NCBI GenBank assembly: GCA_012517355.1
Contig: JAAYVD010000134.1
Span: forward strand, 124,001-188,000
Direction: 5' to 3'
DNA length: 64,000 nucleotides
Source of the DNA: Candidatus Rifleibacteriota bacterium
GTDB lineage: Bacteria; Muiribacteriota; Ozemobacteria; Ozemobacterales; Ozemobacteraceae
In this document: positions 1 through 64,000 of the stretch, one piece after another
Position numbering within the stretch: the stretch's first letter is position 1
Layout of the letters: each line of letters starts with the position of its first letter
Position numbers and translations under genes: made by a program
The notes under the pieces: generated by a model
What the model saw: only the letters and a program-made list of their open reading frames with translations
Told to the model about the DNA's origin: nothing
The model's database searches: none

Positions 1-165
1 GCAGGCGGCGGCCTCCGACAGGGTGACGCCGATGAAGACGACCCGCTTGAGCACCACGAACACCCCGAACAGCGCTCCCGCCGCGGCAATGGCCAGCCCC
101 ACCGGAAAGGCCGCCCCGTAGATGTCGAGGACGGTGGCGAGCATGCCGAAAAAGGATTCAGACAT
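1..165 (-). CDS. metal ABC transporter permease (ZnuB-like), 3' truncated by window edge
   Basis: Only the first 55 codons are present; the gene runs off the left edge. The protein begins MSESFFGMLATVLDIYGAAF and continues into two hydrophobic stretches with the motif VFVVLKRVVFIGVTLSEA, typical of the start of ABC-3 family (ZnuB/MntB/TroC) permeases, which move divalent metals across the inner membrane. A GGAGG box lies a few bases upstream of the ATG at 163-165. The start overlaps the end of the ATPase gene by 8 bp, so the two are translationally coupled, and the metal-binding protein gene comes before that. Assignment rests on this short N-terminus plus context. Confidence 0.8.
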   Translation of the reverse strand, partial: MSESFFGMLATVLDIYGAAFPVGLAIAAAGALFGVFVVLKRVVFIGVTLSEAAAC

Positions 166-859
166 GCGCCGCCTCCTCCCCCCGGGCCGAGGGAAGGTCC
201 TGCCAACGCATCACGGCAGCCCTTCCCCGGTGCACCCAGCAGACCTGCGAAGTCAGGTTCCGCACCAAATCAAGCCCGTGCTGCGCGAACAGCACGGTCT
301 TGCCGTCCCGCACCGCCAGGTCGTGCAGCAGACCGATCAGCTCGTTCTCGGAATCGGCATCGAGCATGGCGGTGGGCTCGTCCATGATCAGCACCTCCGC
401 CCCGGCCGCCAGGGCCCGGGCGATCAGCACCTTCTGCCGCATCCCGCCCGACAGTTCATGGAAGGCCTTGCCCCCGTGCGCCCCCAGGTTGAACCGCACC
501 AGCAGGCGGTCGACCTGCCGCCGGTCCTCCGTCGAGGGCCGCCGCCACCAGCCCAGCCGCGGGAACAGGCCCATCATGACGATGTCCCGCGCCACCACCG
601 GGAACAACAGGTCGATGCTCTGGTGCTGCGCCACGAAGCCGGGGGGGAGACGATCGAAGGGGGTGGTGATCGTCCCCGCCTCCGTCTCTTTCAGGCCGAG
701 GATCGCCCGCAACAGGGTGGTTTTGCCGGCCCCGTTGGGTCCCACGAAGGGCAGGAACGACCCTGGCGCGATCTCCAGGTCGACTTTTTCCAGGACGACA
801 TCCTGGCCGTAGGCCAGCGTGACGTCCCGGCACCGGATGATCGGTTCGGGTTCGGTCAT
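158..859 (-). CDS. metal ABC transporter ATP-binding protein (ZnuC-like)
   Basis: A 233-residue ABC ATPase that would power divalent-metal import at the inner membrane. Walker A GPNGAGKT is at residues 40-47, the signature LSGGMRQKV at about 136-144, Walker B VLIMDEP at 156-162, and a switch His in FAQHG near residue 199. Length and the LFPVVARDIVMMGLFPR segment match the ZnuC/MntB family. The start ATG (857-859) overlaps the stop of the solute-binding gene as ATGA, and its end overlaps the permease start, so all three subunits sit in one operon. Zinc is most likely, but Mn or Fe cannot be excluded from the ATPase. Confidence 0.9.
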   Translation of the reverse strand: MTEPEPIIRCRDVTLAYGQDVVLEKVDLEIAPGSFLPFVGPNGAGKTTLLRAILGLKETEAGTITTPFDRLPPGFVAQHQSIDLLFPVVARDIVMMGLFPRLGWWRRPSTEDRRQVDRLLVRFNLGAHGGKAFHELSGGMRQKVLIARALAAGAEVLIMDEPTAMLDADSENELIGLLHDLAVRDGKTVLFAQHGLDLVRNLTSQVCWVHRGRAAVMRWQDLPSARGEEAAHV

Positions 860-1989
860 GGCTGCCTTCCCGTGACCCCGGCTTCCCGGGCCATGGTCAC
901 CAGGCAATCGACCCAGTGGTCGACCAGCGAGAAGTAGTCGGGAACCTCCGGGGCTCCGCCCACGTAGTAGGGAACCATGCGGTACTTCGCCCCCACGGCC
1001 GTGGCAATCGTCCTGACCGTCTGCTCGTCGAAATAGCTCGCCGACAGGATGATCCGGATGCCCTCGCGGCGCATCCGGTCCTCGAGTTCGCGCGTGTGCT
1101 TGGGAGAGGGCGGGATGCCGGGCTTGGGCTCGATGGTGTCGGCACAGATCAGGCCGAAATCGTCGAACAGGTAGCCCCAGTTCTTGTGGTAGGTGACGAT
1201 CTGGACCCCGCGCAGGGGAAGCAGGGCGCCGGTCCAGCCACCCAGGCGGCCGAGCAGGGGCTTCCCTTCGAACTGGTTCTGTTCCAGGAAAGCGATCAGC
1301 TTCCCTTCCTCGTGCAACTGCACCAGGGTGTCCCCGCCCAGGATCTCGACCAGGTCGGCCCCGTACAGGCGCCGGAAGAACTCGGCCCGCACCCCGGCCA
1401 GCCGGGCCCGGATCTCCGCGGCGTGGGCGGGGTCGTTCTTCTCCAGCCCGATGGCGATGTTCCCGACGATGCGCAGCATGTTGAGCGGGCTGACGGTGAC
1501 ATGCGGGTTCCCGTAGATATGCAGCCCGCCCTCGCTGCGGGACAGGACGACCGGCACCTCCTTCATCCGCAGACCCTGGGCGGCAGCCACGTAGCCGACC
1601 GCCTCGCTGCGGATGCGCTGGTTGCCCGACTTGTCGACGGCCGAGGGCAACCACATCTCGAGGTCGAGGCCGGTGGCGATCAGCAGGTCGGCTTCCCGCA
1701 GCATCTGGACGAACGAGGGCTTGGGCCTGACGAAATGCGCATCCTGATCGCCTTGTACAATGTTCGAAACCTTGACATAGTCGCCGCCGAGGCGGCGCGC
1801 GAAGTCGGCGTAGTCGGGCAGGGTGGTGACCACCCGCAACGGCCGCACGGCCGCGGCGGCAGGCGCGGCGGCAGCCGTAGGGACAGCCGCGGGAGTGGCC
1901 GCCGGCTGGGCCGGGGAGGGGGCCGCGGCCAGGATCAGGAACAGAACGACGGCCAGGGCGGCCCCTGGCAGGGGAAGAGAACGGTTCAT
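856..1989 (-). CDS. periplasmic metal-binding protein of ABC transporter (ZnuA-like)
   Basis: A 377-residue cluster A-I metal-binding lipoprotein/ZnuA family protein. A signal peptide (residues 1-28, ending SPAQ) is followed by an Ala/Pro linker and the mature fold from VVTTLPDYADF. Candidate metal ligands are His85 (DAHFVRPKPS), His163 (NPHVTVSP), His268 (TYHKNWGYLF) and Asp321/Glu322 (SASYFDEQ), in the usual family order. The His-rich loop typical of many ZnuA proteins is absent. The start ATG at 1987-1989 lies 13 bp after the porin-like gene, and the stop overlaps the ATPase start. Likely substrate is Zn2+ or Mn2+. Confidence 0.88.
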   Translation of the reverse strand: MNRSLPLPGAALAVVLFLILAAAPSPAQPAATPAAVPTAAAAPAAAAVRPLRVVTTLPDYADFARRLGGDYVKVSNIVQGDQDAHFVRPKPSFVQMLREADLLIATGLDLEMWLPSAVDKSGNQRIRSEAVGYVAAAQGLRMKEVPVVLSRSEGGLHIYGNPHVTVSPLNMLRIVGNIAIGLEKNDPAHAAEIRARLAGVRAEFFRRLYGADLVEILGGDTLVQLHEEGKLIAFLEQNQFEGKPLLGRLGGWTGALLPLRGVQIVTYHKNWGYLFDDFGLICADTIEPKPGIPPSPKHTRELEDRMRREGIRIILSASYFDEQTVRTIATAVGAKYRMVPYYVGGAPEVPDYFSLVDHWVDCLVTMAREAGVTGRQP

Positions 1990-2002
1990 GGCCGGGCTCC
2001 TT

Positions 2003-3634
2003 TCAGTAGCGGTCGTGCAGGTGCGGGCCGGCGGCCCAGATACACTGCAGCGTGATGCGGCGGTCTTCCTGTTCCATGTGGTGACCCTTGCGCCAGTCGA
2101 ATTCCAGCCGGTAGCGCACCCATGGGCTCTGGTACCAGGTCCAGTAGGGGCTGATCTGGAACTCGAAGGGGTCGTGGCCGGGGGCCGCGTGCAGGGCGCC
2201 GGCATACAGGGCGGTCGGGGTGACCGCCGGAGCCCACGCCTTCTCGTCGGGGCGGTAGTAATCGAGGCGGACGCCGGTTTCCAGCGTGCGGTTCAGCTTC
2301 CACTGGAAGTTGGTATAGGCGCCCCAGGCCCGGGTGGAATCCCGGTTGCCGGCGGCCGTCACCAGGTCTCGGGCCAGGAAGTAGCCCTCGGTCCGCCACT
2401 GGAAGTTGCGATACCGCATCCGGTCGGTGGGTTCCCACAGCCGGGTGAAATCGAGGCCCAGGGCGAAGGTCGGGCAGCTCTCGTCGCGGACCGTGGCGGT
2501 GGGGGCCGCCCCGACCGTCCAGCGGTCGTTGAGTCCGGCCAGCCCGCTCAACCCCCATTCGAAGTAGGTGCTGGCATCGAGGTCCCGGAACTGCTTGTAG
2601 CGGAGCAGCAGCATCGGCACCCCCCGCGAGTTCTGCGCGAACAGCGCCCCGTTGTTCGCGTGGGTGAGCTGGGCGGTCAGCTCGCGGCCGCTCCCCGCCG
2701 CCGCCGGCAGCTGCCAGTCGAACGAGACCCCGATCTGGTTGAGCGGCCCACCGAACAGGCGCCGCAGGGCCAGCGGAAAGTCGACCTGGTCGAGGGCGTG
2801 CTGGTGCCACCGGGCCACGGTGCCGAACGGCTGGTGGAATTTGCCCAGCGTCAGGTTGAGGTCGGGCGAGAACCCGACCCGTGTGATGTAGGCCTCGCCC
2901 AGCTGGGTGCCGTTCTCGAGGATGGGGAACGACGATTTGAAACGCGTCTGCGGGTCGAGGTAGCACTCGGCATGCACCCCCAACGATCGGAAGGTGCCCC
3001 GGCCGTTCTCCCGCACGTTGTCCTGCGACCGGCCCTGGGCGATCACGTCGCCCGTCAGGCTGATCTCGGGGTTGAGCGCCTGCAAGGCCAGTTCGCCCGC
3101 CTTGAAGGTCACCGTGCGGGCGTCGGGCCCGGAGGCCACCCCCGTCGTCCCGTCTCCGACGGGGACGGCGGCCGGTTGCGCCAGGGCCCCCGCCGCCGCC
3201 CGCCGCAGGCGGGCCTTCTCATCGTCGGGACCGGCGGCGGCCACCGCGATCGGGACAGTGCCGGTGCCGGTGGCTCCCGCCATCGACAACCGCGCCACCG
3301 TCTCTTCGAGCCGGGTGATCTTCGCCTCGTAGCGGTCCCGCATCTCGGTCATTTCGGTCCGCATCGTGGCCAGCTCCGCCCGCAGGGCGGCCAGGTCGGC
3401 CGCGCCGACGTCGCCTGCCCGGGCCTCCCCACCCATCCAGGAAACCAGCATCAGCACCACGGCCAGGACCGCCAGGGCCTGGCGGCCAGGGCCCCCGGCG
3501 CGGGCCAGGGTGGCCGGGCCCCGTGGGCCGGGCCGTTCGGGGCCGGCGGCGGCCATTGGCTTCAGCAGGGCTTGAACAGACGTTGCGGCCATCTTCTTGG
3601 GCCGATGCTTTCCGTGAGGAACCAGGTTTGACAC
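2003..3634 (-). CDS. outer-membrane porin-like beta-barrel protein with N-terminal coiled coil
   Basis: A 543-residue exported protein. The start is the GTG at 3632-3634 because a perfect GGAGG sits 5 bases upstream. A long N-region precedes a hydrophobic export segment (about residues 52-72, ending GGEARAG). A predicted coiled coil follows (about 75-115, LAALRAELATMRTEMTEM), as in trimeric or phosphate-selective-type porins. The remainder is rich in alternating aromatic/polar strands (TYFEWGLSGLAGL, VRYRLEFDWRKGHH) and includes FHQPFG, as in porin-like metal-inducible barrels. It lies 13 bp upstream of the metal-binding protein gene, so it probably admits the metal through the outer membrane. 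Specific family not identified with certainty. Confidence 0.7.
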   Translation of the reverse strand: MSNLVPHGKHRPKKMAATSVQALLKPMAAAGPERPGPRGPATLARAGGPGRQALAVLAVVLMLVSWMGGEARAGDVGAADLAALRAELATMRTEMTEMRDRYEAKITRLEETVARLSMAGATGTGTVPIAVAAAGPDDEKARLRRAAAGALAQPAAVPVGDGTTGVASGPDARTVTFKAGELALQALNPEISLTGDVIAQGRSQDNVRENGRGTFRSLGVHAECYLDPQTRFKSSFPILENGTQLGEAYITRVGFSPDLNLTLGKFHQPFGTVARWHQHALDQVDFPLALRRLFGGPLNQIGVSFDWQLPAAAGSGRELTAQLTHANNGALFAQNSRGVPMLLLRYKQFRDLDASTYFEWGLSGLAGLNDRWTVGAAPTATVRDESCPTFALGLDFTRLWEPTDRMRYRNFQWRTEGYFLARDLVTAAGNRDSTRAWGAYTNFQWKLNRTLETGVRLDYYRPDEKAWAPAVTPTALYAGALHAAPGHDPFEFQISPYWTWYQSPWVRYRLEFDWRKGHHMEQEDRRITLQCIWAAGPHLHDRY

Positions 3635-3645
3635 ATCATCCTCCG

Positions 3646-3684
3646 CATGTCACATGACGAACGGGGTTGGCGTTGGCCAACACC
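3646..3684. promoter_or_regulatory. two palindromes upstream of the metal-uptake operon, candidate operators
   Basis: Two dyads lie just upstream of the GTG start of the porin/metal operon: CATGTCACATG (3646-3656) and the 16-bp GGCGTTGGCCAACACC (3669-3684), which is palindromic except for one base pair. They are positioned where a metal-responsive repressor could act. Neither matches the AT-rich Zur/Fur consensus, so the regulator is unknown. Confidence 0.3.
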
Positions 3685-3804
3685 GGATGCCGGAAACGAC
3701 AGATCCGTGCCACCGGCCAGGGGAAGCGGGCGCCATTCGGGCTCAATCGCCTGCCGGCGCGGGTTTTCCCCGCACCGTGGGTTCAGGGCCGTTCCCTCTG
3801 GGCG

Positions 3805-4251
3805 TCAGACAAGCGGAGGAGGTCCGCGGGGTAGCCTCGTCCCTTTGATGGGCTGTTCTTCAGGCAGTACGGGGACCGGGGCCGGCTCCCTGGCCAGAGG
3901 GGGCAGGGGAGCCGTTCCGATCACCGCCCGGGCCAGCATGCTCCGCAGGGCATCGGCCCAGGAACAGACGAAACACGAGGCATCCGGGCAGGCCCCGACT
4001 TCCCGGCCTTCGCGCCAGGCCTTCGGCCGATCCCGGGCCGGGCCGTCGCCACCATGCCCCCTCCAGCCTGGGTCAACCGTTCCGGCAACATGGATGTGCT
4101 CTCCGGCGGGACAGGCTTTCCACCAGGGGTTGAGGTGAAACGGATCGGAAACCCCCGGCCACACCTGGTGCCACAGGGTGACGCCGGGGAGGGCGAACTG
4201 GACCAGGAGAACCAGCCGCCCGAGCTGCCGCCACCATCCTGATTGGCGCAT
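3805..4251 (-). CDS. hypothetical small membrane/exported protein with CxxxxCxxC motif
   Basis: A 148-residue protein starting MRQSGWWRQLGRLVLL with one hydrophobic segment (about residues 9-27). A His/Trp-bearing region follows, then CPDASCFVC near residue 95, and a proline-rich tail. The hydrophobic start plus late Cys motif vaguely resembles small DUF2946-type proteins, which is only a guess. The ATG (4249-4251) overlaps the stop of the DUF89 gene by one base (TGATG), so it is probably translated with it. Function unknown. Confidence 0.5.
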   Translation of the reverse strand: MRQSGWWRQLGRLVLLVQFALPGVTLWHQVWPGVSDPFHLNPWWKACPAGEHIHVAGTVDPGWRGHGGDGPARDRPKAWREGREVGACPDASCFVCSWADALRSMLARAVIGTAPLPPLAREPAPVPVLPEEQPIKGTRLPRGPPPLV

Positions 4252-5336
4252 CAGCCATCCTCCCCGGTCGACGGGATCGCGGGACTGGACATTCGGGAAG
4301 CGGATCCTTCGACGGTGGACTCCCCACCCTTCGAAACGACGGGCCGTGGTCCTTCGGCGGACCGGGCCGGATCGTCGGAAAGGGCACGGGATGGGCCGGT
4401 TCGCCGGGCCGGATCCTCGCTCTCCGCGGCACCCGTGTCGGCGGTTCGGCCTCCCGTTCCCGGCCCTGCCAGGCGAAGGACGGCCGCGCCGGTTTCCACG
4501 TCCAGGCCGGCGGCGACCGCGGGGCACTTGGCGGTCAGCAGGAAGAACAGCCCCGCATGGGGCACTGCCCCGAGCGTTTCCCAGTTTCCCTGCCCCTTGG
4601 CGATGACGACATCCGCCTGCCGGAATGCCTCGCGGGCGCCCGGGGAGACGGCGGCGGGCGGAAACCCGGGGATCCGGGCGCCCGAATCGGCGATCGACCA
4701 CCGCGCGGGAAGGCCCGAGGCAACGGCATCCTCCCGGATGGCATCGTTCAGCACCGGCCCGCCCCTGACCATCACCGTGATGGGCAGGCCCGGCCGGGCT
4801 CGCTCGATAACCTCGAGGAGCAGGCGGTCGGCCACCAGTTCGCCCGCGTTGTCGGCGAGCAGCAGCAGGCGGCCGGCCTTCGCCAGCAGGTCGCGCAGAG
4901 GCTCGAGATCGACCACCCCGAACGGCTGGCGCAGGGCGAAGTCCATCCGCTGGCGGATGGCGGCCAGGTCGAGCGAGCCCGTCGGACCGCAGTCGATGAG
5001 GTTGCCGGCGGCCGACAGGCGCAGGGCCCAGGCCAGCGGGTCGGGATGGGAGAGGGCTTTGGCCTCCCAACGGGGCCACAGGGCAAGCGCCGCCTCGGTG
5101 GAGGCCTGCTTGATCGCGCGATAGGGGTCGTCGTTGCCGGACAGGCGCCGCATGAATTCCTGGGTCTCGGCGGCGATTTCCGGCGGTGAGACATCCCAGG
5201 ACCGGCCGGCCAGATGCGCAAGGGTCTGGCGGATCAGCCCCTCCCGCACCTCGCGGGTAAGGTCGAGGAACCGGCCGGCCTCGACGGCCTGCCGGCACAG
5301 GCAGACCAGGCAATCGGGCAGGTCACGGATCAGCAT
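4251..5336 (-). CDS. DUF89/ARMT1-like damage-control phosphatase family protein
   Basis: A 361-residue protein of the DUF89 family, metal-dependent phosphatases thought to remove harmful phosphometabolites. Family marks are the N-terminal Cys cluster CLVCLC (Cys9/12/14), AGNLIDCG near residue 113, the DNAGE motif near residue 162 (metal-site Asp/Asn) and GQGNWE near residue 249. Residues after about 290 form a low-complexity Asp/Ala/Pro/Arg-rich tail with an imperfect internal duplication (EDPARRTGPSR, DDPARSAEGP), beyond the usual family length. Genes on both sides are on the same strand. The natural substrate cannot be told from sequence. Confidence 0.82.
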   Translation of the reverse strand: MLIRDLPDCLVCLCRQAVEAGRFLDLTREVREGLIRQTLAHLAGRSWDVSPPEIAAETQEFMRRLSGNDDPYRAIKQASTEAALALWPRWEAKALSHPDPLAWALRLSAAGNLIDCGPTGSLDLAAIRQRMDFALRQPFGVVDLEPLRDLLAKAGRLLLLADNAGELVADRLLLEVIERARPGLPITVMVRGGPVLNDAIREDAVASGLPARWSIADSGARIPGFPPAAVSPGAREAFRQADVVIAKGQGNWETLGAVPHAGLFFLLTAKCPAVAAGLDVETGAAVLRLAGPGTGGRTADTGAAESEDPARRTGPSRALSDDPARSAEGPRPVVSKGGESTVEGSASRMSSPAIPSTGEDG

Positions 5337-5472
5337 GGGTCACGCCCTTCCCGGCGGTGGTGGGCCAAAGAGGCAGGACAGAACGGGCGCGGCAGGGGGC
5401 CCGCCCATGCCGTCGCGCCACGGGTTGCGGCCTCCTGCTCCTGTCTGGCACGCCCGGTTCCGCCGGTCAGAG

Positions 5473-6402
5473 CTACTCCTGGACCGTGCCGGACGCTGGA
5501 CCGGCCGCGGGCACCCGGTCCCGTTCCAGCATCCCGATCAGCGGTTCCACGGCGTGGACGAAGGCCTTGGCCGCCGGCCGTTCGGCGAACTTCTGCACGT
5601 AGGGAACGCCCTGGTCGCCCGCGTTGACCAGCTCGGGATCGATGGGAATGCGGCCCAGGTAGGGAACGCCCATATCGGCGGCCATGGCTTCCCCGCCGCC
5701 AGTGCGGAAGATATCGGTGGTCTTCTGGCAATGCGGGCAGACGAACCCGGCCATGTTTTCGATCACGCCGAGGACGGGCAGGTCGAGCTTGTGGCAGAAG
5801 CTGATCGAGCGCCGCACGTCGGCGGTGGCCACCTGCTGCGGGGTGGTCACGATGACCGCCCCATCGGCATCTCCGACCTTCTGGACGATGCTGAGGGGTT
5901 CATCACCGGTGCCGGGCGGGCAATCGACGATCAGGGCATCGAGCGGACCCCAGTCCACGTCAGCCAACAACTGCTCGATGACGCCAGCCTTCATCGGCCC
6001 GCGCCAGATGACCGCCTCGTCCTCGCCCTGCAGCAGGAAGGCGATCGACATCACGCTGACCTGCGAGGTCAGGGCCACCGGCTGGATCAGCCCTTCCCGG
6101 GTGGTGCGGGCCTGCGCCCGGGTGAGCCCGAGCAGGGTGGGCACCGACGGGCCATGGAGGTCGATGTCGAGCAGGCCCGCGCGGAATCCGTTCATCCCGA
6201 GGGTCAGCGCCAGGTTCGCGGCGACGGTGCTCTTCCCGACCCCACCCTTGCCGGACAGGACGAAGAACTTGTGCTTGATCCGGCACAGGTTGCCTTGCAG
6301 GCGTTGCCGGCGGGCGAAATCCTCGACCGACTCGTCGTGCTGACGGGTTTTTGCCGAACAGGTGGGATCGGAACAGGTATTGCAGGTGGTGTTCGAGGCC
6401 AT
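5473..6402 (-). CDS. Mrp/NBP35-family Fe-S cluster carrier ATPase
   Basis: A 309-residue P-loop ATPase of the Mrp/ApbC/NBP35 family, a cytosolic scaffold or carrier for Fe-S clusters. The deviant Walker A GKGGVGKST is at about residues 51-59. The switch region has GLLDIDLHGPSVP and DCPPGTGDEP, and the C-terminal CPHC motif (in ENMAGFVCPHC) is the bridging cluster ligand pair. N-terminal Cys7, Cys10 and Cys15 resemble the extra cluster site of the NBP35 branch. AAGGAG lies 8 bases before the ATG. A NifX-type gene in the same strand block supports a metallocluster role. Confidence 0.92.
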   Translation of the reverse strand: MASNTTCNTCSDPTCSAKTRQHDESVEDFARRQRLQGNLCRIKHKFFVLSGKGGVGKSTVAANLALTLGMNGFRAGLLDIDLHGPSVPTLLGLTRAQARTTREGLIQPVALTSQVSVMSIAFLLQGEDEAVIWRGPMKAGVIEQLLADVDWGPLDALIVDCPPGTGDEPLSIVQKVGDADGAVIVTTPQQVATADVRRSISFCHKLDLPVLGVIENMAGFVCPHCQKTTDIFRTGGGEAMAADMGVPYLGRIPIDPELVNAGDQGVPYVQKFAERPAAKAFVHAVEPLIGMLERDRVPAAGPASGTVQE

Positions 6403-6459
6403 GGGTGTGACTCCTTCGCGGGGGAATGGGCAAGGGGATGCCTGGCGGAAACGACGCTG

Positions 6460-6508
6460 AAAAAAGGGGACCCAGGCCGGGAAGGCGGAGTCCCGCCTCC
6501 CCGGCCTG
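6460..6508 (-). terminator. intrinsic terminator after the peroxiredoxin gene
   Basis: In the minus-strand transcript a long GC hairpin (CAGGCCGGG ... CCCGGCCTG arms at 6473-6481/6500-6508, with an inner GGCGG/CCGCC pairing) begins 5 bases after the peroxiredoxin stop. It is followed downstream by a run of six U (6460-6465). It separates the peroxiredoxin from the Mrp gene. Confidence 0.65.
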
Positions 6509-6512
6509 ACGC

Positions 6513-7229
6513 CTACTTTTTCTTCAGAATGGCCTTCATGACAGTCTCTTTGTCGAGCTTTTTGGTGCAGAAATACCAGTCATGGCAGGTCATGTCCTTC
6601 GGCGATTCCACCCGTTCCTTGGCCACGCCACAGGATCCGGCGGGGGGAACGATCACGTCGTCGCCCGGCCGCCAGTCGGCGGGGGTGGCCACCTGGAAGG
6701 CGTCTGCCGTCTGCAGGGCGATCACGACGCGGTACAGCTCGTCGAAATTGCGGCCAAGGCTCGCCGGATAGTAGATGATGGTGCGGATGATGCCCTTGGG
6801 ATCGATGACGAAGACGGCACGCACCGCCTTGGTGGCGCTTTCGGTCTGGATCATCCCGTATTTGCGGGCGACGTCCATCGTGATGTCCTCGATCAGGGGG
6901 AACTTCACCTCGACGTTCTTCATCCCCTTGTAATCGATCTTCTCCTTCAGGGCCCGCAGCCAGGCGATGTGGCTGAACAGGCCGTCGATCGACAGGCCGA
7001 CCAGCTTGCAGTTCGCCTCGTTGAACTTGCCCTCGAGCGTGGCGAAGGTCATGAACTCCGAGGTGCAGACCGGAGTGAAGTCGGCCGGATGGCTGAACAG
7101 GATGACCCAGCTGCCCTGGTACTGGGCGGGAAAATCGATCGGCCCCTGGGTGGTGACCGCCTTGAACGCGGGAGCGGGCTGCCCGATCGTGGGCATGGGA
7201 TACACGGGGTTGGTGGGGGTGATGTCCAT
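6513..7229 (-). CDS. peroxiredoxin (Prx6/AhpC-TSA family)
   Basis: A 238-residue thiol peroxidase that reduces H2O2 and organic peroxides in the cytosol. The peroxidatic Cys55 lies in HPADFTPVCTSEF. The length, the long C-terminal arm with DWRPGDDVIVPP, and further Cys residues in GSCG and CHDWYFC fit the Prx6-like archaeal/bacterial type with an extended C-terminus. A good ribosome site (AAAGGAG) precedes the ATG at 7227-7229. An intrinsic terminator lies just after the stop. Neighbouring Fe-S and sulfur genes suggest oxidative protection of sulfur metabolism, which is inference. Confidence 0.93.
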   Translation of the reverse strand: MDITPTNPVYPMPTIGQPAPAFKAVTTQGPIDFPAQYQGSWVILFSHPADFTPVCTSEFMTFATLEGKFNEANCKLVGLSIDGLFSHIAWLRALKEKIDYKGMKNVEVKFPLIEDITMDVARKYGMIQTESATKAVRAVFVIDPKGIIRTIIYYPASLGRNFDELYRVVIALQTADAFQVATPADWRPGDDVIVPPAGSCGVAKERVESPKDMTCHDWYFCTKKLDKETVMKAILKKK

Positions 7230-7344
7230 GGAATGTTCTCCTTTCGATGATGGTTGATGGTTCCGGCGTTGGCTTCACTCCCGTAGACCTGGGAAGCAGG
7301 CCGCCGGAAGCGATCCTGTGGCGAACGGGTTTGCTTTGGCGTCG

Positions 7345-7752
7345 TCAGCGTTTTCCCGACGGGTGATGCTGATGGCCATGATCTGCCCCGTGCCCGTCGC
7401 AGACGTGGTCGGGGCCGTGATCGCAGGTGTTGTCACCGCCGGTCAGGCGGCCGGCGAGGAACTCCTTGACCAGCTCGGCGGGGGGAAGACTCGGCGCCCC
7501 CAGGACGACCCGCACCCCGGCCTGTTCCAGCATCTGCTGGGCACGCACGCCCATACCGCCCACGATGGCGACGGTGGTCTTGTTGCTGACGAGCCAGCCC
7601 GGCAACACTCCGGGCTCGTGCGCCGGCGGGTTCTCCCGGCGCTCCTTCACCACCTTTTTGGTGGCGTCGTCGACCTCGACGAAGGCGAACTCCTCACAAT
7701 GCCCGAAGTGGGCGGACAGGACCTTGTTGGCGAGAGGGATGGCGATGATCAC
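7345..7752 (-). CDS. NifX/NifB-type Fe-Mo cofactor-binding domain protein with His-rich tail
   Basis: A 135-residue protein with the dinitrogenase iron-molybdenum cofactor biosynthesis domain (MTH1175/NafY type). It begins MIIAIPLANKVLSAHFGHCE, has the GGMGVRAQQMLEQAGVRVV segment, and ends in a metal-binding tail (CDHGPDHVCDGHGADHGHQH). The start is GTG at 7750-7752 with AAGGAG 7 bases upstream. Stand-alone members are common in anaerobes beside Mrp-type ATPases and probably bind Fe-S or Fe-Mo-like clusters. No nitrogenase genes are visible, so a nitrogen-fixation role is not implied. Confidence 0.85.
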   Translation of the reverse strand: MIIAIPLANKVLSAHFGHCEEFAFVEVDDATKKVVKERRENPPAHEPGVLPGWLVSNKTTVAIVGGMGVRAQQMLEQAGVRVVLGAPSLPPAELVKEFLAGRLTGGDNTCDHGPDHVCDGHGADHGHQHHPSGKR

Positions 7753-7771
7753 GGGAAGACTCCTTTCGATG

Positions 7772-9010
7772 TCACACGTTCACGTTCAGACCCGCCTCGG
7801 CCTCCCCGCCGGCCATCTTCTGCTGGATGCCGTCGAGGGCCGAAAACAGGTCACGATGCAGGTCGTCATAGGCTTCACACCCCACCGACAGCCTGACCAG
7901 CCCGTCGGTGATCCCGGCGGCCTGACGGGATTCCCGGGCGACCGAGGCGTGCGTCATGCTGGCGGGGTGCTGGATCAACGTCTCGATGCCGCCGAGCGAC
8001 ACGGCCAGGGTGGCCAGGTGGACGCTGTCCATCAGCATCCGGCCCGCCTCGACCCCGCCCTTCAGCTCGAACGAGATCATCGCGCCGGGGCCGGTCATCT
8101 GCTTCTTCGCCAGCTCGTACTGGGGATGGGTGGCCAGACCGGGATAGGTGACCGTCGCCACCATGGGGTGCCGGGTCAGTTCGGTGGCCAGGCGCGCGGC
8201 GTTGTCCTGCCCGGCGCGCACCCGCAACGCCAGGGTCTTGACCCCGCGCAGCACGAGCCAGGCCTGGTGGGGATCGATCGTTCCCCCCATCTGGACGAGC
8301 ACGTTCTTCAGCCGGGTGGCCAGGTTGCGGTCGCGGGTGACCAGGATGCCGGCCACCACGTCGCTGTGCCCGTTCAGGAACTTGGTCATGCTGTGCAGCA
8401 CGACGTCGGCCCCCAGATCGAGAGGCTTCTGCAGCATCGGGCTGCAGAAGGTGTTGTCGACCACCACCACCGCCCCGACCCCGTGGGCCAGGCGCGACGC
8501 CTCGGCGATGTCGGTGACCGAGAGGGTCGGATTGGCCGGGGTCTCCAGGTAGACCAGCCGGGTGTTCGGCTTGAGGGCCGCCTGCAGCCGGTCGAGGGAA
8601 GAGGTGTCGACGAAATCCGCGGCCACGCCGAACCGGGCGAATTCCCGTTCGAGCAGCGTGCGCGAAGGACCATAGACGGAAGCCGTGGAAACCGCGTGGG
8701 CCCCCTGGCCAAGCAGGGCCATGTAGGCGGTGCTGACGGCGGCCATGCCCGAAGCCGTGGCCAGGCCGATGCCGCCCCCTTCCAGTTCGGCCACGCAGGC
8801 TTCCAGGGCCGCGGTGGTCGGATTGCCCAGGCGGGTGTACTTGTAGCCTTCCTGCCGCCCCGAGAAGCGGGCCGCCCCCTCCTCCGCGTTGGCGAAGGCG
8901 AACGTCGATGACTGGTAGATCGGAACGCTGACCCCGCCGAACAGGCGGTCGGGGTGCTGGCCGGCATGGATGCAGGCGGTGTCGAACTGCTGCGGGTGAT
9001 CGGTGGTCAT
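7772..9010 (-). CDS. PLP-dependent trans-sulfuration enzyme (methionine gamma-lyase/cystathionine gamma-synthase family)
   Basis: A 412-residue Cys/Met-metabolism PLP enzyme. The cofactor lysine is in VLHSMTKFLNGHSDVVAG. Other family marks are YKYTRLGNPTTAALE, the SGMAA region, ETPANPT and SLGGIETLIQHPASMTH. At the position where methionine gamma-lyases carry the YGCT cysteine, this protein has VYGPSRT, so methionine lysis, cystathionine synthesis/lysis or O-acylhomoserine sulfhydrylation all remain possible. The start is the ATG at 9008-9010 (AAGGAG upstream), giving the usual family length. A consensus promoter lies 240 bp upstream with a long structured leader between. Confidence 0.88.
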   Translation of the reverse strand: MTTDHPQQFDTACIHAGQHPDRLFGGVSVPIYQSSTFAFANAEEGAARFSGRQEGYKYTRLGNPTTAALEACVAELEGGGIGLATASGMAAVSTAYMALLGQGAHAVSTASVYGPSRTLLEREFARFGVAADFVDTSSLDRLQAALKPNTRLVYLETPANPTLSVTDIAEASRLAHGVGAVVVVDNTFCSPMLQKPLDLGADVVLHSMTKFLNGHSDVVAGILVTRDRNLATRLKNVLVQMGGTIDPHQAWLVLRGVKTLALRVRAGQDNAARLATELTRHPMVATVTYPGLATHPQYELAKKQMTGPGAMISFELKGGVEAGRMLMDSVHLATLAVSLGGIETLIQHPASMTHASVARESRQAAGITDGLVRLSVGCEAYDDLHRDLFSALDGIQQKMAGGEAEAGLNVNV

Positions 9011-9072
9011 TCCTTGCTCCTTGGGAGGACTGTCTTGTGTTGGGGATCGCTCCCCGACCGACGGGATGCCGG

Positions 9073-9127
9073 CCAGGGGAAAGGGGGACAGGATGGGATC
9101 GTCAAGGCCGGCTGCCCCTTCCCCTGG
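9073..9127 (-). promoter_or_regulatory. hairpin in the long 5' leader of the trans-sulfuration gene
   Basis: The leader transcript contains arms CCAGGGGAAGGGG (plus 9115-9127) and CCCCCTTTCCCCTGG (plus 9073-9087), which pair over about 13 bp with one bulge. The leader runs about 230 nt from the promoter to the ATG. I found no SAM-I consensus core (GAGGGA/GCAACC arrangement), so it is an unassigned leader structure and possibly an attenuator. Confidence 0.4.
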
Positions 9128-9249
9128 GAACCCGGCCCGCCGGGCCGCCGGGGGCACTATCCGTTCCGGAGCCGATCCCCGGCCCGGACTGGCAGGGGGC
9201 GACAACCATCCCTCGGGCCGATACCATGGGGAGGATTCCATCGGTCTCC

Positions 9250-9278
9250 AGGATATGAGCATACGCTCGAAATGTCAA
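9250..9278 (-). promoter_or_regulatory. sigma-70 promoter for the trans-sulfuration gene
   Basis: On the minus strand TTGACA (9273-9278) is separated by exactly 17 bases from TATCCT (9250-9255). This is one of the best promoter matches in the window. The predicted start near 9243 gives a leader of about 230 nt. Confidence 0.75.
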
Positions 9279-9286
9279 GCCCTGGG

Positions 9287-10378
9287 CTACCATTCCTCTC
9301 CCTTCCGGAAACGGTCGAGCAACTTCCTGTCCATCTCCCGATCCAACTCCGAGCGGTCGGGCATGTTCTTCACCTGCTCCAGCCAGGCGATGGCCTCGTC
9401 GCGGCGACCGGAGGCAACCAGGGTGATGGCCCGCAGCCGGAAGGCATAGCCCGGGCAGTCGGACAACCGGCAGGCCTGGGTGAACGCGTCCAGCGCCGCC
9501 GGCAGATCGCGGCCAGGCCCATGCCGGCCCGTATGATTGAAGCACTGCACCCCGATCTGGATCGGCAGTTCGCTCCGCCAGGGATTGTTGCGGGCCCCCG
9601 CCCGCAGGGTCGCCAGGGAGCGGTCGAATTGCTTGTTCATGTCCTGGACGTAGGCCAGCAGCAGGTAGGCTTCCACGAAATGTGGATCGATGGCCGGTAT
9701 CAGCTCCAGGGCGAACTCGACCCGGTGCCACAGCCCCCGGTGGGAATCCGCGTCCATCTGGATCCAGAGCAGGTTGGCCGCCAGTTCGCGCATGCCCAGA
9801 TGCTCGAGGATCAGGATCAGGCCGTTGGAGATGGCCGGCCCGCCCGTCTCCGTCTGTTCGTCGGCCAGGGCATGAGCGTGGCCGCACCCCGGTCCGTGGA
9901 CGTGGACGTGAGGACCATCACCGGGGAGAAGCTCGTGCAGGATGGCGTTCGGGGCATGGGCATGCTGGTGGCCATGGTCGTGGTCGTGACCCTCTCCCAC
10001 ATGTTCGTGTCCGGCGGGAGGGGTGGGCTCAGGAGCCGGGTGGTCATGGTCGGGCTGGTCGGCACCGGCAGGACCGGGACCGTGATCGTCGTCGTGGTCG
10101 TGGTCGTGGTTGCCCGGGTGACCGTGGCCAGGCCCGGGACCGTGCTCGTGACCGGGTTCATGATCGTGGCCGGGCGGATGCCCCGGTTCCCCCCCGGGGG
10201 CATGGCCGTCGGTGTCCGGTTCGGCGTCCGGATCGGCACTGGCGAGGACCTGCAGGCTGGACCGGCTGGCCACCCCGGCGGTCTCCTGGCGCCAGGCCTC
10301 GCGCAGGCCATGGGTGACCAACGCCAGGGCGGCGACCAGGACGACGAACAGGATTCCCTGCCTCCACCGGCCGTTCAC
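9287..10378 (-). CDS. membrane-anchored His-rich TPR-like protein linked to an ABC-2 transporter
   Basis: A 363-residue protein with an N-terminal membrane segment (about residues 6-22), then about 120 residues extremely rich in His, Asp, Gly and Pro (repeats such as GHDHEPGHEHGPGPGHGH). It ends in a helical TPR-like domain (FVEAYLLLAYVQDMNKQFDR, RDEAIAWLEQVKNM). The GTG start (10376-10378) overlaps the permease stop as GTGA, so it is made together with the ABC transporter. The His-rich part probably binds Zn, Ni or Cu, while the TPR part probably contacts a protein. It is not a recognised subunit of any ABC family I know. Confidence 0.65.
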   Translation of the reverse strand: MNGRWRQGILFVVLVAALALVTHGLREAWRQETAGVASRSSLQVLASADPDAEPDTDGHAPGGEPGHPPGHDHEPGHEHGPGPGHGHPGNHDHDHDDDHGPGPAGADQPDHDHPAPEPTPPAGHEHVGEGHDHDHGHQHAHAPNAILHELLPGDGPHVHVHGPGCGHAHALADEQTETGGPAISNGLILILEHLGMRELAANLLWIQMDADSHRGLWHRVEFALELIPAIDPHFVEAYLLLAYVQDMNKQFDRSLATLRAGARNNPWRSELPIQIGVQCFNHTGRHGPGRDLPAALDAFTQACRLSDCPGYAFRLRAITLVASGRRDEAIAWLEQVKNMPDRSELDREMDRKLLDRFRKGEEW

Positions 10379-11148
10379 AGGTCCTGTCGCTCCATGATCC
10401 AGATCCCCGCCGCGACGACGCACAGGACATAGACGGCCCCGTAGGCCGCGGCCCAGCCGACCAGGCCGGTGGAGATGGTCAGTTCCTTGATGATGCGGGC
10501 CTTGATGTTGAAGTAGGCGAAGTTGGGGATCACGAGGTAGGCGGCCGACACCAGGGCATCCAGGGCAGGCCATCCGGCCTCCGCCGCGAGATGCCGGACA
10601 TACTCGGCGAGGTTGCCCATGATGACCAGGAAGATCGTGAAGGAGAAGCACAGCACGGTGGAATCGGCCAGCGAGAACAACAACACCAGGGATCCGATGA
10701 TCGAGAACTCCATGGTCATGAACAGGATGATCCAGAAGAAGGTGTGCCAGACCGCCCCGAACTTGAGCCAGAGAAGCCCGGCGAAGATCGCGATCATCAC
10801 CGCCACGTTGACCACCACCGCGGCCAGCGTGCCCAGCAGTTTGCCCACGTAGAACTCCCACCGCGCGATCGGCAGGGTGAGCACGGCATAGGCGGTGCGC
10901 CGGTTCAGGTCCTCACGCAGGGTGGAAACGCCGATGAACAGGGTCAGCAGGAGGCCGAACAGCGAGATCACCGAAATGCCCACGTCCTGGACCATCCGGT
11001 ATTCGAGCATGGGCGAGGTTTCGAAATGGCCGAACAGGTTGAACAGGCCGAGGGCGATCAGCACGAAGATCAGGTGGACCGACAGCATCTTGTGCCGGGC
11101 CACGTCCAACAGCGCATCCCAGCCGATCAACAGGATCCGACGACTCAT
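10375..11148 (-). CDS. ABC-2 type transporter permease (NosY-like)
   Basis: A 257-residue integral membrane protein with about six hydrophobic helices (for example LSVHLIFVLIALGLFNLF and VYVLCVVAAGIWIM). It has the STLREDLNRRTAYAVLTLPI segment typical of ABC-2 permeases of the NosY/CcmB-like class, whose loops contact the ATPase. Start ATG 11146-11148 overlaps the ATPase stop (ATGA), and its stop overlaps the GTG of the His-rich protein. Together the three form an exporter-like module of unknown substrate; the His-rich partner hints at metals. Confidence 0.8.
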   Translation of the reverse strand: MSRRILLIGWDALLDVARHKMLSVHLIFVLIALGLFNLFGHFETSPMLEYRMVQDVGISVISLFGLLLTLFIGVSTLREDLNRRTAYAVLTLPIARWEFYVGKLLGTLAAVVVNVAVMIAIFAGLLWLKFGAVWHTFFWIILFMTMEFSIIGSLVLLFSLADSTVLCFSFTIFLVIMGNLAEYVRHLAAEAGWPALDALVSAAYLVIPNFAYFNIKARIIKELTISTGLVGWAAAYGAVYVLCVVAAGIWIMERQDL

Positions 11149-12227
11149 CCCGCCACCTCCTGCGCCGAGCCGACCACCCGGGTGAACACGGCTTCCAGGG
11201 AAAACCGCTCCGGCGTCACTTCCACGATTTCCGCTCCGGCCTGCACGAGGGAGGCCACGCAGGGCCCAACCGCCGCCGGGTCGGGGACCAGCCAGGAACC
11301 GAGCCCTTCCCGCGCGGGGGTCACGGGAGCCGGGCCCTGGCCGGGGCTCTGGCCGGGGTTCTGGCCAGGGCTCTGGCCGGGGCTCTGGCCGGGGCTCTGG
11401 CCCGGACCCTCCCCGACCCCGCCGGAGACGCAGGGGGGACCGGGAGGCGCGGCCGGCTGGACCTCCACGCCCGGCCGCGGCGGCGGGGGAACCTTGGACG
11501 GATCGGCCGGGGGCTGGAACCGGATGCGAGTCTTCCCCGACTCGAGCAGGTCGGCCAGCCGGCCCTGCCGCACCAGTTTTCCCCGGTGCAGGAACCCGAC
11601 CGTGTCGCAGACGTCGGCCAGCATGCCCACGGCATGGCTGCTCAACAGAATGCTGATCCCTTCGCGGCGCAACTGCTGCAGCACATCCTTCAGCAGATGC
11701 TGGCCAAGGGGATCGAGGCCGCTGACCGGTTCGTCGAGCAGGATCAGGCGGGCTTCCCCCATCAGGACCCGGGCCAGGTCGACCCGCTGGCGCATGCCCT
11801 TGGAACAGTGCCCGAGCCGCCGGCCACCCGTCCCTTCCATGCCGAGCCGGCGCAGGGCCCCGTCGACCGCTTCGGCCATCCGGGGCAGACCCCGCAACCG
11901 GGCATGGTACCGCAGGTATTCGCCCACCGTCAGGTAATCGGGGTGGTTGACCACCTCGGGCAGATACCCCACCCCTTCGCGGGAGGCCCGGCCCGGCACC
12001 TCCCGGCCGAACAGCCAGGCCCGGCCGGCGGTGGCCCGGACCAGCCCCAGCAACAGTTTGAAGGTGGTGGTTTTGCCCGCGCCGTTCGGGCCCAGCAGGC
12101 CGAACACCTCGCCGCGCCGGACGGTCAGGTCGAGGCCGTCCAGCAGGGACTGGGGCTGCCACCAACCGACCCGCTTGGTCAGTCCTTCCGTGCAGATGGC
12201 CGTGCCATCAAAGGAACCCGAGGTCAT
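11145..12227 (-). CDS. ABC-2 transporter ATP-binding protein with SPGQ tandem-repeat linker
   Basis: A 360-residue ABC ATPase. Walker A GPNGAGKT is at residues 46-53, the signature is HCSKGMRQRV near 140-149, and Walker B LILLDEP is at 161-167. After residue 235 a proline-rich linker carries about six tandem SPGQ/NPGQ tetrapeptides, encoded by 12-bp DNA repeats (plus 11338-11402). A C-terminal DrrA-like domain follows (AGAEIVEVTPERFSLEAVFT). The ATG at 12225-12227 was chosen because GGAGG lies just upstream. It overlaps the permease start and follows the TauE gene by 55 bp. Confidence 0.85.
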   Translation of the reverse strand: MTSGSFDGTAICTEGLTKRVGWWQPQSLLDGLDLTVRRGEVFGLLGPNGAGKTTTFKLLLGLVRATAGRAWLFGREVPGRASREGVGYLPEVVNHPDYLTVGEYLRYHARLRGLPRMAEAVDGALRRLGMEGTGGRRLGHCSKGMRQRVDLARVLMGEARLILLDEPVSGLDPLGQHLLKDVLQQLRREGISILLSSHAVGMLADVCDTVGFLHRGKLVRQGRLADLLESGKTRIRFQPPADPSKVPPPPRPGVEVQPAAPPGPPCVSGGVGEGPGQSPGQSPGQSPGQNPGQSPGQGPAPVTPAREGLGSWLVPDPAAVGPCVASLVQAGAEIVEVTPERFSLEAVFTRVVGSAQEVAG

Positions 12228-12282
12228 ACCCACCTCCCACCTGATTGCCTTTTCCACGCTGCGCGGGAGAAGGAACGCATGG

Positions 12283-13581
12283 TCACGGCTGGCCGATCTC
12301 CAGGGCGGGCGGCCCCTCCGGATCGTCGTCCGGGGACGGCAGCCCTTCCCGGTTGGGCCCGGCCGGGATCTCCGAGTCGGGGGGAGCCAGCCGCGACTCC
12401 CGCAACAGGAGCATCGCCACGAAGGCGGTGGCCAGGAAAGCAGCGCTGAACCCGACGGCCGACGCGTCGAACGGCACCAGCCAGACGGTCGTGGCGAACT
12501 CGAGCAGGATCAGGCCGATCAGGAAGCCCACCACGTGCTCCCGTTTCTGCCAGCTGCAAAACAGAGCCCCCAGGGGGGCCCCGAAGGCGACGATGGGAAC
12601 CGCCGCCAACCACATTGGCCAGACCGCCGGGGCCAGCCGCCCGCTCAGGGCCAGGAAACCGAACCCGATCAGGGAGACGGCGGCCATCAAAAAGACCGTG
12701 GTGCGGGTGCCGACCTTCTCGTCGACGTCGTAGCGCAGGCAGAGCAGGATGAACAGCACGACGTCCGCCCCGCTGCCGACGATGGACGCCGCCAGCCCGC
12801 CGACCACCCCCGCCGCCACGAACTCGAGCCGCCGGCGACCGTGGTCGCAGGCCACCCGGGTCCGCAGGATGCGCGGCCGGCGGTTCATCCAGACGAGGAA
12901 GCCGCCGAAGGCCAGGGTGAACATCGTGAAGAAGATCTTCGGGTATGGCGGCACCACCAGCGGGGCCACCCAGGTCAGGCCGACGAGGACGGCGGGGGCG
13001 GCCCCCGCCAGGGTCCACCAGAAGACCGGTTCCAGGAACCGGTAGCCGCTGCGGGCGATCAACAGAGCCCCACAGGTCATGCCGACCGACTGGATGGCCA
13101 GGGCGAAGTCGCGCGCGGTGCTGGCCGGAAGGTGCAGGACCTTGGTGAAGACGGGGAAGGCCACCGCCCCGCCCCCTTCCGCCGTCGCCCCGGCCACGAA
13201 GGAGCCGAAGGCCATGGTGGCCGAGACCGGCCAGAGGTCCTGCAGGAAAGCAAACCCCGGCCCAAGGGCGAGATACAGGGCCCAGACGACCAGGACGACT
13301 ACCGAGACCAGGAACCGACCGACAGGAGGTCGGTCAAACCCCTTTGCTGCCACGGATGGCGGCGCGAAACGTCCGTTTCGCGCCGCGCAAAGGGGCCGAC
13401 CGGCCCCAGGCCGGTCATCCCGGCCCACGGTACTGGCCGGCGACGCGGCACACCCTTGTCGCGTTTCGCCAATGGGCGGACCGGCACCCTGTCGGCCAGC
13501 CCCGTCTCCTTCCGTGGCGGGCGCGGCAAAACCCTCGGTTTGCGCCTCGCCTGGCAGGTGGCCGGAGGGCTGTGCGGTCAT
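12283..13581 (-). CDS. TauE/SafE-family membrane permease with repeat-derived N-terminus
   Basis: A 432-residue protein. From about residue 90 it is a typical eight-helix TauE/SafE (sulfite/sulfoacetate exporter) transporter, with paired half-repeats around GATAEGGGAVAFPVFTKVL and VGGLAASIVGSGADVVLF. The first ~88 residues are low complexity and encoded by a triplicated ~75-bp element (GFAAPATEGDGAGRQGAG, CAASPASTVGRDDRPGAG and GRFAPPSVAAKGFDRPP are aligned copies). The ATG at 13579-13581 overlaps the TsaA stop as ATGA. If the extension is not translated, the native start would be internal near residue 88. Sulfur-compound export is only inferred from the family. Confidence 0.8.
   Translation of the reverse strand: MTAQPSGHLPGEAQTEGFAAPATEGDGAGRQGAGPPIGETRQGCAASPASTVGRDDRPGAGRPLCAARNGRFAPPSVAAKGFDRPPVGRFLVSVVVLVVWALYLALGPGFAFLQDLWPVSATMAFGSFVAGATAEGGGAVAFPVFTKVLHLPASTARDFALAIQSVGMTCGALLIARSGYRFLEPVFWWTLAGAAPAVLVGLTWVAPLVVPPYPKIFFTMFTLAFGGFLVWMNRRPRILRTRVACDHGRRRLEFVAAGVVGGLAASIVGSGADVVLFILLCLRYDVDEKVGTRTTVFLMAAVSLIGFGFLALSGRLAPAVWPMWLAAVPIVAFGAPLGALFCSWQKREHVVGFLIGLILLEFATTVWLVPFDASAVGFSAAFLATAFVAMLLLRESRLAPPDSEIPAGPNREGLPSPDDDPEGPPALEIGQP
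13327..13550 (-). repeat. tandem triplicate of a palindromic in-frame element (family copy A)
   Basis: Three aligned units of about 75 bp lie in the 5' part of the TauE gene. The leftmost unit folds into three nested perfect stems: GGTCGG/CCGACC (13328-13333/13396-13401), CCCCTTTGC/GCAAAGGGG (13339-13347/13387-13395) and a 13-bp stem ending GGCGCGAAACG/CGTTTCGCGCC (13359-13371/13374-13386). The frame stays open through all copies. Related copies are at 29763, 52571 and probably 54404. Confidence 0.7.
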
Positions 13582-14072
13582 GGCTTCCGCTCGAACCGGT
13601 CGTCGGCCAGGACGCACTCGTCCTTGCGGAGCCGGTGTTCGTACCAGCCGATGCGGGTGGGCTGGAAGTGATCGAAGTCGGGAACATAGGGCTTGATGTC
13701 GAGCAGAGGGGTCCCGTCGAGCATGTCGGCCCCTTCGAAGGTCAGGCGGGTGCCCTCGATGGTCAGCAGCTGGACGATCGACAGCCCGATCGGGTTCGGC
13801 CGCTTCGGGGAGCGGGTGGCGAACACCCCGTGTTCCTTGCCGTCGAGGAAAGGGGTGACCTTCAGGGCTCCTTTGTCCATGCGGTCGAGGACGTAGAGGA
13901 GATAGACGTGGGAAAACCCCTCCAGGTCGGTCAGACCTTCCGCATAGGCGGGCCGGATGTCGATGTGCCCGCGCTCCCGGGTGGCCCGGGCCTGGATCGG
14001 CGTGCCCGCCGCCCGCGCGAACGGGGTGTGGATGACCCCGATGGGCTGGAACGCGAAGATCGGCTCAGCCAT
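13578..14072 (-). CDS. TsaA/TrmO-like (YaeB/UPF0066) family protein
   Basis: A 164-residue protein of the TsaA family, whose characterised member TrmO uses S-adenosylmethionine to N6-methylate a threonylcarbamoyl-adenosine in tRNA. Seen motifs are FQPIGVIHTPF at the start, the invariant FATRSPKRPNPIGLS around residues 80-94, and DGTPLLDIKPYVP near 120. The ATG at 14070-14072 was preferred over upstream codons because the family starts here; it overlaps the BMC gene by 8 bp. Short single-domain members like this are often found outside tRNA contexts, so the substrate is open. Confidence 0.88.
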   Translation of the reverse strand: MAEPIFAFQPIGVIHTPFARAAGTPIQARATRERGHIDIRPAYAEGLTDLEGFSHVYLLYVLDRMDKGALKVTPFLDGKEHGVFATRSPKRPNPIGLSIVQLLTIEGTRLTFEGADMLDGTPLLDIKPYVPDFDHFQPTRIGWYEHRLRKDECVLADDRFERKP

Positions 14073-14397
14073 GGAAGACCGCCTCTTCGATCCCGTCGGC
14101 CACGGCGGCCAGGGCGGCATTGACCGCGGAGGTGTCCCCATACACGGCGATGACCGATATGTGCGAGGGGCAGACCCCCTTGATCTCGGCCACCCGGACG
14201 GCGGCGGCCTTTTCGGCCAGGTCCGCGGCGGCGAAGACGGCGGCGGCCGGTCCCTGGATCAACCCGACGGCATCGGGAGGGGGAAACTCCTCGGGGAAGG
14301 TGGGCAACCGCACCCGACGGTGTTCGAGGATGGCCCAGAAGCCGGGGGATGGACGTTTCACCAGCAGCAGCTTGAGACCGGCGGGGGTGGGGTTCAT
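14065..14397 (-). CDS. lone bacterial-microcompartment (BMC) shell-domain protein
   Basis: A 110-residue protein. From residue ~42 it aligns by eye with the BMC shell fold: DAVGLIQGPAAAVFAAADLA, then EKAAAVRVAEIKGV, then HISVIAVYGDTSAVNAAL, matching the family pattern (A)VGxIE...EAADAMVKAA...V..GDV..V..A. The first ~40 residues are an extra segment. Both ends overlap neighbours (ATGA with PadR, 8 bp with TsaA). No second shell gene or encapsulated enzyme is in the window, so it probably acts alone, perhaps as a regulator or ligand-binding hexamer, rather than building a compartment. Confidence 0.7.
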   Translation of the reverse strand: MNPTPAGLKLLLVKRPSPGFWAILEHRRVRLPTFPEEFPPPDAVGLIQGPAAAVFAAADLAEKAAAVRVAEIKGVCPSHISVIAVYGDTSAVNAALAAVADGIEEAVFHG

Positions 14398-14915
14398 GGC
14401 GTCTCCCGAACCGCGGAACCCTGGCCGGCCCGGGTCCTTCCGGACCCCGTGGGGGCCCGTCGTCCGGCCGTGGTCCCGCGGCCCACGGCAACCCGTCGGG
14501 GAGCTGACCGTGGGGCGGGAGACGGGGGCTCCGGTCGTTCCGCGTCGATGGCGGCCACGAATCCGGCCAGGGAGGCCTGCAGGGCGGCCAGCACCCCGCG
14601 CCACTCCAGCAGGTGGCGGTTGCCCTTGGCGGTCAGGCGGTAGGCCCGGCGGGCGGGACCGCGCCCGGTCTGCCAGGCCGAGGTGACGTGCCCGTTCCGC
14701 TCGAGGACGCGCAGGGTACGGTAGAGGGCCGGCCCGTCGATCGGCACGCCGGTCAGCTCGTGCCCCTGCAGGCCGGTCAGCAGTTCATACCCATGGGCGG
14801 AACCCCGCTCACGCAGGGTGAACAACAGGAGCGGTTCCACGAACCGGTTGAGACTGTTCATGGCGCAGGAACAGGATTCCGGGGACTTCCGGGTTGCTGG
14901 TGACGAACGGGGCAC
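14394..14915 (-). CDS. PadR-family transcriptional regulator
   Basis: A 173-residue regulator. The winged-helix PadR domain spans about residues 24-95 (LLLFTLRERGSAHGYELL, PALYRTLRVLERNGHV, RAYRLTAKG). The C-terminal half is short and Arg/Pro/Gly-rich rather than the usual coiled dimer arm. The GTG at 14913-14915 is taken as the start because GGAGG lies 5 bases upstream; an internal ATG at 14859-14861 has a poor site. A strong promoter is 32 bp upstream of the start. Being first in the operon, it probably autoregulates the BMC-TsaA-TauE genes. Confidence 0.85.
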   Translation of the reverse strand: MPRSSPATRKSPESCSCAMNSLNRFVEPLLLFTLRERGSAHGYELLTGLQGHELTGVPIDGPALYRTLRVLERNGHVTSAWQTGRGPARRAYRLTAKGNRHLLEWRGVLAALQASLAGFVAAIDAERPEPPSPAPRSAPRRVAVGRGTTAGRRAPTGSGRTRAGQGSAVRETP

Positions 14916-14946
14916 GGTTTCCTCCCACGTAGATGTGATCGACACT

Positions 14947-14975
14947 TATATACCAGAAACCCCTATCAGGGTCAA
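14947..14975 (-). promoter_or_regulatory. sigma-70 promoter of the padR-led operon
   Basis: Minus-strand TTGACC (14970-14975), a 17-base spacer, then TATATA (14947-14952), just upstream of the GGAGG and GTG of the PadR gene. The short leader contains a TGT-N5-ACA dyad (TGTCGATCACA) that could be an operator. Confidence 0.7.
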
Positions 14976-15028
14976 CACCGACGGGCGGCCCCATGAACGG
15001 CGGGAGGAGTCGATCCGGACAGGGGCCG

Positions 15029-15997
15029 TCAGGGAACCGCCAGGCGGGCCTGCCGGTCGGCCAGGCCGATCGTGGCCACCGCTCCGGCCGGGAAGGACAG
15101 CGCGTCCTGCTCGAGGCCGTCGCTGAAGATCACCCCGCCCTCGGGCATGTGGCTGGTGACGACCAGTTCCTGCCCCTTCTCGAGCCGGCCGAACACCAGG
15201 TCGGCCTGCGAGGTGCGACTGACGAAGGGTTCCCGCACCGCGAAATACAGCCGCGGGTCCGACCAGTCGAGCCGGTAGTCGGCAGGGTCGGGGCGGGACA
15301 GGCGCGCGGCGGTGACCCCGGCGGCCACCCCGCAGGCCCCGTTGACGATCGACTGGAACCACCCGGTCGAACCGGCCCCGGTCGAGACGATGATGCCGCT
15401 GGAGCTGTGGTTCTCGGCGCGGCGGCCGCAGGCGATGCGGTAGCGGGCGGAGACGTGGGTGCGGGCCCCCACGAACAGGTCGTTCACCGCGAGGAGCGAC
15501 TGCCCGTTGTTGAGGCGGGCCTGGGCCATCGACACCGGCCGCGTGCGGCAGCCGCCTTCCCAGACCTTCGGCAGCATCCAGGGGGCCATGTCGATGGTGA
15601 ACGGCAGGAGAATGCCGTCGATCCGGGACGGGTCGGGGTTGAAGGCCAGCATCACCTGGGCGTCGAGATACTTGGCGGTGTTGACCACCAGCCCGTCGGG
15701 GCCGAGGATGACGACCAGGTCGCGGGCGTCGAACTGGAAGGTCGGCACCAGGTGCCGGTCGATGACCTGCACCCGCGCGGGCGTGGGCAGGGACTGCCGC
15801 AGCAGCCGCAGGGCGGCGTGGTAGGCCTCGTGGGCTTGGGCGTAGGCGTCGAAGGCCCCGCCCCGGTAGCCGGGGTCGATGGCGGCGGCCTGCTGCTCGA
15901 GGTAGAACTGGGCGTTGGCGCGGGTGTTGTACTGGAGCGTCAGTTCCTCGAGGGCGGTCCGCCGCGTGACCACCACGATCGACTCGAAGGCGGGCAT
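15029..15997 (-). CDS. NAD kinase-like protein with variant GPDG motif
   Basis: A 322-residue protein with the NAD kinase fold, which phosphorylates NAD(H) using ATP. The nucleotide motif normally GGDG reads GPDG here (residues 99-102, LVVILGPDGLVVNTAKY). The N-D motif is AVNDLFVGARTHVSARYRI, and the conserved serine/threonine loop is GIIVSTGAGSTGW (usual form LIVSTPTGSTAY). The altered GGDG and loop suggest an atypical or regulatory member. It ends the PspA/SPFH/AAA gene block, starting 7 bp after the SPFH gene, so it is likely cotranscribed. Whether it is the cell's only NAD kinase cannot be known. Confidence 0.75.
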   Translation of the reverse strand: MPAFESIVVVTRRTALEELTLQYNTRANAQFYLEQQAAAIDPGYRGGAFDAYAQAHEAYHAALRLLRQSLPTPARVQVIDRHLVPTFQFDARDLVVILGPDGLVVNTAKYLDAQVMLAFNPDPSRIDGILLPFTIDMAPWMLPKVWEGGCRTRPVSMAQARLNNGQSLLAVNDLFVGARTHVSARYRIACGRRAENHSSSGIIVSTGAGSTGWFQSIVNGACGVAAGVTAARLSRPDPADYRLDWSDPRLYFAVREPFVSRTSQADLVFGRLEKGQELVVTSHMPEGGVIFSDGLEQDALSFPAGAVATIGLADRQARLAVP

Positions 15998-16004
15998 GCG
16001 GCCC

Positions 16005-16916
16005 TCAGACGCGGGTGGTGGCTGGGGGAGCGGGGCGCGGCCCGGCCTTGGTGGCAGGCTGGAGGATGGCCGCCAGCAGCTCGGGGGTGATGTTCACCTG
16101 GCCGATCTTGGCGGCGTTGGCGCCGAGGTCTTTCAGGCCCATGGCGAGGAGGGCGGCCGGCTCGATCTCCTTGAACGGGGCGAGCCGCACCGTGGTGGCC
16201 GCCGCCTCGAACTCCGCCTGGGCGCGGACGTTCTGGCCCTCGAGCGCGACCAGCTGCTGCCGCTGGGTCTCGAGGGTGATGCTGGTGGTCAGCTCGTTCT
16301 CCTTGATGCGGCGCTCCTGGTCGACGGCCAGGGCCCGACGCTTGTAGATGGCCTGGTCGGCCTTGATCTGCAGGTTCTCGCGATACTCGGCCTCGAGGGC
16401 TTTGGCCATCTCCGGGGTGGGCTTGGCGCTGATCACGTGCAGGGTCACCACCTCGACCCCCAGCCGGGTCAGGCTGTCGACCCCCCGCAGCTGGCCGAGC
16501 ACCCGCTGGGCGACCTCGCCGGCCTGGCGCAGGGCGTCCTCCAGGGTCATCTTCTGGAGTTCGAGCCGGAACAGGGTCTGCATCTCGTTGATGATGCGCT
16601 GCGACAGTTTCTCGGGGTCTTCGGAACGGTAAACGCGGGTGTCCGGGTCGAGCGCGAAGTTGAGGAGGTTGGCCACCGTCTCGGGTTGCGTCACCCGGAA
16701 GGTCATCTGCCCCTGCACGGTGACCGCCTGGAAGCTGCCCACCGTCTCGTTGAGGATGAACGGCACGTCGATGGTGCCGGTCGGCACGCAGACGATGCTG
16801 GTGCTCGGCCGCCAGAAGAAGAACGAGATCCCCTGCCCGCGCCGGGTCACCACCCCGTTACGGTAGACCAGCACGAACTCGTGCGGTTCCCCTTTGAAAT
16901 AGCCGATCCAGAACAT
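16005..16916 (-). CDS. SPFH/band-7 domain membrane-associated protein
   Basis: A 303-residue SPFH-superfamily protein (stomatin/prohibitin/flotillin-like), which forms large membrane-bound rings or scaffolds. It begins MFWIGYFKGEPHEFVLVY with no obvious transmembrane helix. The SPFH core (about residues 14-190) is followed by a charged helical stretch (ALEAEYRENLQIKADQAIY, ELTTSITLETQRQQ). The ATG at 16914-16916 follows a strong GGAGGGGAGGAG site. SPFH proteins often partner PspA or proteases in membrane-stress modules, and a PspA gene is upstream in this block, supporting such a role. Confidence 0.85.
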   Translation of the reverse strand: MFWIGYFKGEPHEFVLVYRNGVVTRRGQGISFFFWRPSTSIVCVPTGTIDVPFILNETVGSFQAVTVQGQMTFRVTQPETVANLLNFALDPDTRVYRSEDPEKLSQRIINEMQTLFRLELQKMTLEDALRQAGEVAQRVLGQLRGVDSLTRLGVEVVTLHVISAKPTPEMAKALEAEYRENLQIKADQAIYKRRALAVDQERRIKENELTTSITLETQRQQLVALEGQNVRAQAEFEAAATTVRLAPFKEIEPAALLAMGLKDLGANAAKIGQVNITPELLAAILQPATKAGPRPAPPATTRV

Positions 16917-16949
16917 GCGGCGTCTCCTCCCCTCCACGGATGTCGGACC

Positions 16950-16955
16950 ATTATA
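16950..16955 (-). promoter_or_regulatory. possible -10 element of an internal promoter before the SPFH gene
   Basis: A perfect TATAAT on the minus strand lies in the 91-bp gap before the SPFH gene, 34 bases upstream of its ATG. No convincing -35 element is at 16-18 bp spacing, so this internal promoter is tentative. Confidence 0.35.
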
Positions 16956-17007
16956 CCCCATCGGCCCCGCCCGCCCGGAAGGGGAGGCGGAGGGGGGGCG
17001 GCACGAG

Positions 17008-17595
17008 TCAGTAGGTGCTGAGGCGAGGGACTTGCCGGTCCAGTTCCTGCATCCGTTGCCGGCCCCGAACCAGGTCCTCTTGGGTGAACTCCTTTTCCAT
17101 GAACACCAGCATGTCGACGATGTCACGCTTGTCGGGTTCCTTGAGCGTGCGCGCCAGGGCCAGTTTCATCCAGGCGTAGGCCGAGGCGTGGTCCCGTTCG
17201 ACCAGGTCGGCCCACCCCTTGGTGTGCATCCGGGCCAGCTCCACCATGGCGTAGGGCAGGCCGGCCCCCGCCGCCCGCCGGATGAACCCCACCCCGGTCG
17301 CCTGGTCGGCGGCCGACCGGGACCCCTCGATCAGGATGTAGGCGACGTTCAGCATCAGCATGGGGTCATCCCCCTTCTCGGCCTCGGCGACCATCCGGGC
17401 CAGGATGGCCCCGGGGTCGAAGGCCGGCGTGGCAGCGGCGGCAGGGACGGTCGGGGGGGACGCGGGCCCGCCCGGACCGGCCCAGACAGGTGTCGCCAGC
17501 CCCGGCCCCCATCGCAGGGACAGGAGCAGCCAGGCCACAACGCTCCACAAGCTTGGTACTTTTCTAGAAATACCACTATTTCCGAAAAGTACCAT
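17008..17595 (-). CDS. exported Sel1/TPR-like repeat protein
   Basis: A protein of up to 195 residues with Sel1-like helical repeats: ATGVGFIRRAAGAGLPYAMVE, then MHTKGWADLVERDHASAYAW (about residues 95-150). These usually mediate protein contacts. A hydrophobic export segment (SVVAWLLLSLRWGPG) lies at residues ~18-32. The ATG at 17593-17595 has no ribosome site, and the first 13 codons are a 39-bp palindrome, so translation may begin downstream at an in-frame TTG or GTG at the signal peptide. It follows the AAA+ gene by 53 bp in the PspA/ABC block, perhaps as a periplasmic adaptor. Confidence 0.65.
   Translation of the reverse strand: MVLFGNSGISRKVPSLWSVVAWLLLSLRWGPGLATPVWAGPGGPASPPTVPAAAATPAFDPGAILARMVAEAEKGDDPMLMLNVAYILIEGSRSAADQATGVGFIRRAAGAGLPYAMVELARMHTKGWADLVERDHASAYAWMKLALARTLKEPDKRDIVDMLVFMEKEFTQEDLVRGRQRMQELDRQVPRLSTY
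17555..17593. repeat. 39-bp AT-rich palindrome over the start of the Sel1-like gene
   Basis: GGTACTTTTC, ta, GAAATA, ccac, TATTTC, c, GAAAAGTACC: both arms match perfectly except for one two-base/one-base bulge. It is strikingly AT-rich for this genome and sits between the AAA+ gene end and the Sel1-like signal peptide. It could be an operator, an RNA hairpin that controls the downstream start, or the remnant of an inserted element. It lacks a U tract. Confidence 0.7.
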
Positions 17596-17648
17596 ACGTT
17601 TCGCGGCGTCCTGTCCGGGCGGGCGCCGGTCCGGCCGGACCGGTTTGC

Positions 17649-19457
17649 CTACTCGGCGAGACGCATCTTCAGCTGGTCGACGCGCTGCTTGACCTTGCCC
17701 AGGTCGAGGTCGGCGAACTTTCCGGGCAGGAACCGCTTGTCGGTGCATTCCAGCACCGCGACGAGGTCCATGTATTCGAGCCGTTCGGCGTGGGCCATCG
17801 GCCGGTAGCAGGCCATGGCCTCCTTCAGGAAGTGGGCGATGGGTTTCTTCTCGGGCCCCTCGTCCTGCACCTCGAACAGCCGGGAGGCCATGATCAGGAT
17901 GCCTTCCATCTCGTTGCCGCCGATGTCGAGCTCGGCGGGGAAGTCGGGCACCTCTTCCGGTTTCACGTCGACCTTGTTCTTCTTCGCCAGCGCCAGGAAC
18001 AGCTCCCGCTTGTCCTCGGAGGTTTGCGGCGAGAACAGCGGCATGTGAACGTCGAGGCGGCCGACGCGCTTGAGGTCGACCTCGAGCAGGTCGGGCCGCG
18101 AGGTGGCGAAGATCCAGAAGATGCGGCCGCGGTTGCGGGTGTCGGCCATCTCCCGCGCCAGCATGGCGTAGATGCGGCCGGACAGTCCGGCGTCGTTGCC
18201 GCCGGAGTCGCGCTTCCCGGCCACCTGGTCGGCCTCGTCGACGAAGACGATGACCTGGCCCATGGCGTGCAGGATCTTGAAGATGCTCTCGAGGTTGCCC
18301 TCGGTGGCGCCCACCCATTTGTCGCGGAAGTTCTTCAGCTCGACGCAGGCCACCCCGGCCTCGCCGGCGAAGCACTCGACGAGGTAGGTCTTGCCGGTGC
18401 CGATGCGGCCGGTGATCAGGTAGCCCATCGGCAGGGCCTTCGACTTCCCCTTCTTCATCAGCATGGCGTCCTGGCGCATCCAGTTCTTCGCCTCGCGGTG
18501 GCCGGCCACGGCGTCGAGGTTGCGCGTCGATTCGACGAACTCGATGCGGCCGCCGGCCGACTTCTCGATCATCTCCTTCTTCACCGACCGCAGGTATTCC
18601 ATGGTGATGCGGCGGTTGTTCTTGACGGCGCGGTTGACGAGGTTCTGGATGTCGATGCGGGCGAGCCCCTCGAGCTTCTGGCTGAGGGTGGGCCGATCGA
18701 CGTCGCAGACCGTGGTGAAGTCGGCGATCGACAGGGTCGCGGCCTCGATGAACTCGCGCACCTCCTCGGCGTCGGGCAGGTCGATGCGCAGCTTGGCCGA
18801 GCGCGGGTTCTCGACGACGTCCTTGTTGAGGTCGGCGATGTTCTCGGCGATCAGGCAGGTGGCGATGAAGGCGCTGTTGATGCTGGGGTCAGACGCCCAG
18901 TCGGAGACCCGGATCAGCGTCTCGACCATCTCGGGGTTGATGTAGGCCGGGTCGGTACGCGGCAGCAGATACTGCGCGTAGTCGAGGATCACCGCCACCT
19001 TGACCGGGTCGGCGATCCGCTTGCCCTCCGGGCCCGGCTTGGTGCGGAACAGCCCGTTGCGGAGGAACCGGTCGATCAGCGCCAACGCCCGCTTCGGCTC
19101 CTTGGGGAGCAGGTTGCCCATCTCGAGGGCGCGGCCGGGATCCTTTTCCGGGGACGCGGAGATGCCGGAAAACCCGGTGCGATGGAACTCGTCGAACACC
19201 TTCAAAAAGCCCTGGAACAGGTCCCCGCCCTTCAGGGCGCGGATGCCGTTGCCGCGGTCGTAGGCGAGCACCACCTCGAACGGCTCGAACATGACCTTGG
19301 CGAGGAAGTCGCGCAGGGCGAACAACTGCAGGGGCGCGGTGGGTGAGGGCCTCCAGGACACCCAGTCCTCGACGTTGCCGTACAGGATGAACTGGCTGAC
19401 GGTGCCGCTCTTGAAGATCTCGGCCATTTCCCTGGCCCACTTGGGCGATTCGGACAT
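17649..19457 (-). CDS. AAA+ ATPase with degenerate N-terminal AAA-like half
   Basis: A 602-residue protein. The C-terminal half is an active-looking AAA+ module: Walker A GRIGTGKTY near residue 350, Walker B VIVFVDEAD near 402, sensor/Arg-finger region RIFWIFATSRPDLLEVDLKR, as in FtsH/p97-type remodelers. The N-terminal half has features of a worn P-loop fold (FILYGNVEDW, VAVILDYAQYLLP) without a Walker A. No protease motif (HExxH) is present. The ATG at 19455-19457 has GGAGGG four bases upstream. It follows a membrane coiled-coil gene by 12 bp, so a membrane-linked unfoldase or remodeler acting with PspA/SPFH is a reasonable inference. Confidence 0.82.
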   Translation of the reverse strand: MSESPKWAREMAEIFKSGTVSQFILYGNVEDWVSWRPSPTAPLQLFALRDFLAKVMFEPFEVVLAYDRGNGIRALKGGDLFQGFLKVFDEFHRTGFSGISASPEKDPGRALEMGNLLPKEPKRALALIDRFLRNGLFRTKPGPEGKRIADPVKVAVILDYAQYLLPRTDPAYINPEMVETLIRVSDWASDPSINSAFIATCLIAENIADLNKDVVENPRSAKLRIDLPDAEEVREFIEAATLSIADFTTVCDVDRPTLSQKLEGLARIDIQNLVNRAVKNNRRITMEYLRSVKKEMIEKSAGGRIEFVESTRNLDAVAGHREAKNWMRQDAMLMKKGKSKALPMGYLITGRIGTGKTYLVECFAGEAGVACVELKNFRDKWVGATEGNLESIFKILHAMGQVIVFVDEADQVAGKRDSGGNDAGLSGRIYAMLAREMADTRNRGRIFWIFATSRPDLLEVDLKRVGRLDVHMPLFSPQTSEDKRELFLALAKKNKVDVKPEEVPDFPAELDIGGNEMEGILIMASRLFEVQDEGPEKKPIAHFLKEAMACYRPMAHAERLEYMDLVAVLECTDKRFLPGKFADLDLGKVKQRVDQLKMRLAE

Positions 19458-19469
19458 CGTTCCCTCCAA

Positions 19470-20339
19470 CTACTGGCGTTCGAGGTTGGCGGGGGGGATG
19501 GGCAGGGGCCCTTCCTCCACCGCCGGGTCGTTGATCCTGGTGAGGAACTCCGAATGGGAGTCCATGAACTGGGCCGTTTCCCCGAGCGTGGCGTTGATCC
19601 GGTCGATGCCGGCGGTGATGGCATCGGGGGAGCGGTCGAGGGCGATCTCCTCCCGGATCAGCTGCACCTGGTTCTCGATGCGGTTCAGCTCCATCTCGAC
19701 CAGTTTGAGGTTTTCCTGGGCCCGCCGGATGTTGTCGAGCCGGCGCTGCTGGATCTCGATGGTGCCGCGCAGCGATTTGCCCAGCGCCTCGCTCAGGTCG
19801 GGGGTGTCGAGCTGGCGGGTGAGGTCCTTGATCTCGGTCTTCAGCTTGTCGACGTCGGTGCGCTCGAGGCTCTGGCAGATCAGGCGCCGCGTCACCAGCA
19901 GTTTCAGGAAGAACGTGGGCAGCTGGGCCAGGGTCTGCTGCTTGGTTTCCTTGACGAACTGCACGGTGCCTTCAGAACTCATGTCCATCAGGCGGTTGAT
20001 CTCGGACAGGTTGAGATTCAGCGTTTCGAGCCGCTTGGTGGATTCGCGGTCGAGGGTGGCCATCATGGCCTGCAGCCGCTCGTTCTTGGCGGCCGAGACC
20101 ACGTTCATGCGGTTGGCCTGCACATAGCGCTGGAAGCGGGCGTCGGTCGAGGTCATCCACAGGAAGGTCACCTCGAGGGCGGCCCCCACGAACCAGAACC
20201 CGGGGTTGGCCAGGCCGAGGATGGCGACCCCCGCCAGCGCCATCTTGTTGACCGGCATCTTCCCGAGGCCGGGGACGTCCCACCGGACGTCGAAGGCGGC
20301 CCACAGGTAGTCCATGAAACCGAGCGGCGGAGGCGCCAT
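19470..20339 (-). CDS. membrane-anchored coiled-coil protein of the ABC/PspA locus
   Basis: A 289-residue protein. Residues ~30-63 hold a hydrophobic hairpin (NKMALAGVAILGLANPGFWF, GAALEVTFLWM). It is followed by long charged helices with heptad-like spacing (about 75-285, for example RLDNIRRAQENLKLVEMELN). It lies 1 bp after the ABC ATPase gene and 12 bp before the AAA+ gene, so it is cotranscribed and may bridge the transporter and the ATPase at the inner membrane. I do not recognise a named family. Topology suggests most of the protein is cytosolic. Confidence 0.65.
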   Translation of the reverse strand: MAPPPLGFMDYLWAAFDVRWDVPGLGKMPVNKMALAGVAILGLANPGFWFVGAALEVTFLWMTSTDARFQRYVQANRMNVVSAAKNERLQAMMATLDRESTKRLETLNLNLSEINRLMDMSSEGTVQFVKETKQQTLAQLPTFFLKLLVTRRLICQSLERTDVDKLKTEIKDLTRQLDTPDLSEALGKSLRGTIEIQQRRLDNIRRAQENLKLVEMELNRIENQVQLIREEIALDRSPDAITAGIDRINATLGETAQFMDSHSEFLTRINDPAVEEGPLPIPPANLERQ

Positions 20340-20340
20340 G

Positions 20341-22230
20341 TCAGAATTTCCCTTCTTCGATCTTCAGGAAGTCTTCGGTCACGCCCTTCAAAAACTCCTT
20401 GAACCGCTGCGACTCCTGCACTTCCAGAGGGCTCATGCCGCGTTCCTTGCCGATGTCCGAGGGCTTGACCCAGCGCTGTTTGACCAGCCGGCCCGGGGCG
20501 GGGGCGAAAATGAAGATGCGGTCGCCCAGGTAGCAGGCTTCGGCCACCGAGTGCGTGACGATGAAGACGGTGGCCTCGACCTCGTGCCACAGCTCGGTGA
20601 TCAGTTGCTGCATGTCGATGCGGGTGGGCTCGTCGAGGGCCGAGAACGGTTCGTCCATCAGGATGATGCGGGGCTTCAACACGAGGGTTCGGGCGATGGC
20701 CACGCGCTGCTGCTGCCCGCCCGACAACTGGTACGGATACTTGTGCTCGTGCCCGCTCAGGCCGACCTTTTTGATGATGTCCATGGCCCGCATCTTCATG
20801 GTGGCCGCGTCGCCGTACCCGGGAGCGTTGATCTGCAGGCCGAACATCACGTTCTCGAGAACGGTCTGGTGCGGGAAGGAACTGTATTTCTGAAAGATCA
20901 TGCCGCGGTCGCGGCCCGGGCCGGTGACCGGCACGTTGCGCACCAGCACCTCGCCCGTGGTCGGGGGCCAGACCTCGGGGAAGCCCTGGATCAGGTTCAG
21001 CACCGTCGATTTGCCGCAGCCCGAGGGGCCGATCAGCGCGATGAATTCGCCGATGTCGGGCAGGTCCTCGATCGAGAAGGAGATGTTTTCGATGGCCTTG
21101 AACTCGAGCGGGGTGCCGGGGTTGAAGACCTTGCTGACGTTCTTGAAGGTCACCACCGGCGGCCGGAGATTGACGCCGGCCGCGGCCGCAGGCACCGGCG
21201 CTCCGCCCGCCACCGGAGCGGGGGACGGCCGGGGGGTCGCGTCGGCCGCCCCCATGGGGGCGGACCCGGTTTCCTGGACCGCCATCACCCGATGGGGGGC
21301 GGGAGGGGTGGAACCGTCGCCGGAGGCCGGGGCGGGAGGTTCACCGGCGACCGGGGAGACCGGGGCCGTGGCCTGAGGTGCGGCACCGGGCGTGGGGGAC
21401 GCGGGGGACGCGGAGGGAGCGGGGGGCGAGAGGGGCGGGAGGGGCGCGGAGGGAGAGAGGGGCGCGGGGGGCGAGAGGGGCGGGAGGGGCGCGGAGGGAG
21501 AGAGGGGCGCGGGGGAAATGCCGGGGGTGGGCCCGGGCGGGGTCCCCGGGGCGGCCACCGGCGCTGGTCCGGGGAAGGGGAAGCCTTCCGGGGGGGCCTT
21601 GGGCCCGCCCGGCCCAACGGCAGGGGGCGGCTCGTCGGCCGGACCGGTCGCCGCCGGGAAGGCGGGTTTCGCGGGGGTGGCGGCGGAGAGGGCCGCCGGC
21701 TCGGCAGGATGGGCAGTCACGGCCGCTCCGCCGGCTGGCATCGCGGCCTTCGGGTGGCCCGGCTCCGCGGGACCGACGGGACCGGGCCGGGCGGCGGACG
21801 GCATTCCAGCGGCGGGCGGGACGGAAGTTGGCGTTTCCGCGGCTGGCGGATGGGCGGCGGGGTTCCCCGTCACCGGTCGGTCGGGTTCGGCGGGATGCCC
21901 GGAGGTCGCCCGCTCCCCGGCGAGCCTGCCGGAAGGGGAAAGCCCAGGAGCCGTCGTGCCGCCGACCGGCGGGCGGGCCCCGGAGGCAACCGCCCCGGGG
22001 GCCCGGGGAGCGGCCGTTCCCGTTCCGGGGCCGGCAGGCGGGGCGTTGGGGTGGCGGGACGGGGCCCGGGTGGCCGACGCGACCGGCGCGGCCGGCACGG
22101 TGGGCGGGGTGGTGGGCGGGGTGCCGGACGGGTCATCCGCGTCATCGGCGGTGCGGTAGAACAGGTTGATGAACCGCTTCCACAGGGACTTCTGGGGCGG
22201 GGTCGGTGGGGTGCCGGATGGCTGGCTCAT
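20341..22230 (-). CDS. nitrate/sulfonate/taurine-type ABC transporter ATPase with giant Pro-rich N-terminal extension
   Basis: A 629-residue ABC ATPase. The catalytic domain begins near residue 357 and is standard for the NrtD/SsuB/TauB group: Walker A GPSGCGKST near 400, signature LSGGQQQRV near 505, IILMDEPFSALDEP, and a switch His in VTHSVAEA. In front lies a ~355-residue disordered stretch of Pro, Ala, Gly and Ser, including an exact 45-bp DNA duplication (APLPPLSPPAPLSPS twice). The far N-terminus (SLWKRFINLFYRTADD) is a short amphipathic helix that could touch the membrane. The ATG overlaps the permease stop (ATGA). Such an extension is far outside the ~260 residues usual for the family. 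Confidence 0.88.
   Translation of the reverse strand: MSQPSGTPPTPPQKSLWKRFINLFYRTADDADDPSGTPPTTPPTVPAAPVASATRAPSRHPNAPPAGPGTGTAAPRAPGAVASGARPPVGGTTAPGLSPSGRLAGERATSGHPAEPDRPVTGNPAAHPPAAETPTSVPPAAGMPSAARPGPVGPAEPGHPKAAMPAGGAAVTAHPAEPAALSAATPAKPAFPAATGPADEPPPAVGPGGPKAPPEGFPFPGPAPVAAPGTPPGPTPGISPAPLSPSAPLPPLSPPAPLSPSAPLPPLSPPAPSASPASPTPGAAPQATAPVSPVAGEPPAPASGDGSTPPAPHRVMAVQETGSAPMGAADATPRPSPAPVAGGAPVPAAAAGVNLRPPVVTFKNVSKVFNPGTPLEFKAIENISFSIEDLPDIGEFIALIGPSGCGKSTVLNLIQGFPEVWPPTTGEVLVRNVPVTGPGRDRGMIFQKYSSFPHQTVLENVMFGLQINAPGYGDAATMKMRAMDIIKKVGLSGHEHKYPYQLSGGQQQRVAIARTLVLKPRIILMDEPFSALDEPTRIDMQQLITELWHEVEATVFIVTHSVAEACYLGDRIFIFAPAPGRLVKQRWVKPSDIGKERGMSPLEVQESQRFKEFLKGVTEDFLKIEEGKF
21419..21508. repeat. 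two tandem 45-bp units in the Pro-rich extension
   Basis: A purine-rich 45-bp unit on the plus strand (built from GAGAGGGGCGGGAGGGGCGC and a variant) occurs twice in tandem, encoding two copies of a 15-residue Ala/Pro/Leu/Ser block in the ABC ATPase. Likely slippage or recombination within a low-complexity linker. Confidence 0.7.
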
Positions 22231-23450
22231 CGTTTCATCCTCCGGTAGGGGAAGGCCCAGTCGCCGCCCCATTCCCACAGCTTGTCGGTAATGAAGGCGA
22301 TCAGCACGATGATCAGCAGCACCAGGTAGATGTGCTCGCGCGGCCCCTGCCGCTGGCTGACCAGGATCAGGGCGCCGACGCCGCCGCTGCCCATGTCGAC
22401 CATCTCGGCCAGGATGATATACCCCCAGCCGATGCCGAAGCCCATCCGCATGGCATCGAAGATGTTCGGCCAGGCGATGCCCAGCAGGATGTGCCAGACG
22501 GTCTGGGCCCGTGTGGCGCCCAGGGTGTAGGCGGTCTGCAGGTAGACGTTGTCCACCTCCTCGATCGCCCTGACGAACAGGGGGAGCAGGTAGATGCCGA
22601 ACCCGAGGGCCAGGAACATCACCTTCTGCAACTCGGAGGTGCCGAACAGGCTCATCGTCAGCGGCACCAGGGTGGGGATGGGCAGATACCCGCCGAAGGT
22701 CATCAGCGGCGCGAACAGCGATTTCCAGCGGCTGAAGCTGCCCATGAAGATGCCCAGCGGAAAGGTGACGGCCAGGGCGACCAGGAACCCGAGGGCGACG
22801 CGTTTGAAGCTGTGGCCGACGTTCCAGAAGGGGCGGCGGTCGTTCCACAGGGCGCGGAGCGAGCGGACCACCTCCATGGGGCTGGGCAGGATGACGCGCG
22901 TGATCAGGCGGGACTGGACATCCTCGAACAAATAGACCCAGAGGTTGACCGTCATGGTGGCCGGGGGCGGCGGGAGCCGTGTCCCTCCGCGGCCGACCGG
23001 GGTGACCTCGGCCCCGACCGTCACCCCGATCTCCTGGGTGATGGTCCCGATGAAGGTCCCGCGGGGCAGCTTGACCCTCACCCCGCCCTCGACCTCCCGG
23101 GACGGAAGGCTGTGCAGCGGATAGCTGGCGACCGACCCGGTAAGGAAGGTCTCGAACCGGTCCTTCTCCAGTTCCACGTCGATCCGCCGGAAACCGGGAA
23201 CCAGGTAGGAGGTGTCATCAGGGCAGGCCTGGCCGATGGCGGGGCCTCCGTCCGTGTCTCCGACCCGGCCCTCGGGGACGACCAGCCGCTCGGTCCGGCC
23301 CCAGGTGGTGAGGGTCCAGACCAGCAACAGGGCGACCACGGGCAGCACGCCCAGCACGGCATTCTCGGTGCCGGGCACCTTGACCCGGATCCGGAAGCAG
23401 GAGTCGAGGTAGGTGGCCAGCTTGTTGGCGGGGGAAGGAGGGTTGGTCAC
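22227..23450 (-). CDS. ABC transporter permease (SsuC/NrtB type) with periplasmic insert
   Basis: A 407-residue inner-membrane permease. A first helix (AVLGVLPVVALLLVWTL, about residues 31-48) is followed by a ~115-residue soluble insert (about 55-170) that most relatives lack. The usual BPD transport domain follows, with the EAA loop reading AYTLGATRAQTVWHILLGIA, the docking site for the ATPase. Late helices end in WGGDWAFPYRRMKR. Its stop overlaps the ATPase start. It lies 63 bp after the OmpA-fused binding-protein gene, with a strong hairpin between. The insert probably faces the periplasm and may contact the fused binding protein. Confidence 0.85.
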   Translation of the reverse strand: MTNPPSPANKLATYLDSCFRIRVKVPGTENAVLGVLPVVALLLVWTLTTWGRTERLVVPEGRVGDTDGGPAIGQACPDDTSYLVPGFRRIDVELEKDRFETFLTGSVASYPLHSLPSREVEGGVRVKLPRGTFIGTITQEIGVTVGAEVTPVGRGGTRLPPPPATMTVNLWVYLFEDVQSRLITRVILPSPMEVVRSLRALWNDRRPFWNVGHSFKRVALGFLVALAVTFPLGIFMGSFSRWKSLFAPLMTFGGYLPIPTLVPLTMSLFGTSELQKVMFLALGFGIYLLPLFVRAIEEVDNVYLQTAYTLGATRAQTVWHILLGIAWPNIFDAMRMGFGIGWGYIILAEMVDMGSGGVGALILVSQRQGPREHIYLVLLIIVLIAFITDKLWEWGGDWAFPYRRMKR

Positions 23451-23470
23451 GATTGTCGGGGGGGGGCAGG

Positions 23471-23502
23471 CCCCGGGCCGGCCGAGACCGGCCGGCCCGG
23501 GG
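23471..23502. repeat. 14-bp perfect hairpin between binding-protein and permease genes
   Basis: CCCCGGGCCGGCCG (23471-23484), loop agac, CGGCCGGCCCGGGG (23489-23502). Every base pairs. In the minus-strand transcript it lies between the permease gene and the downstream binding-protein gap, with no U tract. It is probably an mRNA stability or partial attenuation element. Confidence 0.7.
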
Positions 23503-23513
23503 GTGCCGTGTCC

Positions 23514-25193
23514 TTACTGGCCTTCCGGCGGGTAGACCGAGATCTCGACCCGGCGGTTGAGGGCCTGGTTCATCGGGTCGGCCTCGTCGGCCGGGCTTTC
23601 CCAGCCTTTGCCTTCGACGACGAACTTGTTCGGATCGAACTTGAACTTCTGCACCAGGGCTTCCTTGACGCCGTTGGCGCGGGCGTTGCTCAGTTCCTTG
23701 ACGATCTCCTGGGGCACCTTGCCTTTCATCGAGCTGTCGGTGTGGCCGACGATGGCGACGGTGGCGCGCTCGTAGGCGCCGACCAGGCGGGCGACCTTCT
23801 CGAGGGTGGCCTCGACGTTGGGGTCATACAGGGTGTTGGCCACGGGCCGGCCGATGTCGTCGTGCTGCGGCTCGTAGATATTGGCCGAGTTGGGGTAGAA
23901 GTTGATGCGCACGGTCTGGGTGATGATCGGCGCCTCGGCGTTGAGCTTCTTGTAGGTGGTGGGGACGAACTTGCTGATGTACTCGTCCTGGTGGGACTTG
24001 AAGGTGCCGTCCTTGTCGAGGGCCTGCAGGACGCCGAAGTCCATCACCTGGTCGAAGGCCACCTCGCCCTCGAGCCGCCCCACCTGCTTGTAGACCGAGC
24101 AGATGTTCTTCCAGGTGCGCTCGAAGTTGGTCGGATTGTTGCTGTTGAGGAAGAACGACTTGTTCTCGGCGAAGTTGGTCGAGTGGGCGTCGTTCTGCAT
24201 GCCCTTGATGTCCTCGACCTTCATCCCGTAGCCGTCGGCCATCCACTGGAAGGCCTGGGCCTTGAAGGTGGCGTCCTTCAACAGGTCCATGCCTTCGAAG
24301 ATGCCGGCCACCAGTCCCTTGACGACCTCGGGCTTGTCGCGGGCGAAGTCGGCGCGCACGGCCCAGACGTCGGCGATCAGCTTGTTGGCTTCGGCCGTGG
24401 TGGTCAGGATCTTGGTGCCGGCCACCTTCTCGGGAATGGTGTAGATATCGGGGGCCCAGCTGACGCAGGCGTCGATGGTCTTGTCGGAGACGAAGGCCGC
24501 GGCCGCCTCGAAGGCGGTCGGGGTGTATTTGAACTTGACCTGGTCGAGGGGCAGACCGGCGTTGATCAGCAGGTTGCTGACGAAGTATTCGGAGGGGCTG
24601 TTCTGGGCGCAGACGATGGTCTTGCCCTTGAGGTCGGCCACCGACCGGATGGCCGAACGGACCACGATGCCGTCGCCGCCGTTCGACCAGTCGATCTGCT
24701 GGAAGACGCGGGGCGCGGTGCGGCTGTCCTTCATCAGGCCGGGGGCGAACAGGGCGATCATGTCGAGGGTGCCCCACAGCACGTGGCTGTCCCCGTTGGC
24801 ATAGGAGTCACGGGCGGCGACCGGGTCGTCGATCAGCTTGAGGTCGACCTTGAAGCCGTATTTCTTGAAGAAGACGCTTTCCTCGTTCGGGGCGAACCCG
24901 TGGTTGGCGGCCACGATGGGCAGCCAGCCGATCCAGACGTTGATCGGGAAGACCACGACCTTGGCGTTGTCGTCCCACTTGTAGCCGGAGGTGCCCTTCA
25001 CGGGGGGCAGCTTCTCCTGCGGCACGTATTTGTATTCGGAAACGGTGGTGACCCCCTTGGTGTCGGGGGCCTCGACCGCGACCGGAGCGGCGCCCGCCGC
25101 GGTGGGGGCTTCCTGCGCCCGGACCGCGGGCGCGGTGAAACAACCGGCGGCCACCAGGGCCGCGAGCAGGAACAGGGTGACGAATCGTCTCAT
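23514..25193 (-). CDS. ABC substrate-binding protein fused to a C-terminal OmpA peptidoglycan-binding domain (paralog 1)
   Basis: A 559-residue exported protein. The signal ends in the lipobox-like VAAGC (Cys18), so it may be a lipoprotein. Residues ~75-400 are an NMT1/TauA/SsuA-type solute-binding fold (FPINVWIGWLPIVAANHGF, ADLKGKTIVCAQNSPSEYF, ACVSWAPDIYTIPEKVAG). The last ~140 residues are an OmpA-like domain (VAIVGHTDSSMKGK, KELSNARANGVKEAL, NQALNRRVEISVY) that normally grips peptidoglycan. GGAGGAAATC precedes the ATG. The fusion would tether the binding protein to the cell wall beside its permease. It is highly similar throughout to the protein at 26202-27971. Confidence 0.88.
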   Translation of the reverse strand: MRRFVTLFLLAALVAAGCFTAPAVRAQEAPTAAGAAPVAVEAPDTKGVTTVSEYKYVPQEKLPPVKGTSGYKWDDNAKVVVFPINVWIGWLPIVAANHGFAPNEESVFFKKYGFKVDLKLIDDPVAARDSYANGDSHVLWGTLDMIALFAPGLMKDSRTAPRVFQQIDWSNGGDGIVVRSAIRSVADLKGKTIVCAQNSPSEYFVSNLLINAGLPLDQVKFKYTPTAFEAAAAFVSDKTIDACVSWAPDIYTIPEKVAGTKILTTTAEANKLIADVWAVRADFARDKPEVVKGLVAGIFEGMDLLKDATFKAQAFQWMADGYGMKVEDIKGMQNDAHSTNFAENKSFFLNSNNPTNFERTWKNICSVYKQVGRLEGEVAFDQVMDFGVLQALDKDGTFKSHQDEYISKFVPTTYKKLNAEAPIITQTVRINFYPNSANIYEPQHDDIGRPVANTLYDPNVEATLEKVARLVGAYERATVAIVGHTDSSMKGKVPQEIVKELSNARANGVKEALVQKFKFDPNKFVVEGKGWESPADEADPMNQALNRRVEISVYPPEGQ

Positions 25194-25306
25194 GATTTCC
25201 TCCGTGGATGGGATGGGCCCGGCGTCACGCGCCTGGCCTCACAAACTGCGGAACGGGTGGGGTGGGCAGGGAGAGGCCCTGCGGGGAATGGGTGCGGTCG
25301 CGAAGG

Positions 25307-25328
25307 CGCGGGGCCGGCCGGCCCCGCG
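25307..25328. repeat. 22-bp perfect palindrome between pspA-like and binding-protein genes
   Basis: CGCGGGGCCGG/CCGGCCCCGCG is a gapless 22-bp palindrome. A second small dyad (GGTCGC/GCGACC) follows at about 25333. It lies in the 213-bp gap after the PspA-like gene and mirrors the hairpin on the other side of the binding-protein gene. Nothing else is recognisable in the gap besides the downstream gene's GGAGG. Confidence 0.6.
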
Positions 25329-25406
25329 GCGGGGTCGCGTGGCGACCGACGCGGGGCAGGCTTCCTTCCGCGGTGGTCGCCAGGCGGATGGAGGCGGTCA
25401 TGGCGG

Positions 25407-26171
25407 CTATTGGCGGGGCCCCAGTTCCTTCTCGGTGGGAAGCGGGGGAGCCATCGGGCTCTCGGCGGTTTCCGGGAGGTTCTCGCCGGTCTTCATGTCG
25501 AGCCCGTACATGGCCGAGAACTCGGCCAGGGCCTGTTCGCCCAGGGCGGCTTCCTCGGCTTCCTTCATCTTGATGCCGCTGGTATCGATGCTGTTGCCGG
25601 CCACCCGGGCGCGGCCGGCCGCCTTGTCGCGGCGCTCCTGGATCACTTCCTGGGCCCGGTTGATGGTGTCGCCGGCGGCGCTGATGCCGCCGACCATGCC
25701 CTTGGCCATTTCCTGGAGCTCGGCCTGGGCTTCCATCATCTCGGCCTCGCTGACCAGGGCCTGCAGTTTCTCGATCTTGGCCTGCGCCTCACGCACCGAG
25801 ACGTCGCGCGACTTCTCGAGGTCCTTGAAGGTCTTGTCGGACATCTCGAGCTGCTGCTTGTTCTCCTCGAGCTGGGCCTTGACGGTCTGCAGCTGGAGGG
25901 CGAGCTGGCCGGCCACCTGGCGGTTGCCCGCCTTGATGTTGGCGGCGATCTTGGCGGCCAGTTCCTTTTCCTTGGTGCCGAGGTTCTTCACCTGCCGGAT
26001 GAGCCGCTCGACGAAGGCGGCGTGGTTGGCCAGCGCCTCGTTGAAGCGGGAGATCTGCGAACGCAGGTTCTCCTTTTCCGCTTCGATCAGGGCGTGCGGG
26101 TTCTGGGCCTCGAGCCCCCGGATGAACAGACTGAAGAAGCCCCGGATGAGATTCATGAGTCGGCTGAACAT
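25407..26171 (-). CDS. PspA/IM30 (Vipp1) family membrane-stress protein
   Basis: A 254-residue nearly all-helical protein of the PspA/IM30 family, ESCRT-III-like membrane remodelers. It starts with an amphipathic helix (MFSRLMNLIRGFFSLFIR) and continues with long coiled coils (EKENLRSQISRFNEALANHA, QLALQLQTVKAQLEENKQQL). After residue ~220 it has an unusual acidic/Pro tail ending PTEKELGPRQ. The two OmpA-fused binding-protein genes flank it, 30 bp from one. No PspF/PspBC-type partners are seen. It probably senses or patches membrane damage at the transporter complex; the link is inferred from the shared operon. Confidence 0.85.
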   Translation of the reverse strand: MFSRLMNLIRGFFSLFIRGLEAQNPHALIEAEKENLRSQISRFNEALANHAAFVERLIRQVKNLGTKEKELAAKIAANIKAGNRQVAGQLALQLQTVKAQLEENKQQLEMSDKTFKDLEKSRDVSVREAQAKIEKLQALVSEAEMMEAQAELQEMAKGMVGGISAAGDTINRAQEVIQERRDKAAGRARVAGNSIDTSGIKMKEAEEAALGEQALAEFSAMYGLDMKTGENLPETAESPMAPPLPTEKELGPRQ

Positions 26172-26201
26172 GGTTCCCTGTCTCCTCTGCGATGATGTGC
26201 G

Positions 26202-27971
26202 TTACTGCTCCGGCGTGAAGACCTGGATCTCGACGCGGCGGTTGAGGGCGTGGTTGGCGGGGTCGGCGCCGTCGGCGGGCTCGTCCCAGCCCTTGCCGAT
26301 GGCGATCAGCTTGTTGGCGGGGAACTTGTACTTCCGCACCAGCGCGTCGCGGACCGCCTGGGCGCGGGCATCCGACAACTCCTTGACGGCCTTCTCGGGC
26401 ACCTTCCCCTTCATCGAGGCGTCGGTGTGGCCGACCACCCCGATCATGGCCCGCTCGTATTGCCCCACCAGCCGGCCCACCTTCTCGAGGGTGGCATCGA
26501 CCGACGGGTCGTACAGGCTGTTGGGGATGGCCGCCCCGAATTCGTCGTGTTCGGGCTCGTAGAGATTGGACGAATTGGGGAAGAAGTTGATGCGCACGGT
26601 CTGGGTCAGCACCGGGGCCTCGGCCGAGACCTTCTTGTAGGTGGTCGGCACGAACCGCGACTGGGCGACCTCCTGCTGGTCCTTGAAGGCGCCTTCCTTG
26701 TCGTAGCCCTGGATCACCGAGAAGTCCATCACCTCGTCGAACCGCACCGGCGTGCCCACCAGGCCGAGTTCGCGGTAGACGGCGGTGATGTTGTTCCAGG
26801 TGCGTTCGAAGTTCGTCGGGTTGTTCTTGTTGAGGAAGAACTCCTTGTTCTCGCCGAAGGTCGTCAGGTGGGCATCGTTCTCCATGCCCTTGATGTCCTC
26901 GACCTTCATGCCGTAGCCGTCGGCCATCCACTGGAAGGCCTTGGCCTTGTTGGCCCCGTTCTTCAGCAGGGCCATGCCTTCGAAGATGCCCCCCACCAGG
27001 CCCTTCACCACCTCGGGGTGGTCCTTGGCGAAGTCGGCGCGCACCGCGTAGACGTCGGCGATCAGCCGGTTGGCCTCGGCGGTGGTGGTCAGGACGCGGG
27101 TGCCGGCCACCTTCTCGGGGATCGTGTAGATGTCGGGCGCCCAGCTGACGCAGGCGTCGATCGACTTGTCGGAGACGAAAGCGGCGGCCGCCTCGAACGC
27201 GGTCGAGGTGAACTTGTGGGTGATCTTGCCCGGCCCGAGTCCGGCGTTGACCAGCAGGTTGTTGATGAAATACTGCGACGGGCTGTTCTGGGCGTAGACC
27301 ACCGTCTTGCCCTGCAGGTCTTTCACCGAGCGGATGTTGCCGCGCACCACGATGCCGTCGCCGCCGCTCGACCAGTCGATCTGCTGGAAGATGCGGGGCG
27401 CGGTGCGGCTGTCCTTCATCAGTTCGCCGGCGAACAGCACCATCATGTCGAGGGTGCCCCACAGCACGTGCGACTTGCCCGAGGCGTAGGTGTCACGGGC
27501 GACGACCGGGTCGTCGATCAGCTTGAGGTTGACCCGGAACCCGTATTTCTTGAAGAAGATGCTCTCGTCGTTCGGCGCGAACCCGTTGTTGGCGGCCACG
27601 ATGGGCAACCAGCCGATCCAGACGTTGATCGGGAACTCGACCGTCTTGCGGGTCTCGTCCCACTCGTAGCCGGACACGCCCTTGACGGGGGGCAGCTTCT
27701 CCTGCGGCACGTAGGCGTATTCCTGCACCGTGGTGATGCCCTTGGTGTCGGGCGCCTCCACCTTCAGGGGTTCGGCTCCGCCGGAAGCGGACCCGGTGTT
27801 GGCGGGGCCGGACGGCCGGGAGCCGCTTCCCGAGCCCGTGCCCGAGCCGGTTCCCATGATGGCATTCTTCAGGGACGGGGAGAAATTGAACGCCGCGAAG
27901 ACCAGGCAACCGAGGATGAACAGGACCATCACCGCTTTGCCCAGAGGGGTTGGGCCGATATCCTGGCTCAT
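26202..27971 (-). CDS. ABC substrate-binding protein fused to OmpA domain, membrane-anchored (paralog 2)
   Basis: A 589-residue paralog of the protein at 23514-25193. Instead of a lipobox it has an uncleaved-looking N-terminal membrane helix (AVMVLFILGCLVFAAFNF, about residues 13-30) and a Gly/Ser linker. The NMT1/TauA-type binding fold (FPINVWIGWLPIVAANNGF, SWAPDIYTIPEKVAGTRVL) and the C-terminal OmpA domain (VGVVGHTDASMKGK, KELSDARAQAVRDAL, NHALNRRVEIQVF) follow. This one therefore spans from inner membrane to cell wall. It is first in the long operon, with a promoter ~75 bp upstream. Binding-site differences between the paralogs are few, so they may bind the same ligand in two anchored forms. 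Confidence 0.88.
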   Translation of the reverse strand: MSQDIGPTPLGKAVMVLFILGCLVFAAFNFSPSLKNAIMGTGSGTGSGSGSRPSGPANTGSASGGAEPLKVEAPDTKGITTVQEYAYVPQEKLPPVKGVSGYEWDETRKTVEFPINVWIGWLPIVAANNGFAPNDESIFFKKYGFRVNLKLIDDPVVARDTYASGKSHVLWGTLDMMVLFAGELMKDSRTAPRIFQQIDWSSGGDGIVVRGNIRSVKDLQGKTVVYAQNSPSQYFINNLLVNAGLGPGKITHKFTSTAFEAAAAFVSDKSIDACVSWAPDIYTIPEKVAGTRVLTTTAEANRLIADVYAVRADFAKDHPEVVKGLVGGIFEGMALLKNGANKAKAFQWMADGYGMKVEDIKGMENDAHLTTFGENKEFFLNKNNPTNFERTWNNITAVYRELGLVGTPVRFDEVMDFSVIQGYDKEGAFKDQQEVAQSRFVPTTYKKVSAEAPVLTQTVRINFFPNSSNLYEPEHDEFGAAIPNSLYDPSVDATLEKVGRLVGQYERAMIGVVGHTDASMKGKVPEKAVKELSDARAQAVRDALVRKYKFPANKLIAIGKGWDEPADGADPANHALNRRVEIQVFTPEQ

Positions 27972-28045
27972 GCCCGCCGACCTCCTCAGTGAAGGATTCC
28001 TCCCGTCGCGACAACGGCCGAGGGGAGAGTACGCGTCGAGGCTTC

Positions 28046-28075
28046 AATATACCGGGAAACCCTCCTGCAAGGCAA
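28046..28075 (-). promoter_or_regulatory. sigma-70 promoter of the SBP-OmpA/PspA/ABC operon
   Basis: Minus-strand TTGCCT (28070-28075), an 18-base spacer, then TATATT (28046-28051). The leader to the ATG at 27971 is about 70 nt and carries a GGAGG 9 bases before the start. It could drive the whole block down to the NAD-kinase-like gene. Confidence 0.6.
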
Positions 28076-28136
28076 CCGGATTTCCATCGCCCAAAACCCG
28101 CGATGGTTCTGGGAAAACCAGAACGCCACATTCTGC

Positions 28137-28182
28137 CGGGGGCCGACCACGGGGGCCGACCACGGGGGGCGACCACGGGGGC
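28137..28182. repeat. 13-bp tandem repeat, 3.5 copies, in a divergent intergenic region
   Basis: Units CGGGGGCCGACCA at 28137, 28150 and 28163 (the third with one change), and a partial fourth from 28176. They lie 60-130 bp upstream of the promoter for the SBP-OmpA operon and about 210 bp upstream of the plus-strand gene at 28390. The rest of the 27972-28389 gap shows only that promoter. Confidence 0.8.
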
Positions 28183-28389
28183 TGCCCCTTCCGCCCGCGC
28201 CGGGTTGCTGGGGAAGTGCTCCCAGGCTCGATCGTCAGGCGGATCACGGATCCTGGTCCACCCGGCGGGGGGACCGGCGTTCCCGTGTCTGCCTACGGCT
28301 TGCTTCCTTCCGCCGGGAAAACCTGCCCGCGAACGTTTGTCTCCGCCTCGGAAATCTCCCAAAATCTGCCGATACCCAGGGCACAACCC

Positions 28390-28995
28390 ATGTCCGTTCT
28401 GTGCCGTCAGACTCAGCTTCGGATCCCCGCCACCTCCCTCCTGCTGGCGGGGTGGCTGGCCCTCGTCCTGGCCGGCCCCGCCGGCGCGGTTGGCAGCCCG
28501 CGCCTGCTGGTCGAGGTCAACCCGCGCTCGGCCCAGAACGTCGGGGCCGGGGGGCTGACCTTCCGCTACAAGCGGGTGTCGGGACCCATGGGCTTCGGCG
28601 GCGACATGCTGATGTGGGGGGTGCGCGGGTTCGGGGGCCGGCTCAACGACCCCAAGATCGGCCTGATGGCCGGCCTGGGCACGCTCAACGGCAACGTCCT
28701 CAAGCTGAACCTGCGCCAGTTCGGGGTCACCCTCGAAAACGGCTTCCGTCCCGACCCCCGCTTCAAGTGGCGGGTCAATTTCGGCGGGGGCTCCTACGAC
28801 CTGAAATCACGCATCAACCAATACTCGGTGAACAAGGGGAGTTTCACCTTCCTCGAACCGATGCTGGTCGGCGTCCACCCCCTCACCCGGCACATCATTC
28901 TCGAGGTGGCCGCCGGCTACACCTTCGCCGGTTCGACCGGTGTCCGGTTCGAGGGATTGTTCCTCGAGGCCAATCTGCTGCTCGGCCTGTTCTGA
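28390..28995 (+). CDS. predicted outer-membrane beta-barrel or exported protein, unrecognised family
   Basis: A 201-residue exported protein. The signal peptide is residues ~1-33 (SLLLAGWLALVLAGPAGA). The remainder is Gly-rich with alternating hydrophobic strands (GLTFRYKRVSGPMGFGGD, LKLNLRQFGVTLENGF, FEGLFLEANLLLGLF). It ends on an aromatic Phe, a frequent outer-membrane barrel signature. Size fits an eight-stranded barrel. It is transcribed away from the SBP-OmpA operon and converges on the next gene with a 3-bp gap. I do not recognise the family. Confidence 0.65.
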   Translation: MSVLCRQTQLRIPATSLLLAGWLALVLAGPAGAVGSPRLLVEVNPRSAQNVGAGGLTFRYKRVSGPMGFGGDMLMWGVRGFGGRLNDPKIGLMAGLGTLNGNVLKLNLRQFGVTLENGFRPDPRFKWRVNFGGGSYDLKSRINQYSVNKGSFTFLEPMLVGVHPLTRHIILEVAAGYTFAGSTGVRFEGLFLEANLLLGLF

Positions 28996-28998
28996 CCT

Positions 28999-30546
28999 TC
29001 AGGCCGGCCCGACCGGCCCGACTGCCCCCCCCGCCGCGGGCCCCTCTCGCCGCAATCGCCACAGGACACCTGCCGGGAACACGAGAGCGAACAGCACCCA
29101 CCCCAGCACCTGAACCCCACACAGAAAGCCTGTCACCTGCCGCAAGAGGGAACTCGCCTGGAACAGGTGCCGGAACCCACCCAGGATGATCAGGGCCAGC
29201 AGGGGAACGACCGCCGCCCGGGCGATCCGCCAGCCCGCGAAGGAGCAGGGGAACAGGCCGGCCACCGGCCCGCCGACGGGGATACCGGGCTCCGCCCCGA
29301 CGGACGCCGCCCCCTCCCCAATCCCCCCGGCCAGCCTCCCCGTCGCCGCCGTTCCCATCGCAGGACCCGGCCCCGAAAACGGTTCCTTTCCCAATGCCGC
29401 GCCCACGCCCATGCCGATGCCCCCGCCGGCACCCATGCCCGCCCCCGCACCCCCAGCCACGCCCGCCAACGCGCCCGCGGCCAGCCCTCCGGCAGCGCTC
29501 GCCGTCCGGCGCCCCTGCCATCGGCAAAACAGCCAGCCGTAGAAGGCCAGCACCGCGAGGAAGACCAGGAACCCGGGCTTGTTGGGGAAGGCCAGGAACC
29601 GGAGCAGGACGGCCGCCCCGAGCAGGGCGTGCAGAAGGCGCCGCGCCCGGCCGGACAACAGGGCGGGCGGCCCCTTGGCGAAGGGTGTTCCGGGCAATTC
29701 GCCTTGCCAAACCTGGCGGCTAACGGGCCTTTCCGACGGCGTGCCGGCCGGTCCCGTGACGGGGCGCGAAACGGGGGTTTCGCCACGCCCTCCCGGGAAG
29801 CCAGGGGGATGGACGGACATCGTGCCGCTCGGGCTCGCCAGGGGTCCGGACCGGCCCAGGACGGTGAGGAGGCCCAGCCAGAGGGCCGACGGGAAGGCCA
29901 CGAAGAAGACCTGCGCCCACCAGGGAATCCCGTCGGGGAGCCTCGTCTGGTGCAAGCGGAAACCCGTCCAGGACGCCCAGAACAGGACCCCCGCCGCCAC
30001 CCGGGCCAGGGCGGCGCGGGTCCAGGGCAGATCGAACCCCGGCATCGAACCGCGTCCGAGGCGGCGCAGCACGAGGAACGGCAGCGGGAAGTCGAGCGCG
30101 GCGTGCCAGGACAGGGCGGGGAAGGCGCAGCCGAGCAGGGACAGCCCCAGCACCGAGGGGCCGGGAAACGGCGCGAACACGATTCCCGCGAACACCCCTT
30201 CCAGCAGCAGCCCGTAGAGCGAGCCCAGCAGTATCATCCCGGTCAGGTCGCCGACCCGCCACCGGAAAGCCTGGTCGGCAAACACGGCGAACAGGGTGGA
30301 ATACAGCAGCATGGTTCCCACCCCCGCCCCCAGCACGGGCAGAAAACCCCTCTCGCCAAGCGGTAGCAAGGGGTAGACGTTCCAGCTCAGGCCCTCGGAC
30401 AGGAACATGCCCACCGACCCCAGCAGCAGGAACCACGCCAGGGGCGGCTGCCCGGAACCGGACGTCTCTCCGCCGAACCCGACCGACACGAGGTCGGAAC
30501 GGCCCCCTGGGGATCCCGCCATGGTGCTCATGCTGCGACCCATCAT
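28999..30546 (-). CDS. multi-pass membrane protein with repeat-derived loop, function unknown
   Basis: A protein of up to 515 residues with about ten hydrophobic helices in two blocks (residues ~36-245 and ~310-495). Between them is a Pro/Arg-rich loop (GGRGETPVSRPVTGP, PSERPVSRQVWQGEL) encoded by a copy of the palindromic repeat also found in the TauE gene. A second low-complexity loop is almost pure Gly/Ala (GVAGGAGAGMGAGGGIGMG). The first helix block resembles a small hydrophobic enzyme or EPS-type transporter, but no catalytic motif is recognisable. Start choice among the first Met codons is uncertain. Confidence 0.55.
   Translation of the reverse strand: MMGRSMSTMAGSPGGRSDLVSVGFGGETSGSGQPPLAWFLLLGSVGMFLSEGLSWNVYPLLPLGERGFLPVLGAGVGTMLLYSTLFAVFADQAFRWRVGDLTGMILLGSLYGLLLEGVFAGIVFAPFPGPSVLGLSLLGCAFPALSWHAALDFPLPFLVLRRLGRGSMPGFDLPWTRAALARVAAGVLFWASWTGFRLHQTRLPDGIPWWAQVFFVAFPSALWLGLLTVLGRSGPLASPSGTMSVHPPGFPGGRGETPVSRPVTGPAGTPSERPVSRQVWQGELPGTPFAKGPPALLSGRARRLLHALLGAAVLLRFLAFPNKPGFLVFLAVLAFYGWLFCRWQGRRTASAAGGLAAGALAGVAGGAGAGMGAGGGIGMGVGAALGKEPFSGPGPAMGTAATGRLAGGIGEGAASVGAEPGIPVGGPVAGLFPCSFAGWRIARAAVVPLLALIILGGFRHLFQASSLLRQVTGFLCGVQVLGWVLFALVFPAGVLWRLRREGPAAGGAVGPVGPA
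29763..29784. repeat. palindromic in-frame element (family copy B)
   Basis: GGCGCGAAAC, loop, GTTTCGCC matches the core of copy A. Similarity extends loosely over about 29681-29830 (shared CCCTTGGCGAA and AAGGGTGT words). It lies in frame within the cytosolic or periplasmic loop of a multi-pass membrane protein. Confidence 0.55.
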
Positions 30547-30818
30547 CGGCCATCCCGGGGTCTCCCGTCAACCGGGTGCCTTCCGACAGGAACCGGGCGA
30601 CCGTCGATGGTCCCCGGCCAACTCCAGGTTCTGGCACTTCCGGCAGTGGGGATGCAGGGTCTGGAGGACGGGAGGACGGAAGGGCTGGGAAAGCCCTGGG
30701 CCGCGAAAGGAGTCGTCCGGGTTCGACACAAGGGCCCGTGGGGCCCCGATGACCGCCGCCGCCTCGTCCGCCGGCGGCATGCCCGCCACCGGGAAAGGCT
30801 GGTCTGAAGGCGGATGAC
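30547..30818. other. intergenic region between divergent genes; no certain gene
   Basis: About 270 bp separate the divergent genes up to the plus-strand promoter at 30819. A 73-codon minus-strand open frame (30568-30789) ends in a segment with CRKC and several His (HPHCRKCQ), but it has no clear ribosome site and no recognised family. A stretch near 30700-30760 shares a few words (GCGAAA, GGATGACC-like) with the palindromic element family, too weak to call. Confidence 0.3.
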
Positions 30819-30847
30819 TGGACAGCCCGCGATCGTTTGGCTACACT
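30819..30847 (+). promoter_or_regulatory. sigma-70 promoter for the ankyrin-like gene
   Basis: TGGACA (30819-30824), a 17-base spacer, then TACACT (30842-30847), followed by a GGAGGGG ribosome site at 30871 and the ATG at 30883. Confidence 0.65.
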
Positions 30848-30882
30848 GGGCCCCGAAGAAATCCGCCACGGGAGGGGATCCC

Positions 30883-31806
30883 ATGCCAAACGATCTGCCC
30901 ACCTCCATTCCGGCCTCGCATGCGGCGCCGCCGGTGTCCCGCATCCTGGCCCCGTTCGTGCTTCTGCTGGCCGCCACCGCCATCGGGGCCTGGGTGACCG
31001 GCCTGGGGGCCGACGTCCGCCAATGGCGTCTCGACCGGGCCGTCATCGAAGGCGATCTCGGGATGGTGACCGCCGCCCTGGAGGCCAACGACCCGGCGCT
31101 GCTGCAGGATCCCGCCCGGACCCTCACCCTCGCCCTCGCGGCCGACCAGCCCGAGGTGGTGGGGTTCCTGCTGGGCCGCCCGGAGATCAGGGCGGCCGCC
31201 GACGACGTGGACCCCTTCAACAAGGCGGTCAACCGGCTTTCCCCCCGGCTTTTCCGTTTCCTGCTCGAGCAGGGGCTTCCCCTCCCCTCGACTTCCGCGG
31301 CCGGGCTGGCCCGGTCCGCCCTGACCGACGGCCACCTGCTTCCCAGGCGAGGGGACGAGGACGGACGCCGGCTCGAACTGGTTCGGCTCCTGCACGGGCG
31401 GGGGGCCTACTCCTCCCTGCCGGCCGAAGAGATCCAGACCCTCCTGGAAAAGCCCGACATGGCGGGTTTCGCGGCCCTTCTGAAGAGCGACGCCACGCTG
31501 TCCGGACTCCTGCGTCCCCAGCCGACTCCGTCGGAACCGACCCCCGCCATTCCCCCCGGGGCATCTCCGACGGAACCGGCCGGTCCGAAGGATGTTCCAC
31601 CCGCCGGCTCCCCCTCCCCGGCGTCCACGGACGCCCCCCCCGCGGCGTCACCGCCCACCGTGAACGCCACCGCTGCCGGTGCCGACCCCGCGTTGTCCAC
31701 CCCCGCGATGTCCACCCCCGAAATGTCCACCCCAGTGCCGGCCACCCCCACGGAACCGGCCGCCACGCCGCCAGGCGAAGCCACCACCGCCGCCGGCACC
31801 CGCTGA
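30883..31806 (+). CDS. membrane-anchored ankyrin-like protein with Pro/Thr-rich tail
   Basis: A 307-residue protein. A single membrane helix (ILAPFVLLLAATAIGAWV, about residues 23-40) is followed by ankyrin-like helical pairs (LDRAVIEGDLGMVTAALEAN, ADQPEVVGFLLGRPEI, about 50-200). The tail is long, low-complexity and Pro/Thr/Ala-rich with repeated short blocks (STPAMSTPEMSTPVP). GGAGGGG lies 5 bases before the ATG at 30883. It is followed 17 bp later by a multi-pass membrane gene. It was probably exported or anchored to present the ankyrin part; partner unknown. Confidence 0.65.
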   Translation: MPNDLPTSIPASHAAPPVSRILAPFVLLLAATAIGAWVTGLGADVRQWRLDRAVIEGDLGMVTAALEANDPALLQDPARTLTLALAADQPEVVGFLLGRPEIRAAADDVDPFNKAVNRLSPRLFRFLLEQGLPLPSTSAAGLARSALTDGHLLPRRGDEDGRRLELVRLLHGRGAYSSLPAEEIQTLLEKPDMAGFAALLKSDATLSGLLRPQPTPSEPTPAIPPGASPTEPAGPKDVPPAGSPSPASTDAPPAASPPTVNATAAGADPALSTPAMSTPEMSTPVPATPTEPAATPPGEATTAAGTR

Positions 31807-31823
31807 AGCGCCAGGAGCATTTC

Positions 31824-33278
31824 ATGGAAGCCTTGCACCTCGAATCCACCGCCCAGACCTCCCTCGACCTTCCGCCCGACCCGCCCCGCACCTGGCCGTA
31901 TCTCCTGGCCGGCCTCGGTTTCCTGCTGGCGGGCGCGGCGGGCAGTTTCATCAAGGCGCACGTGGCCGGACGCCTGGCCGGGGGAGGGGCTCCCCTGACC
32001 CCCACCCTCCTGCACCTGTCCCTTTCCGCATTCGGCCTGGTCCTGCTGAGCCAGTGCCTCGCCAGTCAGGGACAACGCCGCGGCGCCTTGGCGGGCGGCC
32101 TGCTCGCCCTGCTGCTGATGTATCCCGCCCACCGGGCGTTCATGATCGCCGCCCAGTCACCCGGGCTCGACCTCCCCGCCCTCGACCGGCCGGCCATGCT
32201 CTGCCTGGCCGGGGCCCTCCTGGTCCTGGCGGGCTGGTTCCTGGGCCGCCCCGCCTCCCCCCTCGACGGCTTCCAGGGCGGGTTCCTGTGCGGGGGCATC
32301 CCCACCGCCATCCTGGGCTTCCCCCTGCTCGATGTCCTGTTGGCCGCCCCGCTGTTCGCCGGGCTGCTCGGCATTCCCGTCCCCCAGCTCATGGATTGCA
32401 TGGGCCGGGTCATCCTGGTCACCGGCCGCCTGCTCCTGGGCAGCCTGGTGCTGATCCTGCTTCCCCTGCTGACCGGCCTCATCGGATGCCTCCGGCGGGC
32501 CGACCCCGCCGCCCGGCCCCCCGCCGGGGAGCGCCGCCTGACGACCGGGCCCGCCACCTTCCTGACCGGCCTCCTCACCATGGCCGCCCTCACGGAGATC
32601 GTCACCGTGGCCGCCCTGCTCCCCTCGATCTACAGCATGCGGCAGATGACCCGGCATGTCGCCGTCCTTCCCGAATTCCCCTACGGAGCCTTCCCCTGGT
32701 TGGGCCTGCTACCCTGCCTGGTTCCGCTGTTTCTCGGCTGGTCGCTCTTCTTCGCCTATCGGGGCCATCTCGACCGGGGCAGCCGGATCCTGGCCTTTTT
32801 GGTGTCCACCATCTTCCTCATGACCGCCGCCGCCGGCCTGTTGATCTGCCCCTCCGACCTCCGCTGGCTGTTCCTCCTGCACGGGGTGCTGGGCCTGCTC
32901 CTCTGGCTGTTTTTGGGCCCACCCCTGCCACCGCCCGAAGCGGCCCCCTTGACCGCGCGCCCACCCTGGGAAAACGGGTTCGCCGGCCGCACCCTGCTGG
33001 GAGGGGTCACCTTCACCCTGCTCGTCGGCCCCCTCACCAACCTGGCCCTGGCCGTCGGCCTCCTGTTCATCCCCCTGATCGCCTACTGCTCGGCGGGGGT
33101 CGGCGGGCAGAGCATCGAAGCGCTGCGCGCCATGGCCCGGTTCACCGACCTCTGGCCCACCCTGGCCGCCCTCGTCACCGCCCTGTTCCTCGCGGGGGCC
33201 GCCCTGGCAGCCAAGATCCACTTCTTCCAGGCCTGGATGGCGAGGCCGGCTCTGCCATCCGACCCGCGCCGACCCTGA
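31824..33278 (+). CDS. multi-pass membrane protein, unrecognised
   Basis: A 484-residue protein with about twelve hydrophobic segments (for example LSLSAFGLVLLSQCLASQ, LGLLLWLFLGPPLPPP, LAALVTALFLAGAALAAKI). Charged residues are few and concentrated in short loops. No transporter signature or catalytic motif is recognisable. The ATG at 31824 follows AGGAG and lies 17 bp after the ankyrin-like gene, so the pair is probably an operon. It ends in convergence with the RseP-type gene. Confidence 0.6.
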   Translation: MEALHLESTAQTSLDLPPDPPRTWPYLLAGLGFLLAGAAGSFIKAHVAGRLAGGGAPLTPTLLHLSLSAFGLVLLSQCLASQGQRRGALAGGLLALLLMYPAHRAFMIAAQSPGLDLPALDRPAMLCLAGALLVLAGWFLGRPASPLDGFQGGFLCGGIPTAILGFPLLDVLLAAPLFAGLLGIPVPQLMDCMGRVILVTGRLLLGSLVLILLPLLTGLIGCLRRADPAARPPAGERRLTTGPATFLTGLLTMAALTEIVTVAALLPSIYSMRQMTRHVAVLPEFPYGAFPWLGLLPCLVPLFLGWSLFFAYRGHLDRGSRILAFLVSTIFLMTAAAGLLICPSDLRWLFLLHGVLGLLLWLFLGPPLPPPEAAPLTARPPWENGFAGRTLLGGVTFTLLVGPLTNLALAVGLLFIPLIAYCSAGVGGQSIEALRAMARFTDLWPTLAALVTALFLAGAALAAKIHFFQAWMARPALPSDPRRP

Positions 33279-33295
33279 TCGGGCCCGGGATCAGG
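33274..33295. terminator. possible bidirectional terminator hairpin between convergent genes
   Basis: CCTGATC (33274-33280) and GATCAGG (33289-33295) pair perfectly around GGGCCCGG, overlapping the stop codon of the plus-strand gene in a 39-bp convergent gap. There is no U tract, so it may be factor-dependent or a processing site. Confidence 0.35.
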
Positions 33296-33317
33296 CGGTG
33301 GGGAACGGTGCGGCGAT

Positions 33318-34361
33318 TCAGAAGAGGAAGCCGCGCAGGTCCTTGATCGTCACCAGCAGAAACAGGAGGGCCAGCCCGGCCGTCCCCCACTGGTAGATGG
33401 GCAGCAGGATCCGCTCCTCGAGCGGTCGCCGGCGACAGGCCTGGACGACGGCCAGGACCAGCCGAACCCCGTCGAGAGGCGGCAGCGGCAGCAGGTTGAA
33501 CACGCCGAGGTTGACGCTCAGGACGGCCAACAGGGTCAGGAAGGATAGCCACGACCCGGCCGCCTGGCTGATGTGATCGATGATCGCCAGCGGGCCCGAG
33601 ACTTCGCCGCCGCCGGCCCGGAGGACCAGCCCGAAAAGTCCCACGGTGACCTGCTGGATCTCGGTCCAGGTGCGGCTCACCGCCAGTCCTGCCGCCATCC
33701 CCCACCCCGGCCGGGTGGCCGGAGCCTGCGCGGGAACGATGCCTACGATGCAACGCGGCCCTTCCTCGCGCGGCGTCACCGCCAGGTCGATGCGATCCCC
33801 GGAGCGGTCGATGGTCAGGGTTCCCGGCCGGGGCCCGTTGACCTGGATCAGGCGGACGAACTCGTCCCAGGTCCGCACGGCCACCCCGTTCATGGCGAGA
33901 AGCCGGTCACCGTGCCGGATCCCGGCTTCGGCGCACGGGCCCTGTTTGAGCACCGATTCGACGATGGGCACCGGCTGGGGCATGCCCACCATGCCGATCA
34001 GGACGAAGAAGACCACCCAGGCCAGCACGAAATTGGCCAGGGGTCCGGCCAGGGCCACCAGGAACTGGTCGGCGGGGGGCTGCTCGCGGGTCGGGTCGTC
34101 CCCGACGGCCGGATCGACCCGGCCGGCCTGGTCGGGGTTTTCGGGCAGCACGTAGCCACCCAGGGGAAGCCACCCCACGCGGTATTCGGTTCCGCGCCAG
34201 CGGCGCCGGAGCAGGGGCTTCCCGAACCCCACCGAGAAGGCGAAGACGGGATAGCCGCGCCATTTCAGGGCCAGCAGGTGACCGGCCTCGTGAACCACGA
34301 TCAACAGCCCGAAACCCAGGATGGCCTTCAACCATCCGGCGACGGTCAGCCAGGAGATCAT
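33318..34361 (-). CDS. rseP: RseP/site-2-protease family membrane zinc protease
   Basis: A 347-residue intramembrane metalloprotease. The zinc motif HEAGH is at residues 24-28 in the first membrane helix. One PDZ domain lies in the middle (SVLKQGPCAEAGIRHGDRLL, about 135-205). The third-ligand motif NLLPLPPLDG is near residue 294. Size is that of one-PDZ RseP homologs, which cleave anti-sigma factors or remnant signal peptides at the inner membrane. It ends the long T4P/TPR operon, 76 bp after the giant TPR gene. Its exact substrate here is not evident. Confidence 0.92.
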   Translation of the reverse strand: MISWLTVAGWLKAILGFGLLIVVHEAGHLLALKWRGYPVFAFSVGFGKPLLRRRWRGTEYRVGWLPLGGYVLPENPDQAGRVDPAVGDDPTREQPPADQFLVALAGPLANFVLAWVVFFVLIGMVGMPQPVPIVESVLKQGPCAEAGIRHGDRLLAMNGVAVRTWDEFVRLIQVNGPRPGTLTIDRSGDRIDLAVTPREEGPRCIVGIVPAQAPATRPGWGMAAGLAVSRTWTEIQQVTVGLFGLVLRAGGGEVSGPLAIIDHISQAAGSWLSFLTLLAVLSVNLGVFNLLPLPPLDGVRLVLAVVQACRRRPLEERILLPIYQWGTAGLALLFLLVTIKDLRGFLF

Positions 34362-34437
34362 CGGTGCGGGGTCCTTTCCAGGGCAGGGATGTGACGCGCT
34401 TTCCCTTGTTTCGGCCGACGGCGGGGTTTCGTTTAGC

Positions 34438-37400
34438 CTACTTCTTCCGGTTATACAGGCGGTCGGACCGGTCGAAGGCGTCGCGGTAGTTGATGTCCAC
34501 GTTGCAGATGAGGTCGTAGAGGGCCCGGGCCTGGTCGGGCAGGCGGGCGTCCTCCAGGGCGACGCCGACCCGGTAGAGGATGTCCTTCACCTCTTCCGGC
34601 ATCAGTTCCCGGTCGACCTCGAGTGCCTGCACGATCTCGTTGGCCAGCTCGGGCTTCTTCTGCTTCAGGTAGGCATCGGCCAGCAGGATGCCGGTGGCCC
34701 GGTCGCGCTTCGTGGCGAACACCGGGGCCAGCAGGGCAACCACCTCGTCCCACTTGTTCCGTTTGGCCAGGTCATGGGCCTTGCCGAGATCCTGCTCCCC
34801 GGCCCCGGAGGCCTTGGGCGGCGGCGACGGGGCCTTGCCGGCCGGCGAGGGGGAGTCGCCCACCGGAGACGGGGCGGAATCGGTCGCGGCGCCGGGAGGG
34901 GTCACGGGATTCGTGCCGCTCCTGCCGGCGCCCGACGGCTGGGATACCGGGGGTTTGCCGGCCCTCCCCGCCGGGGAGGCGGACACGACAGGGGTCTTCC
35001 CGCTTTTGGCGGCCGGGGTCGCCGGGGGGGTGAAGGGTTCGCGGAACTTCTTCGGCGGCGGGGCCGGCGTCTCCGACGGCGGCGGCACGACCGGGCCGAT
35101 ACCCTCTGGTTCGATCAGTCCCCCGCCCTGGTCGGCGAACGGGTCGAGGGTGGGAATGCTCAGAAGCTTGTCGACCTCGTCTTCCTCCGGGGCGATCTCG
35201 GGCAGCGGGGTTTCGGGGGGGATGGCGGCCGATGCGGCCGCTCCCTCAGGATCCTTCATGAAATCGGGAATGGGGGTCGGCTTGTCGGGGTTCACGAACC
35301 CTTCCGGCGGCGGCTCGACGAACCCTTCCACGTCGCCGCCCGCGGAACCGGCCGGCAGGGGGCCGGCGCCGAGGTCCCCCATCCCGTCGACCAGGAGGTC
35401 GTCGGAGAAGGGCGACAGCTCGTCGGTGGGGGCGATGGGGATGCCGCCGCCCGGCGAGGCCGCTTCCAGCTCCTTGCGCAGACCCGTGATGATCTCGGCC
35501 AGCTGGGCATTTCCCGGGTGCTTCTGCAGGAAGTCCTCGTACTGGAGGATGGCCTCGTCGAGCATGTTCATCTTCTTCATGCTCGAGGTGTAGACGACGT
35601 GGATGCCCATGTTGTTGATGTTGACCTGCAGGATGGCCAGGCATTCCCGCGCCGCCTCAGCGAACATGCCCTTCTTCGAGTAGTTGCGGGCGAGGAGTTC
35701 GCGGAACTCGCCCTGCTCGGGCTTGTGCCGGAGGGCGGCCTCGAGCACCGCGATCACCTCGTCGCCCATCCGCTTGTTCTGGACATAGGCCTCGGCCAGG
35801 GCCAGGGCATTGCCGGCATCGTCGGGATCGGTCTGGAAAGCGGCATACATGATCTCCATCGTCTCGACGGTGTAGACCTTGTGGGCCGCGTAGTGGCGGG
35901 CCAGGATGGGCAGGTATTCCTTGTTCTCGGGATTCTGGCGGTAGAGGGTCTCGTACATCGAGACCGCCTCTTCGGAGGTGTCGTTCGTCTCGAGAGAGGC
36001 CTTGGCCAGGTAGCGCCAGGCGACCGGGTTGTCGGCGAACAGGTTCAAAAGCTGCCGGGCGTGGTCCTGGCACTTGACGAAATTGCGCAGGGTGAAATGC
36101 GACTGGACGCAGATCTCGAGCAACTGGCGCTGGATCTGGATCGGCTGTTTCCCGCGCCGCAGGGCGTCCTCGGCGATGCCGACCGCCTTCTCGTGCTGCT
36201 GGTTCTCGAAGGCGCCCTGGGCCCGCTTGAGCGGATCGAAGACCAGGATGCCGAGGGAGGGGACGACCATGAGCAGGAAGACCAGCAGGAAGGCCCCCAG
36301 AAACACCCCCAGCCCGATGTGGACCTCGGTCTGGAAATGCCGGTACCAGAGGGTGTATTTGAGGCGCCAGTAGGTCCGCTGGTTCTTGGCATACTCGGTC
36401 TCACGCTCGGTGAATTCGCCGAACCGGCGGTAGGCCTCCTCGTATTCCTGGTCGTCGGTCAGGATGCCGATCATGACCCACTCGACGTCCCGTTTCAACT
36501 CGCGGTCGACCCGGGGGTTGGCCAGGAACTTCTCGAAATACTGCCGGGCCTTCTTCAGATCCTTGTCGGAGCCGAGGATGTAGATCTTGCCGAGGTAGAA
36601 GGTGGCTTCGGCGAACTTCTCGGGATTGCTCTCATAGGCTTTCAGGATCGGCTCGCGGGCCAGATCGAACTTCTCGCTGTCGTAGAGGGACTTGCCGAAC
36701 TGGTATTCCTTCTCGAGGTTCTTCTTGCCATCGATCTGCTGCTTGAGCTCGGCGCGACCGGGCAGGCCGGGATAGATGCCCTCGGCCTTGGCGAGGGTCT
36801 CCTCGGCGTTGGCGAAATCCCCGGCCTCGAACTTCTTGCGGGCCTGCTCGAACCAGAAGTCGGCCTCCTTCATCTTCTTCTTTTCGGGATCTTCGGCCAC
36901 CACCGCGACGGGGGTGGCCACGGGAGCCGCGACCGGGGGTTCGTCCGGGCCCGGTTCGTCGGGAAGGGGCTCGTCAGGCCCCGGCTCGTCTGGAAGAGGC
37001 CCCTCGCCGGGATCGGGTTCGTCGGGTGGAGATACGTCCGGCGGCGGGTTCTTGGGGGGTTGCGCGATCTGCAGGGGATCCTTGCCGGGACGGGAAGCCG
37101 GCGGCCGGATGACATCGGGCGGGGCGGTGGGATCGTTCTCGAACGGGTTCTCGGGGTTCTGGTCGGCCGCCCCGCCCCCGGCCAGGGGGGTGGCCCGCCG
37201 CGGGAAGCCGGCCCCCGCCGCCAGGCGTTTGGCCGAGGCCACGCCGTAGTTCTTGCAGTTGTAGAGGAACTGGAAGTCGTCGAAGATGACCTCGGAGGAG
37301 GGGTCGGCCTGCAGGGCCTTTTCCATCTCGTCGAAGGCCTGGGTGACGTTGCCCTTCTGGAACAGGATCTTGGCGAAGATGTGGTGGGTGAGGGCGTTGG

Positions 37401-37770
37401 GGTTCCCCTGCCGGGCGGTGGAGATGCGGCGGGCCGCCTCGTCCAGGCGGCCCTCCTGGAACTCGACGTCGGCCAGGATGGTGAACACGCCGGTGTCGTC
37501 GGGGTTGAGCTTGGCCCGCTTCTCGGCCTCCTTGCGGGTGCCAGGCAGCAGTTCCTTCTTCAGCTTCGTCAGCTTGGGGTCTTCGTCCTTGCTGGCCAGT
37601 TCGAGGTTCAGCACCTCGAGGTAGGCTTCGCAGAACATCCGGGCGGTCAGGAACTTGCGGAGGGTGCCGTAATCGGGAGCGGCGGCCCCGGCGGCCGCGG
37701 GCAGCCAGGACAGCCCCAGGCAGGCCAGAACCAGGAAGGTGACCGCCCGGCCGGGGCGAAGACCCGTCAC
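34438..37770 (-). CDS. giant TPR-repeat membrane protein (T4P-operon associated)
   Basis: A protein of about 1110 residues with an N-terminal export/anchor helix (AVTFLVLACLGLSWLPAAA), several TPR-like helical arrays (EAEKRAKLNPDDTGVFTILA, NEETLAKAEG-type, VAWRYLAKASLETNDTSEEA), a central membrane helix (VHIGLGVFLGAFLLVFLLMV) and three Pro-rich linkers (PDEPGPDEPLPDEPGPDEPP). The start is unclear: GTG codons at 37800 and 37770 are candidates and the latter is used. It follows another TPR membrane protein with the same layout. TPR lipoproteins such as PilF assist secretin assembly, so a scaffold role in pilus assembly is plausible but unproven. Confidence 0.7.
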   Translation of the reverse strand: MTGLRPGRAVTFLVLACLGLSWLPAAAGAAAPDYGTLRKFLTARMFCEAYLEVLNLELASKDEDPKLTKLKKELLPGTRKEAEKRAKLNPDDTGVFTILADVEFQEGRLDEAARRISTARQGNPNALTHHIFAKILFQKGNVTQAFDEMEKALQADPSSEVIFDDFQFLYNCKNYGVASAKRLAAGAGFPRRATPLAGGGAADQNPENPFENDPTAPPDVIRPPASRPGKDPLQIAQPPKNPPPDVSPPDEPDPGEGPLPDEPGPDEPLPDEPGPDEPPVAAPVATPVAVVAEDPEKKKMKEADFWFEQARKKFEAGDFANAEETLAKAEGIYPGLPGRAELKQQIDGKKNLEKEYQFGKSLYDSEKFDLAREPILKAYESNPEKFAEATFYLGKIYILGSDKDLKKARQYFEKFLANPRVDRELKRDVEWVMIGILTDDQEYEEAYRRFGEFTERETEYAKNQRTYWRLKYTLWYRHFQTEVHIGLGVFLGAFLLVFLLMVVPSLGILVFDPLKRAQGAFENQQHEKAVGIAEDALRRGKQPIQIQRQLLEICVQSHFTLRNFVKCQDHARQLLNLFADNPVAWRYLAKASLETNDTSEEAVSMYETLYRQNPENKEYLPILARHYAAHKVYTVETMEIMYAAFQTDPDDAGNALALAEAYVQNKRMGDEVIAVLEAALRHKPEQGEFRELLARNYSKKGMFAEAARECLAILQVNINNMGIHVVYTSSMKKMNMLDEAILQYEDFLQKHPGNAQLAEIITGLRKELEAASPGGGIPIAPTDELSPFSDDLLVDGMGDLGAGPLPAGSAGGDVEGFVEPPPEGFVNPDKPTPIPDFMKDPEGAAASAAIPPETPLPEIAPEEDEVDKLLSIPTLDPFADQGGGLIEPEGIGPVVPPPSETPAPPPKKFREPFTPPATPAAKSGKTPVVSASPAGRAGKPPVSQPSGAGRSGTNPVTPPGAATDSAPSPVGDSPSPAGKAPSPPPKASGAGEQDLGKAHDLAKRNKWDEVVALLAPVFATKRDRATGILLADAYLKQKKPELANEIVQALEVDRELMPEEVKDILYRVGVALEDARLPDQARALYDLICNVDINYRDAFDRSDRLYNRKK

Positions 37771-37840
37771 CGGGCCGGCGGGGCGGAGGGGCTTCCCCAC
37801 CCCGGGATGGGGGGAGGGTCGGGGTTCGCGGCCCCCCCTC

Positions 37841-40462
37841 TCAGGCAATGCTCTTCCCACAATGCTGGCAATAGTAGTCGGCGGCGGTGTTCTGTTTCTG
37901 GCAGTGGGGACAGACGACCGTCCCGTCGGGGGGAGGTCCGGCCGCCTGGTCGGCAGAGCCGGCGTCCTGGGGATTTTCGGCGGGAGGGGCGGAACCCCCG
38001 CCCATGGAGGCGGTCTTGCCGAGTTTCTGCATGATCTTCATGGCCTCGGTCAGGCCCTTCTGGAAGGCGACGTTGTAGGGGTTCTCGGCGAGGAAGGCGC
38101 GATAGACCTCGACCAGCTCGGGCAGCTTGTCCATCTTCTGGTAGGTCTCGCGCAGGACGGTGTGGACCAGCTCGTTGTTCACGTCCATCGACAGGACCTG
38201 TTCGCAGAGCTTGAGGCATTCCTCGAACTGGCCCATCTTCAGATGCAGCTTGGCCACCCCGAGATAGAACTCGGGATCGGTGTTGGAGGCGGTCATCATC
38301 CGCTGGAAGACCTTCATGGCGAACTCGTCGGACCGCCCCTTCTGCAGGTAGAACTTGCCGAGCGGCTTGAGCACTTCCGGGCTCTCGGGCTCCAGTTCCA
38401 GCCATTTTTCGAGGATCTGCACCCCTTCCGTGCTGAGGACCTTCTGCGAGGTGTAGTGCTGGCCGAGCAACTGGACCAGGGCGAGGTTCTTGGGCTCGCT
38501 CTTGTAGAGGTTCAGCAGCTCGGGCAGGCTTTCGGGGCTCAGCATCCGGCGGCCGAGGTAGGCGAACCCCAGCCACTTGTGGGCCTCCTCGTCCTGCGGG
38601 TTGCCGCTCAGCAGGTGCTTGCATTCGCCGATGGCCCGGTCGTAGACGGCGGTCTTGAGGTAGGCCTGGGCCATGATGCGGGAGATCAGCATGCCGTCGT
38701 AGGGGGTCAGGATGGGCAACCGCCGCACCATGTTCAGCTCGTTGATGCACTCCTTGTACATGCCCTTCTGGAGGAAGTTGCGGGCCCGCTTGATGGCGGC
38801 GTTCTTGTTGTATTCGGGGAGGTTGTTGTAGATCACGTAGCCGATCCACAGCAGGAGCAGCACGATGATCAGGGGGATGACCACCGGGCCCCACTTGAAG
38901 GTGCCGGCCTTGTACAGGATGTCGTCGATGCCCGGATAGTCGGGATCGGAGGCCTTGATCTCCTGCAGGATCTTGTAGGCCGCCGCCGTATCGCCGGCAT
39001 CGTAGTAGAGGTTGCCGAGGATGAACCTGGCCCGGTTGTTCTCGGGCTGTTTGGCCAGCTGGACATTGGCCAGTTCCTTGGCCTTCTCGGTGTTGCCCAG
39101 CTTCCAGTGGCAGAAGGCGAGGTAGCTCAGCAGATCGACGGCGTAGTCGGGGGGAAGCTGTTCCAGCGACTTGATGGCATCCTCGTATTCCGCGCTCTTG
39201 TACTGTTCGCGGCCTTTGTCCCAGAGTTCCCGGTTCTGGTCGACCGAGGAGATCTTGGCCAGGTCGGCCTCGATGTCGGGCCGGTACTTCTCGAGGTTGG
39301 CGTCGAGGGCGATGATAGCCAGGGCCCGGTCGTAGGCGGTGCGGGCGTCCTTGAGGTTGCCCGCCTCGCGGAACCGCCGGCCGATGCCGATCAACTGTTC
39401 CGCCAGGGCCGCCCGCTCGGGGCTCGACCGGGGCATCCGTTCGGCCCGGCCCAGTTTCTTCATCAGGTCTTCTTCGATCTGGACGGCCTTGGCGAGGTGC
39501 TTCTTCGCCTCGGCGTTCTTCGGGTCGAGGGCGACCACCTGCTCCAGCAGGTCGCGGGCCTCCAGCCATTTCTCGGCCGCCACCTGCTTCATGGCCATGG
39601 CCGACAGGGCCTTCGACTGCTTGGAGGTCTCGATCGACTCGAGGGCGGCCTTGATCTCCTCGTTGTCCGGATCGAGGGCGAGACCCGCGGTGAACTCCTC
39701 CATCGCCCCCTCGACCTCGCCGCGGCCGAGGGCGGCCTTGCCCAGCTTCAGGTGCCCGAGAGCCCCGTCGCGCTGGGCCTTCTTCACGTCGGCCAGCAGT
39801 TCCTTGGCCCGTTCGGGGGCCTCGATGGGATACCGGGTGGCCTTGTCGGCGTATTCCCTGGCCTTGACCAGGTTGTTGGCCCCATACTCGGTCTTGGCCA
39901 GCATCAAAAAGACCTCGCCGAGCGGGCCCGACCGGTAACTGGGGAGTTCCTTCTTGTTCTTGTCGATCAGTTCGAGACCGAGCCGCCGAACCTCCTCGCT
40001 GCGCTTGGCGGCGAAATGTTCGCGCAGGATGATCACCCCCACCTCGAGTTCCTCGGGGTTGACCTTGAGGATGGCATCCCGCAGGGACCGGGCCCCCGCC
40101 TCGTCCTTCTTCTCTTCGGCGAGGCGGAGATCCTCTTTCAGCGTGCGGGCATACTCGTCACGATAGGTGCCGTTGGTCGGCTCGAGCTCCCAGGCCTTCT
40201 TCAGCGCGCGCTTCATGTCCTCGCGCTTGTTCACCAGGCGAAGCAGCTGGGCGGCGTTGTAATACGGCTCGGCCCAGCCCGGCTCGAGCTTCATGGCCTT
40301 GCCCAGAAGCTCCTTGGCCTCGTTGTAATTGCCGCTCCGGATGGCCAGCGCACCCTTCCGGTTCAGTTCCTTGGCGTCCTCCTGGGAAAAACACACCAGG
40401 GAACCACCCAACAGGAACAGGCACGTACAACCCCACAGCAACGCCTGGCGCAAGCCGTTCAT
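37841..40462 (-). CDS. large TPR membrane protein with C-terminal zinc ribbon
   Basis: An 873-residue protein. A signal/anchor (LLWGCTCLFLLGGSLVCF) is followed by about fifteen TPR-like repeats in two blocks separated by a membrane helix near residue 535 (VVIPLIIVLLLLWIGYVIY). It ends in a zinc-ribbon CPHC...CQHC (last ~25 residues). GGAGGG precedes the ATG at 40460-40462. It has the same helix-TPR-helix-TPR layout as its downstream neighbour, suggesting an ancient duplication. Positioned after pilMNO(P) and a HEAT gene, it probably organises an envelope machine with its paralog. Confidence 0.75.
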   Translation of the reverse strand: MNGLRQALLWGCTCLFLLGGSLVCFSQEDAKELNRKGALAIRSGNYNEAKELLGKAMKLEPGWAEPYYNAAQLLRLVNKREDMKRALKKAWELEPTNGTYRDEYARTLKEDLRLAEEKKDEAGARSLRDAILKVNPEELEVGVIILREHFAAKRSEEVRRLGLELIDKNKKELPSYRSGPLGEVFLMLAKTEYGANNLVKAREYADKATRYPIEAPERAKELLADVKKAQRDGALGHLKLGKAALGRGEVEGAMEEFTAGLALDPDNEEIKAALESIETSKQSKALSAMAMKQVAAEKWLEARDLLEQVVALDPKNAEAKKHLAKAVQIEEDLMKKLGRAERMPRSSPERAALAEQLIGIGRRFREAGNLKDARTAYDRALAIIALDANLEKYRPDIEADLAKISSVDQNRELWDKGREQYKSAEYEDAIKSLEQLPPDYAVDLLSYLAFCHWKLGNTEKAKELANVQLAKQPENNRARFILGNLYYDAGDTAAAYKILQEIKASDPDYPGIDDILYKAGTFKWGPVVIPLIIVLLLLWIGYVIYNNLPEYNKNAAIKRARNFLQKGMYKECINELNMVRRLPILTPYDGMLISRIMAQAYLKTAVYDRAIGECKHLLSGNPQDEEAHKWLGFAYLGRRMLSPESLPELLNLYKSEPKNLALVQLLGQHYTSQKVLSTEGVQILEKWLELEPESPEVLKPLGKFYLQKGRSDEFAMKVFQRMMTASNTDPEFYLGVAKLHLKMGQFEECLKLCEQVLSMDVNNELVHTVLRETYQKMDKLPELVEVYRAFLAENPYNVAFQKGLTEAMKIMQKLGKTASMGGGSAPPAENPQDAGSADQAAGPPPDGTVVCPHCQKQNTAADYYCQHCGKSIA

Positions 40463-40494
40463 CCGCGACCCTCCGATGAAATGACGGCCCCAGT

Positions 40495-41811
40495 CTAAGC
40501 TATTTTGGCGACTTTGGCCAGTGCCTTCAGGGCGCATTTGCGCACGTCGGGATCGCTGTCGTTGCTGAGATCCTGCAGCAGGTCGGAGAACTGGACCGCC
40601 CCGATCTCGCCCAACGCCCAGGCGGCGGAGGCCCGCATCTGCTTGTGCGACGAGCGGAGCATCTGCTTGAGGGTGATGATGGCCCCCATGCCCCCCAGCT
40701 TCCACAGGGCGGTGGCGGCGTTGCTCCGGACCCGGTTGTGGGAATCGTTCAGCAGCGGGTACAGCAGCTCGGCCAGCGACGGGTCGGAGTGCATGGCCAC
40801 CGCCTCGACGGCATTGGCCCGCACCCGGCTGTCGTTGTCCCGCAGGGCCCGCGAGACCACCACCAGCGTCTTGGGATGCCGCGTCGCCCCGATGCTCCGG
40901 ATCAGGTTGGCCCGGACCCGCGCATCCTCTTCCCCCGCGAACTTCTCGACCAGCCGCGAGACGGCCAGGTCGGCGTTGATGTTGATGCAGGCGTTCAGCA
41001 GGTTGTCGCGGATGCCCGGCTCCTCCTCCTTGGCGTAGGCCGCCAACAGGTGGCTGATGGCCCGGGTCGACCCGACCCGTCCCAGGCTGAGGACGGCCCG
41101 GTTGCGGACGGTGGGGGAGATGTCGCCGAGCAGCCCGAGGAGCAGGTCGAGCGACCGCTCCTCCTTGATGATGCCCAGGATGTAGGCCACGGAAGCCCGT
41201 TTGCGGGGGTTGGGGGAACGCAGTTCGTCGGGCAGGGTGTTCAGCCCGAACCGGATCCCCTTGTTCCAGAGGGCCTTGATGGCATTGGCCCGCACCCGGT
41301 TGTTGCGGTCGGCGACCAGCGCTTTGAGGACATCGGGCACTTCGGGGTGATCGATGTCACCGAGGGCTTCGACGGCGTTGGCCCGCACCCGTTCGTCCTC
41401 GTAGGTGAGGAAGGCCTTCAGCATCGGCACGTATTCGGGCAGACGGTAGGTACCGATGATCCGGATGGCCGAAGCCAGCAGGTTGGCGTCCTCCTCCCGC
41501 TTCAGGAACTCGCCCAGCGCCGCCCGGACCTGGGGGGAACGCTTCCCTTCCAGGGCGAACAGCGCCTCGGTCCGGAGCAGCAGGTTGGGGGACTCGAGGT
41601 AGGTGAGGACCATGCCGTTGATCTCGGGGTCCTCCACCCGGCGGGCGCCTTTGAGCGCGGCGGCCACCACCTCGGGCCGCTCGTCGCGCAGGCCTTCCTT
41701 GAGGAACTCCTCGAGGCCGGGGATGTTGTCGCGCAGGGCCGTCTTCAGGCAGAACAGCCGGACCATCTTGTCACGGTCCTTGAACAGTTTCTTCAGGGTA
41801 TCGTAGTCCAT
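40495..41811 (-). CDS. HEAT-repeat protein in the pilus operon
   Basis: A 438-residue protein made almost entirely of HEAT/PBS-lyase-type repeats, with recurring RVRANAVEAL, RNRAVLSLGRVGS and QMRASAAWALGEIG units of ~31-34 residues, ending KCALKALAKVAKIA. Such solenoids bind protein partners. The ATG (41809-41811) overlaps the previous stop (TGATG). It lies between the pilP-like gene and two large TPR genes, so a scaffold for the pilus complex or its motor is likely. No catalytic motif is seen. Confidence 0.85.
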   Translation of the reverse strand: MDYDTLKKLFKDRDKMVRLFCLKTALRDNIPGLEEFLKEGLRDERPEVVAAALKGARRVEDPEINGMVLTYLESPNLLLRTEALFALEGKRSPQVRAALGEFLKREEDANLLASAIRIIGTYRLPEYVPMLKAFLTYEDERVRANAVEALGDIDHPEVPDVLKALVADRNNRVRANAIKALWNKGIRFGLNTLPDELRSPNPRKRASVAYILGIIKEERSLDLLLGLLGDISPTVRNRAVLSLGRVGSTRAISHLLAAYAKEEEPGIRDNLLNACININADLAVSRLVEKFAGEEDARVRANLIRSIGATRHPKTLVVVSRALRDNDSRVRANAVEAVAMHSDPSLAELLYPLLNDSHNRVRSNAATALWKLGGMGAIITLKQMLRSSHKQMRASAAWALGEIGAVQFSDLLQDLSNDSDPDVRKCALKALAKVAKIA

Positions 41812-42518
41812 CACTCTGCCCTTGGCGCCGGGAGAGAGCCATCGGCCCCGGCAAAGGCGGTCTGCATCCTGCTGCTCTGGCCGCCTCTGGTATCTCTCTG
41901 GGGGGTGTTCGGGTCGGGGGTCAGGGTCACCTCGAACTCGCGGTCGGCGTTTCCGGTGTCGGTGATCACCACCCGGTCGGACTCGATGGCCCGCAGCACG
42001 AAGGGGCTCCCCGGCAGTCCGTGACCGCTGCGCAACAGCAGCAGGCGGCCGTTCCGCTTCAGGATGGCCACGCGGTCGGGGCCGATCACGAAGAACCCAT
42101 GGTAGGTCACGTCCGGCCGCTGGATCACCACTTCGGGGACCACTGAGGGGGTCTCGCCTGGCGTGACGACGACGAGCGGGGCTTCGGCCTTGATCGGCGG
42201 CAGGAAGATGTTCTTGGTGGCGGGGTGCGGGTAATCCTCGACGGCCAGGAACCGCCTTGCCACTTCTGGGCGGAGGAGGGGAAGGGCGGGGACGTTCAGG
42301 GGGGCGGGCGGGGCCAGCGGGTCGATGCCCGGCGCCGCCGCAGAGGGGGCCTGTTCGGCGGTGGCCACGGTGGCCGCCGGCTGGTCGCCCTCGGTCTTCT
42401 TGCGCCGCCCGGGCTTGAGGACCAGCATGTCGAGCAGGAGGATGCCGATGATGACGGGCACCCCGATCACGGCGACCTTGTTCTTCTTGTAGAATTCCTG
42501 GAATTCTTCTCTGGTCAC
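41811..42518 (-). CDS. PilP/GspC-like inner-membrane pilus assembly protein
   Basis: A 235-residue protein. A short cytosolic N-terminus (MTREEFQEFYKKNKVAVIG) leads to a membrane helix (about 17-34), then a Pro/Ala linker, then a small beta domain (VTYHGFFVIGPDRVAILKRN, GRLLLLRSGHGLPGSPFVLR) typical of PilP/GspC HR regions, which contact the outer-membrane secretin. The GTG at 42516-42518 has GAGGGC upstream. It directly follows pilO, where pilP belongs, supporting the call. Sequence similarity to classical PilP lipoproteins is low, and it lacks a lipobox. Confidence 0.6.
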   Translation of the reverse strand: MTREEFQEFYKKNKVAVIGVPVIIGILLLDMLVLKPGRRKKTEGDQPAATVATAEQAPSAAAPGIDPLAPPAPLNVPALPLLRPEVARRFLAVEDYPHPATKNIFLPPIKAEAPLVVVTPGETPSVVPEVVIQRPDVTYHGFFVIGPDRVAILKRNGRLLLLRSGHGLPGSPFVLRAIESDRVVITDTGNADREFEVTLTPDPNTPQRDTRGGQSSRMQTAFAGADGSLPAPRAE

Positions 42519-42532
42519 GTCCGCCCTCGCGT

Positions 42533-43111
42533 TTACTGGATGAAGAAGGTCTTCAAGGTGAGGGTGAGGTTCATCTTCCCTTCCTTGTCGCAGATGGGGG
42601 GTTTGATCACCAGGTTGCTGACCTTGGTCAGCCGGCCCAGCGAGTTCTCGACCTCCCACAGGAAATGCTTCATCTGTTCATAGGACCCGGTGACGTTCAT
42701 GGTGAACGAGAACTCGAGGTAGTTGGGCGGGGCCCCTGGAGCGGGGGCCGGCCGCACGTAGGTGGAGTTCAGGATGCCGATGCCGAACGCCTGGGCCTTC
42801 CGCTGCACCTGGTCGATGAACAGCGTGTAGCTGGCCGTCTTGCCCAGCAGGGCTTCGAACCGCTCCAGTTCGGCCCGCCGGGTGTTGACCTGGGCCATGA
42901 TGGCGTCGATCTGCTGCTGACGCTCGGTATAGCTCTTCTGCCCCTCGGCGATCTGGGTCTGCAAACGGATCAGATCCTCCGCCTTCTTGGCCAGGGCGGC
43001 CTTCTGGTTCTTGTCGACGTATCCCTGGAAATACAGGAACCCGAGGATGGCCACCACGATCAGCCCGTAGCTGATCACCCGTTCCACGATGGACCGCATC
43101 CGTGTCTTCAC
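42533..43111 (-). CDS. pilO: type IV pilus assembly protein PilO-like
   Basis: A 192-residue bitopic inner-membrane protein: N-terminal helix (ISYGLIVVAILGFLYF, about residues 14-29), a coiled coil (LIRLQTQIAEGQKSYTERQQ) and a ferredoxin-like periplasmic domain (TMNVTGSYEQMKHFLWEVEN). This is the PilO topology. The start is GTG at 43109-43111, preceded by GGAGG. It follows pilN by 21 bp in a pilB-M-N-O order, a conserved arrangement of the alignment subcomplex. Confidence 0.85.
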   Translation of the reverse strand: MKTRMRSIVERVISYGLIVVAILGFLYFQGYVDKNQKAALAKKAEDLIRLQTQIAEGQKSYTERQQQIDAIMAQVNTRRAELERFEALLGKTASYTLFIDQVQRKAQAFGIGILNSTYVRPAPAPGAPPNYLEFSFTMNVTGSYEQMKHFLWEVENSLGRLTKVSNLVIKPPICDKEGKMNLTLTLKTFFIQ

Positions 43112-43132
43112 GTCGTTTCCTCCGTGCGGGGC

Positions 43133-43696
43133 CTAGGGCCTGCCCGTGTAGGTCAGGGACAGCGTGAAGGCGGTGATCACCCGGTCCTCCAACACCTTGT
43201 TGGCGTTCTGGACCAGAAAGACCTGCGAGAACCGCCCGGAAGCCTGAAGACGGCCGATGAACTCCAGCACGTCGTTGATGGTGATCGCCTCCCCCTCGAT
43301 GGTGAACTGGCCGCCCTGGGCCGAGAAGTCCTTGGGGTTGAAATCCTTCACCGAGACCCTCTCGGGGACGGTGTTCTCCAGGGTGAACAGGAAATCCACC
43401 CAGGAGGAGGCGGGAGTGTCGAGGTTGGTGTTGAGGAAGTCGATGCGGCTTTTGAGGGAATTGATGACGGCCAGGGGGGGCTGCAGATCACCGATGCGCT
43501 TGTTCAGGTCGCGCAGTTCCCCTTCGGCCTTGTCGACCTCGTCCTGGGCGGTCTTCAGCTGGAAGGCATTTCTGACGCTCATCGAGCCGATCCAGGAGAT
43601 GCACAGGACGATGGCCGTGGCGGCGAGCAGGATGCCCACCACGTCGCGCGGCAGGCTCTTGTATTCCCGGGGCAGCAGGTCGAACTGGAATTTCAT
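43133..43696 (-). CDS. pilN: type IV pilus assembly protein PilN-like
   Basis: A 187-residue bitopic protein beginning MKFQFDLLPREYK, with the N-terminal segment that in PilN docks into PilM (consensus INLLP). A membrane helix (VGILLAATAIVLCISWIGS) and a coiled coil with ferredoxin-like domain follow (FLFTLENTVPERVSVKDFNP, LEFIGRLQASGRFSQVFL). It starts 3 bp after the pilM stop. It links cytosolic PilM to periplasmic PilO. Confidence 0.88.
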   Translation of the reverse strand: MKFQFDLLPREYKSLPRDVVGILLAATAIVLCISWIGSMSVRNAFQLKTAQDEVDKAEGELRDLNKRIGDLQPPLAVINSLKSRIDFLNTNLDTPASSWVDFLFTLENTVPERVSVKDFNPKDFSAQGGQFTIEGEAITINDVLEFIGRLQASGRFSQVFLVQNANKVLEDRVITAFTLSLTYTGRP

Positions 43697-43699
43697 GGC

Positions 43700-44770
43700 C
43701 TACCCCCGCAGAAAGGCGCCGCAGGCGGGGGCGAGCGCATTACGCTCGTGGGCCTCGACCTCGCTGCCGCTGACGAACAGGCGGTAGAGATCGGCCACCG
43801 GCCGCACCTTGGTGTTGAAGTTGGCGCCGAGGATGACCCCGATGTTCTGGAAATTCGCCCCACCGCCCGAAACGATGATCTCGTGGATGCTGAACTCCCG
43901 GAACCGGGTCAGGTAGCTCTCGATCGCGCTGAAGATCTCGCGCGTCAGCACCGAGAAGACGTTCTTGATGACCGTGAAGTTGTACAGCCCCTCCTGCTCG
44001 GGGGAGGACTCGGGGAGGAAGAAGATCTCGTTGCGCTTGAACTGGTCGGCCTCGGACTCGGGCACGTGGAAGTGCTTGCTGATCTGCTTGGTGAAGTCGT
44101 AGCCACCGATCGGGCGGTTGAGGAAGGTGCGGATCTGGCCGTCCCGGAACACCCCGATCGAGGTGGTTTCGTTCCCGAGGTGGACCAGGACGACGTTCTT
44201 GCCCTTGCATTCCTCGGAAACCAGGTAGCCCTCCACCAGGTTGGCCACGTTGAAGAAGTTGGTATCCATCGCCTGGGGATTGACGCCGGCCTTCTGCAAC
44301 AGCCCCCCCAGCTCGATCACGTTGTTCTTCAGCACCGCCACCGCGACGATGATCTCCTCTTCCTCCCAGGGGCCGACAACCGTGTGCTCGATGTACCAGT
44401 TCTCGATGGGCAGCGGCATGATCGGCCCGAAATCCTCGCGGATGGCTTCTTCCGTCTCCTTCTTCGAATAGCGGGGCGGGGACACCATCAGGTTGGTCAG
44501 GGCGCCGTGGTCGGGCAGCAGGACGAGGGCGTTCTCGTAGTCGACCTTCCCTTCGGTGATCAGGGACCGGAAGGCCTTGCTGACCGGCACGGGGTCCATG
44601 ATCGGGAACTCGATGAAGGTCGAGGCGACGAATTCCCGGGGGGACTCGACGGCCAGGCATTTGCTGAGGCGGATCTCGCCGGGGGCGGCCGATTCCAGAC
44701 GCAGCAGGCGCATCTCGAAGGTGCCGAGATCCAGAAGGAGGTTGAACCCTGATCTGCTCATGACGGCCAT
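43700..44770 (-). CDS. pilM: type IV pilus assembly protein PilM-like (actin-like ATPase fold)
   Basis: A 356-residue actin-fold protein. The phosphate loops read LLLDLGTFEMRLL near residue 12 and VLVHLGNETTSIGVF near 193, and the adenosine motif is IIVSGGGANFQNIG near 303. PilM forms the cytosolic ring of the pilus alignment complex. Two in-frame starts are possible (44770 or 44761); the first overlaps a GAGG. It lies 4 bp after pilB and before pilN. Confidence 0.9.
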   Translation of the reverse strand: MAVMSRSGFNLLLDLGTFEMRLLRLESAAPGEIRLSKCLAVESPREFVASTFIEFPIMDPVPVSKAFRSLITEGKVDYENALVLLPDHGALTNLMVSPPRYSKKETEEAIREDFGPIMPLPIENWYIEHTVVGPWEEEEIIVAVAVLKNNVIELGGLLQKAGVNPQAMDTNFFNVANLVEGYLVSEECKGKNVVLVHLGNETTSIGVFRDGQIRTFLNRPIGGYDFTKQISKHFHVPESEADQFKRNEIFFLPESSPEQEGLYNFTVIKNVFSVLTREIFSAIESYLTRFREFSIHEIIVSGGGANFQNIGVILGANFNTKVRPVADLYRLFVSGSEVEAHERNALAPACGAFLRG

Positions 44771-44774
44771 CGCC

Positions 44775-46550
44775 TCAACCCATGTTGACCATGATGAATT
44801 CCTCGATGGGGACCTCGCCCTCGAGCACCTTCTGCAGGCAGGCTTCCTGGATGGTGGGGACCTTCTGTTCGCGCAGGTGTTTCAGCAGGCCGACGGCTGA
44901 CTGCCGCTGGCTGATGAGTTCTTTCAGGCCCTGGTTCACCTCGATGACCTCGAACAGCCCGGTGCGGTCGCGGAACCCGCTGTTGTTGCAGGACTTGCAG
45001 CCCGCCCCCTTGTAGAATGCGTGGTTCTTGTAGGTCTCGAAATCGAGGCCCAGCGTGGCCAGGATGTAGGGGGTCGTCTCGACCTTCGTCTTGCACGAGG
45101 GGCAGATCTTGCGCACCAGGCGCTGGCCGACCAGCACGCTCAGGGCGCTGGCGAACAGGTAGGGGTCGACGCCGATGTTCTCGAGGCGGCTGACCGTCTC
45201 GATGGCGCTGTTGGCGTGGATCGTGGAGAAGACCATGTGGCCGGTGAGGGCCGCCTTGACCGTGATCTCGGCCGTTTCGAAGTCGCGGATTTCGCCGACG
45301 AGGATGACGTCGGGGTCGAGGCGCAGGATCGAGCGCAGGCCCTTGGCGAAGGTCAGCGACCGGTTGGGGTCGACCTTGTTCTCGAACACCTGCATCTGGT
45401 GGACGCCGGGAATCTTGAATTCGACGGGGTCCTCGATGGTGATGACCTTGACCTGGCGGTTGTTGATCAGCGAGATGGCCGAGTACAGGGTCGTGGTCTT
45501 GCCGGACCCGGTGGGGCCGGCGATCAGGCAGAGGCCCCAGGGGCGACCGATGTTGTATTCGAACAGCTTCAGCTCGGTCTCGTGGAACCCGAGGGTCTTC
45601 AGTTCGAGGTTGACGCGGCCCGAATCGAGGACGCGGATCGTGCAGTTCTGCCCGTAGATCGAGGGCAGGATGGCGACGCGGAACTCGATCTGCTGGTTCT
45701 TCACCCGCAGCTTGAAGCTGCCGTCCTGGGGCATGTACCGCTCGGTGATGTCGAGGTTCGACATGATCTTGACGCGGGAGATGAGGGCCAGGTGGGCCGC
45801 CTTCTCGATCGGCATGATGTCGTACAGGATGCCGTCGATGCGGTACCGGACCTGGATGTAGTTCTCGAACGCCTCGAGGTGGATGTCGGAGGCGCGCATC
45901 TTCACGGCGTCGAGGATGACCTTGTTGACCAGGGTGACGATGGCCGTCTGGTCGGACTCGCGCTTCAGCTCTTCGAGGTTGACCTCGGACATGACGGAAC
46001 TGGGTCCGAAGTAGGTGGTGTTGGCCGCGGCCTCGTCCTTGGTGAACTCGAGCTTGACGTCGCGCAGCAGTTCGTCGACGGGCACGTTCTCGAGCACGTT
46101 CTGGGGCCGGTAGAGGACGTCGTTGATGATGTGGATGATCTGCGATTTCATCGCCAGCACCCACTTGATGAACATGTACCCGGTCGCCAGCTTGATGCTG
46201 TCGAACATCTTGGTGTTCGTCGGGTCGAAGACGGCGATGGTCAGGGACTTGGGCTCCTTGCGCAGGGGGATGAAATGGTAGGTCTTGATCAGGTTCTCGG
46301 GCACCTGCCGGATCAGTTCCCGGCTCATCTCCACGGTGTCGAGGTTGACGAACTCGATGCCATGCTGGGTGGACAGGGCTCGGAACAGAGTCTCCTCGGT
46401 CAGGGCCTTGGCCTCGATCAGCAGTTCCCCGACCTTCTTGCGGACCGATCCCTGCTTTTTCAGGGCGGCCTCGAGCTGGGCCTGCGTGCAGGCCTTCATT
46501 TCGACGAGAATCTCGCCGATCCGTTTTCGTTTCAGGAAATCTTGCGCCAT
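44775..46550 (-). CDS. pilB: type IV pilus/type II secretion assembly ATPase PilB/GspE
   Basis: A 591-residue secretion ATPase that drives pilin polymerisation. An N-terminal MshEN/GspE-N domain (KRIGEILVEMKACTQAQLEA) binds c-di-GMP in some homologs. The core has Walker A GPTGSGKTT near residue 347, the Asp box/Walker B LRLDPDVILVGEIRD, and the His box STIHANSAIET. The zinc-binding motif CPSC...CKSC is near 486 and 518. No ribosome site at optimal spacing is seen. The 177-bp gap upstream holds a possible TATATT -10 element at 46611-46616. Confidence 0.95.
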   Translation of the reverse strand: MAQDFLKRKRIGEILVEMKACTQAQLEAALKKQGSVRKKVGELLIEAKALTEETLFRALSTQHGIEFVNLDTVEMSRELIRQVPENLIKTYHFIPLRKEPKSLTIAVFDPTNTKMFDSIKLATGYMFIKWVLAMKSQIIHIINDVLYRPQNVLENVPVDELLRDVKLEFTKDEAAANTTYFGPSSVMSEVNLEELKRESDQTAIVTLVNKVILDAVKMRASDIHLEAFENYIQVRYRIDGILYDIMPIEKAAHLALISRVKIMSNLDITERYMPQDGSFKLRVKNQQIEFRVAILPSIYGQNCTIRVLDSGRVNLELKTLGFHETELKLFEYNIGRPWGLCLIAGPTGSGKTTTLYSAISLINNRQVKVITIEDPVEFKIPGVHQMQVFENKVDPNRSLTFAKGLRSILRLDPDVILVGEIRDFETAEITVKAALTGHMVFSTIHANSAIETVSRLENIGVDPYLFASALSVLVGQRLVRKICPSCKTKVETTPYILATLGLDFETYKNHAFYKGAGCKSCNNSGFRDRTGLFEVIEVNQGLKELISQRQSAVGLLKHLREQKVPTIQEACLQKVLEGEVPIEEFIMVNMG

Positions 46551-46682
46551 AGGCTGAAGCTGGTCCTTCCTAGAGGATATCGGCAGGGGCGAAGACTTTT
46601 CTTACCCGGTTAATATACCCCAAGATGGGAGAAAGGGAAGAGGACGACCGGGCGAAAGGCGGGAAGCCTTTCATCCCGGCAC

Positions 46683-46706
46683 GGCGGGCGCCGGGAAACG
46701 CCCGCC
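46683..46706. terminator. hairpin after the last pilin gene
   Basis: GGCGGGCG (46683-46690) and CGCCCGCC (46699-46706) form an 8-bp perfect stem 22 bp past the pilin stop on the minus strand. A U tract is missing, so termination would need Rho. The rest of the 46551-46727 gap contains only the possible pilB promoter element. Confidence 0.35.
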
Positions 46707-46727
46707 CCACGCCACCGCTGGGAGCGT

Positions 46728-47369
46728 TCAAAAACTGACACCGGATTTGTCGATGACCTGGACATCGACGAAATCGAGGGCCTTCCCCAGCGCTGGGGGA
46801 CTGCTGTAGGTGAGGGGGTTCTTGTTCCCGAAATTGTACAGGAGGGTGTCCGTCCCGACTCCGTCGAACCTCCCGGCCCCCGAGGTGGGGTCCTCGTCGA
46901 TGAAGGCCAGTTCCTTGTCGATGTTGAACAGGTCGTTGGCCGGGTCATCGTCGAAGAAGTAGGCGGACGGCTTGATGCCGGTCCAGAACAACTGTTCACC
47001 GGTCTGGACGTCTTCCAGGCGCGGCAACTGGGGCAGATACTTGAGATTCCCCCGCCGCTTGGGCTCCCCCGACAGGATCTGGAAGGGACCGGCCGACAGT
47101 TCGCAGTCAGCGCTCGTGGTGGCGTTGGTGATCAGGTAGATGCCGGCGCCGGTGGTCACCGAGACCCGGAAGGGCCCACGGCCCTGGTCGCCCTTGAACT
47201 CGTCGAGGACCTTGCGGAAATTGGCGACGTTCTGCTTCAACACCGACCGGCGGGCATCGGTGGCGTAGTCGAGGTAGTAGGGCACCCCCAGGCCGGCCAG
47301 GATGGCCAGAATGGCCACCACCACGATCAGTTCGATGAGGGTGAAACCGGTTCTGCGCGGGAATGGCAT
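46728..47369 (-). CDS. type IV pilin-like protein (prepilin)
   Basis: A 213-residue prepilin. The short basic leader MPFPRRTG is followed by the cleaved helix FTLIELIVVVAILAILAGLG, with the essential Glu5 of the mature protein. The C-terminal domain includes a single-Cys region and the Asp/Asn-rich NKNPLTYSSPPALG. It is probably a minor pilin or pseudopilin in a set of three. ATG at 47367-47369. The gene lies 13 bp after the second pilin gene. Confidence 0.92.
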   Translation of the reverse strand: MPFPRRTGFTLIELIVVVAILAILAGLGVPYYLDYATDARRSVLKQNVANFRKVLDEFKGDQGRGPFRVSVTTGAGIYLITNATTSADCELSAGPFQILSGEPKRRGNLKYLPQLPRLEDVQTGEQLFWTGIKPSAYFFDDDPANDLFNIDKELAFIDEDPTSGAGRFDGVGTDTLLYNFGNKNPLTYSSPPALGKALDFVDVQVIDKSGVSF

Positions 47370-47382
47370 GCGTGTTCTCCCT

Positions 47383-47982
47383 TTACCAATCTCGGTAGTA
47401 GGTGCCGTCGAGGGCCTGGACGAAGCCCCGCATGGTGGCCGTCGCCGGGGGGACGGACACGTCGAACACCCCGCTGGCGATGGTCTGCACATTCGCGGGA
47501 TCGATCAGCCCCAGGGTGTAGGTGCTCGTGGTGGTGACGGGGGTGGCGGAAGCATAGTGCTGGGTCCAGATCGGGGCCTGGATGAAGGGGTTGTTGGGAA
47601 TGAACTTCAGGTAGGCCCGGGGGTTGAAGGTGCCCATGTAGTTGCCCGCGGCATCGTAGACCGTGTAGGGAGTGGTCGTGGTCAGGGAGCCGATGCTGGG
47701 AGGATAGAAGAAGCAGTCGGGGATGGCCAGCAGCGTGGCCCGGACATTGCCCACCCCGGCCGCCCGCAGGTCGCGCTCGATCGCCTTTTCACAGTCGTCG
47801 TGCCAGTTCTGGATGGAGCGCCGCAGCAGCCGCAGGTTGTTCTGCAGGTCGGTCTCGAGCAGGCGCACCGTCACGATTTCGGCCGTGGGAACGAGGGACA
47901 TCGACAGGATGGCCAGGATGGAGACGACGACCAGCAGTTCGATGAGGGTCAAGCCGCGCCGGTCGGGGTGCCTTGCGTGCAT
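47383..47982 (-). CDS. type IV pilin-like protein (prepilin)
   Basis: A 199-residue prepilin. Leader MHARHPDRRG precedes the helix LTLIELLVVVSILAILSMSL with Glu5. The long helix continues (IVTVRLLETDLQNNLRLLRR) into a globular domain with YASATPVTTTSTYTLG. The ATG at 47980-47982 is preferred for its GGTGA site; a GTG three codons earlier overlaps the preceding stop. It is one of a cluster of three, all minus strand, upstream of pilB. Confidence 0.88.
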   Translation of the reverse strand: MHARHPDRRGLTLIELLVVVSILAILSMSLVPTAEIVTVRLLETDLQNNLRLLRRSIQNWHDDCEKAIERDLRAAGVGNVRATLLAIPDCFFYPPSIGSLTTTTPYTVYDAAGNYMGTFNPRAYLKFIPNNPFIQAPIWTQHYASATPVTTTSTYTLGLIDPANVQTIASGVFDVSVPPATATMRGFVQALDGTYYRDW

Positions 47983-47987
47983 CGCGT

Positions 47988-48683
47988 TCACCACTCGTCG
48001 GTGCTGCTGCCATCGATGGCCAGGCCTGCCCCGACCGACCAGACGTTCTTGACCCCGGTGGCGGTGGTCGGCCAGGCGGTCTCGCGGTAGGTCTTGTTGG
48101 GGCCGGCGGTGTCGGTGGCTGAACCGAACTCGAAACGGGCGTTCGCCGCCCACCCGGCGAAGGGATGCGGGGGAATGTGCCGGATGAACCGGCGATTGAT
48201 GCTGACCGACACTCCTTTGGCAGGATCGGAGGAGAGGTCGTCGGGGTCGGTGGCCACCGTGAATGAAGCCCCGGGGGCATGGAGGGGATACACGAAGCTC
48301 GCCGGCGAGAGGGGAAAGAGCAAACCCAATTCGGTGGCCGAAGCCAGGGCCTGCTTGAAGGCCTTGTTCCGGGTATTGTTGTTGCTGTTGGCGGCTTCGA
48401 TCTTGTCCCACATCTGTCGGGAGACGTACGACTTGTAGGAGTCGCGGGCGGCGTCGAGCTCGCTGAGGATTTCGCGAAGGCGGTTTTCACGATCGCGCTG
48501 CTGCATCAGGCGGAAGGAGGGGAAGATCAGCGCCGCCATCAAGGCGAGGATGGTCGTCACCACCATCAGCTCGATGATCGTCACACCCCGCCGGTGGAGA
48601 ATGGGCGATGGGCCTGAAGAGAACGAAGGAACCGGAGGAGCAGGAGAAAGGGAGAAAAGGGGGAAGGGGCGAGCGGAAGTCAT
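47988..48683 (-). CDS. type IV pilin-like protein with repeat-encoded leader
   Basis: A 231-residue prepilin. The cleavage motif RRG/VTIIELMVVTTILALMAAL is classic, but the leader is 33 residues long, whereas most are 6-15. Its first ~20 residues (MTSARPFPLFSLSPAPPVPS) are encoded by copy 1 of a pyrimidine-rich repeat shared with the sequence downstream of the GxxExxY gene. The body has LREILSELDAARDSYKSYVS and a globular domain. There is no in-frame start between the repeat and the RRG, so either the repeat-derived leader is used or the gene lost its original start. Confidence 0.82.
   Translation of the reverse strand: MTSARPFPLFSLSPAPPVPSFSSGPSPILHRRGVTIIELMVVTTILALMAALIFPSFRLMQQRDRENRLREILSELDAARDSYKSYVSRQMWDKIEAANSNNNTRNKAFKQALASATELGLLFPLSPASFVYPLHAPGASFTVATDPDDLSSDPAKGVSVSINRRFIRHIPPHPFAGWAANARFEFGSATDTAGPNKTYRETAWPTTATGVKNVWSVGAGLAIDGSSTDEW
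48620..48683 (-). repeat. pyrimidine-rich ~60-bp repeat, copy 1
   Basis: On the minus strand it begins ATGACTTCCGCTCGCCCCTT and continues as a CT-rich tract to about 48620. It is nearly identical to copy 2 for ~58 bp and encodes the first residues of the pilin leader. Sequence upstream of the ATG differs between copies, so the repeat boundary is sharp at ATGACTTCC. Confidence 0.8.
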
Positions 48684-48759
48684 GATCGGGCCACCTCCCC
48701 GCGGCGAGCATCAATGGTGCTGAACGAGGAAGAAGGAATGGGGAGAGGAAGGAGAAAAA

Positions 48760-48820
48760 ACAAAGAAACCGAAGGAGCAGGAGAAAGGGAGAAAAGGGGG
48801 AAGGGGCGAGCGGAAGTCAT
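48760..48820 (-). repeat. pyrimidine-rich ~60-bp repeat, copy 2
   Basis: Same orientation as copy 1. Its ATGA overlaps the stop codon of the GxxExxY gene. It encodes the start of a 46-codon frame (MTSARPFPLFSLSPAPSVSL) that ends just before the pilin start; this small frame is probably a by-product of the repeat, not a gene. Confidence 0.8.
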
Positions 48821-49197
48821 TTCCGGTCGACCTCGACTCTTCGCACGTCGATCTTCATGCCGGAGAAATTCACCAGAAGGCCTACCTGCAGATTGGCGGC
48901 CTTGAGATAGGAACGGACCTGTGCGTAGAACCTTCCGGCAAGATCTTCCACCGTCTTCAATTCGACCACGACCTCGTTTCCCACGACCAGATCCAAACGG
49001 TGCAACCCGACCTGCACTCCTTGATAGAAAACCTTGATCTCCCTTTCCGTTTCGAACGGGATTCCCTGCTTCCCCAGTTCGATGCGCAGGGCCTGATGGT
49101 AAATGGTTTCCAGGAACCCCGGCCCCAGTTCCCTGTGAACAGCAATGCAGGCATGAATGATCCGGTCGGTCAACCCGATCGCCCGCCCAGCCTCCAT
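48817..49197 (-). CDS. GxxExxY protein (PD-(D/E)XK nuclease-fold family)
   Basis: A 126-residue protein with the family-defining motif GPGFLETIY (residues ~25-33). The nuclease-like core reads HRLDLVVGNEVVVELKTVED, where Asp and Glu-x-Lys (ELK) match the PD-(D/E)XK active-site pattern. The tail VGLLVNFSGMKIDVRRV is also typical. The family's activity is not established; members are scattered and often sit between repeats. The gene is less GC-rich than its neighbours and is enclosed by inverted pairs of the pyrimidine-rich repeat, suggesting it moved in between ctpA and the pilin genes. Confidence 0.92.
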   Translation of the reverse strand: MEAGRAIGLTDRIIHACIAVHRELGPGFLETIYHQALRIELGKQGIPFETEREIKVFYQGVQVGLHRLDLVVGNEVVVELKTVEDLAGRFYAQVRSYLKAANLQVGLLVNFSGMKIDVRRVEVDRK

Positions 49198-49278
49198 TCA
49201 AGCCCTTTGCCCCTTTCGGTTCATCTTTCTGTTCAATGGCCGACCGATTTCGTGATTCCGACGGGTTCTCAGCGCAAA

Positions 49279-49330
49279 TCGCCTCTACCCCATCTTCTTC
49301 TTTTCTCCTTCATCCTGCGTTTCGGTTTCG
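49279..49330 (+). repeat. pyrimidine-rich repeat, degenerate copy (opposite orientation)
   Basis: CGCCTCTACCCCATCTTCTT and following bases resemble the repeat core CGCCCCTTCCCCATCTTCTC, but on the plus strand. It lies upstream of the GxxExxY gene, so it is inverted relative to copies 1 and 2. Confidence 0.5.
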
Positions 49331-49384
49331 GCGTTTTCCATTCCGATTCCTCACGCCTCAAAATAGTCTGGGAGTCTGATGGAT

Positions 49385-49445
49385 GTCCGGCGTGGCTCGC
49401 CCCTTCCCCATCTTCTCCCTTTCTCCTTTTCCTTCGGTTCTCCTC
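49385..49445 (+). repeat. pyrimidine-rich repeat, copy 3 (opposite orientation)
   Basis: Reads GGCTCGCCCCTTCCCCATCT on the plus strand and continues as a CT tract, matching copies 1 and 2 in inverted orientation with scattered changes. It runs straight into the 11-bp tandem array. Together with copies 1/2 it forms ~60-bp inverted repeats around the GxxExxY gene. Confidence 0.7.
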
Positions 49446-49509
49446 CGGTTCTCCTCCGGTTCTCCTCCGGTTCTCCTCCGGTTCCCCTCCGGTTCCCCTC
49501 CGGTTCGCC
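49435..49509 (+). repeat. 11-bp tandem repeat array, about 6.5 units
   Basis: CGGTTCTCCTC repeats exactly at 49435, 49446, 49457 and 49468; CGGTTCCCCTC follows at 49479 and 49490, and a partial unit at 49501. The array ends 20 bp from the ctpA stop. The rest of the 49198-49528 gap is CT-rich and AT-richer than its surroundings, with no gene. Confidence 0.9.
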
Positions 49510-49528
49510 TTACATGCGAACCGTTCCC

Positions 49529-50950
49529 CTACTCCTTCTTCAGGAGGGGCAGGAACAGGTCGGCCGATTTCAGGATGTCGACGGCGCGCAGCAGCTGGGA
49601 ATCGTACTTGTTGATGACGTATTCCTGCAGGCTCCCCTTGGTGAAGCTGTCGGGCGGTTCGATCAGTCCGCTCGGCACGTAGGTGTCGCTGGCCGGCGCC
49701 ACGGCAGTGCCGCTGGCCGGGGTTTCGGCGGAGGGAGTGGCGGTGGCGGCGGGCGTCGGGGCCGCGAGAGCGGCGGACTTGGAGGCCTCGGCGGCCTTGG
49801 CCAGCTTCTCCTCCTCCTCGATCTGCTTGGCGATCTCCTTGCGTTCCTCGTCGCTCACCTTGGGCAGATCGACCTCGATGTCGGGCTCGATCCCCTTCTT
49901 GTGGATGTTGACGCCAGAGGGGGTGTAGTAGAGGGCGGTGGTCAGGGCCAGGGCCGACCCGTCGTTGAGACTGATGACGGTCTGCACCGACCCCTTGCCG
50001 AAGCTCTTCTTCCCGAGCAGGATGCCGCGCTTGTTGTCCTTGATGGCGCCCGCCACGATCTCGGAGGCGGAGGCCGACCCCTCGTTGATCAGCACGATCA
50101 GTGGGATCAGCGGGTGGGACTGGAAGAACGAGCTGTAGGTGTTCTTCTCGCCGTCGCGGCCCTTGATCGAAACGATGTCGCCCTTGGGGATGAACTTGCG
50201 GCCGACCTCGACCGCCGCAGTCAGCAGGCCGCCGGGATTGTTGCGCAGATCGAGGATGATGGAGGTGACCTTCGCCTTTTCGAGGGCCAGCATGGCCTTC
50301 TCGAGGTCTTCGGCCGAGGTCTGGATGAACTGGGTCAACCGGATGTACCCGATGTTCGGCTTGACCACCCAGTATTTGACGCTCGGGATCTTGATGATCT
50401 CGCGGATCAGGCTGTAGTCCTTGGTTTCCTTCTCCCCCTCGCGCAGCACGGAGATGACCACCTTCGAACCCTCGGGCCCGCGCAGGAGCTTGACCGCGTC
50501 GTGCAGGGCGATATCGACCACGTCCTTGCCGTCGATCTTGATGATCATGTCGCCCGCCTTGATGCCGGCCCGGAAGGCCGGGGTATCCTCGATCGGGGAG
50601 ATGACCGTCAGCATCCGGCCTTTCACCGTGATGACGATGCCGAGTCCGCCGAACTCACCCTGGGTCTCGACCTGCATCTCCTTGAAGGACTTGGGCTCCA
50701 TGAAGCGGGAGTACGGGTCGTCGAGCACTTTGAGCATGCCCTCGATGGCACCGTAGACCAGCTTGTTCTCCTCCAGGTTCTCGTCGACGTAGTCGGACTT
50801 GATGATTTCCATCACCTTCCGGATCAGGTCGAGCGACTTGAAATAGGTGATGTTGGTGCTGGTGGCCGACAGGGCCCCCGCCAGCATCACCACGAGCACG
50901 AAAGCCAGGAAGGGACGGAAGGAACGGGTCGAGGGAAGGAACCGCTTCAT
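49529..50950 (-). CDS. ctpA: carboxyl-terminal processing protease (CtpA/S41 family)
   Basis: A 473-residue S41 periplasmic serine protease. A signal peptide or anchor (FLAFVLVVMLAGALSA) is followed by a PDZ domain (GRMLTVISPIEDTPAFRAGI, about residues 105-185). The catalytic region has INEGSASASEIVAGA (Ser near 292) and GKKSFGKGSVQ (Lys near 317). The Ala/Glu/Pro-rich segment after 385 and the final helix are lineage-specific. AAGGAG lies 6 bases before the ATG. It follows ftsE-ftsX-envC, a common arrangement in which CtpA-type proteases act on cell-wall enzymes. Confidence 0.94.
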   Translation of the reverse strand: MKRFLPSTRSFRPFLAFVLVVMLAGALSATSTNITYFKSLDLIRKVMEIIKSDYVDENLEENKLVYGAIEGMLKVLDDPYSRFMEPKSFKEMQVETQGEFGGLGIVITVKGRMLTVISPIEDTPAFRAGIKAGDMIIKIDGKDVVDIALHDAVKLLRGPEGSKVVISVLREGEKETKDYSLIREIIKIPSVKYWVVKPNIGYIRLTQFIQTSAEDLEKAMLALEKAKVTSIILDLRNNPGGLLTAAVEVGRKFIPKGDIVSIKGRDGEKNTYSSFFQSHPLIPLIVLINEGSASASEIVAGAIKDNKRGILLGKKSFGKGSVQTVISLNDGSALALTTALYYTPSGVNIHKKGIEPDIEVDLPKVSDEERKEIAKQIEEEEKLAKAAEASKSAALAAPTPAATATPSAETPASGTAVAPASDTYVPSGLIEPPDSFTKGSLQEYVINKYDSQLLRAVDILKSADLFLPLLKKE

Positions 50951-51006
50951 GAGACACTCCTTGGATCGATGGCCGACGGAACGCCCGGCGATGACATTCG
51001 CTGGAC

Positions 51007-51035
51007 AGTGTAGCACAGACAATACCGAGGTGCCA
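51007..51035 (-). promoter_or_regulatory. possible ctpA promoter
   Basis: TGGCAC (51030-51035), 17 bases, TACACT (51007-51012) on the minus strand, 56 bp upstream of the ctpA ATG. The -35 element is a weak match. The rest of the 50951-51298 gap has no gene. Confidence 0.45.
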
Positions 51036-51197
51036 GATCCGGGAAGAGTCAGGGAAGACAAGGGCACCCCGTGAAGGGGATCGGATTTCTAAGCCCCAGG
51101 TGAATGCCGATTCCCGCTGAGTTCGATCCGTCCTCATCCGCGACCATCCGCGGTTTCCCTCTGCCCGTCCGGTGCCTCACCCGTCGAGGTGGGGGCG

Positions 51198-51214
51198 AAA
51201 AAACCAGGCCCCTG
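51198..51214 (-). terminator. weak intrinsic terminator after envC
   Basis: In the minus-strand transcript a short CAGG/CCTG stem is followed by six U (51198-51203), about 85 nt past the envC stop. The stem is short, so confidence is low. Confidence 0.35.
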
Positions 51215-51298
51215 TCACGTTCGCAGTTGGGGGTTGGTCATGCCGGGCTCATCTGGCCGGCGAGGGAAATCCCGCCGGGACATCACCGTGACGCCGGA

Positions 51299-52669
51299 CT
51301 AGGGCAACCGGGGCAGGAAGGGGAGCGGGTCTTCGTTCCGGCCGCCGAAGCGGATCTCGAAATGCAGGCGGGAGCGCTTCACGCCGAGCACCCGGCCGAT
51401 GGTCTCCCCCGCCTGGACGATCTGGCCGAGGCCGACCCACATGTCGTCGAGATTGCCGTAGACGGTGGAGAACCCCTTCTTGTGGCCCAGGATGATCAGG
51501 TTGCCGAACTGACCGAGGGGCCCTTTGAACAACACCTTGCCGAGGGCGGCGGCCTGCACTTCGGTCTCCCCGTTGACCAGGATCTCCAGGCCGGGAGGAG
51601 TCCCCGAGGCGGTCTCCTGGAAACCCAACAACTGCACCTTCTGGACCGGCCACCGGAAAGCCAGCCGGCCGGGATTGGCGGCGACCGACCCGGAGGCGGC
51701 GACGGCCATGGCCTGGCCGGTGTGCGGCGGCTCGTCAGGGGTGGCCGCTCCGGCTGCCGGCTCCACCTCGGCCGGCTGCCGCGTCCGCACCGACTCCAGG
51801 CGGTCGATCTCCTGTTCGAGAGCCGCCTGGCTCTGTTTCAGGCGCTCCTGGCGGGCCAGGAAGAGCTTTCGTTCGAGGAGCAGCGTCTCGAGCATGGCCG
51901 ACAGGCCCGACATCTCTGCCGTCAGGTCCTCCTGGCTCTTCTGATTCAGGGCCACCAGCTCCGTCTGCCGTTTCTGCTTGTCGGCGAGGGACCGGGCATC
52001 GGCGGCCAGCCGCTCCGCCTGCGCCTTCATCGCCTCGAGCAGTTGCCGGTCGCCCTGCAACAGATGCCGGACCATCTGGAACCGGTTGAGGAAGGAGTTG
52101 AGGTCGCGGGCGGCGAGGATGCTGGTGATCAGCGTCCCCTGGCGGATCTTGTGCAGGTGGACGAGCCGGCCGCGGAACCGGGCCCGGATCCCGGCGATCT
52201 TCGCCTGACCCTCCTTGATGGCCAGGCCGAGGTCGATGATCTGCTGGTCGAGCAGGGCGGACTCGCTGGCCAGGGCGGCCGTCTCGCCCTGCAGGGAGGC
52301 GACCCGCTCCTGCTTTTTGGCGATCTGGGTTTCGAGCTTGCGCACGTGGGCCCGGGTGTCCTTCACCTTCAGCGCCAAAAATTCGCTCTGCACCCGCATG
52401 GACTCCAACTGTTCCTGGAGCCGGCCGAGGCGGTCCGGTGAGGGGGCGGCGGCGGCGGCCGGCCGGGCCAGCGGCGGCCACGACAGCGCCAGGACCAGAA
52501 CCATAGCCAGCAGGACCCGCCACGCCCGACCCGGGGCCCTTTCCCGACCGACACGACGCGGGAAGGGCATTCCCTGTGCCGCCACGGAAGGCGGCGCGCC
52601 CCCCCCGTTCCGCGCACCGCCAAGGGGCCCGCCCCGCCGGCCCCCCCCGCCGTCGAGGGGCATCGTCAC
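51299..52669 (-). CDS. envC: EnvC-like murein hydrolase activator (coiled coil + LytM domain)
   Basis: A protein of up to 456 residues that in known systems is recruited by FtsEX to switch on cell-wall amidases at division. A signal peptide (VLLAMVLVLALSWPPLARP) lies behind ~47 residues encoded partly by the palindromic repeat. Long coiled coils follow (about 75-285, LQEQLESMRVQSEFLALKVK). The LytM domain is at the C-terminus (NLIILGHKKGFSTVYGNLDD). It lacks the HxxxD zinc motif and has LHFE in place of HxH, fitting a non-catalytic activator. The GTG at 52667-52669 overlaps the ftsX stop (GTGA). An ATG at 52568-52570 (423 residues) is an alternative placed after the repeat. Confidence 0.88.
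   Translation of the reverse strand: MTMPLDGGGGRRGGPLGGARNGGGAPPSVAAQGMPFPRRVGRERAPGRAWRVLLAMVLVLALSWPPLARPAAAAAPSPDRLGRLQEQLESMRVQSEFLALKVKDTRAHVRKLETQIAKKQERVASLQGETAALASESALLDQQIIDLGLAIKEGQAKIAGIRARFRGRLVHLHKIRQGTLITSILAARDLNSFLNRFQMVRHLLQGDRQLLEAMKAQAERLAADARSLADKQKRQTELVALNQKSQEDLTAEMSGLSAMLETLLLERKLFLARQERLKQSQAALEQEIDRLESVRTRQPAEVEPAAGAATPDEPPHTGQAMAVAASGSVAANPGRLAFRWPVQKVQLLGFQETASGTPPGLEILVNGETEVQAAALGKVLFKGPLGQFGNLIILGHKKGFSTVYGNLDDMWVGLGQIVQAGETIGRVLGVKRSRLHFEIRFGGRNEDPLPFLPRLP
52571..52660. repeat. palindromic element (family copy C) in the 5' part of envC
   Basis: The stretch GCCGCCACGGAAGGCGGCGC (52579 onward) and the flanking CCAAGGGGCCCGCC align with copy A (GCTGCCACGGATGGCGGCGC, GCAAAGGGGCCGACC). 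Encoded residues ARNGGGAPPSVAAQG match copy A's ARNGRFAPPSVAAKG in the same frame. It separates the two possible envC starts. Confidence 0.65.
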
Positions 52670-53568
52670 ATCTCGCGTCCGAAGGCGTTGAGGTCGCGCA
52701 GGGACAACAGGCTGCCGGAGATGCCCAGGACGATCCCCATCAGGCAGAGCTTGATGGACAGCTTGAACAGGTGGGCGGCGGCGAGGTCGAAGGTGAAGAA
52801 GGGGACCAGTGCCGCCAGGCGGGCCATGATGAAGGGGGCCCCGAACAGGAGCAGGACCAGGGCGAGAGCGGCGCCCAGCAGGCCGTGGATGAACCCCTCG
52901 ATGATGAACGGCCACCGGATGAACCAGTTGGTGGCCCCCACCAGTTTCATGATCACCACCTCCTCGCGCCGCATGAACAGCGTGAGGCGGACGGTGTTGT
53001 AGACGATGAACAGGGAGGACAGGCCGAGCAGGATGATGACCAGGACGCTGCCGATCCACAGCAGCTGCGACAACCCCTGGAACTGCCGGAACGCCTCCTC
53101 GCCGTAGCCGACGCTCTCGACCTGGGGCATGGCCTTCAGCTTGGCCAGCAGGCCGGGCAGGTCGGCGGCCGAGCGGACTTTCATCCGGATCGTGTAGGGC
53201 AGCGGGTTGTTCCCCTCGCCCAGGCCGATCTGCAGCAGGTTCTGGTCGGCGGGGTCGGTGAACAGCTCCCGGGCCGCCGCTTCGGGGGTCACCACGGTGA
53301 CGTCCGACACCTCTTCGAACCCGGTGACCTGCAGCTTGAGGGCGCTGACCCGGTCGGAGGCGGTTCCCGGCACCAGGAAGGCGGTGACCATCGCCTCCTC
53401 CTGGAGGCGGTCGAGGAAGAATTCCATGTTCATGGTGGCCAGCAGGAAGGTGCCCATCAGCAGCAGGGCCACCGCGATGGTGGAGACGGTCACGAAGGTC
53501 ATGACCCCGGCGCGGCGCAGGTTGGTCAGCGCCTCCGAGCAGAAGAAGACCAGGCTGTCAAAGCCCAT
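52666..53568 (-). CDS. ftsX: cell division protein FtsX
   Basis: A 300-residue four-helix membrane protein. Helix 1 (VMTFVTVSTIAVALLLMGTF) is followed by the periplasmic extracellular loop (about 55-170, ALKLQVTGFEEVSDVTVVTP) that binds EnvC. Three C-terminal helices carry the ABC3 motif MRREEVVIMKLVGATNWFIR. It is 14 bp after ftsE and overlaps envC. Size and topology match FtsX. Confidence 0.94.
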   Translation of the reverse strand: MGFDSLVFFCSEALTNLRRAGVMTFVTVSTIAVALLLMGTFLLATMNMEFFLDRLQEEAMVTAFLVPGTASDRVSALKLQVTGFEEVSDVTVVTPEAAARELFTDPADQNLLQIGLGEGNNPLPYTIRMKVRSAADLPGLLAKLKAMPQVESVGYGEEAFRQFQGLSQLLWIGSVLVIILLGLSSLFIVYNTVRLTLFMRREEVVIMKLVGATNWFIRWPFIIEGFIHGLLGAALALVLLLFGAPFIMARLAALVPFFTFDLAAAHLFKLSIKLCLMGIVLGISGSLLSLRDLNAFGREM

Positions 53569-53582
53569 GCCGCCCGCCTTTC

Positions 53583-54266
53583 TCACTCGTAGGCATAGGT
53601 GCCTCCCGGCTCGTCCTTGATCAGGCGGCCCTCGACCAGGGCGATGACCCGCTTGCGCAGCTTGTTGACCAGGTGGTGGTTGTGGGTGGCCATGATGACG
53701 GTGGTGCCGCGGGCGTTGATGTCGAGGAACAACTGCATGATCTCGAGGGAGATCATCGGGTCGAGGTTGCCGGTGGGCTCGTCGGTGATCAGGATCAGGG
53801 GGTTGTTGACCACCGCCCGCGCCACGCAGACCCGCTGTTGCTCGCCCCCCGACAGCTCGTCGGGAAACATGCGCCGCTTGTGCGACAACCCGACCGTCTC
53901 GAGGGTCTCCTGCACCCGGGCGTTGATGACGTTCTCCGGAGCGCCGATGACCCGCAGCCCGAAGGCCACGTTCTCGGCCACGGTGCGCCGCTTCAGGAGC
54001 TGGAAGTCCTGCAGGACGATGCCCAGGTTGCGGCGCAGGTAGGGCACCCGCCCGTCGGGCATGCCCACGATGTCCTTGCCGTCGACCATCACCTTGCCCT
54101 CGGTGGGGATCTCCTCGCGGAACAGGATGCGCAGGAAGGTGCTCTTCCCCGCTCCGCTGGGGCCGACGAGGAAGACGAAATCCCCCGCCGGGATGGACAG
54201 GCTGACGTCGTTGAGAGCCCGCACCCCGTTGGGGTAGATCTTGGAAACATTCTGCAGTTCGATCAT
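53583..54266 (-). CDS. ftsE: cell division ATP-binding protein FtsE
   Basis: A 227-residue ABC ATPase. It opens MIELQNVSKIYPNGVRALND. Walker A GPSGAGKST is near residue 37, the signature ELSGGEQQRVCVARA near 138, and Walker B LILITDEPTGNLD near 158, as in FtsE. It uses ATP to regulate EnvC and amidases at the septum through FtsX. Start ATG at 54264-54266; the ribosome site is weak. A 440-bp gap lies upstream, containing a possible repeat copy and the divergent pilT promoter. Confidence 0.95.
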   Translation of the reverse strand: MIELQNVSKIYPNGVRALNDVSLSIPAGDFVFLVGPSGAGKSTFLRILFREEIPTEGKVMVDGKDIVGMPDGRVPYLRRNLGIVLQDFQLLKRRTVAENVAFGLRVIGAPENVINARVQETLETVGLSHKRRMFPDELSGGEQQRVCVARAVVNNPLILITDEPTGNLDPMISLEIMQLFLDINARGTTVIMATHNHHLVNKLRKRVIALVEGRLIKDEPGGTYAYE

Positions 54267-54403
54267 CTGGCGCGACCGCCGGCCCGTTTGGCGGGCGGCG
54301 GCGAGAGTATACCAGCATCCCCGGCAAAAGGAAACACCCGCCGGCGGGGATCCGTGATCGGGTTTCGGCCCGGCCACCCTCCGGACCCCCGAGCCCCCCC
54401 GGC

Positions 54404-54515
54404 CTCCGGACCGGCGGACCGACGGGCTGACCGCCCCGAGGCCGGCGAGGGGGTTCCCCTGCCCGACGCGGCAGGCCGTGCCGAACATCCGTTTCGCGCA
54501 TGGCCCGGAGGCCTT
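54404..54515 (-). repeat. diverged palindromic element (possible copy D)
   Basis: On the minus strand, GCGCGAAACGGATGTTCGGC, TGCCGCGTCG and GGCCTCGGGGCGGTCAGCCC match the second unit of copy A in order. In the A-related frame the encoded words AKRMFG..., GLGAVSPSVRR resemble AKRDKGV..., GLGPVGPFARR. Similarity is moderate. It lies in the 54267-54710 gap upstream of ftsE. Confidence 0.4.
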
Positions 54516-54622
54516 CCCCATCCGCCCTGGCATGTCTTCCCGATGGCCATCGGCGACCCGCCCTCCAGGATTTGCCCCGGCCGGGCGCTCTAAGGAAAAC
54601 GCCGGATCCGGCCGATACCGAC

Positions 54623-54652
54623 TTGGCTTACTCCCTGTCCCGGTAGTATCAT
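54623..54652 (+). promoter_or_regulatory. sigma-70 promoter for the pilT pair
   Basis: TTGGCT (54623-54628), an 18-base spacer, TATCAT (54647-54652). A GGAGG at 54700-54704 and ATG at 54711 follow. Confidence 0.5.
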
Positions 54653-54710
54653 GGGACCGCCCCGCCGGAGACGGGGGGTGTGGGCATCGACCGTATCTGG
54701 AGGATCCCGG

Positions 54711-55790
54711 ATGATCTTCGAACTCCTGAAGATGTGCCTGGACAAAGGCGCTTCCGATCTGCATTTCAAGGTGGGATACCCCCCCATCCTCCGCATCGAC
54801 GGGGCGATGGTCCCCTTGAAGATGAACGAGATGGTGACGGCCGATTACGAGAACATGCTCGAAGCCATCCTCGACGACTACCAGATGACCAAGTTCCTCG
54901 AGCACAAGAAGCTCGACCTGGGCATCAGCTTTGCCAACGCGCGGTTCCGGGTCAACCTTTTCTTCGATTACCACGGGGGCAGCGCGGTCTTCCGGGTCAT
55001 CCCGTTCATGCAGCTCACCTTCGACGACATCTCCCTGCCCAAGGCCGCCCGCGCCCTGGTCAACCGCCCCTACGGGCTGATCCTGGTGACGGGGGCCACC
55101 GGCGCCGGGAAATCGACCACCCTGTCGTGCTTCATCTCGCACATCCTCCAGACGATGACCAAGACGGTCACCACGATCGAGGACCCCATCGAGTACATCT
55201 TCGAGGACTCCCTCGGCCTGGTCAACCAGCGCCAGGTCGGCGTCGACTGCCGCACCTTCGAAGAGGGCATCCGCGGGGCGATGCAGACCGACTGCGACAT
55301 CATCATGGTGGGCGAGTTGCGCGAGCCAGAAGCGGTCAGCATCACCCTCACCGCCGCCGAGACCGGCAAGCTGGTCTTCGCCACCCTCCACAGCAACACC
55401 TCGCTGCAGGCGGTGGACCGGTTCGTCAACCTGTTCCCCCAGTCGCAGCATCCGCAGATCCTGTCCCGCCTGTCGACCACCCTCCTGGGCATCGTGACCC
55501 AGACCCTGATCCCGAAGAAGGTGGGGAAGGGGCGACTGGCCGCCTTCGAGCTGCTGCTGGCCCTGCCCATGATCCGGTCGCTGATCGCCGACAGCCGCCT
55601 GCACCTCATCCAGTCCTACCAGGAGACGGGCGGCGAGACCGGCATGGTGACCATGGACCAGGCCCTGGCCGCCCTGGTGCTGGCCGAAAAGATCAGCCTG
55701 ACCGAGGCGATGGCCAAGGCCACCAACCAGAACGCCCTGAAGAAGCTCGTGGAGCAGGGGGCCCCCGCCCCCGAGGGGAAACCTGCATGA
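54711..55790 (+). CDS. pilT: twitching motility ATPase PilT
   Basis: A 359-residue retraction ATPase that depolymerises type IV pili. It starts MIFELLKMCLDKGASDLHFK. Walker A GATGAGKST is near residue 130, the Asp box region EDPIEYIFED near 158, Walker B DCDIIMVGELREPEA near 200 and the His box FATLHSNTS near 222-230. GGAGG lies 7 bases before the ATG. The stop overlaps the start of the second PilT-type gene (ATGA). Confidence 0.93.
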   Translation: MIFELLKMCLDKGASDLHFKVGYPPILRIDGAMVPLKMNEMVTADYENMLEAILDDYQMTKFLEHKKLDLGISFANARFRVNLFFDYHGGSAVFRVIPFMQLTFDDISLPKAARALVNRPYGLILVTGATGAGKSTTLSCFISHILQTMTKTVTTIEDPIEYIFEDSLGLVNQRQVGVDCRTFEEGIRGAMQTDCDIIMVGELREPEAVSITLTAAETGKLVFATLHSNTSLQAVDRFVNLFPQSQHPQILSRLSTTLLGIVTQTLIPKKVGKGRLAAFELLLALPMIRSLIADSRLHLIQSYQETGGETGMVTMDQALAALVLAEKISLTEAMAKATNQNALKKLVEQGAPAPEGKPA

Positions 55791-56830
55791 AACCGAAGAT
55801 CTTCAACTTCTTCGACATGGCGCTCGCCATGGGGGCCAGCGACCTGACCCTGAAGCCGGGCGCCCCGCCCACCTTCCGCCAGAACCGCCACCTGATCATC
55901 TCGGAAGAGGAACCCCTGGCGCCGCAGGAGATGTACGACCTGTTCCTGCCCATCCTCGACAGCAAGCAGCAGGTCCGACTGAACTCGACGTTCGAGGCGC
56001 ACGCCATGTTCCCCTACAAGCGCAAGGCCCGCGTGCGCTACTACGTGTTCCAGCAGCGCGAGGGGTTCGCCGGATCGTTCCGGTTCATCCCCAACCACGT
56101 GCCCACCATCCAGGAACTCAATCTGCCCGAGCAGCTGGTGGAACAGGCCTGCAAGCCCCGCGGCCTGTTCCTCGTCACCGGGCCGGCCGGGTCGGGCAAG
56201 AGCCACACGCTGGCGGCCATGGTCAACGCCATCAACAAGCGGTTCGCCCGGCACGTCATCACCATGGAGAACCCCATCGAGTTCCTGTTCCACCGCCAGC
56301 AGTCGATCTTCACCCAGATCGAGGTGGGCACCATGATCCCCACCTACCAGGACGCCCTGGCCAACGCCCTGCGCGAAGATCCCGACGTCATGCTGATCGG
56401 GGAGATGCGCGACCAGAAGACCGTCGAAATGGCCCTCGTGGCCTCCGAGACCGGGCACTTCGTGCTGTCGACCCTGCCCACCCTGGGCGCCGCCCCCACC
56501 ATCGAGCGCGTCGTCAGCTTCTTCTCCCCCGAGAAGCAGGACGAGGTGCGCCTGCAGGTCTCGATCAACCTGGTCGGCATCTTCTCGCAGCTCCTGCTGC
56601 CCCGGGTCGCCCCCGAACAGCCGCCCAGCGTGGCCTACGAACTGATGATCGCCAACTCGGCCATCCGCACCCTCATCCGCGACAAGAAGTACAGCCAGTT
56701 GCAATCGACCATGATGATGGCCCGCCGCGAAGGCTGCGTCACCCTCAAGGATTCCCTGACCCGCCTGTTGCGGGATGAAACGGCCAACGCCGACCTGGTC
56801 AAGGCCATGCTGCAGGAGATCGTCGAATGA
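55787..56830 (+). CDS. second PilT/PilU-type ATPase with altered His box
   Basis: A 347-residue PilT-family ATPase. The N-domain resembles its neighbour (ALAMGASDLTLKPGAPPTFR). Walker A GPAGSGKSH is near residue 134 and Walker B DPDVMLIGEMRD near 202. The usual His-box motif (TLHTN/TLHSN) reads LSTLPTLGAA near 230, so the conserved catalytic-site His is missing. The pair PilT + PilU-like in tandem is common; accessory PilU-type proteins help PilT under load. Loss of His suggests a weak or regulatory ATPase. Confidence 0.88.
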   Translation: MKPKIFNFFDMALAMGASDLTLKPGAPPTFRQNRHLIISEEEPLAPQEMYDLFLPILDSKQQVRLNSTFEAHAMFPYKRKARVRYYVFQQREGFAGSFRFIPNHVPTIQELNLPEQLVEQACKPRGLFLVTGPAGSGKSHTLAAMVNAINKRFARHVITMENPIEFLFHRQQSIFTQIEVGTMIPTYQDALANALREDPDVMLIGEMRDQKTVEMALVASETGHFVLSTLPTLGAAPTIERVVSFFSPEKQDEVRLQVSINLVGIFSQLLLPRVAPEQPPSVAYELMIANSAIRTLIRDKKYSQLQSTMMMARREGCVTLKDSLTRLLRDETANADLVKAMLQEIVE

Positions 56831-59676
56831 GCGAGATCGTCGAGCAGAAGATCCAGGAGATCTGCACCGAAACCGCCAACCGCCTTGCCCCCCTGGTCGG
56901 CTCCAACGCCAGCCTGCCGGTACAGGCCCAGGTGGTCCGGATCCTGGCCAAGACCCACGTCCCCGCCGTGACCGACAAGGTCGTGGCTTTTTTCCAGGCC
57001 CACCCGAACCTCGAGGAGTCGATCCTCGCCGCGGCCGAGCTGCCCGCCGAGACCGCCGTCCCCCTGCTGACGACCCAGCTCCGCACGCGGTTCGCCGAGA
57101 ACCGCGACATCATCGCCGAGCAACTGGGCCGGTTCAAGACCCCCACCACCTTCGAGACCCTGCGCGAACTGCTGGACGACGAGGACCGCCATGTCCGGTA
57201 CCAGGCGGCCCAGAGCCTGTTCTCGCAGGGGGGCCGCGAGGCCGCCCTGGCCCTGTGCAAGTACATCTCCGACCCCGACGAATGGATCTCGATGACCATC
57301 CTGAAGATGCTCTGCCGCCTCAAGGAACACGAGTCCATCCCGTTCCTGGCCGAGCAGTTCACGAAGGACACCGACATCCGCCGCAAGGCCCAGATGGTCA
57401 GCTTCCTGTCGTTGTTCCGCAGTGTGACCCTGGTCAACATCTTCGACGAGGGACTGAAGGGGAAGGACGCCCGCCTGAAGGCCAACTCCATCGAAGCCAT
57501 CGGCGACCTCGAACTGCCGCAACGCGAGATCAAGCAGCGCATCCAGCCCTTCCTGCAGGACCCCAACAACCGCATCCGGGCCAACGCCATCCTGGCCCTC
57601 GCCCGCAGCGAGCCCGAAACGATCCGGCCCGAGATCGTCCAGATGGTCGCCTCGAGCGACGTCCAGCTGCGGCGCAGCGCGGCCTACATCCTGGGCCAGA
57701 TCAGCCCGGCGGGCAACGAGGAACTGGTCGAGAAGCTGATCGTCGACGCCTCGCAGGACGTGCGCAAGCGCATGGTCCTGTCGCTGAAGCCGTTCCCCGC
57801 CGAATTCGTCCAGCGCCAGCTCGAGCGCACGGCCACCGACCAGAGCAAGTGGATCCGCAAGTTCTCGATCGAGCAGGCCGCCCTGTTCCCCGCCTTCCCC
57901 AAGGCGATCGTCATCAAACAGTTGCGGGCCGAAACCGCCTACCCCAACCTGGTGGCCTGCATGGACTTCTTCGGCAAGCACCCCGATGAAGAGGCCGCCC
58001 GCCTGATCCGGCAACGGGTCAAGGACAAGCGCGACCAGGTGGTGTCCGGCGTCATCCGCGCGATCGGCGCCATGTACGGCATCAAGGGCCTGCAGGCGAT
58101 CGCCCCGCAGGTCAACTACAAGGATCCGAAGATCCTGAAGGGGTTCGTGGTCACCCATTTCAGCCTGGGGGGCCTCGACATCCTGCCGTCCATCCTCGAG
58201 AAGACCGTCCAGGTCAAGGGCTCCGCCAGCGACAACCCCTACCTCGCCTCCATCGAAGGCTGCATCGAGCTCCTCCAACAGAAGGCGAAGATGCCCAAGG
58301 AGCTGCTGGCGGAACTGTCCCGCCTGCCGCCCATTCCCGAACCCGTTCCCGAACCGGTGCCGGTCGTGCACGCCCCGCCCCCGGTCACCGTCCCCGCGAG
58401 CCGCCCGCACGCCATTCCCACCCCTGCCGCCGGCGGGGCCATGCCGGCCATTCCTCCCATCCCGCCCATCCCAGGCCTGGAGGAAGGCCTTCCCCCCGCC
58501 CCCGCGGCTGCCGCCACCGGACAGCCGGCCGAACCCCGCCCGAAGGCCAAGGCCAAACCCAAGATCCCGGCCGAATTCCAGGCCGGCCTCAAATTCTACA
58601 ACCTGGGCAAGTACGCCAAGGCCCGCAAGGCCTTCGAAACCGCCCTGGAAGCCCATCCCAAGCTGGTCAAGGCCTGCCTCTACCTGGGCCTGATCTGCTA
58701 CGAGGACAAGGATTACGAACGGGCCCGCGAGCACCTGCTCCGGTTCCTGGGCAAGGAACCCGGCCACAAGAAGGCCACTTCCATCCTGGTCAAGATCCTC
58801 AAGAACCTGCGGGAGTGGCCCACCCTGGTCGGCACCCTGGAGGGCATCCTGGGCCCCGATTTCACCTGCGAGGAAGGCAACCTCCGGCTGGCCAAGGAAC
58901 TGGGCAGCGCCTACATCTTCTGCCGCAACTTCTCCCAGGCCAAGGTCGTGCTGGAAAAGGTCTTCCGGGTCGATCCCACCGACTCCCAGTCGAACTACCA
59001 CCTGGCGATGTCCTGTTTCCACCTCAAGGAGTTCACCAAGGCGGAGTCCCTCCTCCGCGACATCCTCCGCCAGGTGCCCAAGGGCGACCGGCTGCACATG
59101 ATGGCCGAGTCGCTCATGGACAAGATCCGCCAGACCCTCACCACCGGCCTGGGCGCCACCGAGCCCCGCCAGCCGGAGCCCCGGCCGGCGGAGTCGCTGC
59201 ACGAAACCCCGGCCGCCCCCGAGCCCAGGCCGGAGGCCCCGCCCCCCCTCGACCTGGGTGACGACCTCGGCGGAACCATGGGTTCCGCTGCCGGCGCCGA
59301 AAAGCCGTTCCTCGACCTCAACGAGCTCGACGTCGATGTCCTCCAGGAGGACGGGAAGACCCCAGAGTCACCGGCCCCCGAGCCGCTCGATCTCGGCCCC
59401 TCCCTTTTCGAGCCCATTCCCGGCCCCCCCGGCGCCCCGTCTGACGAAGGCCCCTCCCTGACCTTTTTGGGAGACCTCCCCCCGGCCTCCGGCGAGGACG
59501 AGGAGACGCCCAGCATCACCATGCCCGGGACGCTCGACGATCTTCCCCCCGCGCCGAAGAAACCCCTGGTGTCGCCCATCCCGGTGCGGCCGAAAGGCCC
59601 CCCCAAGAAACCGGACGACGATCCCCCCGATGGCCAGGGCAACAACGGCGGCGGTTTCAAACTGCCTTCGCTGTAA
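56827..59676 (+). CDS. HEAT- and TPR-repeat protein linked to pilT genes
   Basis: A 949-residue protein. HEAT repeats fill residues ~1-490 (DEDRHVRYQAAQSLFSQGGR, QLRRSAAYILGQISPAGNEE), a Pro-rich linker (about 500-565) leads to a TPR block (about 575-790, LKFYNLGKYAKARKAFETAL), and a long disordered acidic/Pro tail follows. ATG (56827-56829) overlaps the previous stop as ATGA, so it is made with the retraction ATPases. It is probably a large scaffold for the pilus motor. No catalytic motif is seen. Confidence 0.8.
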   Translation: MSEIVEQKIQEICTETANRLAPLVGSNASLPVQAQVVRILAKTHVPAVTDKVVAFFQAHPNLEESILAAAELPAETAVPLLTTQLRTRFAENRDIIAEQLGRFKTPTTFETLRELLDDEDRHVRYQAAQSLFSQGGREAALALCKYISDPDEWISMTILKMLCRLKEHESIPFLAEQFTKDTDIRRKAQMVSFLSLFRSVTLVNIFDEGLKGKDARLKANSIEAIGDLELPQREIKQRIQPFLQDPNNRIRANAILALARSEPETIRPEIVQMVASSDVQLRRSAAYILGQISPAGNEELVEKLIVDASQDVRKRMVLSLKPFPAEFVQRQLERTATDQSKWIRKFSIEQAALFPAFPKAIVIKQLRAETAYPNLVACMDFFGKHPDEEAARLIRQRVKDKRDQVVSGVIRAIGAMYGIKGLQAIAPQVNYKDPKILKGFVVTHFSLGGLDILPSILEKTVQVKGSASDNPYLASIEGCIELLQQKAKMPKELLAELSRLPPIPEPVPEPVPVVHAPPPVTVPASRPHAIPTPAAGGAMPAIPPIPPIPGLEEGLPPAPAAAATGQPAEPRPKAKAKPKIPAEFQAGLKFYNLGKYAKARKAFETALEAHPKLVKACLYLGLICYEDKDYERAREHLLRFLGKEPGHKKATSILVKILKNLREWPTLVGTLEGILGPDFTCEEGNLRLAKELGSAYIFCRNFSQAKVVLEKVFRVDPTDSQSNYHLAMSCFHLKEFTKAESLLRDILRQVPKGDRLHMMAESLMDKIRQTLTTGLGATEPRQPEPRPAESLHETPAAPEPRPEAPPPLDLGDDLGGTMGSAAGAEKPFLDLNELDVDVLQEDGKTPESPAPEPLDLGPSLFEPIPGPPGAPSDEGPSLTFLGDLPPASGEDEETPSITMPGTLDDLPPAPKKPLVSPIPVRPKGPPKKPDDDPPDGQGNNGGGFKLPSL

Positions 59677-59690
59677 GGGCCCATAGGGAA

Positions 59691-59720
59691 TCACCACAGA
59701 GACACAAAGGCACCACACCC
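59691..59720. other. CACAGAG-type intergenic motif
   Basis: CACCACAGAGACACAAAGGC followed by ACCACACC. I recall a widely scattered intergenic sequence of this CACAGAGACACAGAG type in many bacteria; its function is unknown. It is a single copy here, just after the HEAT-TPR gene. The remainder of the 59677-59953 gap holds the proS promoter. Confidence 0.4.
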
Positions 59721-59873
59721 ACAACAGGGAGCAAGGCGAGGGCTGCCCTTCTCGCCCTCTGGGTCCACCCGATCTTCCTCCCCACCGGCTCCTCATGGTC
59801 CTTCCCTGCCGCCGTGCCGCGGCGGCGGATCCGCTTCTCCGCGTGGGAAGAGGCTCGAGACCGGCATCCCGGC

Positions 59874-59902
59874 TTGACAGGCGGGACGGCCGCTCCTATA
59901 AT
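59874..59902 (+). promoter_or_regulatory. consensus sigma-70 promoter of proS
   Basis: TTGACA (59874-59879), exactly 17 bases, TATAAT (59897-59902). Both hexamers are perfect. The start is predicted near 59909, leaving a ~45-nt leader to the ATG at 59954. Confidence 0.85.
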
Positions 59903-59953
59903 TCGCAGATCAGACCCCCTCCGATTCCAATTCTGAAAGGCCGTCGAACACCC

Positions 59954-61402
59954 ATGGACAAACCTTCCGCCGACAAGAAGACCCTGGATGCCATCACCCC
60001 CAAGTCGCAGGACATCTCACGTTGGTATACCGACGTGGTGACCAAGGCGCGGCTCGCCGACTATTCGCCCATCAAGGGCTGCATGGTCATCCGCCCCTAC
60101 GGCTACGCCATCTGGGAGAGCATCCAGAAACTCCTCGACGCGGAGTTCAAGAGGACCGGCCACGTCAATGCCTACTTCCCCCTGTTCATCCCCGAGAGCT
60201 TTTTGACCAAGGAAGCCGAGCACGTCGAGGGGTTCGCCCCCGAGGTCGCCTGGGTCACCCAGGGCGGCAAGGAGATCCTGGAGGAGAAGCTCGCCATCCG
60301 GCCGACCTCCGAGGCCATCATCGGCCACATGTATGCCAAGTGGATCGAGAGCTACCGCGACCTGCCGATCCTGATCAACCAATGGGCCAACGTGGTGCGC
60401 TGGGAGAAGGTCACGCGGCCCTTCCTGCGGACCACCGAGTTCCTCTGGCAGGAGGGCCACACCGCCCATCGCACCCACGAGGAGGCGAAGGAGGAAGTGG
60501 CGCGCATGCTCGAGGTCTACCGCCGGTTCGTCGAGGACGACCTGGCCATCGCGCTGGTCACCGGCGAGAAGAGCCAGAAGGAGAAGTTCGCCGGCGCCCT
60601 CAACACCTTCACCATCGAAGCCCTGATGCCCGACGGACAGGCCCTGCAGTCCGGCACTTCGCACGACCTGGGGCAGAATTTCGCCAAGGCGTTCGACATC
60701 AAGTTCCTCGATTCCGACGGGGAACGCAAATTCGTCTGGACCACCTCGTGGGGCATGTCGACCCGCATCATCGGCGCGGTCATCATGACCCACGGCGATG
60801 ACAAGGGCCTGCGGTTGCCGCCGCGCATCGCGCCCACCCAGGCGGTCGTCATCCCCATCGTCTACAAAGAGGCCGCCCCCGTCCTCGAGAAGGCGAAGCA
60901 GCTGCGGCAGCGGCTCGTCGACCGCGGCTGGCGCATCCACCTCGACGACCGCGACGGCTTCAAACCCGGCTGGAAGTATGCCGAGTACGAGATGATGGGC
61001 GTTCCCCTGCGCGTCGAGATCGGGCAGAAGGACATGGAAAAGGGCCAGGTCTGCCTCGTGCGGCGCGACACCGGCGAGAAGGCCTTCGTGCCCGACGCCT
61101 CGCTCGAGACCGAGGTCGAGCGCCTGCTGGGCGAGATCCAGAAGAACCTCCACACCCAGGCGAAGGAAATTCTGCGCAGCCGCACCTTCCCCGCCGCCAC
61201 CTTCGAGGAGTTCGTCCAGGTCATCAAGGAGAAGCACGGCATGGCCGAGGTCGGTTGGTGTGGCCAGCCCGCCTGCGAAGACCGGTTCAAGGCCGAGGTC
61301 GGCGCCACCATCCGCTGCCTGTGCGAGACCGCCCCCCGCGGGCCCTGCGTGGTCTGCCAGGCCCCCGCCACCCGCCAGGTCTTCGTGGCCCGCGCCTACT
61401 GA
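59954..61402 (+). CDS. proS: prolyl-tRNA synthetase, archaeal/eukaryotic type
   Basis: A 482-residue class II synthetase that charges tRNA-Pro. It starts MDKPSADKKTLDAITPK. Motif 2 is RTTEFLWQEGHTAH, motif 3 region SWGMSTRIIGAVIMTHGDDK. A C-terminal domain has a zinc-binding set of cysteines (WCGQPACE, RCLCE, CVVC). The absence of the large INS editing domain and the presence of the C-terminal zinc domain mark the archaeal/eukaryotic-like ProRS found in some bacteria. A perfect promoter is 52 bp upstream. The ribosome site is weak (AAAGG at a distance). Confidence 0.95.
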   Translation: MDKPSADKKTLDAITPKSQDISRWYTDVVTKARLADYSPIKGCMVIRPYGYAIWESIQKLLDAEFKRTGHVNAYFPLFIPESFLTKEAEHVEGFAPEVAWVTQGGKEILEEKLAIRPTSEAIIGHMYAKWIESYRDLPILINQWANVVRWEKVTRPFLRTTEFLWQEGHTAHRTHEEAKEEVARMLEVYRRFVEDDLAIALVTGEKSQKEKFAGALNTFTIEALMPDGQALQSGTSHDLGQNFAKAFDIKFLDSDGERKFVWTTSWGMSTRIIGAVIMTHGDDKGLRLPPRIAPTQAVVIPIVYKEAAPVLEKAKQLRQRLVDRGWRIHLDDRDGFKPGWKYAEYEMMGVPLRVEIGQKDMEKGQVCLVRRDTGEKAFVPDASLETEVERLLGEIQKNLHTQAKEILRSRTFPAATFEEFVQVIKEKHGMAEVGWCGQPACEDRFKAEVGATIRCLCETAPRGPCVVCQAPATRQVFVARAY

Positions 61403-61475
61403 CGTTCCCCGGCGGGGCCGGCCCGGCCCCGCCGGTTTCCCGATTCCACCGAGAGGATCGCAACGAGCAACCGGC

Positions 61476-62975
61476 ATGGAACTGAACCTCAAACGCCTCC
61501 TGAAAGACCTGGCCAACCCGGACGACGACCTGCGGGCGCTGTCGGCCATGACCCTGATGAAGATCGACCTGCCCGACCGGCAGTCCCGCGACGAGGTCAT
61601 CGGCATCCTGATGAAGGCCACCAAGGACAAGAACGTCGCCGTGCGGTTCTTCGCCCGCAAGGCGATCGACAAGCTTCGCCAGGCCAACCTCCAGGAGGAG
61701 GGGCTGGCGCCCCGGCCTTCCCCCGACAAGGGGCTCGATTCCGAGAACTTCGAGGAGCGCGTGGCCGCCGTCCTGCAGATCGCCCGCGACGGCAAGGCGG
61801 AGTTCAAGGACCGCCTGACCGCCATGCTCAAGACCGAACGGCACGACTTCGTGAAGGCCTCGCTGATCAGCGGCCTGAAGCGGTTCCTGACCAAGGACGA
61901 GGCGGGCCTGCTGAGCCCGTTCCTGACCGACCCCGACAGCCGGGTGCGGTCGAACACCATCGAGGCCCTCGAGTTCCTGAAGGCCGAGGACGCCATCCCC
62001 GCCCTGTTCACCGCCCTGCAGGATCCCGACAACCGTATCCGGGCCGTGGCGGCCAAGGCCCTGCAGGCCTTCGGCGAAGAGAAGGTCTTCGCGGAACTGA
62101 AGAAGATGCTGGGCTCGAACGAGGACTGGCTGAAGGGAAGCGCCATCTATGCGTTGTCGCACATCCAGGCGGGGGAAGCGATCACCCTGCTGATCGAGGC
62201 CGCCAAGGCGGCCGGCTCGCCGCCCGACACCCGCATCAAAGCCTGCATCGCCCTGGCCAACTACCAGGACACCACCTCGTACGGATTTTTGAAATACACC
62301 GCCACCACCGGCGAAGAGCCCTACAAGAGCACCGCCCTGCGGGCCCTGAAACTGTTCGAGGAGAAGTTCGGCGGGGCCCCCCCCACCAGCACCATCGTGG
62401 CCGCCCCGGCCGAAGAGTCCCCCAAACCCGACCCGAAGAAACCCGACAAGGCCCCCCCGGCCCAGGACCTCGCCGGCACGGTCTCCCAATACTTCCGGAA
62501 AGGGAAGGAGGAGGCGATCGGGCTGTCCGAGAAGGCGGCCATCAGCTTCGTCGTCAGCGATCTCCAGAAGGAGCAGGCCGAGCTCCAGAAGGAGGCGGGG
62601 CGGGTCGTGTTCGAGATGTACCAGCAGGGCGACCTGCAGATCTCGGAGCTGCTGACCATCGGCCACGAGATTTTGCGCATGAACTACTACATCCAGAAAT
62701 ACACCGACGAGGAGGGCGGGGCCCAGCCGGCCAAGAAGGAGGGCTTCTTCGCCCAGCTGAAGGGCCTGTTCACCAAGAGCGAGCCCAAAAACCCGAAAGC
62801 GCTCCAGGCGGAACGGTTCACCCAGAAGCGCGAGGAGCTGTTCCAGAAACTGGGCGGGGCGGCCTTCCGGCGGTTCGCCAACAAGGAGTTCACCTCGTCG
62901 TTGATCGAAGGCTACTTCACCTCCTACCAGAAACTCGAGGAAAAGCTGCTGAAGGAAAAGCAGCGCATGCCCTGA
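61476..62975 (+). CDS. HEAT-repeat protein with C-terminal helical domain
   Basis: A 499-residue protein. HEAT repeats occupy residues ~1-300 (DLRALSAMTLMKIDLP, SRVRSNTIEALEFLKAEDAI, RIRAVAAKALQAFGEEKVF). After a Pro/Lys linker (about 310-340) a coiled helical region (AISFVVSDLQKEQAELQKEA) and a Lys-rich segment (KKEGFFAQLKGLFTKSEPKN) follow. Function unknown; probably a protein-binding scaffold. It lies 73 bp after proS and 73 bp before apt, same strand. Confidence 0.8.
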   Translation: MELNLKRLLKDLANPDDDLRALSAMTLMKIDLPDRQSRDEVIGILMKATKDKNVAVRFFARKAIDKLRQANLQEEGLAPRPSPDKGLDSENFEERVAAVLQIARDGKAEFKDRLTAMLKTERHDFVKASLISGLKRFLTKDEAGLLSPFLTDPDSRVRSNTIEALEFLKAEDAIPALFTALQDPDNRIRAVAAKALQAFGEEKVFAELKKMLGSNEDWLKGSAIYALSHIQAGEAITLLIEAAKAAGSPPDTRIKACIALANYQDTTSYGFLKYTATTGEEPYKSTALRALKLFEEKFGGAPPTSTIVAAPAEESPKPDPKKPDKAPPAQDLAGTVSQYFRKGKEEAIGLSEKAAISFVVSDLQKEQAELQKEAGRVVFEMYQQGDLQISELLTIGHEILRMNYYIQKYTDEEGGAQPAKKEGFFAQLKGLFTKSEPKNPKALQAERFTQKREELFQKLGGAAFRRFANKEFTSSLIEGYFTSYQKLEEKLLKEKQRMP

Positions 62976-63048
62976 CCCGCCAGGCCCCCTGACCCGCGCC
63001 ACGCCTGCCTGACCCGCCCGACCCACCATTTCCGAACCGGAGGCTGCC

Positions 63049-63561
63049 ATGGACCTGAAACTGTTCATCCGCGACGTCCCCGACTTTCCCAAGCCCGGCA
63101 TCATCTTCAAGGACCTGACCCCCCTCCTCCGGGATCCGGCCGCCTTCGCCGAAGCCATGGAGCACCTGGCCGCGCACTACCGCGGCTCGCGGATCAAGGC
63201 CGTGGCCGGGGTCGAATCGCGCGGGTTCATCGTCGGCACCGCGCTGGCCCTCGACCTGGGGGTCGGCTTCATCCCCCTGCGCAAACCCGGAAAACTGCCC
63301 TACAAGACCATCCGTCAGGAATACAGCCTGGAATACGGCACCGACGCCATCGAGATCCACCAGGACGCCATCACCCGCGGCGACCGCATCCTGCTCGTCG
63401 ACGACCTGCTGGCCACGGGCGGCACGGCGCGCGCCGGCGCCGATCTGATCAAGAAGCTCGGCGGGGAGCTGGTTGGCATCGCCTTCCTGATCGAGCTGGC
63501 CTTCCTGAAAGGCCGCGAAAAACTGGCCGGTGAGCAGGTATTCAGCCTGCTCACCTTCTGA
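63049..63561 (+). CDS. apt: adenine phosphoribosyltransferase
   Basis: A 170-residue type I phosphoribosyltransferase that converts adenine and PRPP to AMP. The PRPP-binding motif [15 protein letters not shown] is at about residues 115-129, preceded by the adenine-site segment [18 protein letters not shown] and the flexible loop ([13 protein letters not shown]). Length and order match Apt. It ends 12 bp before a HEAT gene. Confidence 0.95.
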
Positions 63562-63573
63562 GCGGAGGCCCCT

Positions 63574-64000
63574 GTGTCTTCCCGCGCCGCCTTCCGCCAG
63601 TTTCTCGACGAACTGACCCACCCCGCCTGGGAACACCGCTTCCTGGCCGCCAAACGTCTGGCCGGCGAGACCGGCCCGGCCGAGTTCGCCGGCCTCACCC
63701 CGGCCCAGCGCGCCGAGACGACCCGCACCCTGCTCCTCATGCTCGAGGATGCCACCGCCCAGGTCCGTTCCCAGGCCGCCGCCGCCCTCGGGCGCCTGGG
63801 CTGCCGGGAGGCCGCCGAACGGCTGGTGACCGCCCTGGCCGATCCCCACGAGTGGGTCCGCGTCCAGGTCGGAGAGGCCCTCGCCCGGCTGGGCACCCCC
63901 GACCTCGCCCCCATGGTGGCGCACCACCTGGAGACCGAGGAGGACCCGCACGTGCGCGCCACCCTGGTCATGACGTTGGGCCAGATCGGCGACGGCAAGA
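63574..64000 (+). CDS. HEAT-repeat protein, truncated by the window end
   Basis: At least 142 codons are present, starting with GTG at 63574-63576, preceded by GGAGG (63564-63568). It has HEAT repeats (DATAQVRSQAAAALGRLGC, PHEWVRVQVGEALARLGT, DPHVRATLVMTLGQIGDGK). It is cotranscribed with apt. Its role is unknown, and the C-terminus lies beyond the window. Confidence 0.8.
   Translation, partial: MSSRAAFRQFLDELTHPAWEHRFLAAKRLAGETGPAEFAGLTPAQRAETTRTLLLMLEDATAQVRSQAAAALGRLGCREAAERLVTALADPHEWVRVQVGEALARLGTPDLAPMVAHHLETEEDPHVRATLVMTLGQIGDGK

What the first reader, a model, noticed from the sequence alone, without database searches (positions are those of the whole stretch)
23514..27971. Paralogous solute-binding proteins fused to OmpA domains, one lipoprotein-like and one membrane-anchored
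Both proteins carry an NMT1/TauA-type binding fold plus an OmpA domain and are closely similar end to end, yet their N-termini differ: lipobox-like VAAGC in one, a membrane helix in the other. They bracket the PspA gene. Two anchor types with the same binding head would hold ligand sensors at different depths of the envelope.
Basis: seen in the sequence. Interest (0 to 1): 0.65.

Follow-up and report, generated by a model that had tools for sequence, protein, structure and literature searches.

The report
Twin wall-tethered binding proteins around PspA
Two near-identical small-molecule-binding proteins, both built to grip the cell wall but only one of them also fixed in the inner membrane, belong to a known import-pump and membrane-maintenance gene cluster, and this bacterial family carries a duplicated version of it.

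Summary
Both proteins (27971-26202 and 25193-23514, minus strand) carry a TauA/SsuA-type binding fold and a C-terminal OmpA domain, are 71% identical, and flank a PspA gene. The first has an uncleaved inner-membrane helix. The second is probably not a lipoprotein: the Cys of 'VAAGC' is present in 2 of 16 orthologues (Trp in a congener), while a signal-peptidase-I-like A|Q/E site is present in 16 of 16. The genome belongs to the Ozemobacteraceae (Riflebacteria). One duplication at the base of that family made the pair; elsewhere the gene is usually single and membrane-anchored, directly after pspA, in a pspA-SBP/OmpA-permease-ATPase-coiled-coil-AAA cluster. That cluster and domain fusion were described by Ravi et al. 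2024. New here: the duplicated, re-anchored copy, and a beta domain inserted in the permease of the same family. The taurine-amine-binding acids are invariant while aligned sulfonate contacts differ, suggesting a cationic ligand. Most likely: an ABC importer with two wall-tethered copies of one binding protein, coupled to PspA/AAA membrane maintenance.

The parts
26202..27971 (-). SBP1-OmpA, 589 aa: TM helix (residues 9-30), low-confidence linker (40-72), TauA-like binding fold (about 110-425), OmpA domain (about 455-585)
   Evidence: ORF; Pfam; model pLDDT 90.5; fold match
25407..26171 (-). PspA/IM30 family protein, 254 aa
   Evidence: PF04012 37 bits, cut-off 33.9
23514..25193 (-). SBP2-OmpA, 559 aa: signal peptide with A|QE site, same binding fold and OmpA domain
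   Evidence: ORF; Pfam; 71% identical to SBP1; orthologue N-termini
22227..23450 (-). ABC permease, 407 aa, with a beta domain (residues about 52-177) inserted after TM1
   Evidence: PF00528; alignment A3; model; CmpBCD/NrtBCD fold match
20341..22230 (-). ABC ATPase, 629 aa, with a long Pro/Ala-rich N-terminal extension; its start overlaps the permease stop (ATGA)
   Evidence: PF00005 102.7 bits (given from 22248); sequence; NCBIfam
19470..20339 (-). Coiled-coil protein with an N-terminal hydrophobic hairpin (NPGFWF), 289 aa, conserved in the cluster
   Evidence: no Pfam family over cut-off
17649..19457 (-). AAA+ ATPase, CDC48-like AAA domain in the C-terminal half, 602 aa
   Evidence: PF00004 82.8 bits
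28046..28075 (-). Promoter-like site (TTGCCT-18-TATATT) upstream of SBP1; consensus match only
   Evidence: 2 sites found in the region, 0.5 expected

Best explanation
These are the binding proteins of a TauABC/NrtABC-like ABC importer whose genes are joined to a PspA-AAA membrane-maintenance module. The ancestral binding protein spans the periplasm: a TM helix holds it in the inner membrane next to the permease and the OmpA domain grips peptidoglycan. In the Ozemobacteraceae the gene duplicated once. SBP1 kept the helix; SBP2, in the original place after pspA, exchanged it for a cleavable signal peptide and became a periplasmic protein held only by the wall. Both heads bind the same ligand, probably a small cation (amine or guanidinium). 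SBP2 acts as a capture pool along the wall and SBP1 as a captive feeder at the permease, whose family-specific beta domain may dock the free copy. PspA, the coiled-coil protein and the AAA ATPase keep the membrane intact where the complex is strapped to the wall. Shown by computation: domains, fold, single duplication, N-terminal types, conservation, cluster. Inferred: the ligand class, the division of labour, docking by the insert, and the role of PspA/AAA.
For: Domains and identity; confident two-lobed model with TauA as nearest solved fold; permease nearest to CmpBCD/NrtBCD; ATPase motifs intact. One duplication: SBP1 and SBP2 each one clade at 99, sisters at 95. pspA within 400 nt upstream of the last SBP gene in 62 of 84 loci. 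OmpA Asp517 and Arg536, and Asp205, Asp306, Trp277 of the pocket, invariant in 92 of 92. 237 of 242 fixed columns the same in both paralogue clades. Signal-peptidase-I-like site in 16 of 16 SBP2. Permease insert in the pair clade.
Against: No ligand, transport, wall binding or PspA interaction is shown. The pocket mapping rests on a remote sequence alignment. The insert and the duplication arose on the same stem branch, so their association is one event; L061 has a tandem pair with no insert. The cluster is patchy: 12 of 149 and 6 of 149 genomes in two drawn phylum samples.
Confidence: 0.5

Rival explanations
1. Receptor, not feeder: ligand-bound SBP1 signals through its TM helix and conserved cytoplasmic GPTPLGK start to PspA or the coiled-coil protein, and the ABC part adjusts envelope state rather than feeding the cell.
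For: The cytoplasmic motif is the same in 15 of 15 SBP1 rows and related motifs precede the TM in most single-copy proteins (55 of 69 rows by a motif written after inspection); pspA adjacency is conserved.
Against: The cluster keeps a full permease and ATPase; the motif could serve TM packing or insertion. No contact with PspA is shown.
Confidence: 0.2
2. SBP2 of the window is a true lipoprotein, held in a membrane by lipid as well as by the wall.
For: VAAGC in the window and AAGC in L016; an independent second copy in L061 has LMTGC, so a lipoprotein copy is a possible state.
Against: Cys at that place in 2 of 16 orthologues, Trp in L017; A|Q/E site in 16 of 16.
Confidence: 0.12
3. The heads have lost ligand binding and the proteins are structural struts between inner membrane and peptidoglycan.
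For: OmpA residues invariant in 92 of 92; few fixed differences between paralogues (5 of 242).
Against: Pocket residues are invariant too, and within genomes the head is more alike between paralogues (72-83%) than the OmpA part (60-72%). SBP2 lacks the membrane end.
Confidence: 0.08

Closest known systems
PspA / AAA+ / ABC ATPase / permease / PBPB-OmpA operons of Ravi et al. 2024 (PMC11237479, section 18; example OGG56892.1)
   Same: Same gene set and same domain fusion; the authors propose OmpA meets peptidoglycan and PBPB binds the solute
   Different: The section read does not mention two paralogous binding proteins, their different N-termini, or a permease insert; the paper's supplements were not seen
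TauABC / SsuABC alkanesulfonate importers
   Same: Binding fold (6ssy, 2x26); acids that hold taurine's amine kept as Asp205 and Asp306
   Different: Aligned sulfonate contacts Gly61, Gly79, Thr132 are Pro, Asp, Pro; OmpA domain and TM anchor added; far under NCBIfam taurine and sulfonate cut-offs
NrtABCD / CmpABCD nitrate and bicarbonate importers
   Same: Permease fold, Z 22.1, 2.6 A over 244 residues, 26% identity to CmpBCD; SBP fold matches NrtA and CmpA
   Different: No SBP-like regulatory domain on the ATPase here; permease has a beta insert
MalF-P2 region of the maltose importer
   Same: Works like it, if the insert docks a binding protein: a periplasmic permease region that contacts MalE (passage and reference title in PMC3150292)
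   Different: Inserted at another place in the permease (recalled); homology not tested
OmpA_C-like peptidoglycan-binding domains (A. baumannii Omp38)
   Same: Asp271 and Arg286 (PMC5974059 passage) align with Asp517 and Arg536
   Different: Fused to a binding protein; loop between the two residues four longer

Membership tests
NMT1/TauA-type solute-binding proteins (PF09084) | Domain over curated cut-off and matching fold | tested here: met
   34 and 31.1 bits against 20.5; TauA nearest solved fold
TauA (taurine) equivalog | NCBIfam taurine models over cut-off | tested here: not met
   Best 34.9 and 37.1 bits against 490; TIGR01729 24 and 27.2 against 304.25
TauA (taurine) equivalog | Amine-binding Glu106 and Asp205 kept as acids | tested here: met
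   SBP1 Asp205 and Asp306, invariant in 92 of 92
TauA (taurine) equivalog | Sulfonate contacts Gly61, Gly79, Thr132 | tested here: not met
   Aligned with Pro155, Asp175, Pro231; Gln30 lies outside the alignment
OmpA_C-like peptidoglycan-binding domain | PF00691 over cut-off and the diaminopimelate-binding Asp and Arg | tested here: met
   38 and 43.3 bits against 27.2; Asp517, Arg536 invariant in 92 of 92
OmpA_C-like peptidoglycan-binding domain | Binding of peptidoglycan | not testable with these tools
   Needs a pull-down
PspA/IM30 | PF04012 over cut-off | tested here: met
   37 bits against 33.9
PspA-AAA-ABC-PBPB/OmpA operon (Ravi et al. 2024) | Gene set in one cluster | tested here: met
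PspA-AAA-ABC-PBPB/OmpA operon (Ravi et al. 2024) | AAA protein with a second, inactive N-terminal AAA domain | tested here: inconclusive
   Only one AAA domain recognised, residues about 343-504; the N-terminal half was not folded
PspM (Rv2743c family) for the coiled-coil protein | PF25587 over cut-off | tested here: not met
   16.1 bits against 27.7, in 1 of 21 members
Bacterial lipoproteins, for SBP2 | Lipobox Cys kept in orthologues | tested here: not met
   2 of 16
Bacterial lipoproteins, for SBP2 | Lipid modification | not testable with these tools
   Needs labelling

The most novel reading that the evidence does not exclude
An ESCRT-III-like PspA/AAA machine is built around an ABC importer that is strapped to the cell wall: the membrane-anchored, wall-gripping binding protein is a strut whose ligand state and tension report the gap between membrane and wall to PspA through a conserved cytoplasmic stub, and the Ozemobacteraceae added a second, wall-only copy and a beta docking domain on the permease, separating ligand capture from anchoring.
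Probability: 0.15. Interest if true: 0.75.

Novelty: new variant of a known kind. Interest (0 to 1): 0.4.

Why it matters
The cluster suggests that some bacteria couple solute import to PspA-type membrane maintenance with a binding protein that touches both inner membrane and wall. The duplicated pair is a natural experiment: the same head with and without the membrane anchor, in one cluster. The conserved acids narrow the ligand to something testable, probably a small cation. If the anchor matters for PspA, the pair separates that role from ligand capture.

Tried and rejected
Lipoprotein reading of SBP2: rejected as the main reading by orthologue comparison, kept as a rival at 0.12.

Coiled-coil protein as PspM: the window protein's weak Pfam match was not repeated in its relatives (1 of 21).

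Band_7 gene (16005-16922) as part of the system: phmmer found no relative in the 84 representative loci beyond the window itself. The earlier query for it was cut out of frame, so its label is not evidence.

Taurine as the ligand: not favoured, because aligned sulfonate contacts differ. Urea or guanidine: the best NCBIfam family is the urea-carboxylase-associated TIGR03427 at 75.9 and 70.6 bits, far under its cut-off of 333.9; a lead only. No Rfam family reached its threshold anywhere in the window, so no guanidine riboswitch was found.

Functional split of the heads: 5 of 242 fixed columns differ between paralogue clades and none is a mapped pocket position.

The beta insert was folded only as part of the permease and was not searched alone; the structure matches are for the whole chain.

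Drawn samples: 12 of 149 genomes (phylum of the L061 genome, titled Planctomycetota) and 6 of 149 (phylum of the L020 genome, titled Acidobacteria) had a match at 1e-100; two of the 12 had two copies, none of the 6. The 84 representative loci include two pairs from one assembly each (L118/L119, L052/L065). Dropped before counting: L001-L010 and L087-L116 (short repeats of the same places) and L124-L126 (same contigs as L014, L040, L018). Not in the tree: the four most distant loci L083-L086 and pieces below the score limit. Of the 13 loci without pspA upstream, L119 is a first copy (SBP1), where none is expected. In one search, 9 rows outside the pair clade had no landmark and 4 were unclassed; these are not counted as evidence.
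Full report
WHAT IS THERE. On the minus strand, in order: SBP1-OmpA (27971-26202), PspA (26171-25407), SBP2-OmpA (25193-23514), ABC permease (23450-22227), ABC ATPase (22230-20341), a hydrophobic-hairpin coiled-coil protein (20339-19470) and an AAA+ ATPase (19457-17649). The permease stop and ATPase start overlap (ATGA) and the ATPase and coiled-coil genes almost touch, as in an operon. Pfam puts NMT1 and OmpA over cut-off in both SBPs. They are 71% identical over 541 residues without a gap and are the only two matches to SBP1 in the genome at E 0.01; the genome's six other OmpA places and three other NMT1 places are not among them.

STRUCTURE. The SBP1 model (92 aligned sequences) has mean pLDDT 90.5 and pTM 0.84: TM helix 9-30, a low-confidence linker 40-72, then the binding fold and a C-terminal OmpA domain. 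The nearest solved structure is E. coli TauA (E 2.6e-15, TM-score 0.77 by target length), followed among others by SsuA, NrtA and CmpA. The finding's own refutation therefore fails. By sequence profile the OmpA part is nearest to A. baumannii Omp38. Its diaminopimelate-binding Asp271 and Arg286 (passage in PMC5974059) align with the Asp and Arg that are Asp517 and Arg536 in SBP1, invariant in 92 of 92.

POCKET. TauA holds taurine's amine with Glu106, Thr132 and Asp205, and its sulfonate with Gln30 and the backbone of Gly61, Gly79 and Thr132 (passages in PMC6906117). I used the HMMER alignment printed and a numbering offset of 21, which fits Ser60, Gly61, Gly79, Glu106, Thr132, Trp176, Leu204 and Asp205 but not Asn55, Asp84 or Ser109 as printed in the passages. 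Glu106 then aligns with SBP1 Asp205, Asp205 with Asp306 and Trp176 with Trp277, all invariant in 92 of 92. Gly61, Gly79 and Thr132 align with Pro155, Asp175 (invariant) and Pro231. The amine end is kept and the anion end is not, with an extra acid. Inference: a small cation, perhaps an amine or guanidinium. This rests on a remote sequence alignment, not on coordinates.

N-TERMINI. All 15 pair-clade SBP1 rows have GPTPLGK before the helix. SBP2 has a hydrophobic stretch followed by Ala and then Q/E in 16 of 16 (15 by script; L050 by eye). The Cys of VAAGC is found in the window and L016 only; L017, 89% identical, reads AAGW. SBP2 is therefore best read as a signal peptidase I substrate, although the window sequence alone fits a loose lipobox (pattern recalled). 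The TM motif was written after looking at the rows, so its counts are descriptive. Outside the pair clade, 55 of 69 rows carry the TM motif, 1 looks like a cleaved signal (L073), 4 are unclassed (two cut off, one that looks TM-anchored by eye, and the second copy of L061) and 9 lacked the landmark; five of those nine look TM-anchored by eye.

DISTRIBUTION AND HISTORY. Record titles of the closest hits name Ozemobacteraceae and Ozemobacter. In the window's phylum 18 of 39 genomes have a match; in its family 16 of 24, of which 15 have both copies, one of these on two contigs and one with its first copy in two pieces around a masked stretch; the sixteenth lies at a contig end. In a tree of 95 rows built from the core without the N-terminal columns, SBP1 (14 rows) and SBP2 (16 rows) are each one clade (99*, 99*) and sisters (95*), so one duplication precedes the sampled family (quick method, SH-aLRT support only). 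Other loci, with titles from Acidobacteria, BRC1/Sumerlaeota, Krumholzibacteriota, Planctomycetota, Armatimonadota, Verrucomicrobia and others, mostly hold one copy with pspA before it. pspA lies within 400 nt upstream of the last SBP gene in 62 of 84 loci. In three more it is near by another measure (L061, 216 nt before the first of a tandem pair; L123, 109 nt before a stop-broken copy; L066, 479 nt); six have under 1 kb upstream; 13 show none. So the ancestral protein was very probably TM-anchored, and SBP2, in the ancestral position after pspA, lost the anchor. L061 has an independent tandem pair whose second copy has LMTGC. L060 has a tandem first copy with an internal stop.

SAME HEAD. 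Of 512 columns examined, 242 are fixed at 90% or more in both clades; 237 share the residue and 5 differ, none at a mapped pocket position. Within genomes the binding fold is 72-83% identical between paralogues, the OmpA part 60-72%, the linker 41-69%.

PERMEASE INSERT. All 15 pair-clade permeases aligned carry a stretch after TM1 that the four outgroup permeases shown lack (their rows begin at the permease core). The room available for it is 130-210 aa in 16 of 16 pair-clade loci, 5-91 aa in 56 of 57 others and 128 aa in one distant locus, L073. The model shows it as all-beta, residues 52-177, with weak stretches at 146-153 and 156-158. It lies in the first periplasmic loop. It arose on the same stem as the duplication, so the association counts once, and L061 has a pair without it.

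MECHANISM. Best supported: an importer with a captive, wall-gripping feeder (SBP1) and a wall-bound pool of the same binder (SBP2), in a cluster with PspA and an AAA ATPase for membrane upkeep. The ATPase motifs (GPSGCGKST, LSGGQQQR, ILMDEP; read) argue for working transport. The ligand class, the division of labour, docking by the insert and the role of PspA are inferred.

KNOWN OR NEW. Ravi et al. 2024 (PMC11237479; [quoted passage not shown] The combination is therefore in print. Searches for PspA with OmpA and NMT1, substrate-binding protein with OmpA-like domain, Riflebacteria with PspA and a Psp/solute-binding/OmpA/Vps4 set gave no other paper on it; one search listed one paper, seen only as a listing. 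Subscription journals and the supplements of Ravi et al. were not seen. The pair, the anchor switch and the insert are new to what I could read: a new variant of a known kind.

Noticed in passing
window 16005-16922 (-): Band_7/SPFH protein, 52.1 bits, about 700 nt after the AAA gene on the same strand; no relative in the 84 representative loci, so not part of the conserved cluster, although SPFH proteins accompany PspA elsewhere.
   Followed up: partly
window 12283-13617 (-): TauE/SafE-type sulfite exporter match (58.2 bits) on the same strand, some 4 kb downstream of the AAA gene.
   Followed up: no
window 14065-14604 (-): BMC (microcompartment shell) domain match, 32 bits against 24.5, in a short ORF.
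   Followed up: no
window 21230-22230 (-): The ABC ATPase carries a Pro/Ala-rich N-terminal extension of more than 300 aa before the ATPase domain; function unknown.
   Followed up: no
L061 11747-13456 (+): Independent tandem duplicate of the SBP-OmpA gene with a lipobox-like LMTGC, without a permease insert.
   Followed up: partly
G000:C96:76736-77314 (L154): A second PspA_IM30 gene elsewhere in the genome, 36 bits.
   Followed up: no
L014 (contig DYKG01000001.1): Record titled Methylomirabilis groups with the window's family in the tree, and its contig length equals that of a contig of G006 in that family; the title is probably a mislabel.
   Followed up: partly

Follow-up and report, generated by a model that had tools for sequence, protein, structure and literature searches.

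The ctpA-pilin junction of the window, the 64,000-nucleotide stretch of DNA analyzed here (G000:C34:124001-188000, from a 7.1-Mb genome of 184 contigs), contains an inserted 673-bp element (48767-49439) in which a GxxExxY gene is enclosed by inverted arms. This architecture and the insertion of the element are well supported. The element probably belongs to a widespread class, similar to REPIN/RAYT systems, with a nuclease-fold GxxExxY ORF between arms, gene-less derivatives and hairpin-based movement. We infer that the GxxExxY nuclease moves the element by a hairpin or annealing route, its protein also serving gene-less pairs in trans.

The gene order on the minus strand is ctpA, the GxxExxY gene, three prepilin-like genes, and pilB-like and pilM-like genes, the latter two labeled from their sequence only. 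The GxxExxY (PDDEXK_3) gene at 48817-49197 (minus strand) encodes 126 aa. Its upstream neighbor, ctpA (49529-50956, minus strand), encodes an S41 C-terminal processing peptidase by profile match, and its downstream neighbor (47988-48683, minus strand) is the first prepilin-like gene of the pilin operon, with an N_methyl domain. The downstream inverted arm (48767-48811, minus strand) starts 6 nt past the GxxExxY stop codon and has its outer end, AACCGAAGGA, on the plus strand. The upstream arm (49395-49439, plus strand) is pyrimidine-rich on the plus strand, with the outer end ...TCCTTCGGTT, and the two arms are 91% complementary over 45 nt. A second downstream-arm copy (48629-48674, minus strand), a tandem duplicate at 137 bp, is 89% complementary to 49395-49440 over 46 nt. 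Read from the outside in, the arms open with AACCGAAGGA and proceed in heptamer-like steps with a period of 8-9. A degenerate inner copy of the upstream arm (49254-49314, plus strand) lies 118 bp from the good copy and was found again by a PWM at 26 bits. The original prediction had two minus-strand copies downstream and two plus-strand copies upstream of the gene, as inverted repeats of about 60 bp; three copies are good, the fourth (49254-49310) is weak (72% to the 49395 copy), and the best arms measure about 45 nt. The sharp repeat boundary also claimed had to be given up, as the ATGACTTCC edge was found only where the two minus copies are locally duplicated (137 bp). A lower GC content of the cassette was borne out (0.55-0.58 versus about 0.60-0.67 in its surroundings). 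Adjoining the upstream arm, an 11-bp unit, TTCTCCTCCGG, recurs in tandem about seven times (49427-49510, plus strand), looking like an expansion of the arm's outer end. A solo arm-like sequence lies upstream of ctpA at 51128-51160 (AACCGCGGATGGTCGCGGATGAGGACGGAT on the minus strand) and is of the short-period type seen in GxxExxY arms elsewhere.

The GxxExxY gene is genuine, matching TIGR04256 with 133 bits (cut-off 35) and PF13366 with 132 bits (cut-off 22). Genes of this family are annotated as encoding proteins of unknown role, and in the open-access literature GxxExxY proteins are hardly named, with a mention in passing. The ORF carries the PD-(D/E)XK site residues D69 and E79-x-K81; invariance of the NEVVVELK block in our alignment results in part from the patterns by which loci were selected. 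The structure predicted for the protein (pLDDT 92.5) has as its closest PDB folds SSO0001, which we take to be a Cas4 protein, lambda-type exonucleases, MGME1 and RecE, with moderate scores (best E 1.2e-4, TM about 0.6), and a sequence search of the PDB returned no relative. Residues and predicted model agree with the proposed nuclease-like core and suggest a fold of the Cas4/lambda-exonuclease type, that is, of end-processing nucleases. An anti-phage role was considered and rejected, as PADLOC defense models gave no match.

Comparison with relatives of the window's genome indicates how the junction came to be occupied. In the congeners G001 and G002 the first pilin gene begins roughly 90 bp after ctpA, and neither GxxExxY nor the repeat is present; the cassette does separate ctpA from the pilin genes, as originally noted, and the empty junction sought in related genomes exists in both congeners. 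Retention of the gene at this site without the repeat, which would have spoken against a mobile cassette, is not what they show, for the gene is missing as well. More distant relatives likewise have a ctpA-pilin junction without GxxExxY. Because the gene is absent from this junction in congeners and more distant relatives alike, we conclude that about 0.7-0.85 kb was gained in the window's lineage, gain being simpler than repeated loss. A second, NtrC-linked site is filled in G005, G017 and G021, and the gene is absent there in G012, of the same genus, and in more distant relatives; the collections hold one genome per species, and at such divergence empty sites do not give exact junctions. Neither excision nor circles nor fresh insertions were observed. 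At the ctpA-pilin junction of G010 (L094) an unrelated insertion carries different inverted repeats that look dispersed (GTCATTCCGACCGAAGG... and GCAATCTTCCGGCATTCGGATTGC...), and the site may therefore tolerate insertions.

Inverted arms accompany GxxExxY genes well beyond this locus. Our survey covered relatives together with Planctomycetota, Kiritimatiellae, Bacteroidota, Chloroflexi, Acidobacteria, Ignavibacteria and Proteobacteria. Inverted matches from flank to flank were found at 26 of 50 GxxExxY loci versus 2 of 109 control ORFs, the controls being picked by length rather than annotation and gene starts being approximate. By a dinucleotide-shuffle test, significant inverted repeats hugged the gene at 37 of 48 GxxExxY loci versus 4 of 154 control ORFs (Fisher p 4e-26), and about a fifth of GxxExxY loci had no significant arms. 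Further loci, drawn from the same set of genomes, themselves chosen for holding GxxExxY (5 of 30 loci dropped out because no motif match was obtained), had significant inverted arms in 15 of 17 cases (p 4e-16). The arms are short-period repeats, the upstream one usually purine-rich (e.g., AACCACAGAGGACACAGAGAACACAGAG); typically a run such as AACCACAGAGGACACAGAGAACACAGAGA directly precedes the gene and its inverse directly follows the stop, with CACGGAG, CGCAGAG, CACAGAT, CACAAAG, ATGAAG and AACCGAG as step variants in other copies. Thus, the proposed survey of repeats near GxxExxY genes gave inverted repeats of like kind in most genomes checked; although the exact repeat of the window is species-specific, the objection that the repeat never goes with GxxExxY elsewhere is not borne out. 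Neither arms nor solo pairs matched Rfam, the only nearby hit being a TPP riboswitch in L161, and in the open-access literature CACAGAG-type repeat strings turned up in PCR primers and in two papers whose titles are unrelated.

In G000 the core, CGCCCCTTCCCCCNTTTCTCCCTTTCTCCT, has 53 matches when as many as 3 mismatches are allowed, and it is not a product of chance, since the reversed control has 0; genome-wide counts come from pattern and BLAST searches and may be incomplete. The core was found in none of 23 other genomes of the family, and its pattern had no exact match among about 85,000 species represented by one genome each, a set that possibly excludes the window's own genome. A block of about 37 nt, roughly CNCCSYTCGCCCC...TTCYCCT, is almost invariant over 38 unlinked loci with variable flanks. 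At about 16 loci the core is part of tandem repeats whose units, roughly 55-200 bp long, have only the core in common between loci, and many core loci are such tandem arrays and not inverted pairs. Assembly contigs end inside core arrays, one shared by C37 and C107 (L177/L192) and another by C143 and C151 (L203/L207), and array copy numbers are thus probably underestimated. By a simple codon-usage gene model, all core loci examined are intergenic, in mixed orientation relative to genes. Two prepilin-like genes also begin with the core in their reading frame, one at 48629-48683 in the window (MTSARPFPLFSLSPAP...) and the other at about 3995-4160 of L164 (...TARPFPLFSHSPAP...). At the former, the ATG of the repeat copy is the start of the listed pilin ORF, so the core codes for the pilin leader; in both cases the repeat provides leader-peptide coding sequence.

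These data bear on whether gene and repeats met by coincidence, host-specific, minisatellite-like intergenic repeats having built up in G000 to either side of a gene gained by horizontal transfer. The core is present without GxxExxY at about 45 other intergenic loci, and inverted core neighbors occur without such a gene at L172, L190, L195 and L212 and once around a Thg1-like gene (tRNA-His guanylyltransferase-like, by eye; L185:3456-4640), all of which fits such an origin. Opposite-strand core neighbors in G000 nevertheless follow a rule, 7 of 7 being oriented as around the GxxExxY gene, and together with the cross-phylum excess of inverted arms at GxxExxY genes this makes coincidence, already weakened by the survey, quite unlikely. 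What the 45 loci do rule out is that the repeat is a GxxExxY substrate unique to the window locus. Nor does G000, with its single GxxExxY gene at that locus against so many gene-less copies, support spread of this exact repeat by the protein. The original idea of a mobile cassette accordingly stands as to inserted-cassette behavior, given empty junctions and the cross-phylum arm excess, and is not supported as to a link between GxxExxY and the spread of this exact repeat.

Ordinary transposition offers a further explanation, with the arms as IS or MITE remnants and GxxExxY as the passenger of a DDE transposon. G000 does contain, as a separate element, a MITE about 157 bp long with the ends GACACTCCAGCATTTCGACTGAC...GTCGAAATGCTGAAGTCTC (L215-L243, e.g., G000:C32:8226 and C7:130314), represented by 62 terminal-repeat matches there and 1 in G010, with 8-bp target duplications (own match 0.70 versus 0.34) and a variant of the window's core in its interior. 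No autonomous copy of this MITE was seen. The core arrays lack MITE ends, leaving at most a partial relation between core and MITE. Elements of the GxxExxY type behave otherwise. No target-site duplication was detected in 38 CACAGAG-type elements with and without the gene, own and cross flanks scoring equally at lengths of 3-10 and end offsets of 0-6, and none of the paired arms examined was seen to enclose a transposase gene. Arms also fit their own partners better than those of other elements (summed score 2502 versus a permutation maximum of 1577) and often differ between elements; the base beside the outer terminal CC, where pairing ends, pairs in 95% of cases within an element versus 51% across elements. 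Descent from IS or MITE insertions is therefore very improbable.

Dispersed inverted pairs without a gene add to the resemblance to REPIN/RAYT systems. The pattern CACAGAG-N1-2-CRCDGAG-N1-2-CRCDGAG occurred in 14 of 19 GxxExxY-bearing genomes, with up to 143 matches in one (reversed control 1). All 51 close pairs listed were purine-first, most of them 37-97 bp apart, and one wide pair, 506 bp apart, encloses a GxxExxY gene. The gene-less pairs are, in sequence, clean hairpin-like elements. Across 57 relatives the pattern was present in 6 of 14 genomes with GxxExxY versus 3 of 43 without (p 0.004, ignoring phylogeny and including the genes' own arms); some genomes without detected GxxExxY also have it, for example G004, which is 79% complete and has 14 matches. 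The class thus joins inverted repeats flanking a gene with dispersed gene-less inverted doublets, as expected of a REPIN/RAYT-type system.

In the mechanism we favor, short-period purine/pyrimidine repeats inverted around one small PD-(D/E)XK gene, a layout common to many phyla, would serve as arms through which a single strand of the element, or else its transcript, folds into a hairpin. The putative GxxExxY nuclease would trim or open the arms, and copying or joining would then place the element at a further intergenic site with no target-site duplication, helped by annealing to resident repeats. Gene-less inverted pairs and solo arrays would be non-autonomous derivatives, related to the element as REPINs are to RAYT transposases.

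The main rival to this mechanism is a selfish RNA-structure element resembling the intervening sequences (IVS) of 23S rRNA, which lie between complementary termini, encode the S23 ORF and undergo RNase III cleavage (PMC4990558). The arm stem would isolate or remove the ORF from a host transcript through RNase III-like processing, DNA spread would be passive or of unknown kind, and GxxExxY would be cargo. Folding of the 673-nt RNA of 48767-49439 is in keeping with this, as the two arms close the whole into one stem (z = -6.3) around the ORF, as the complementary termini of a 23S rRNA IVS do. So is the layout around four-helix-bundle genes of the S23/IVS family (TIGR02436; L274-L302): of 22 loci tested, 16 had inverted arms, their units measuring about 7 bp (e.g., GTCAGTAGCCAGTAGTCAGTAG). 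Since TIGR02436 genes have a like layout, the repeats are not tied to GxxExxY alone and the ORF need not be the mobilizer; the idea that GxxExxY alone makes the repeats is weakened, and a mode of movement or an RNA or DNA structure common to both families is suggested. The many dispersed gene-less inverted pairs, however, require a copying mechanism, and arms in G000 also form direct tandem arrays. We consider the IVS-like account rather unlikely, although by analogy both accounts may describe a single phenomenon from different angles. Tentatively, and with some doubt, GxxExxY proteins could be the nucleases that mobilize a new class of small elements, spread across phyla, with short-period inverted arms and without target duplication, with S23/IVS-type elements a sister class of the same arm logic and the rRNA IVS one special case of a larger family. 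If so, a sporadic protein family, a sizeable share of the short-period intergenic repeats in several phyla and perhaps the way 23S rRNA IVS arose would be explained together, and the whole idea could be tested with one nuclease and one repeat substrate.

Set against the open-access literature, the data point to a so far undescribed family of small mobile DNA elements. MIRU and minisatellite-like arrays, compared here from general knowledge, resemble the G000 arrays, whose tandem units, roughly 55-200 bp long, have the core in common and differ in filler from locus to locus; to our knowledge, arm orientation and gene linkage are not features of such arrays. MITEs are likewise short, dispersed and intergenic with inverted ends, but the GxxExxY type shows neither a target duplication nor an identified transposase family, and the genuine MITE of G000 with its 8-bp duplications is separate. 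TAACTGA heptamer repeats of Beggiatoaceae, Cyanobacteria and Bacteroidetes, proposed to be regulatory, are also short-period (7-bp) intergenic sets, sporadic over phyla and with an unknown mechanism of spread, but they are direct and not tied there to flanking ORFs of the GxxExxY or TIGR02436 families or to inverted arms (PMC4679880). The 23S rRNA IVS share with the window element a small ORF bounded by complementary ends that form one long stem, sporadic occurrence and the lack of a known transposase, and the S23-family genes surveyed here have short-period inverted arms as well; unlike them, the window element lies between protein genes rather than in a 23S rRNA helix, encodes a different ORF family and has many gene-less copies. 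REPINs are dispersed inverted doublets of REP sequences (PMC3116915). Common to REPIN/RAYT systems and the GxxExxY type are a small nuclease gene ended by inverted repeats, gene-less inverted pairs dispersed in intergenic DNA, no target duplication found and one or few genes per many repeats. By profile and predicted structure, GxxExxY has a PD-(D/E)XK fold in place of the HUH tyrosine of RAYT, and its arms are short-period whereas those of REPINs are GTAG-type imperfect palindromes; the link between protein and repeat is a putative one for the GxxExxY type. Lack of an HUH enzyme places the GxxExxY element outside the REPIN/RAYT family, although RAYT and its REPINs are its nearest working analogy.
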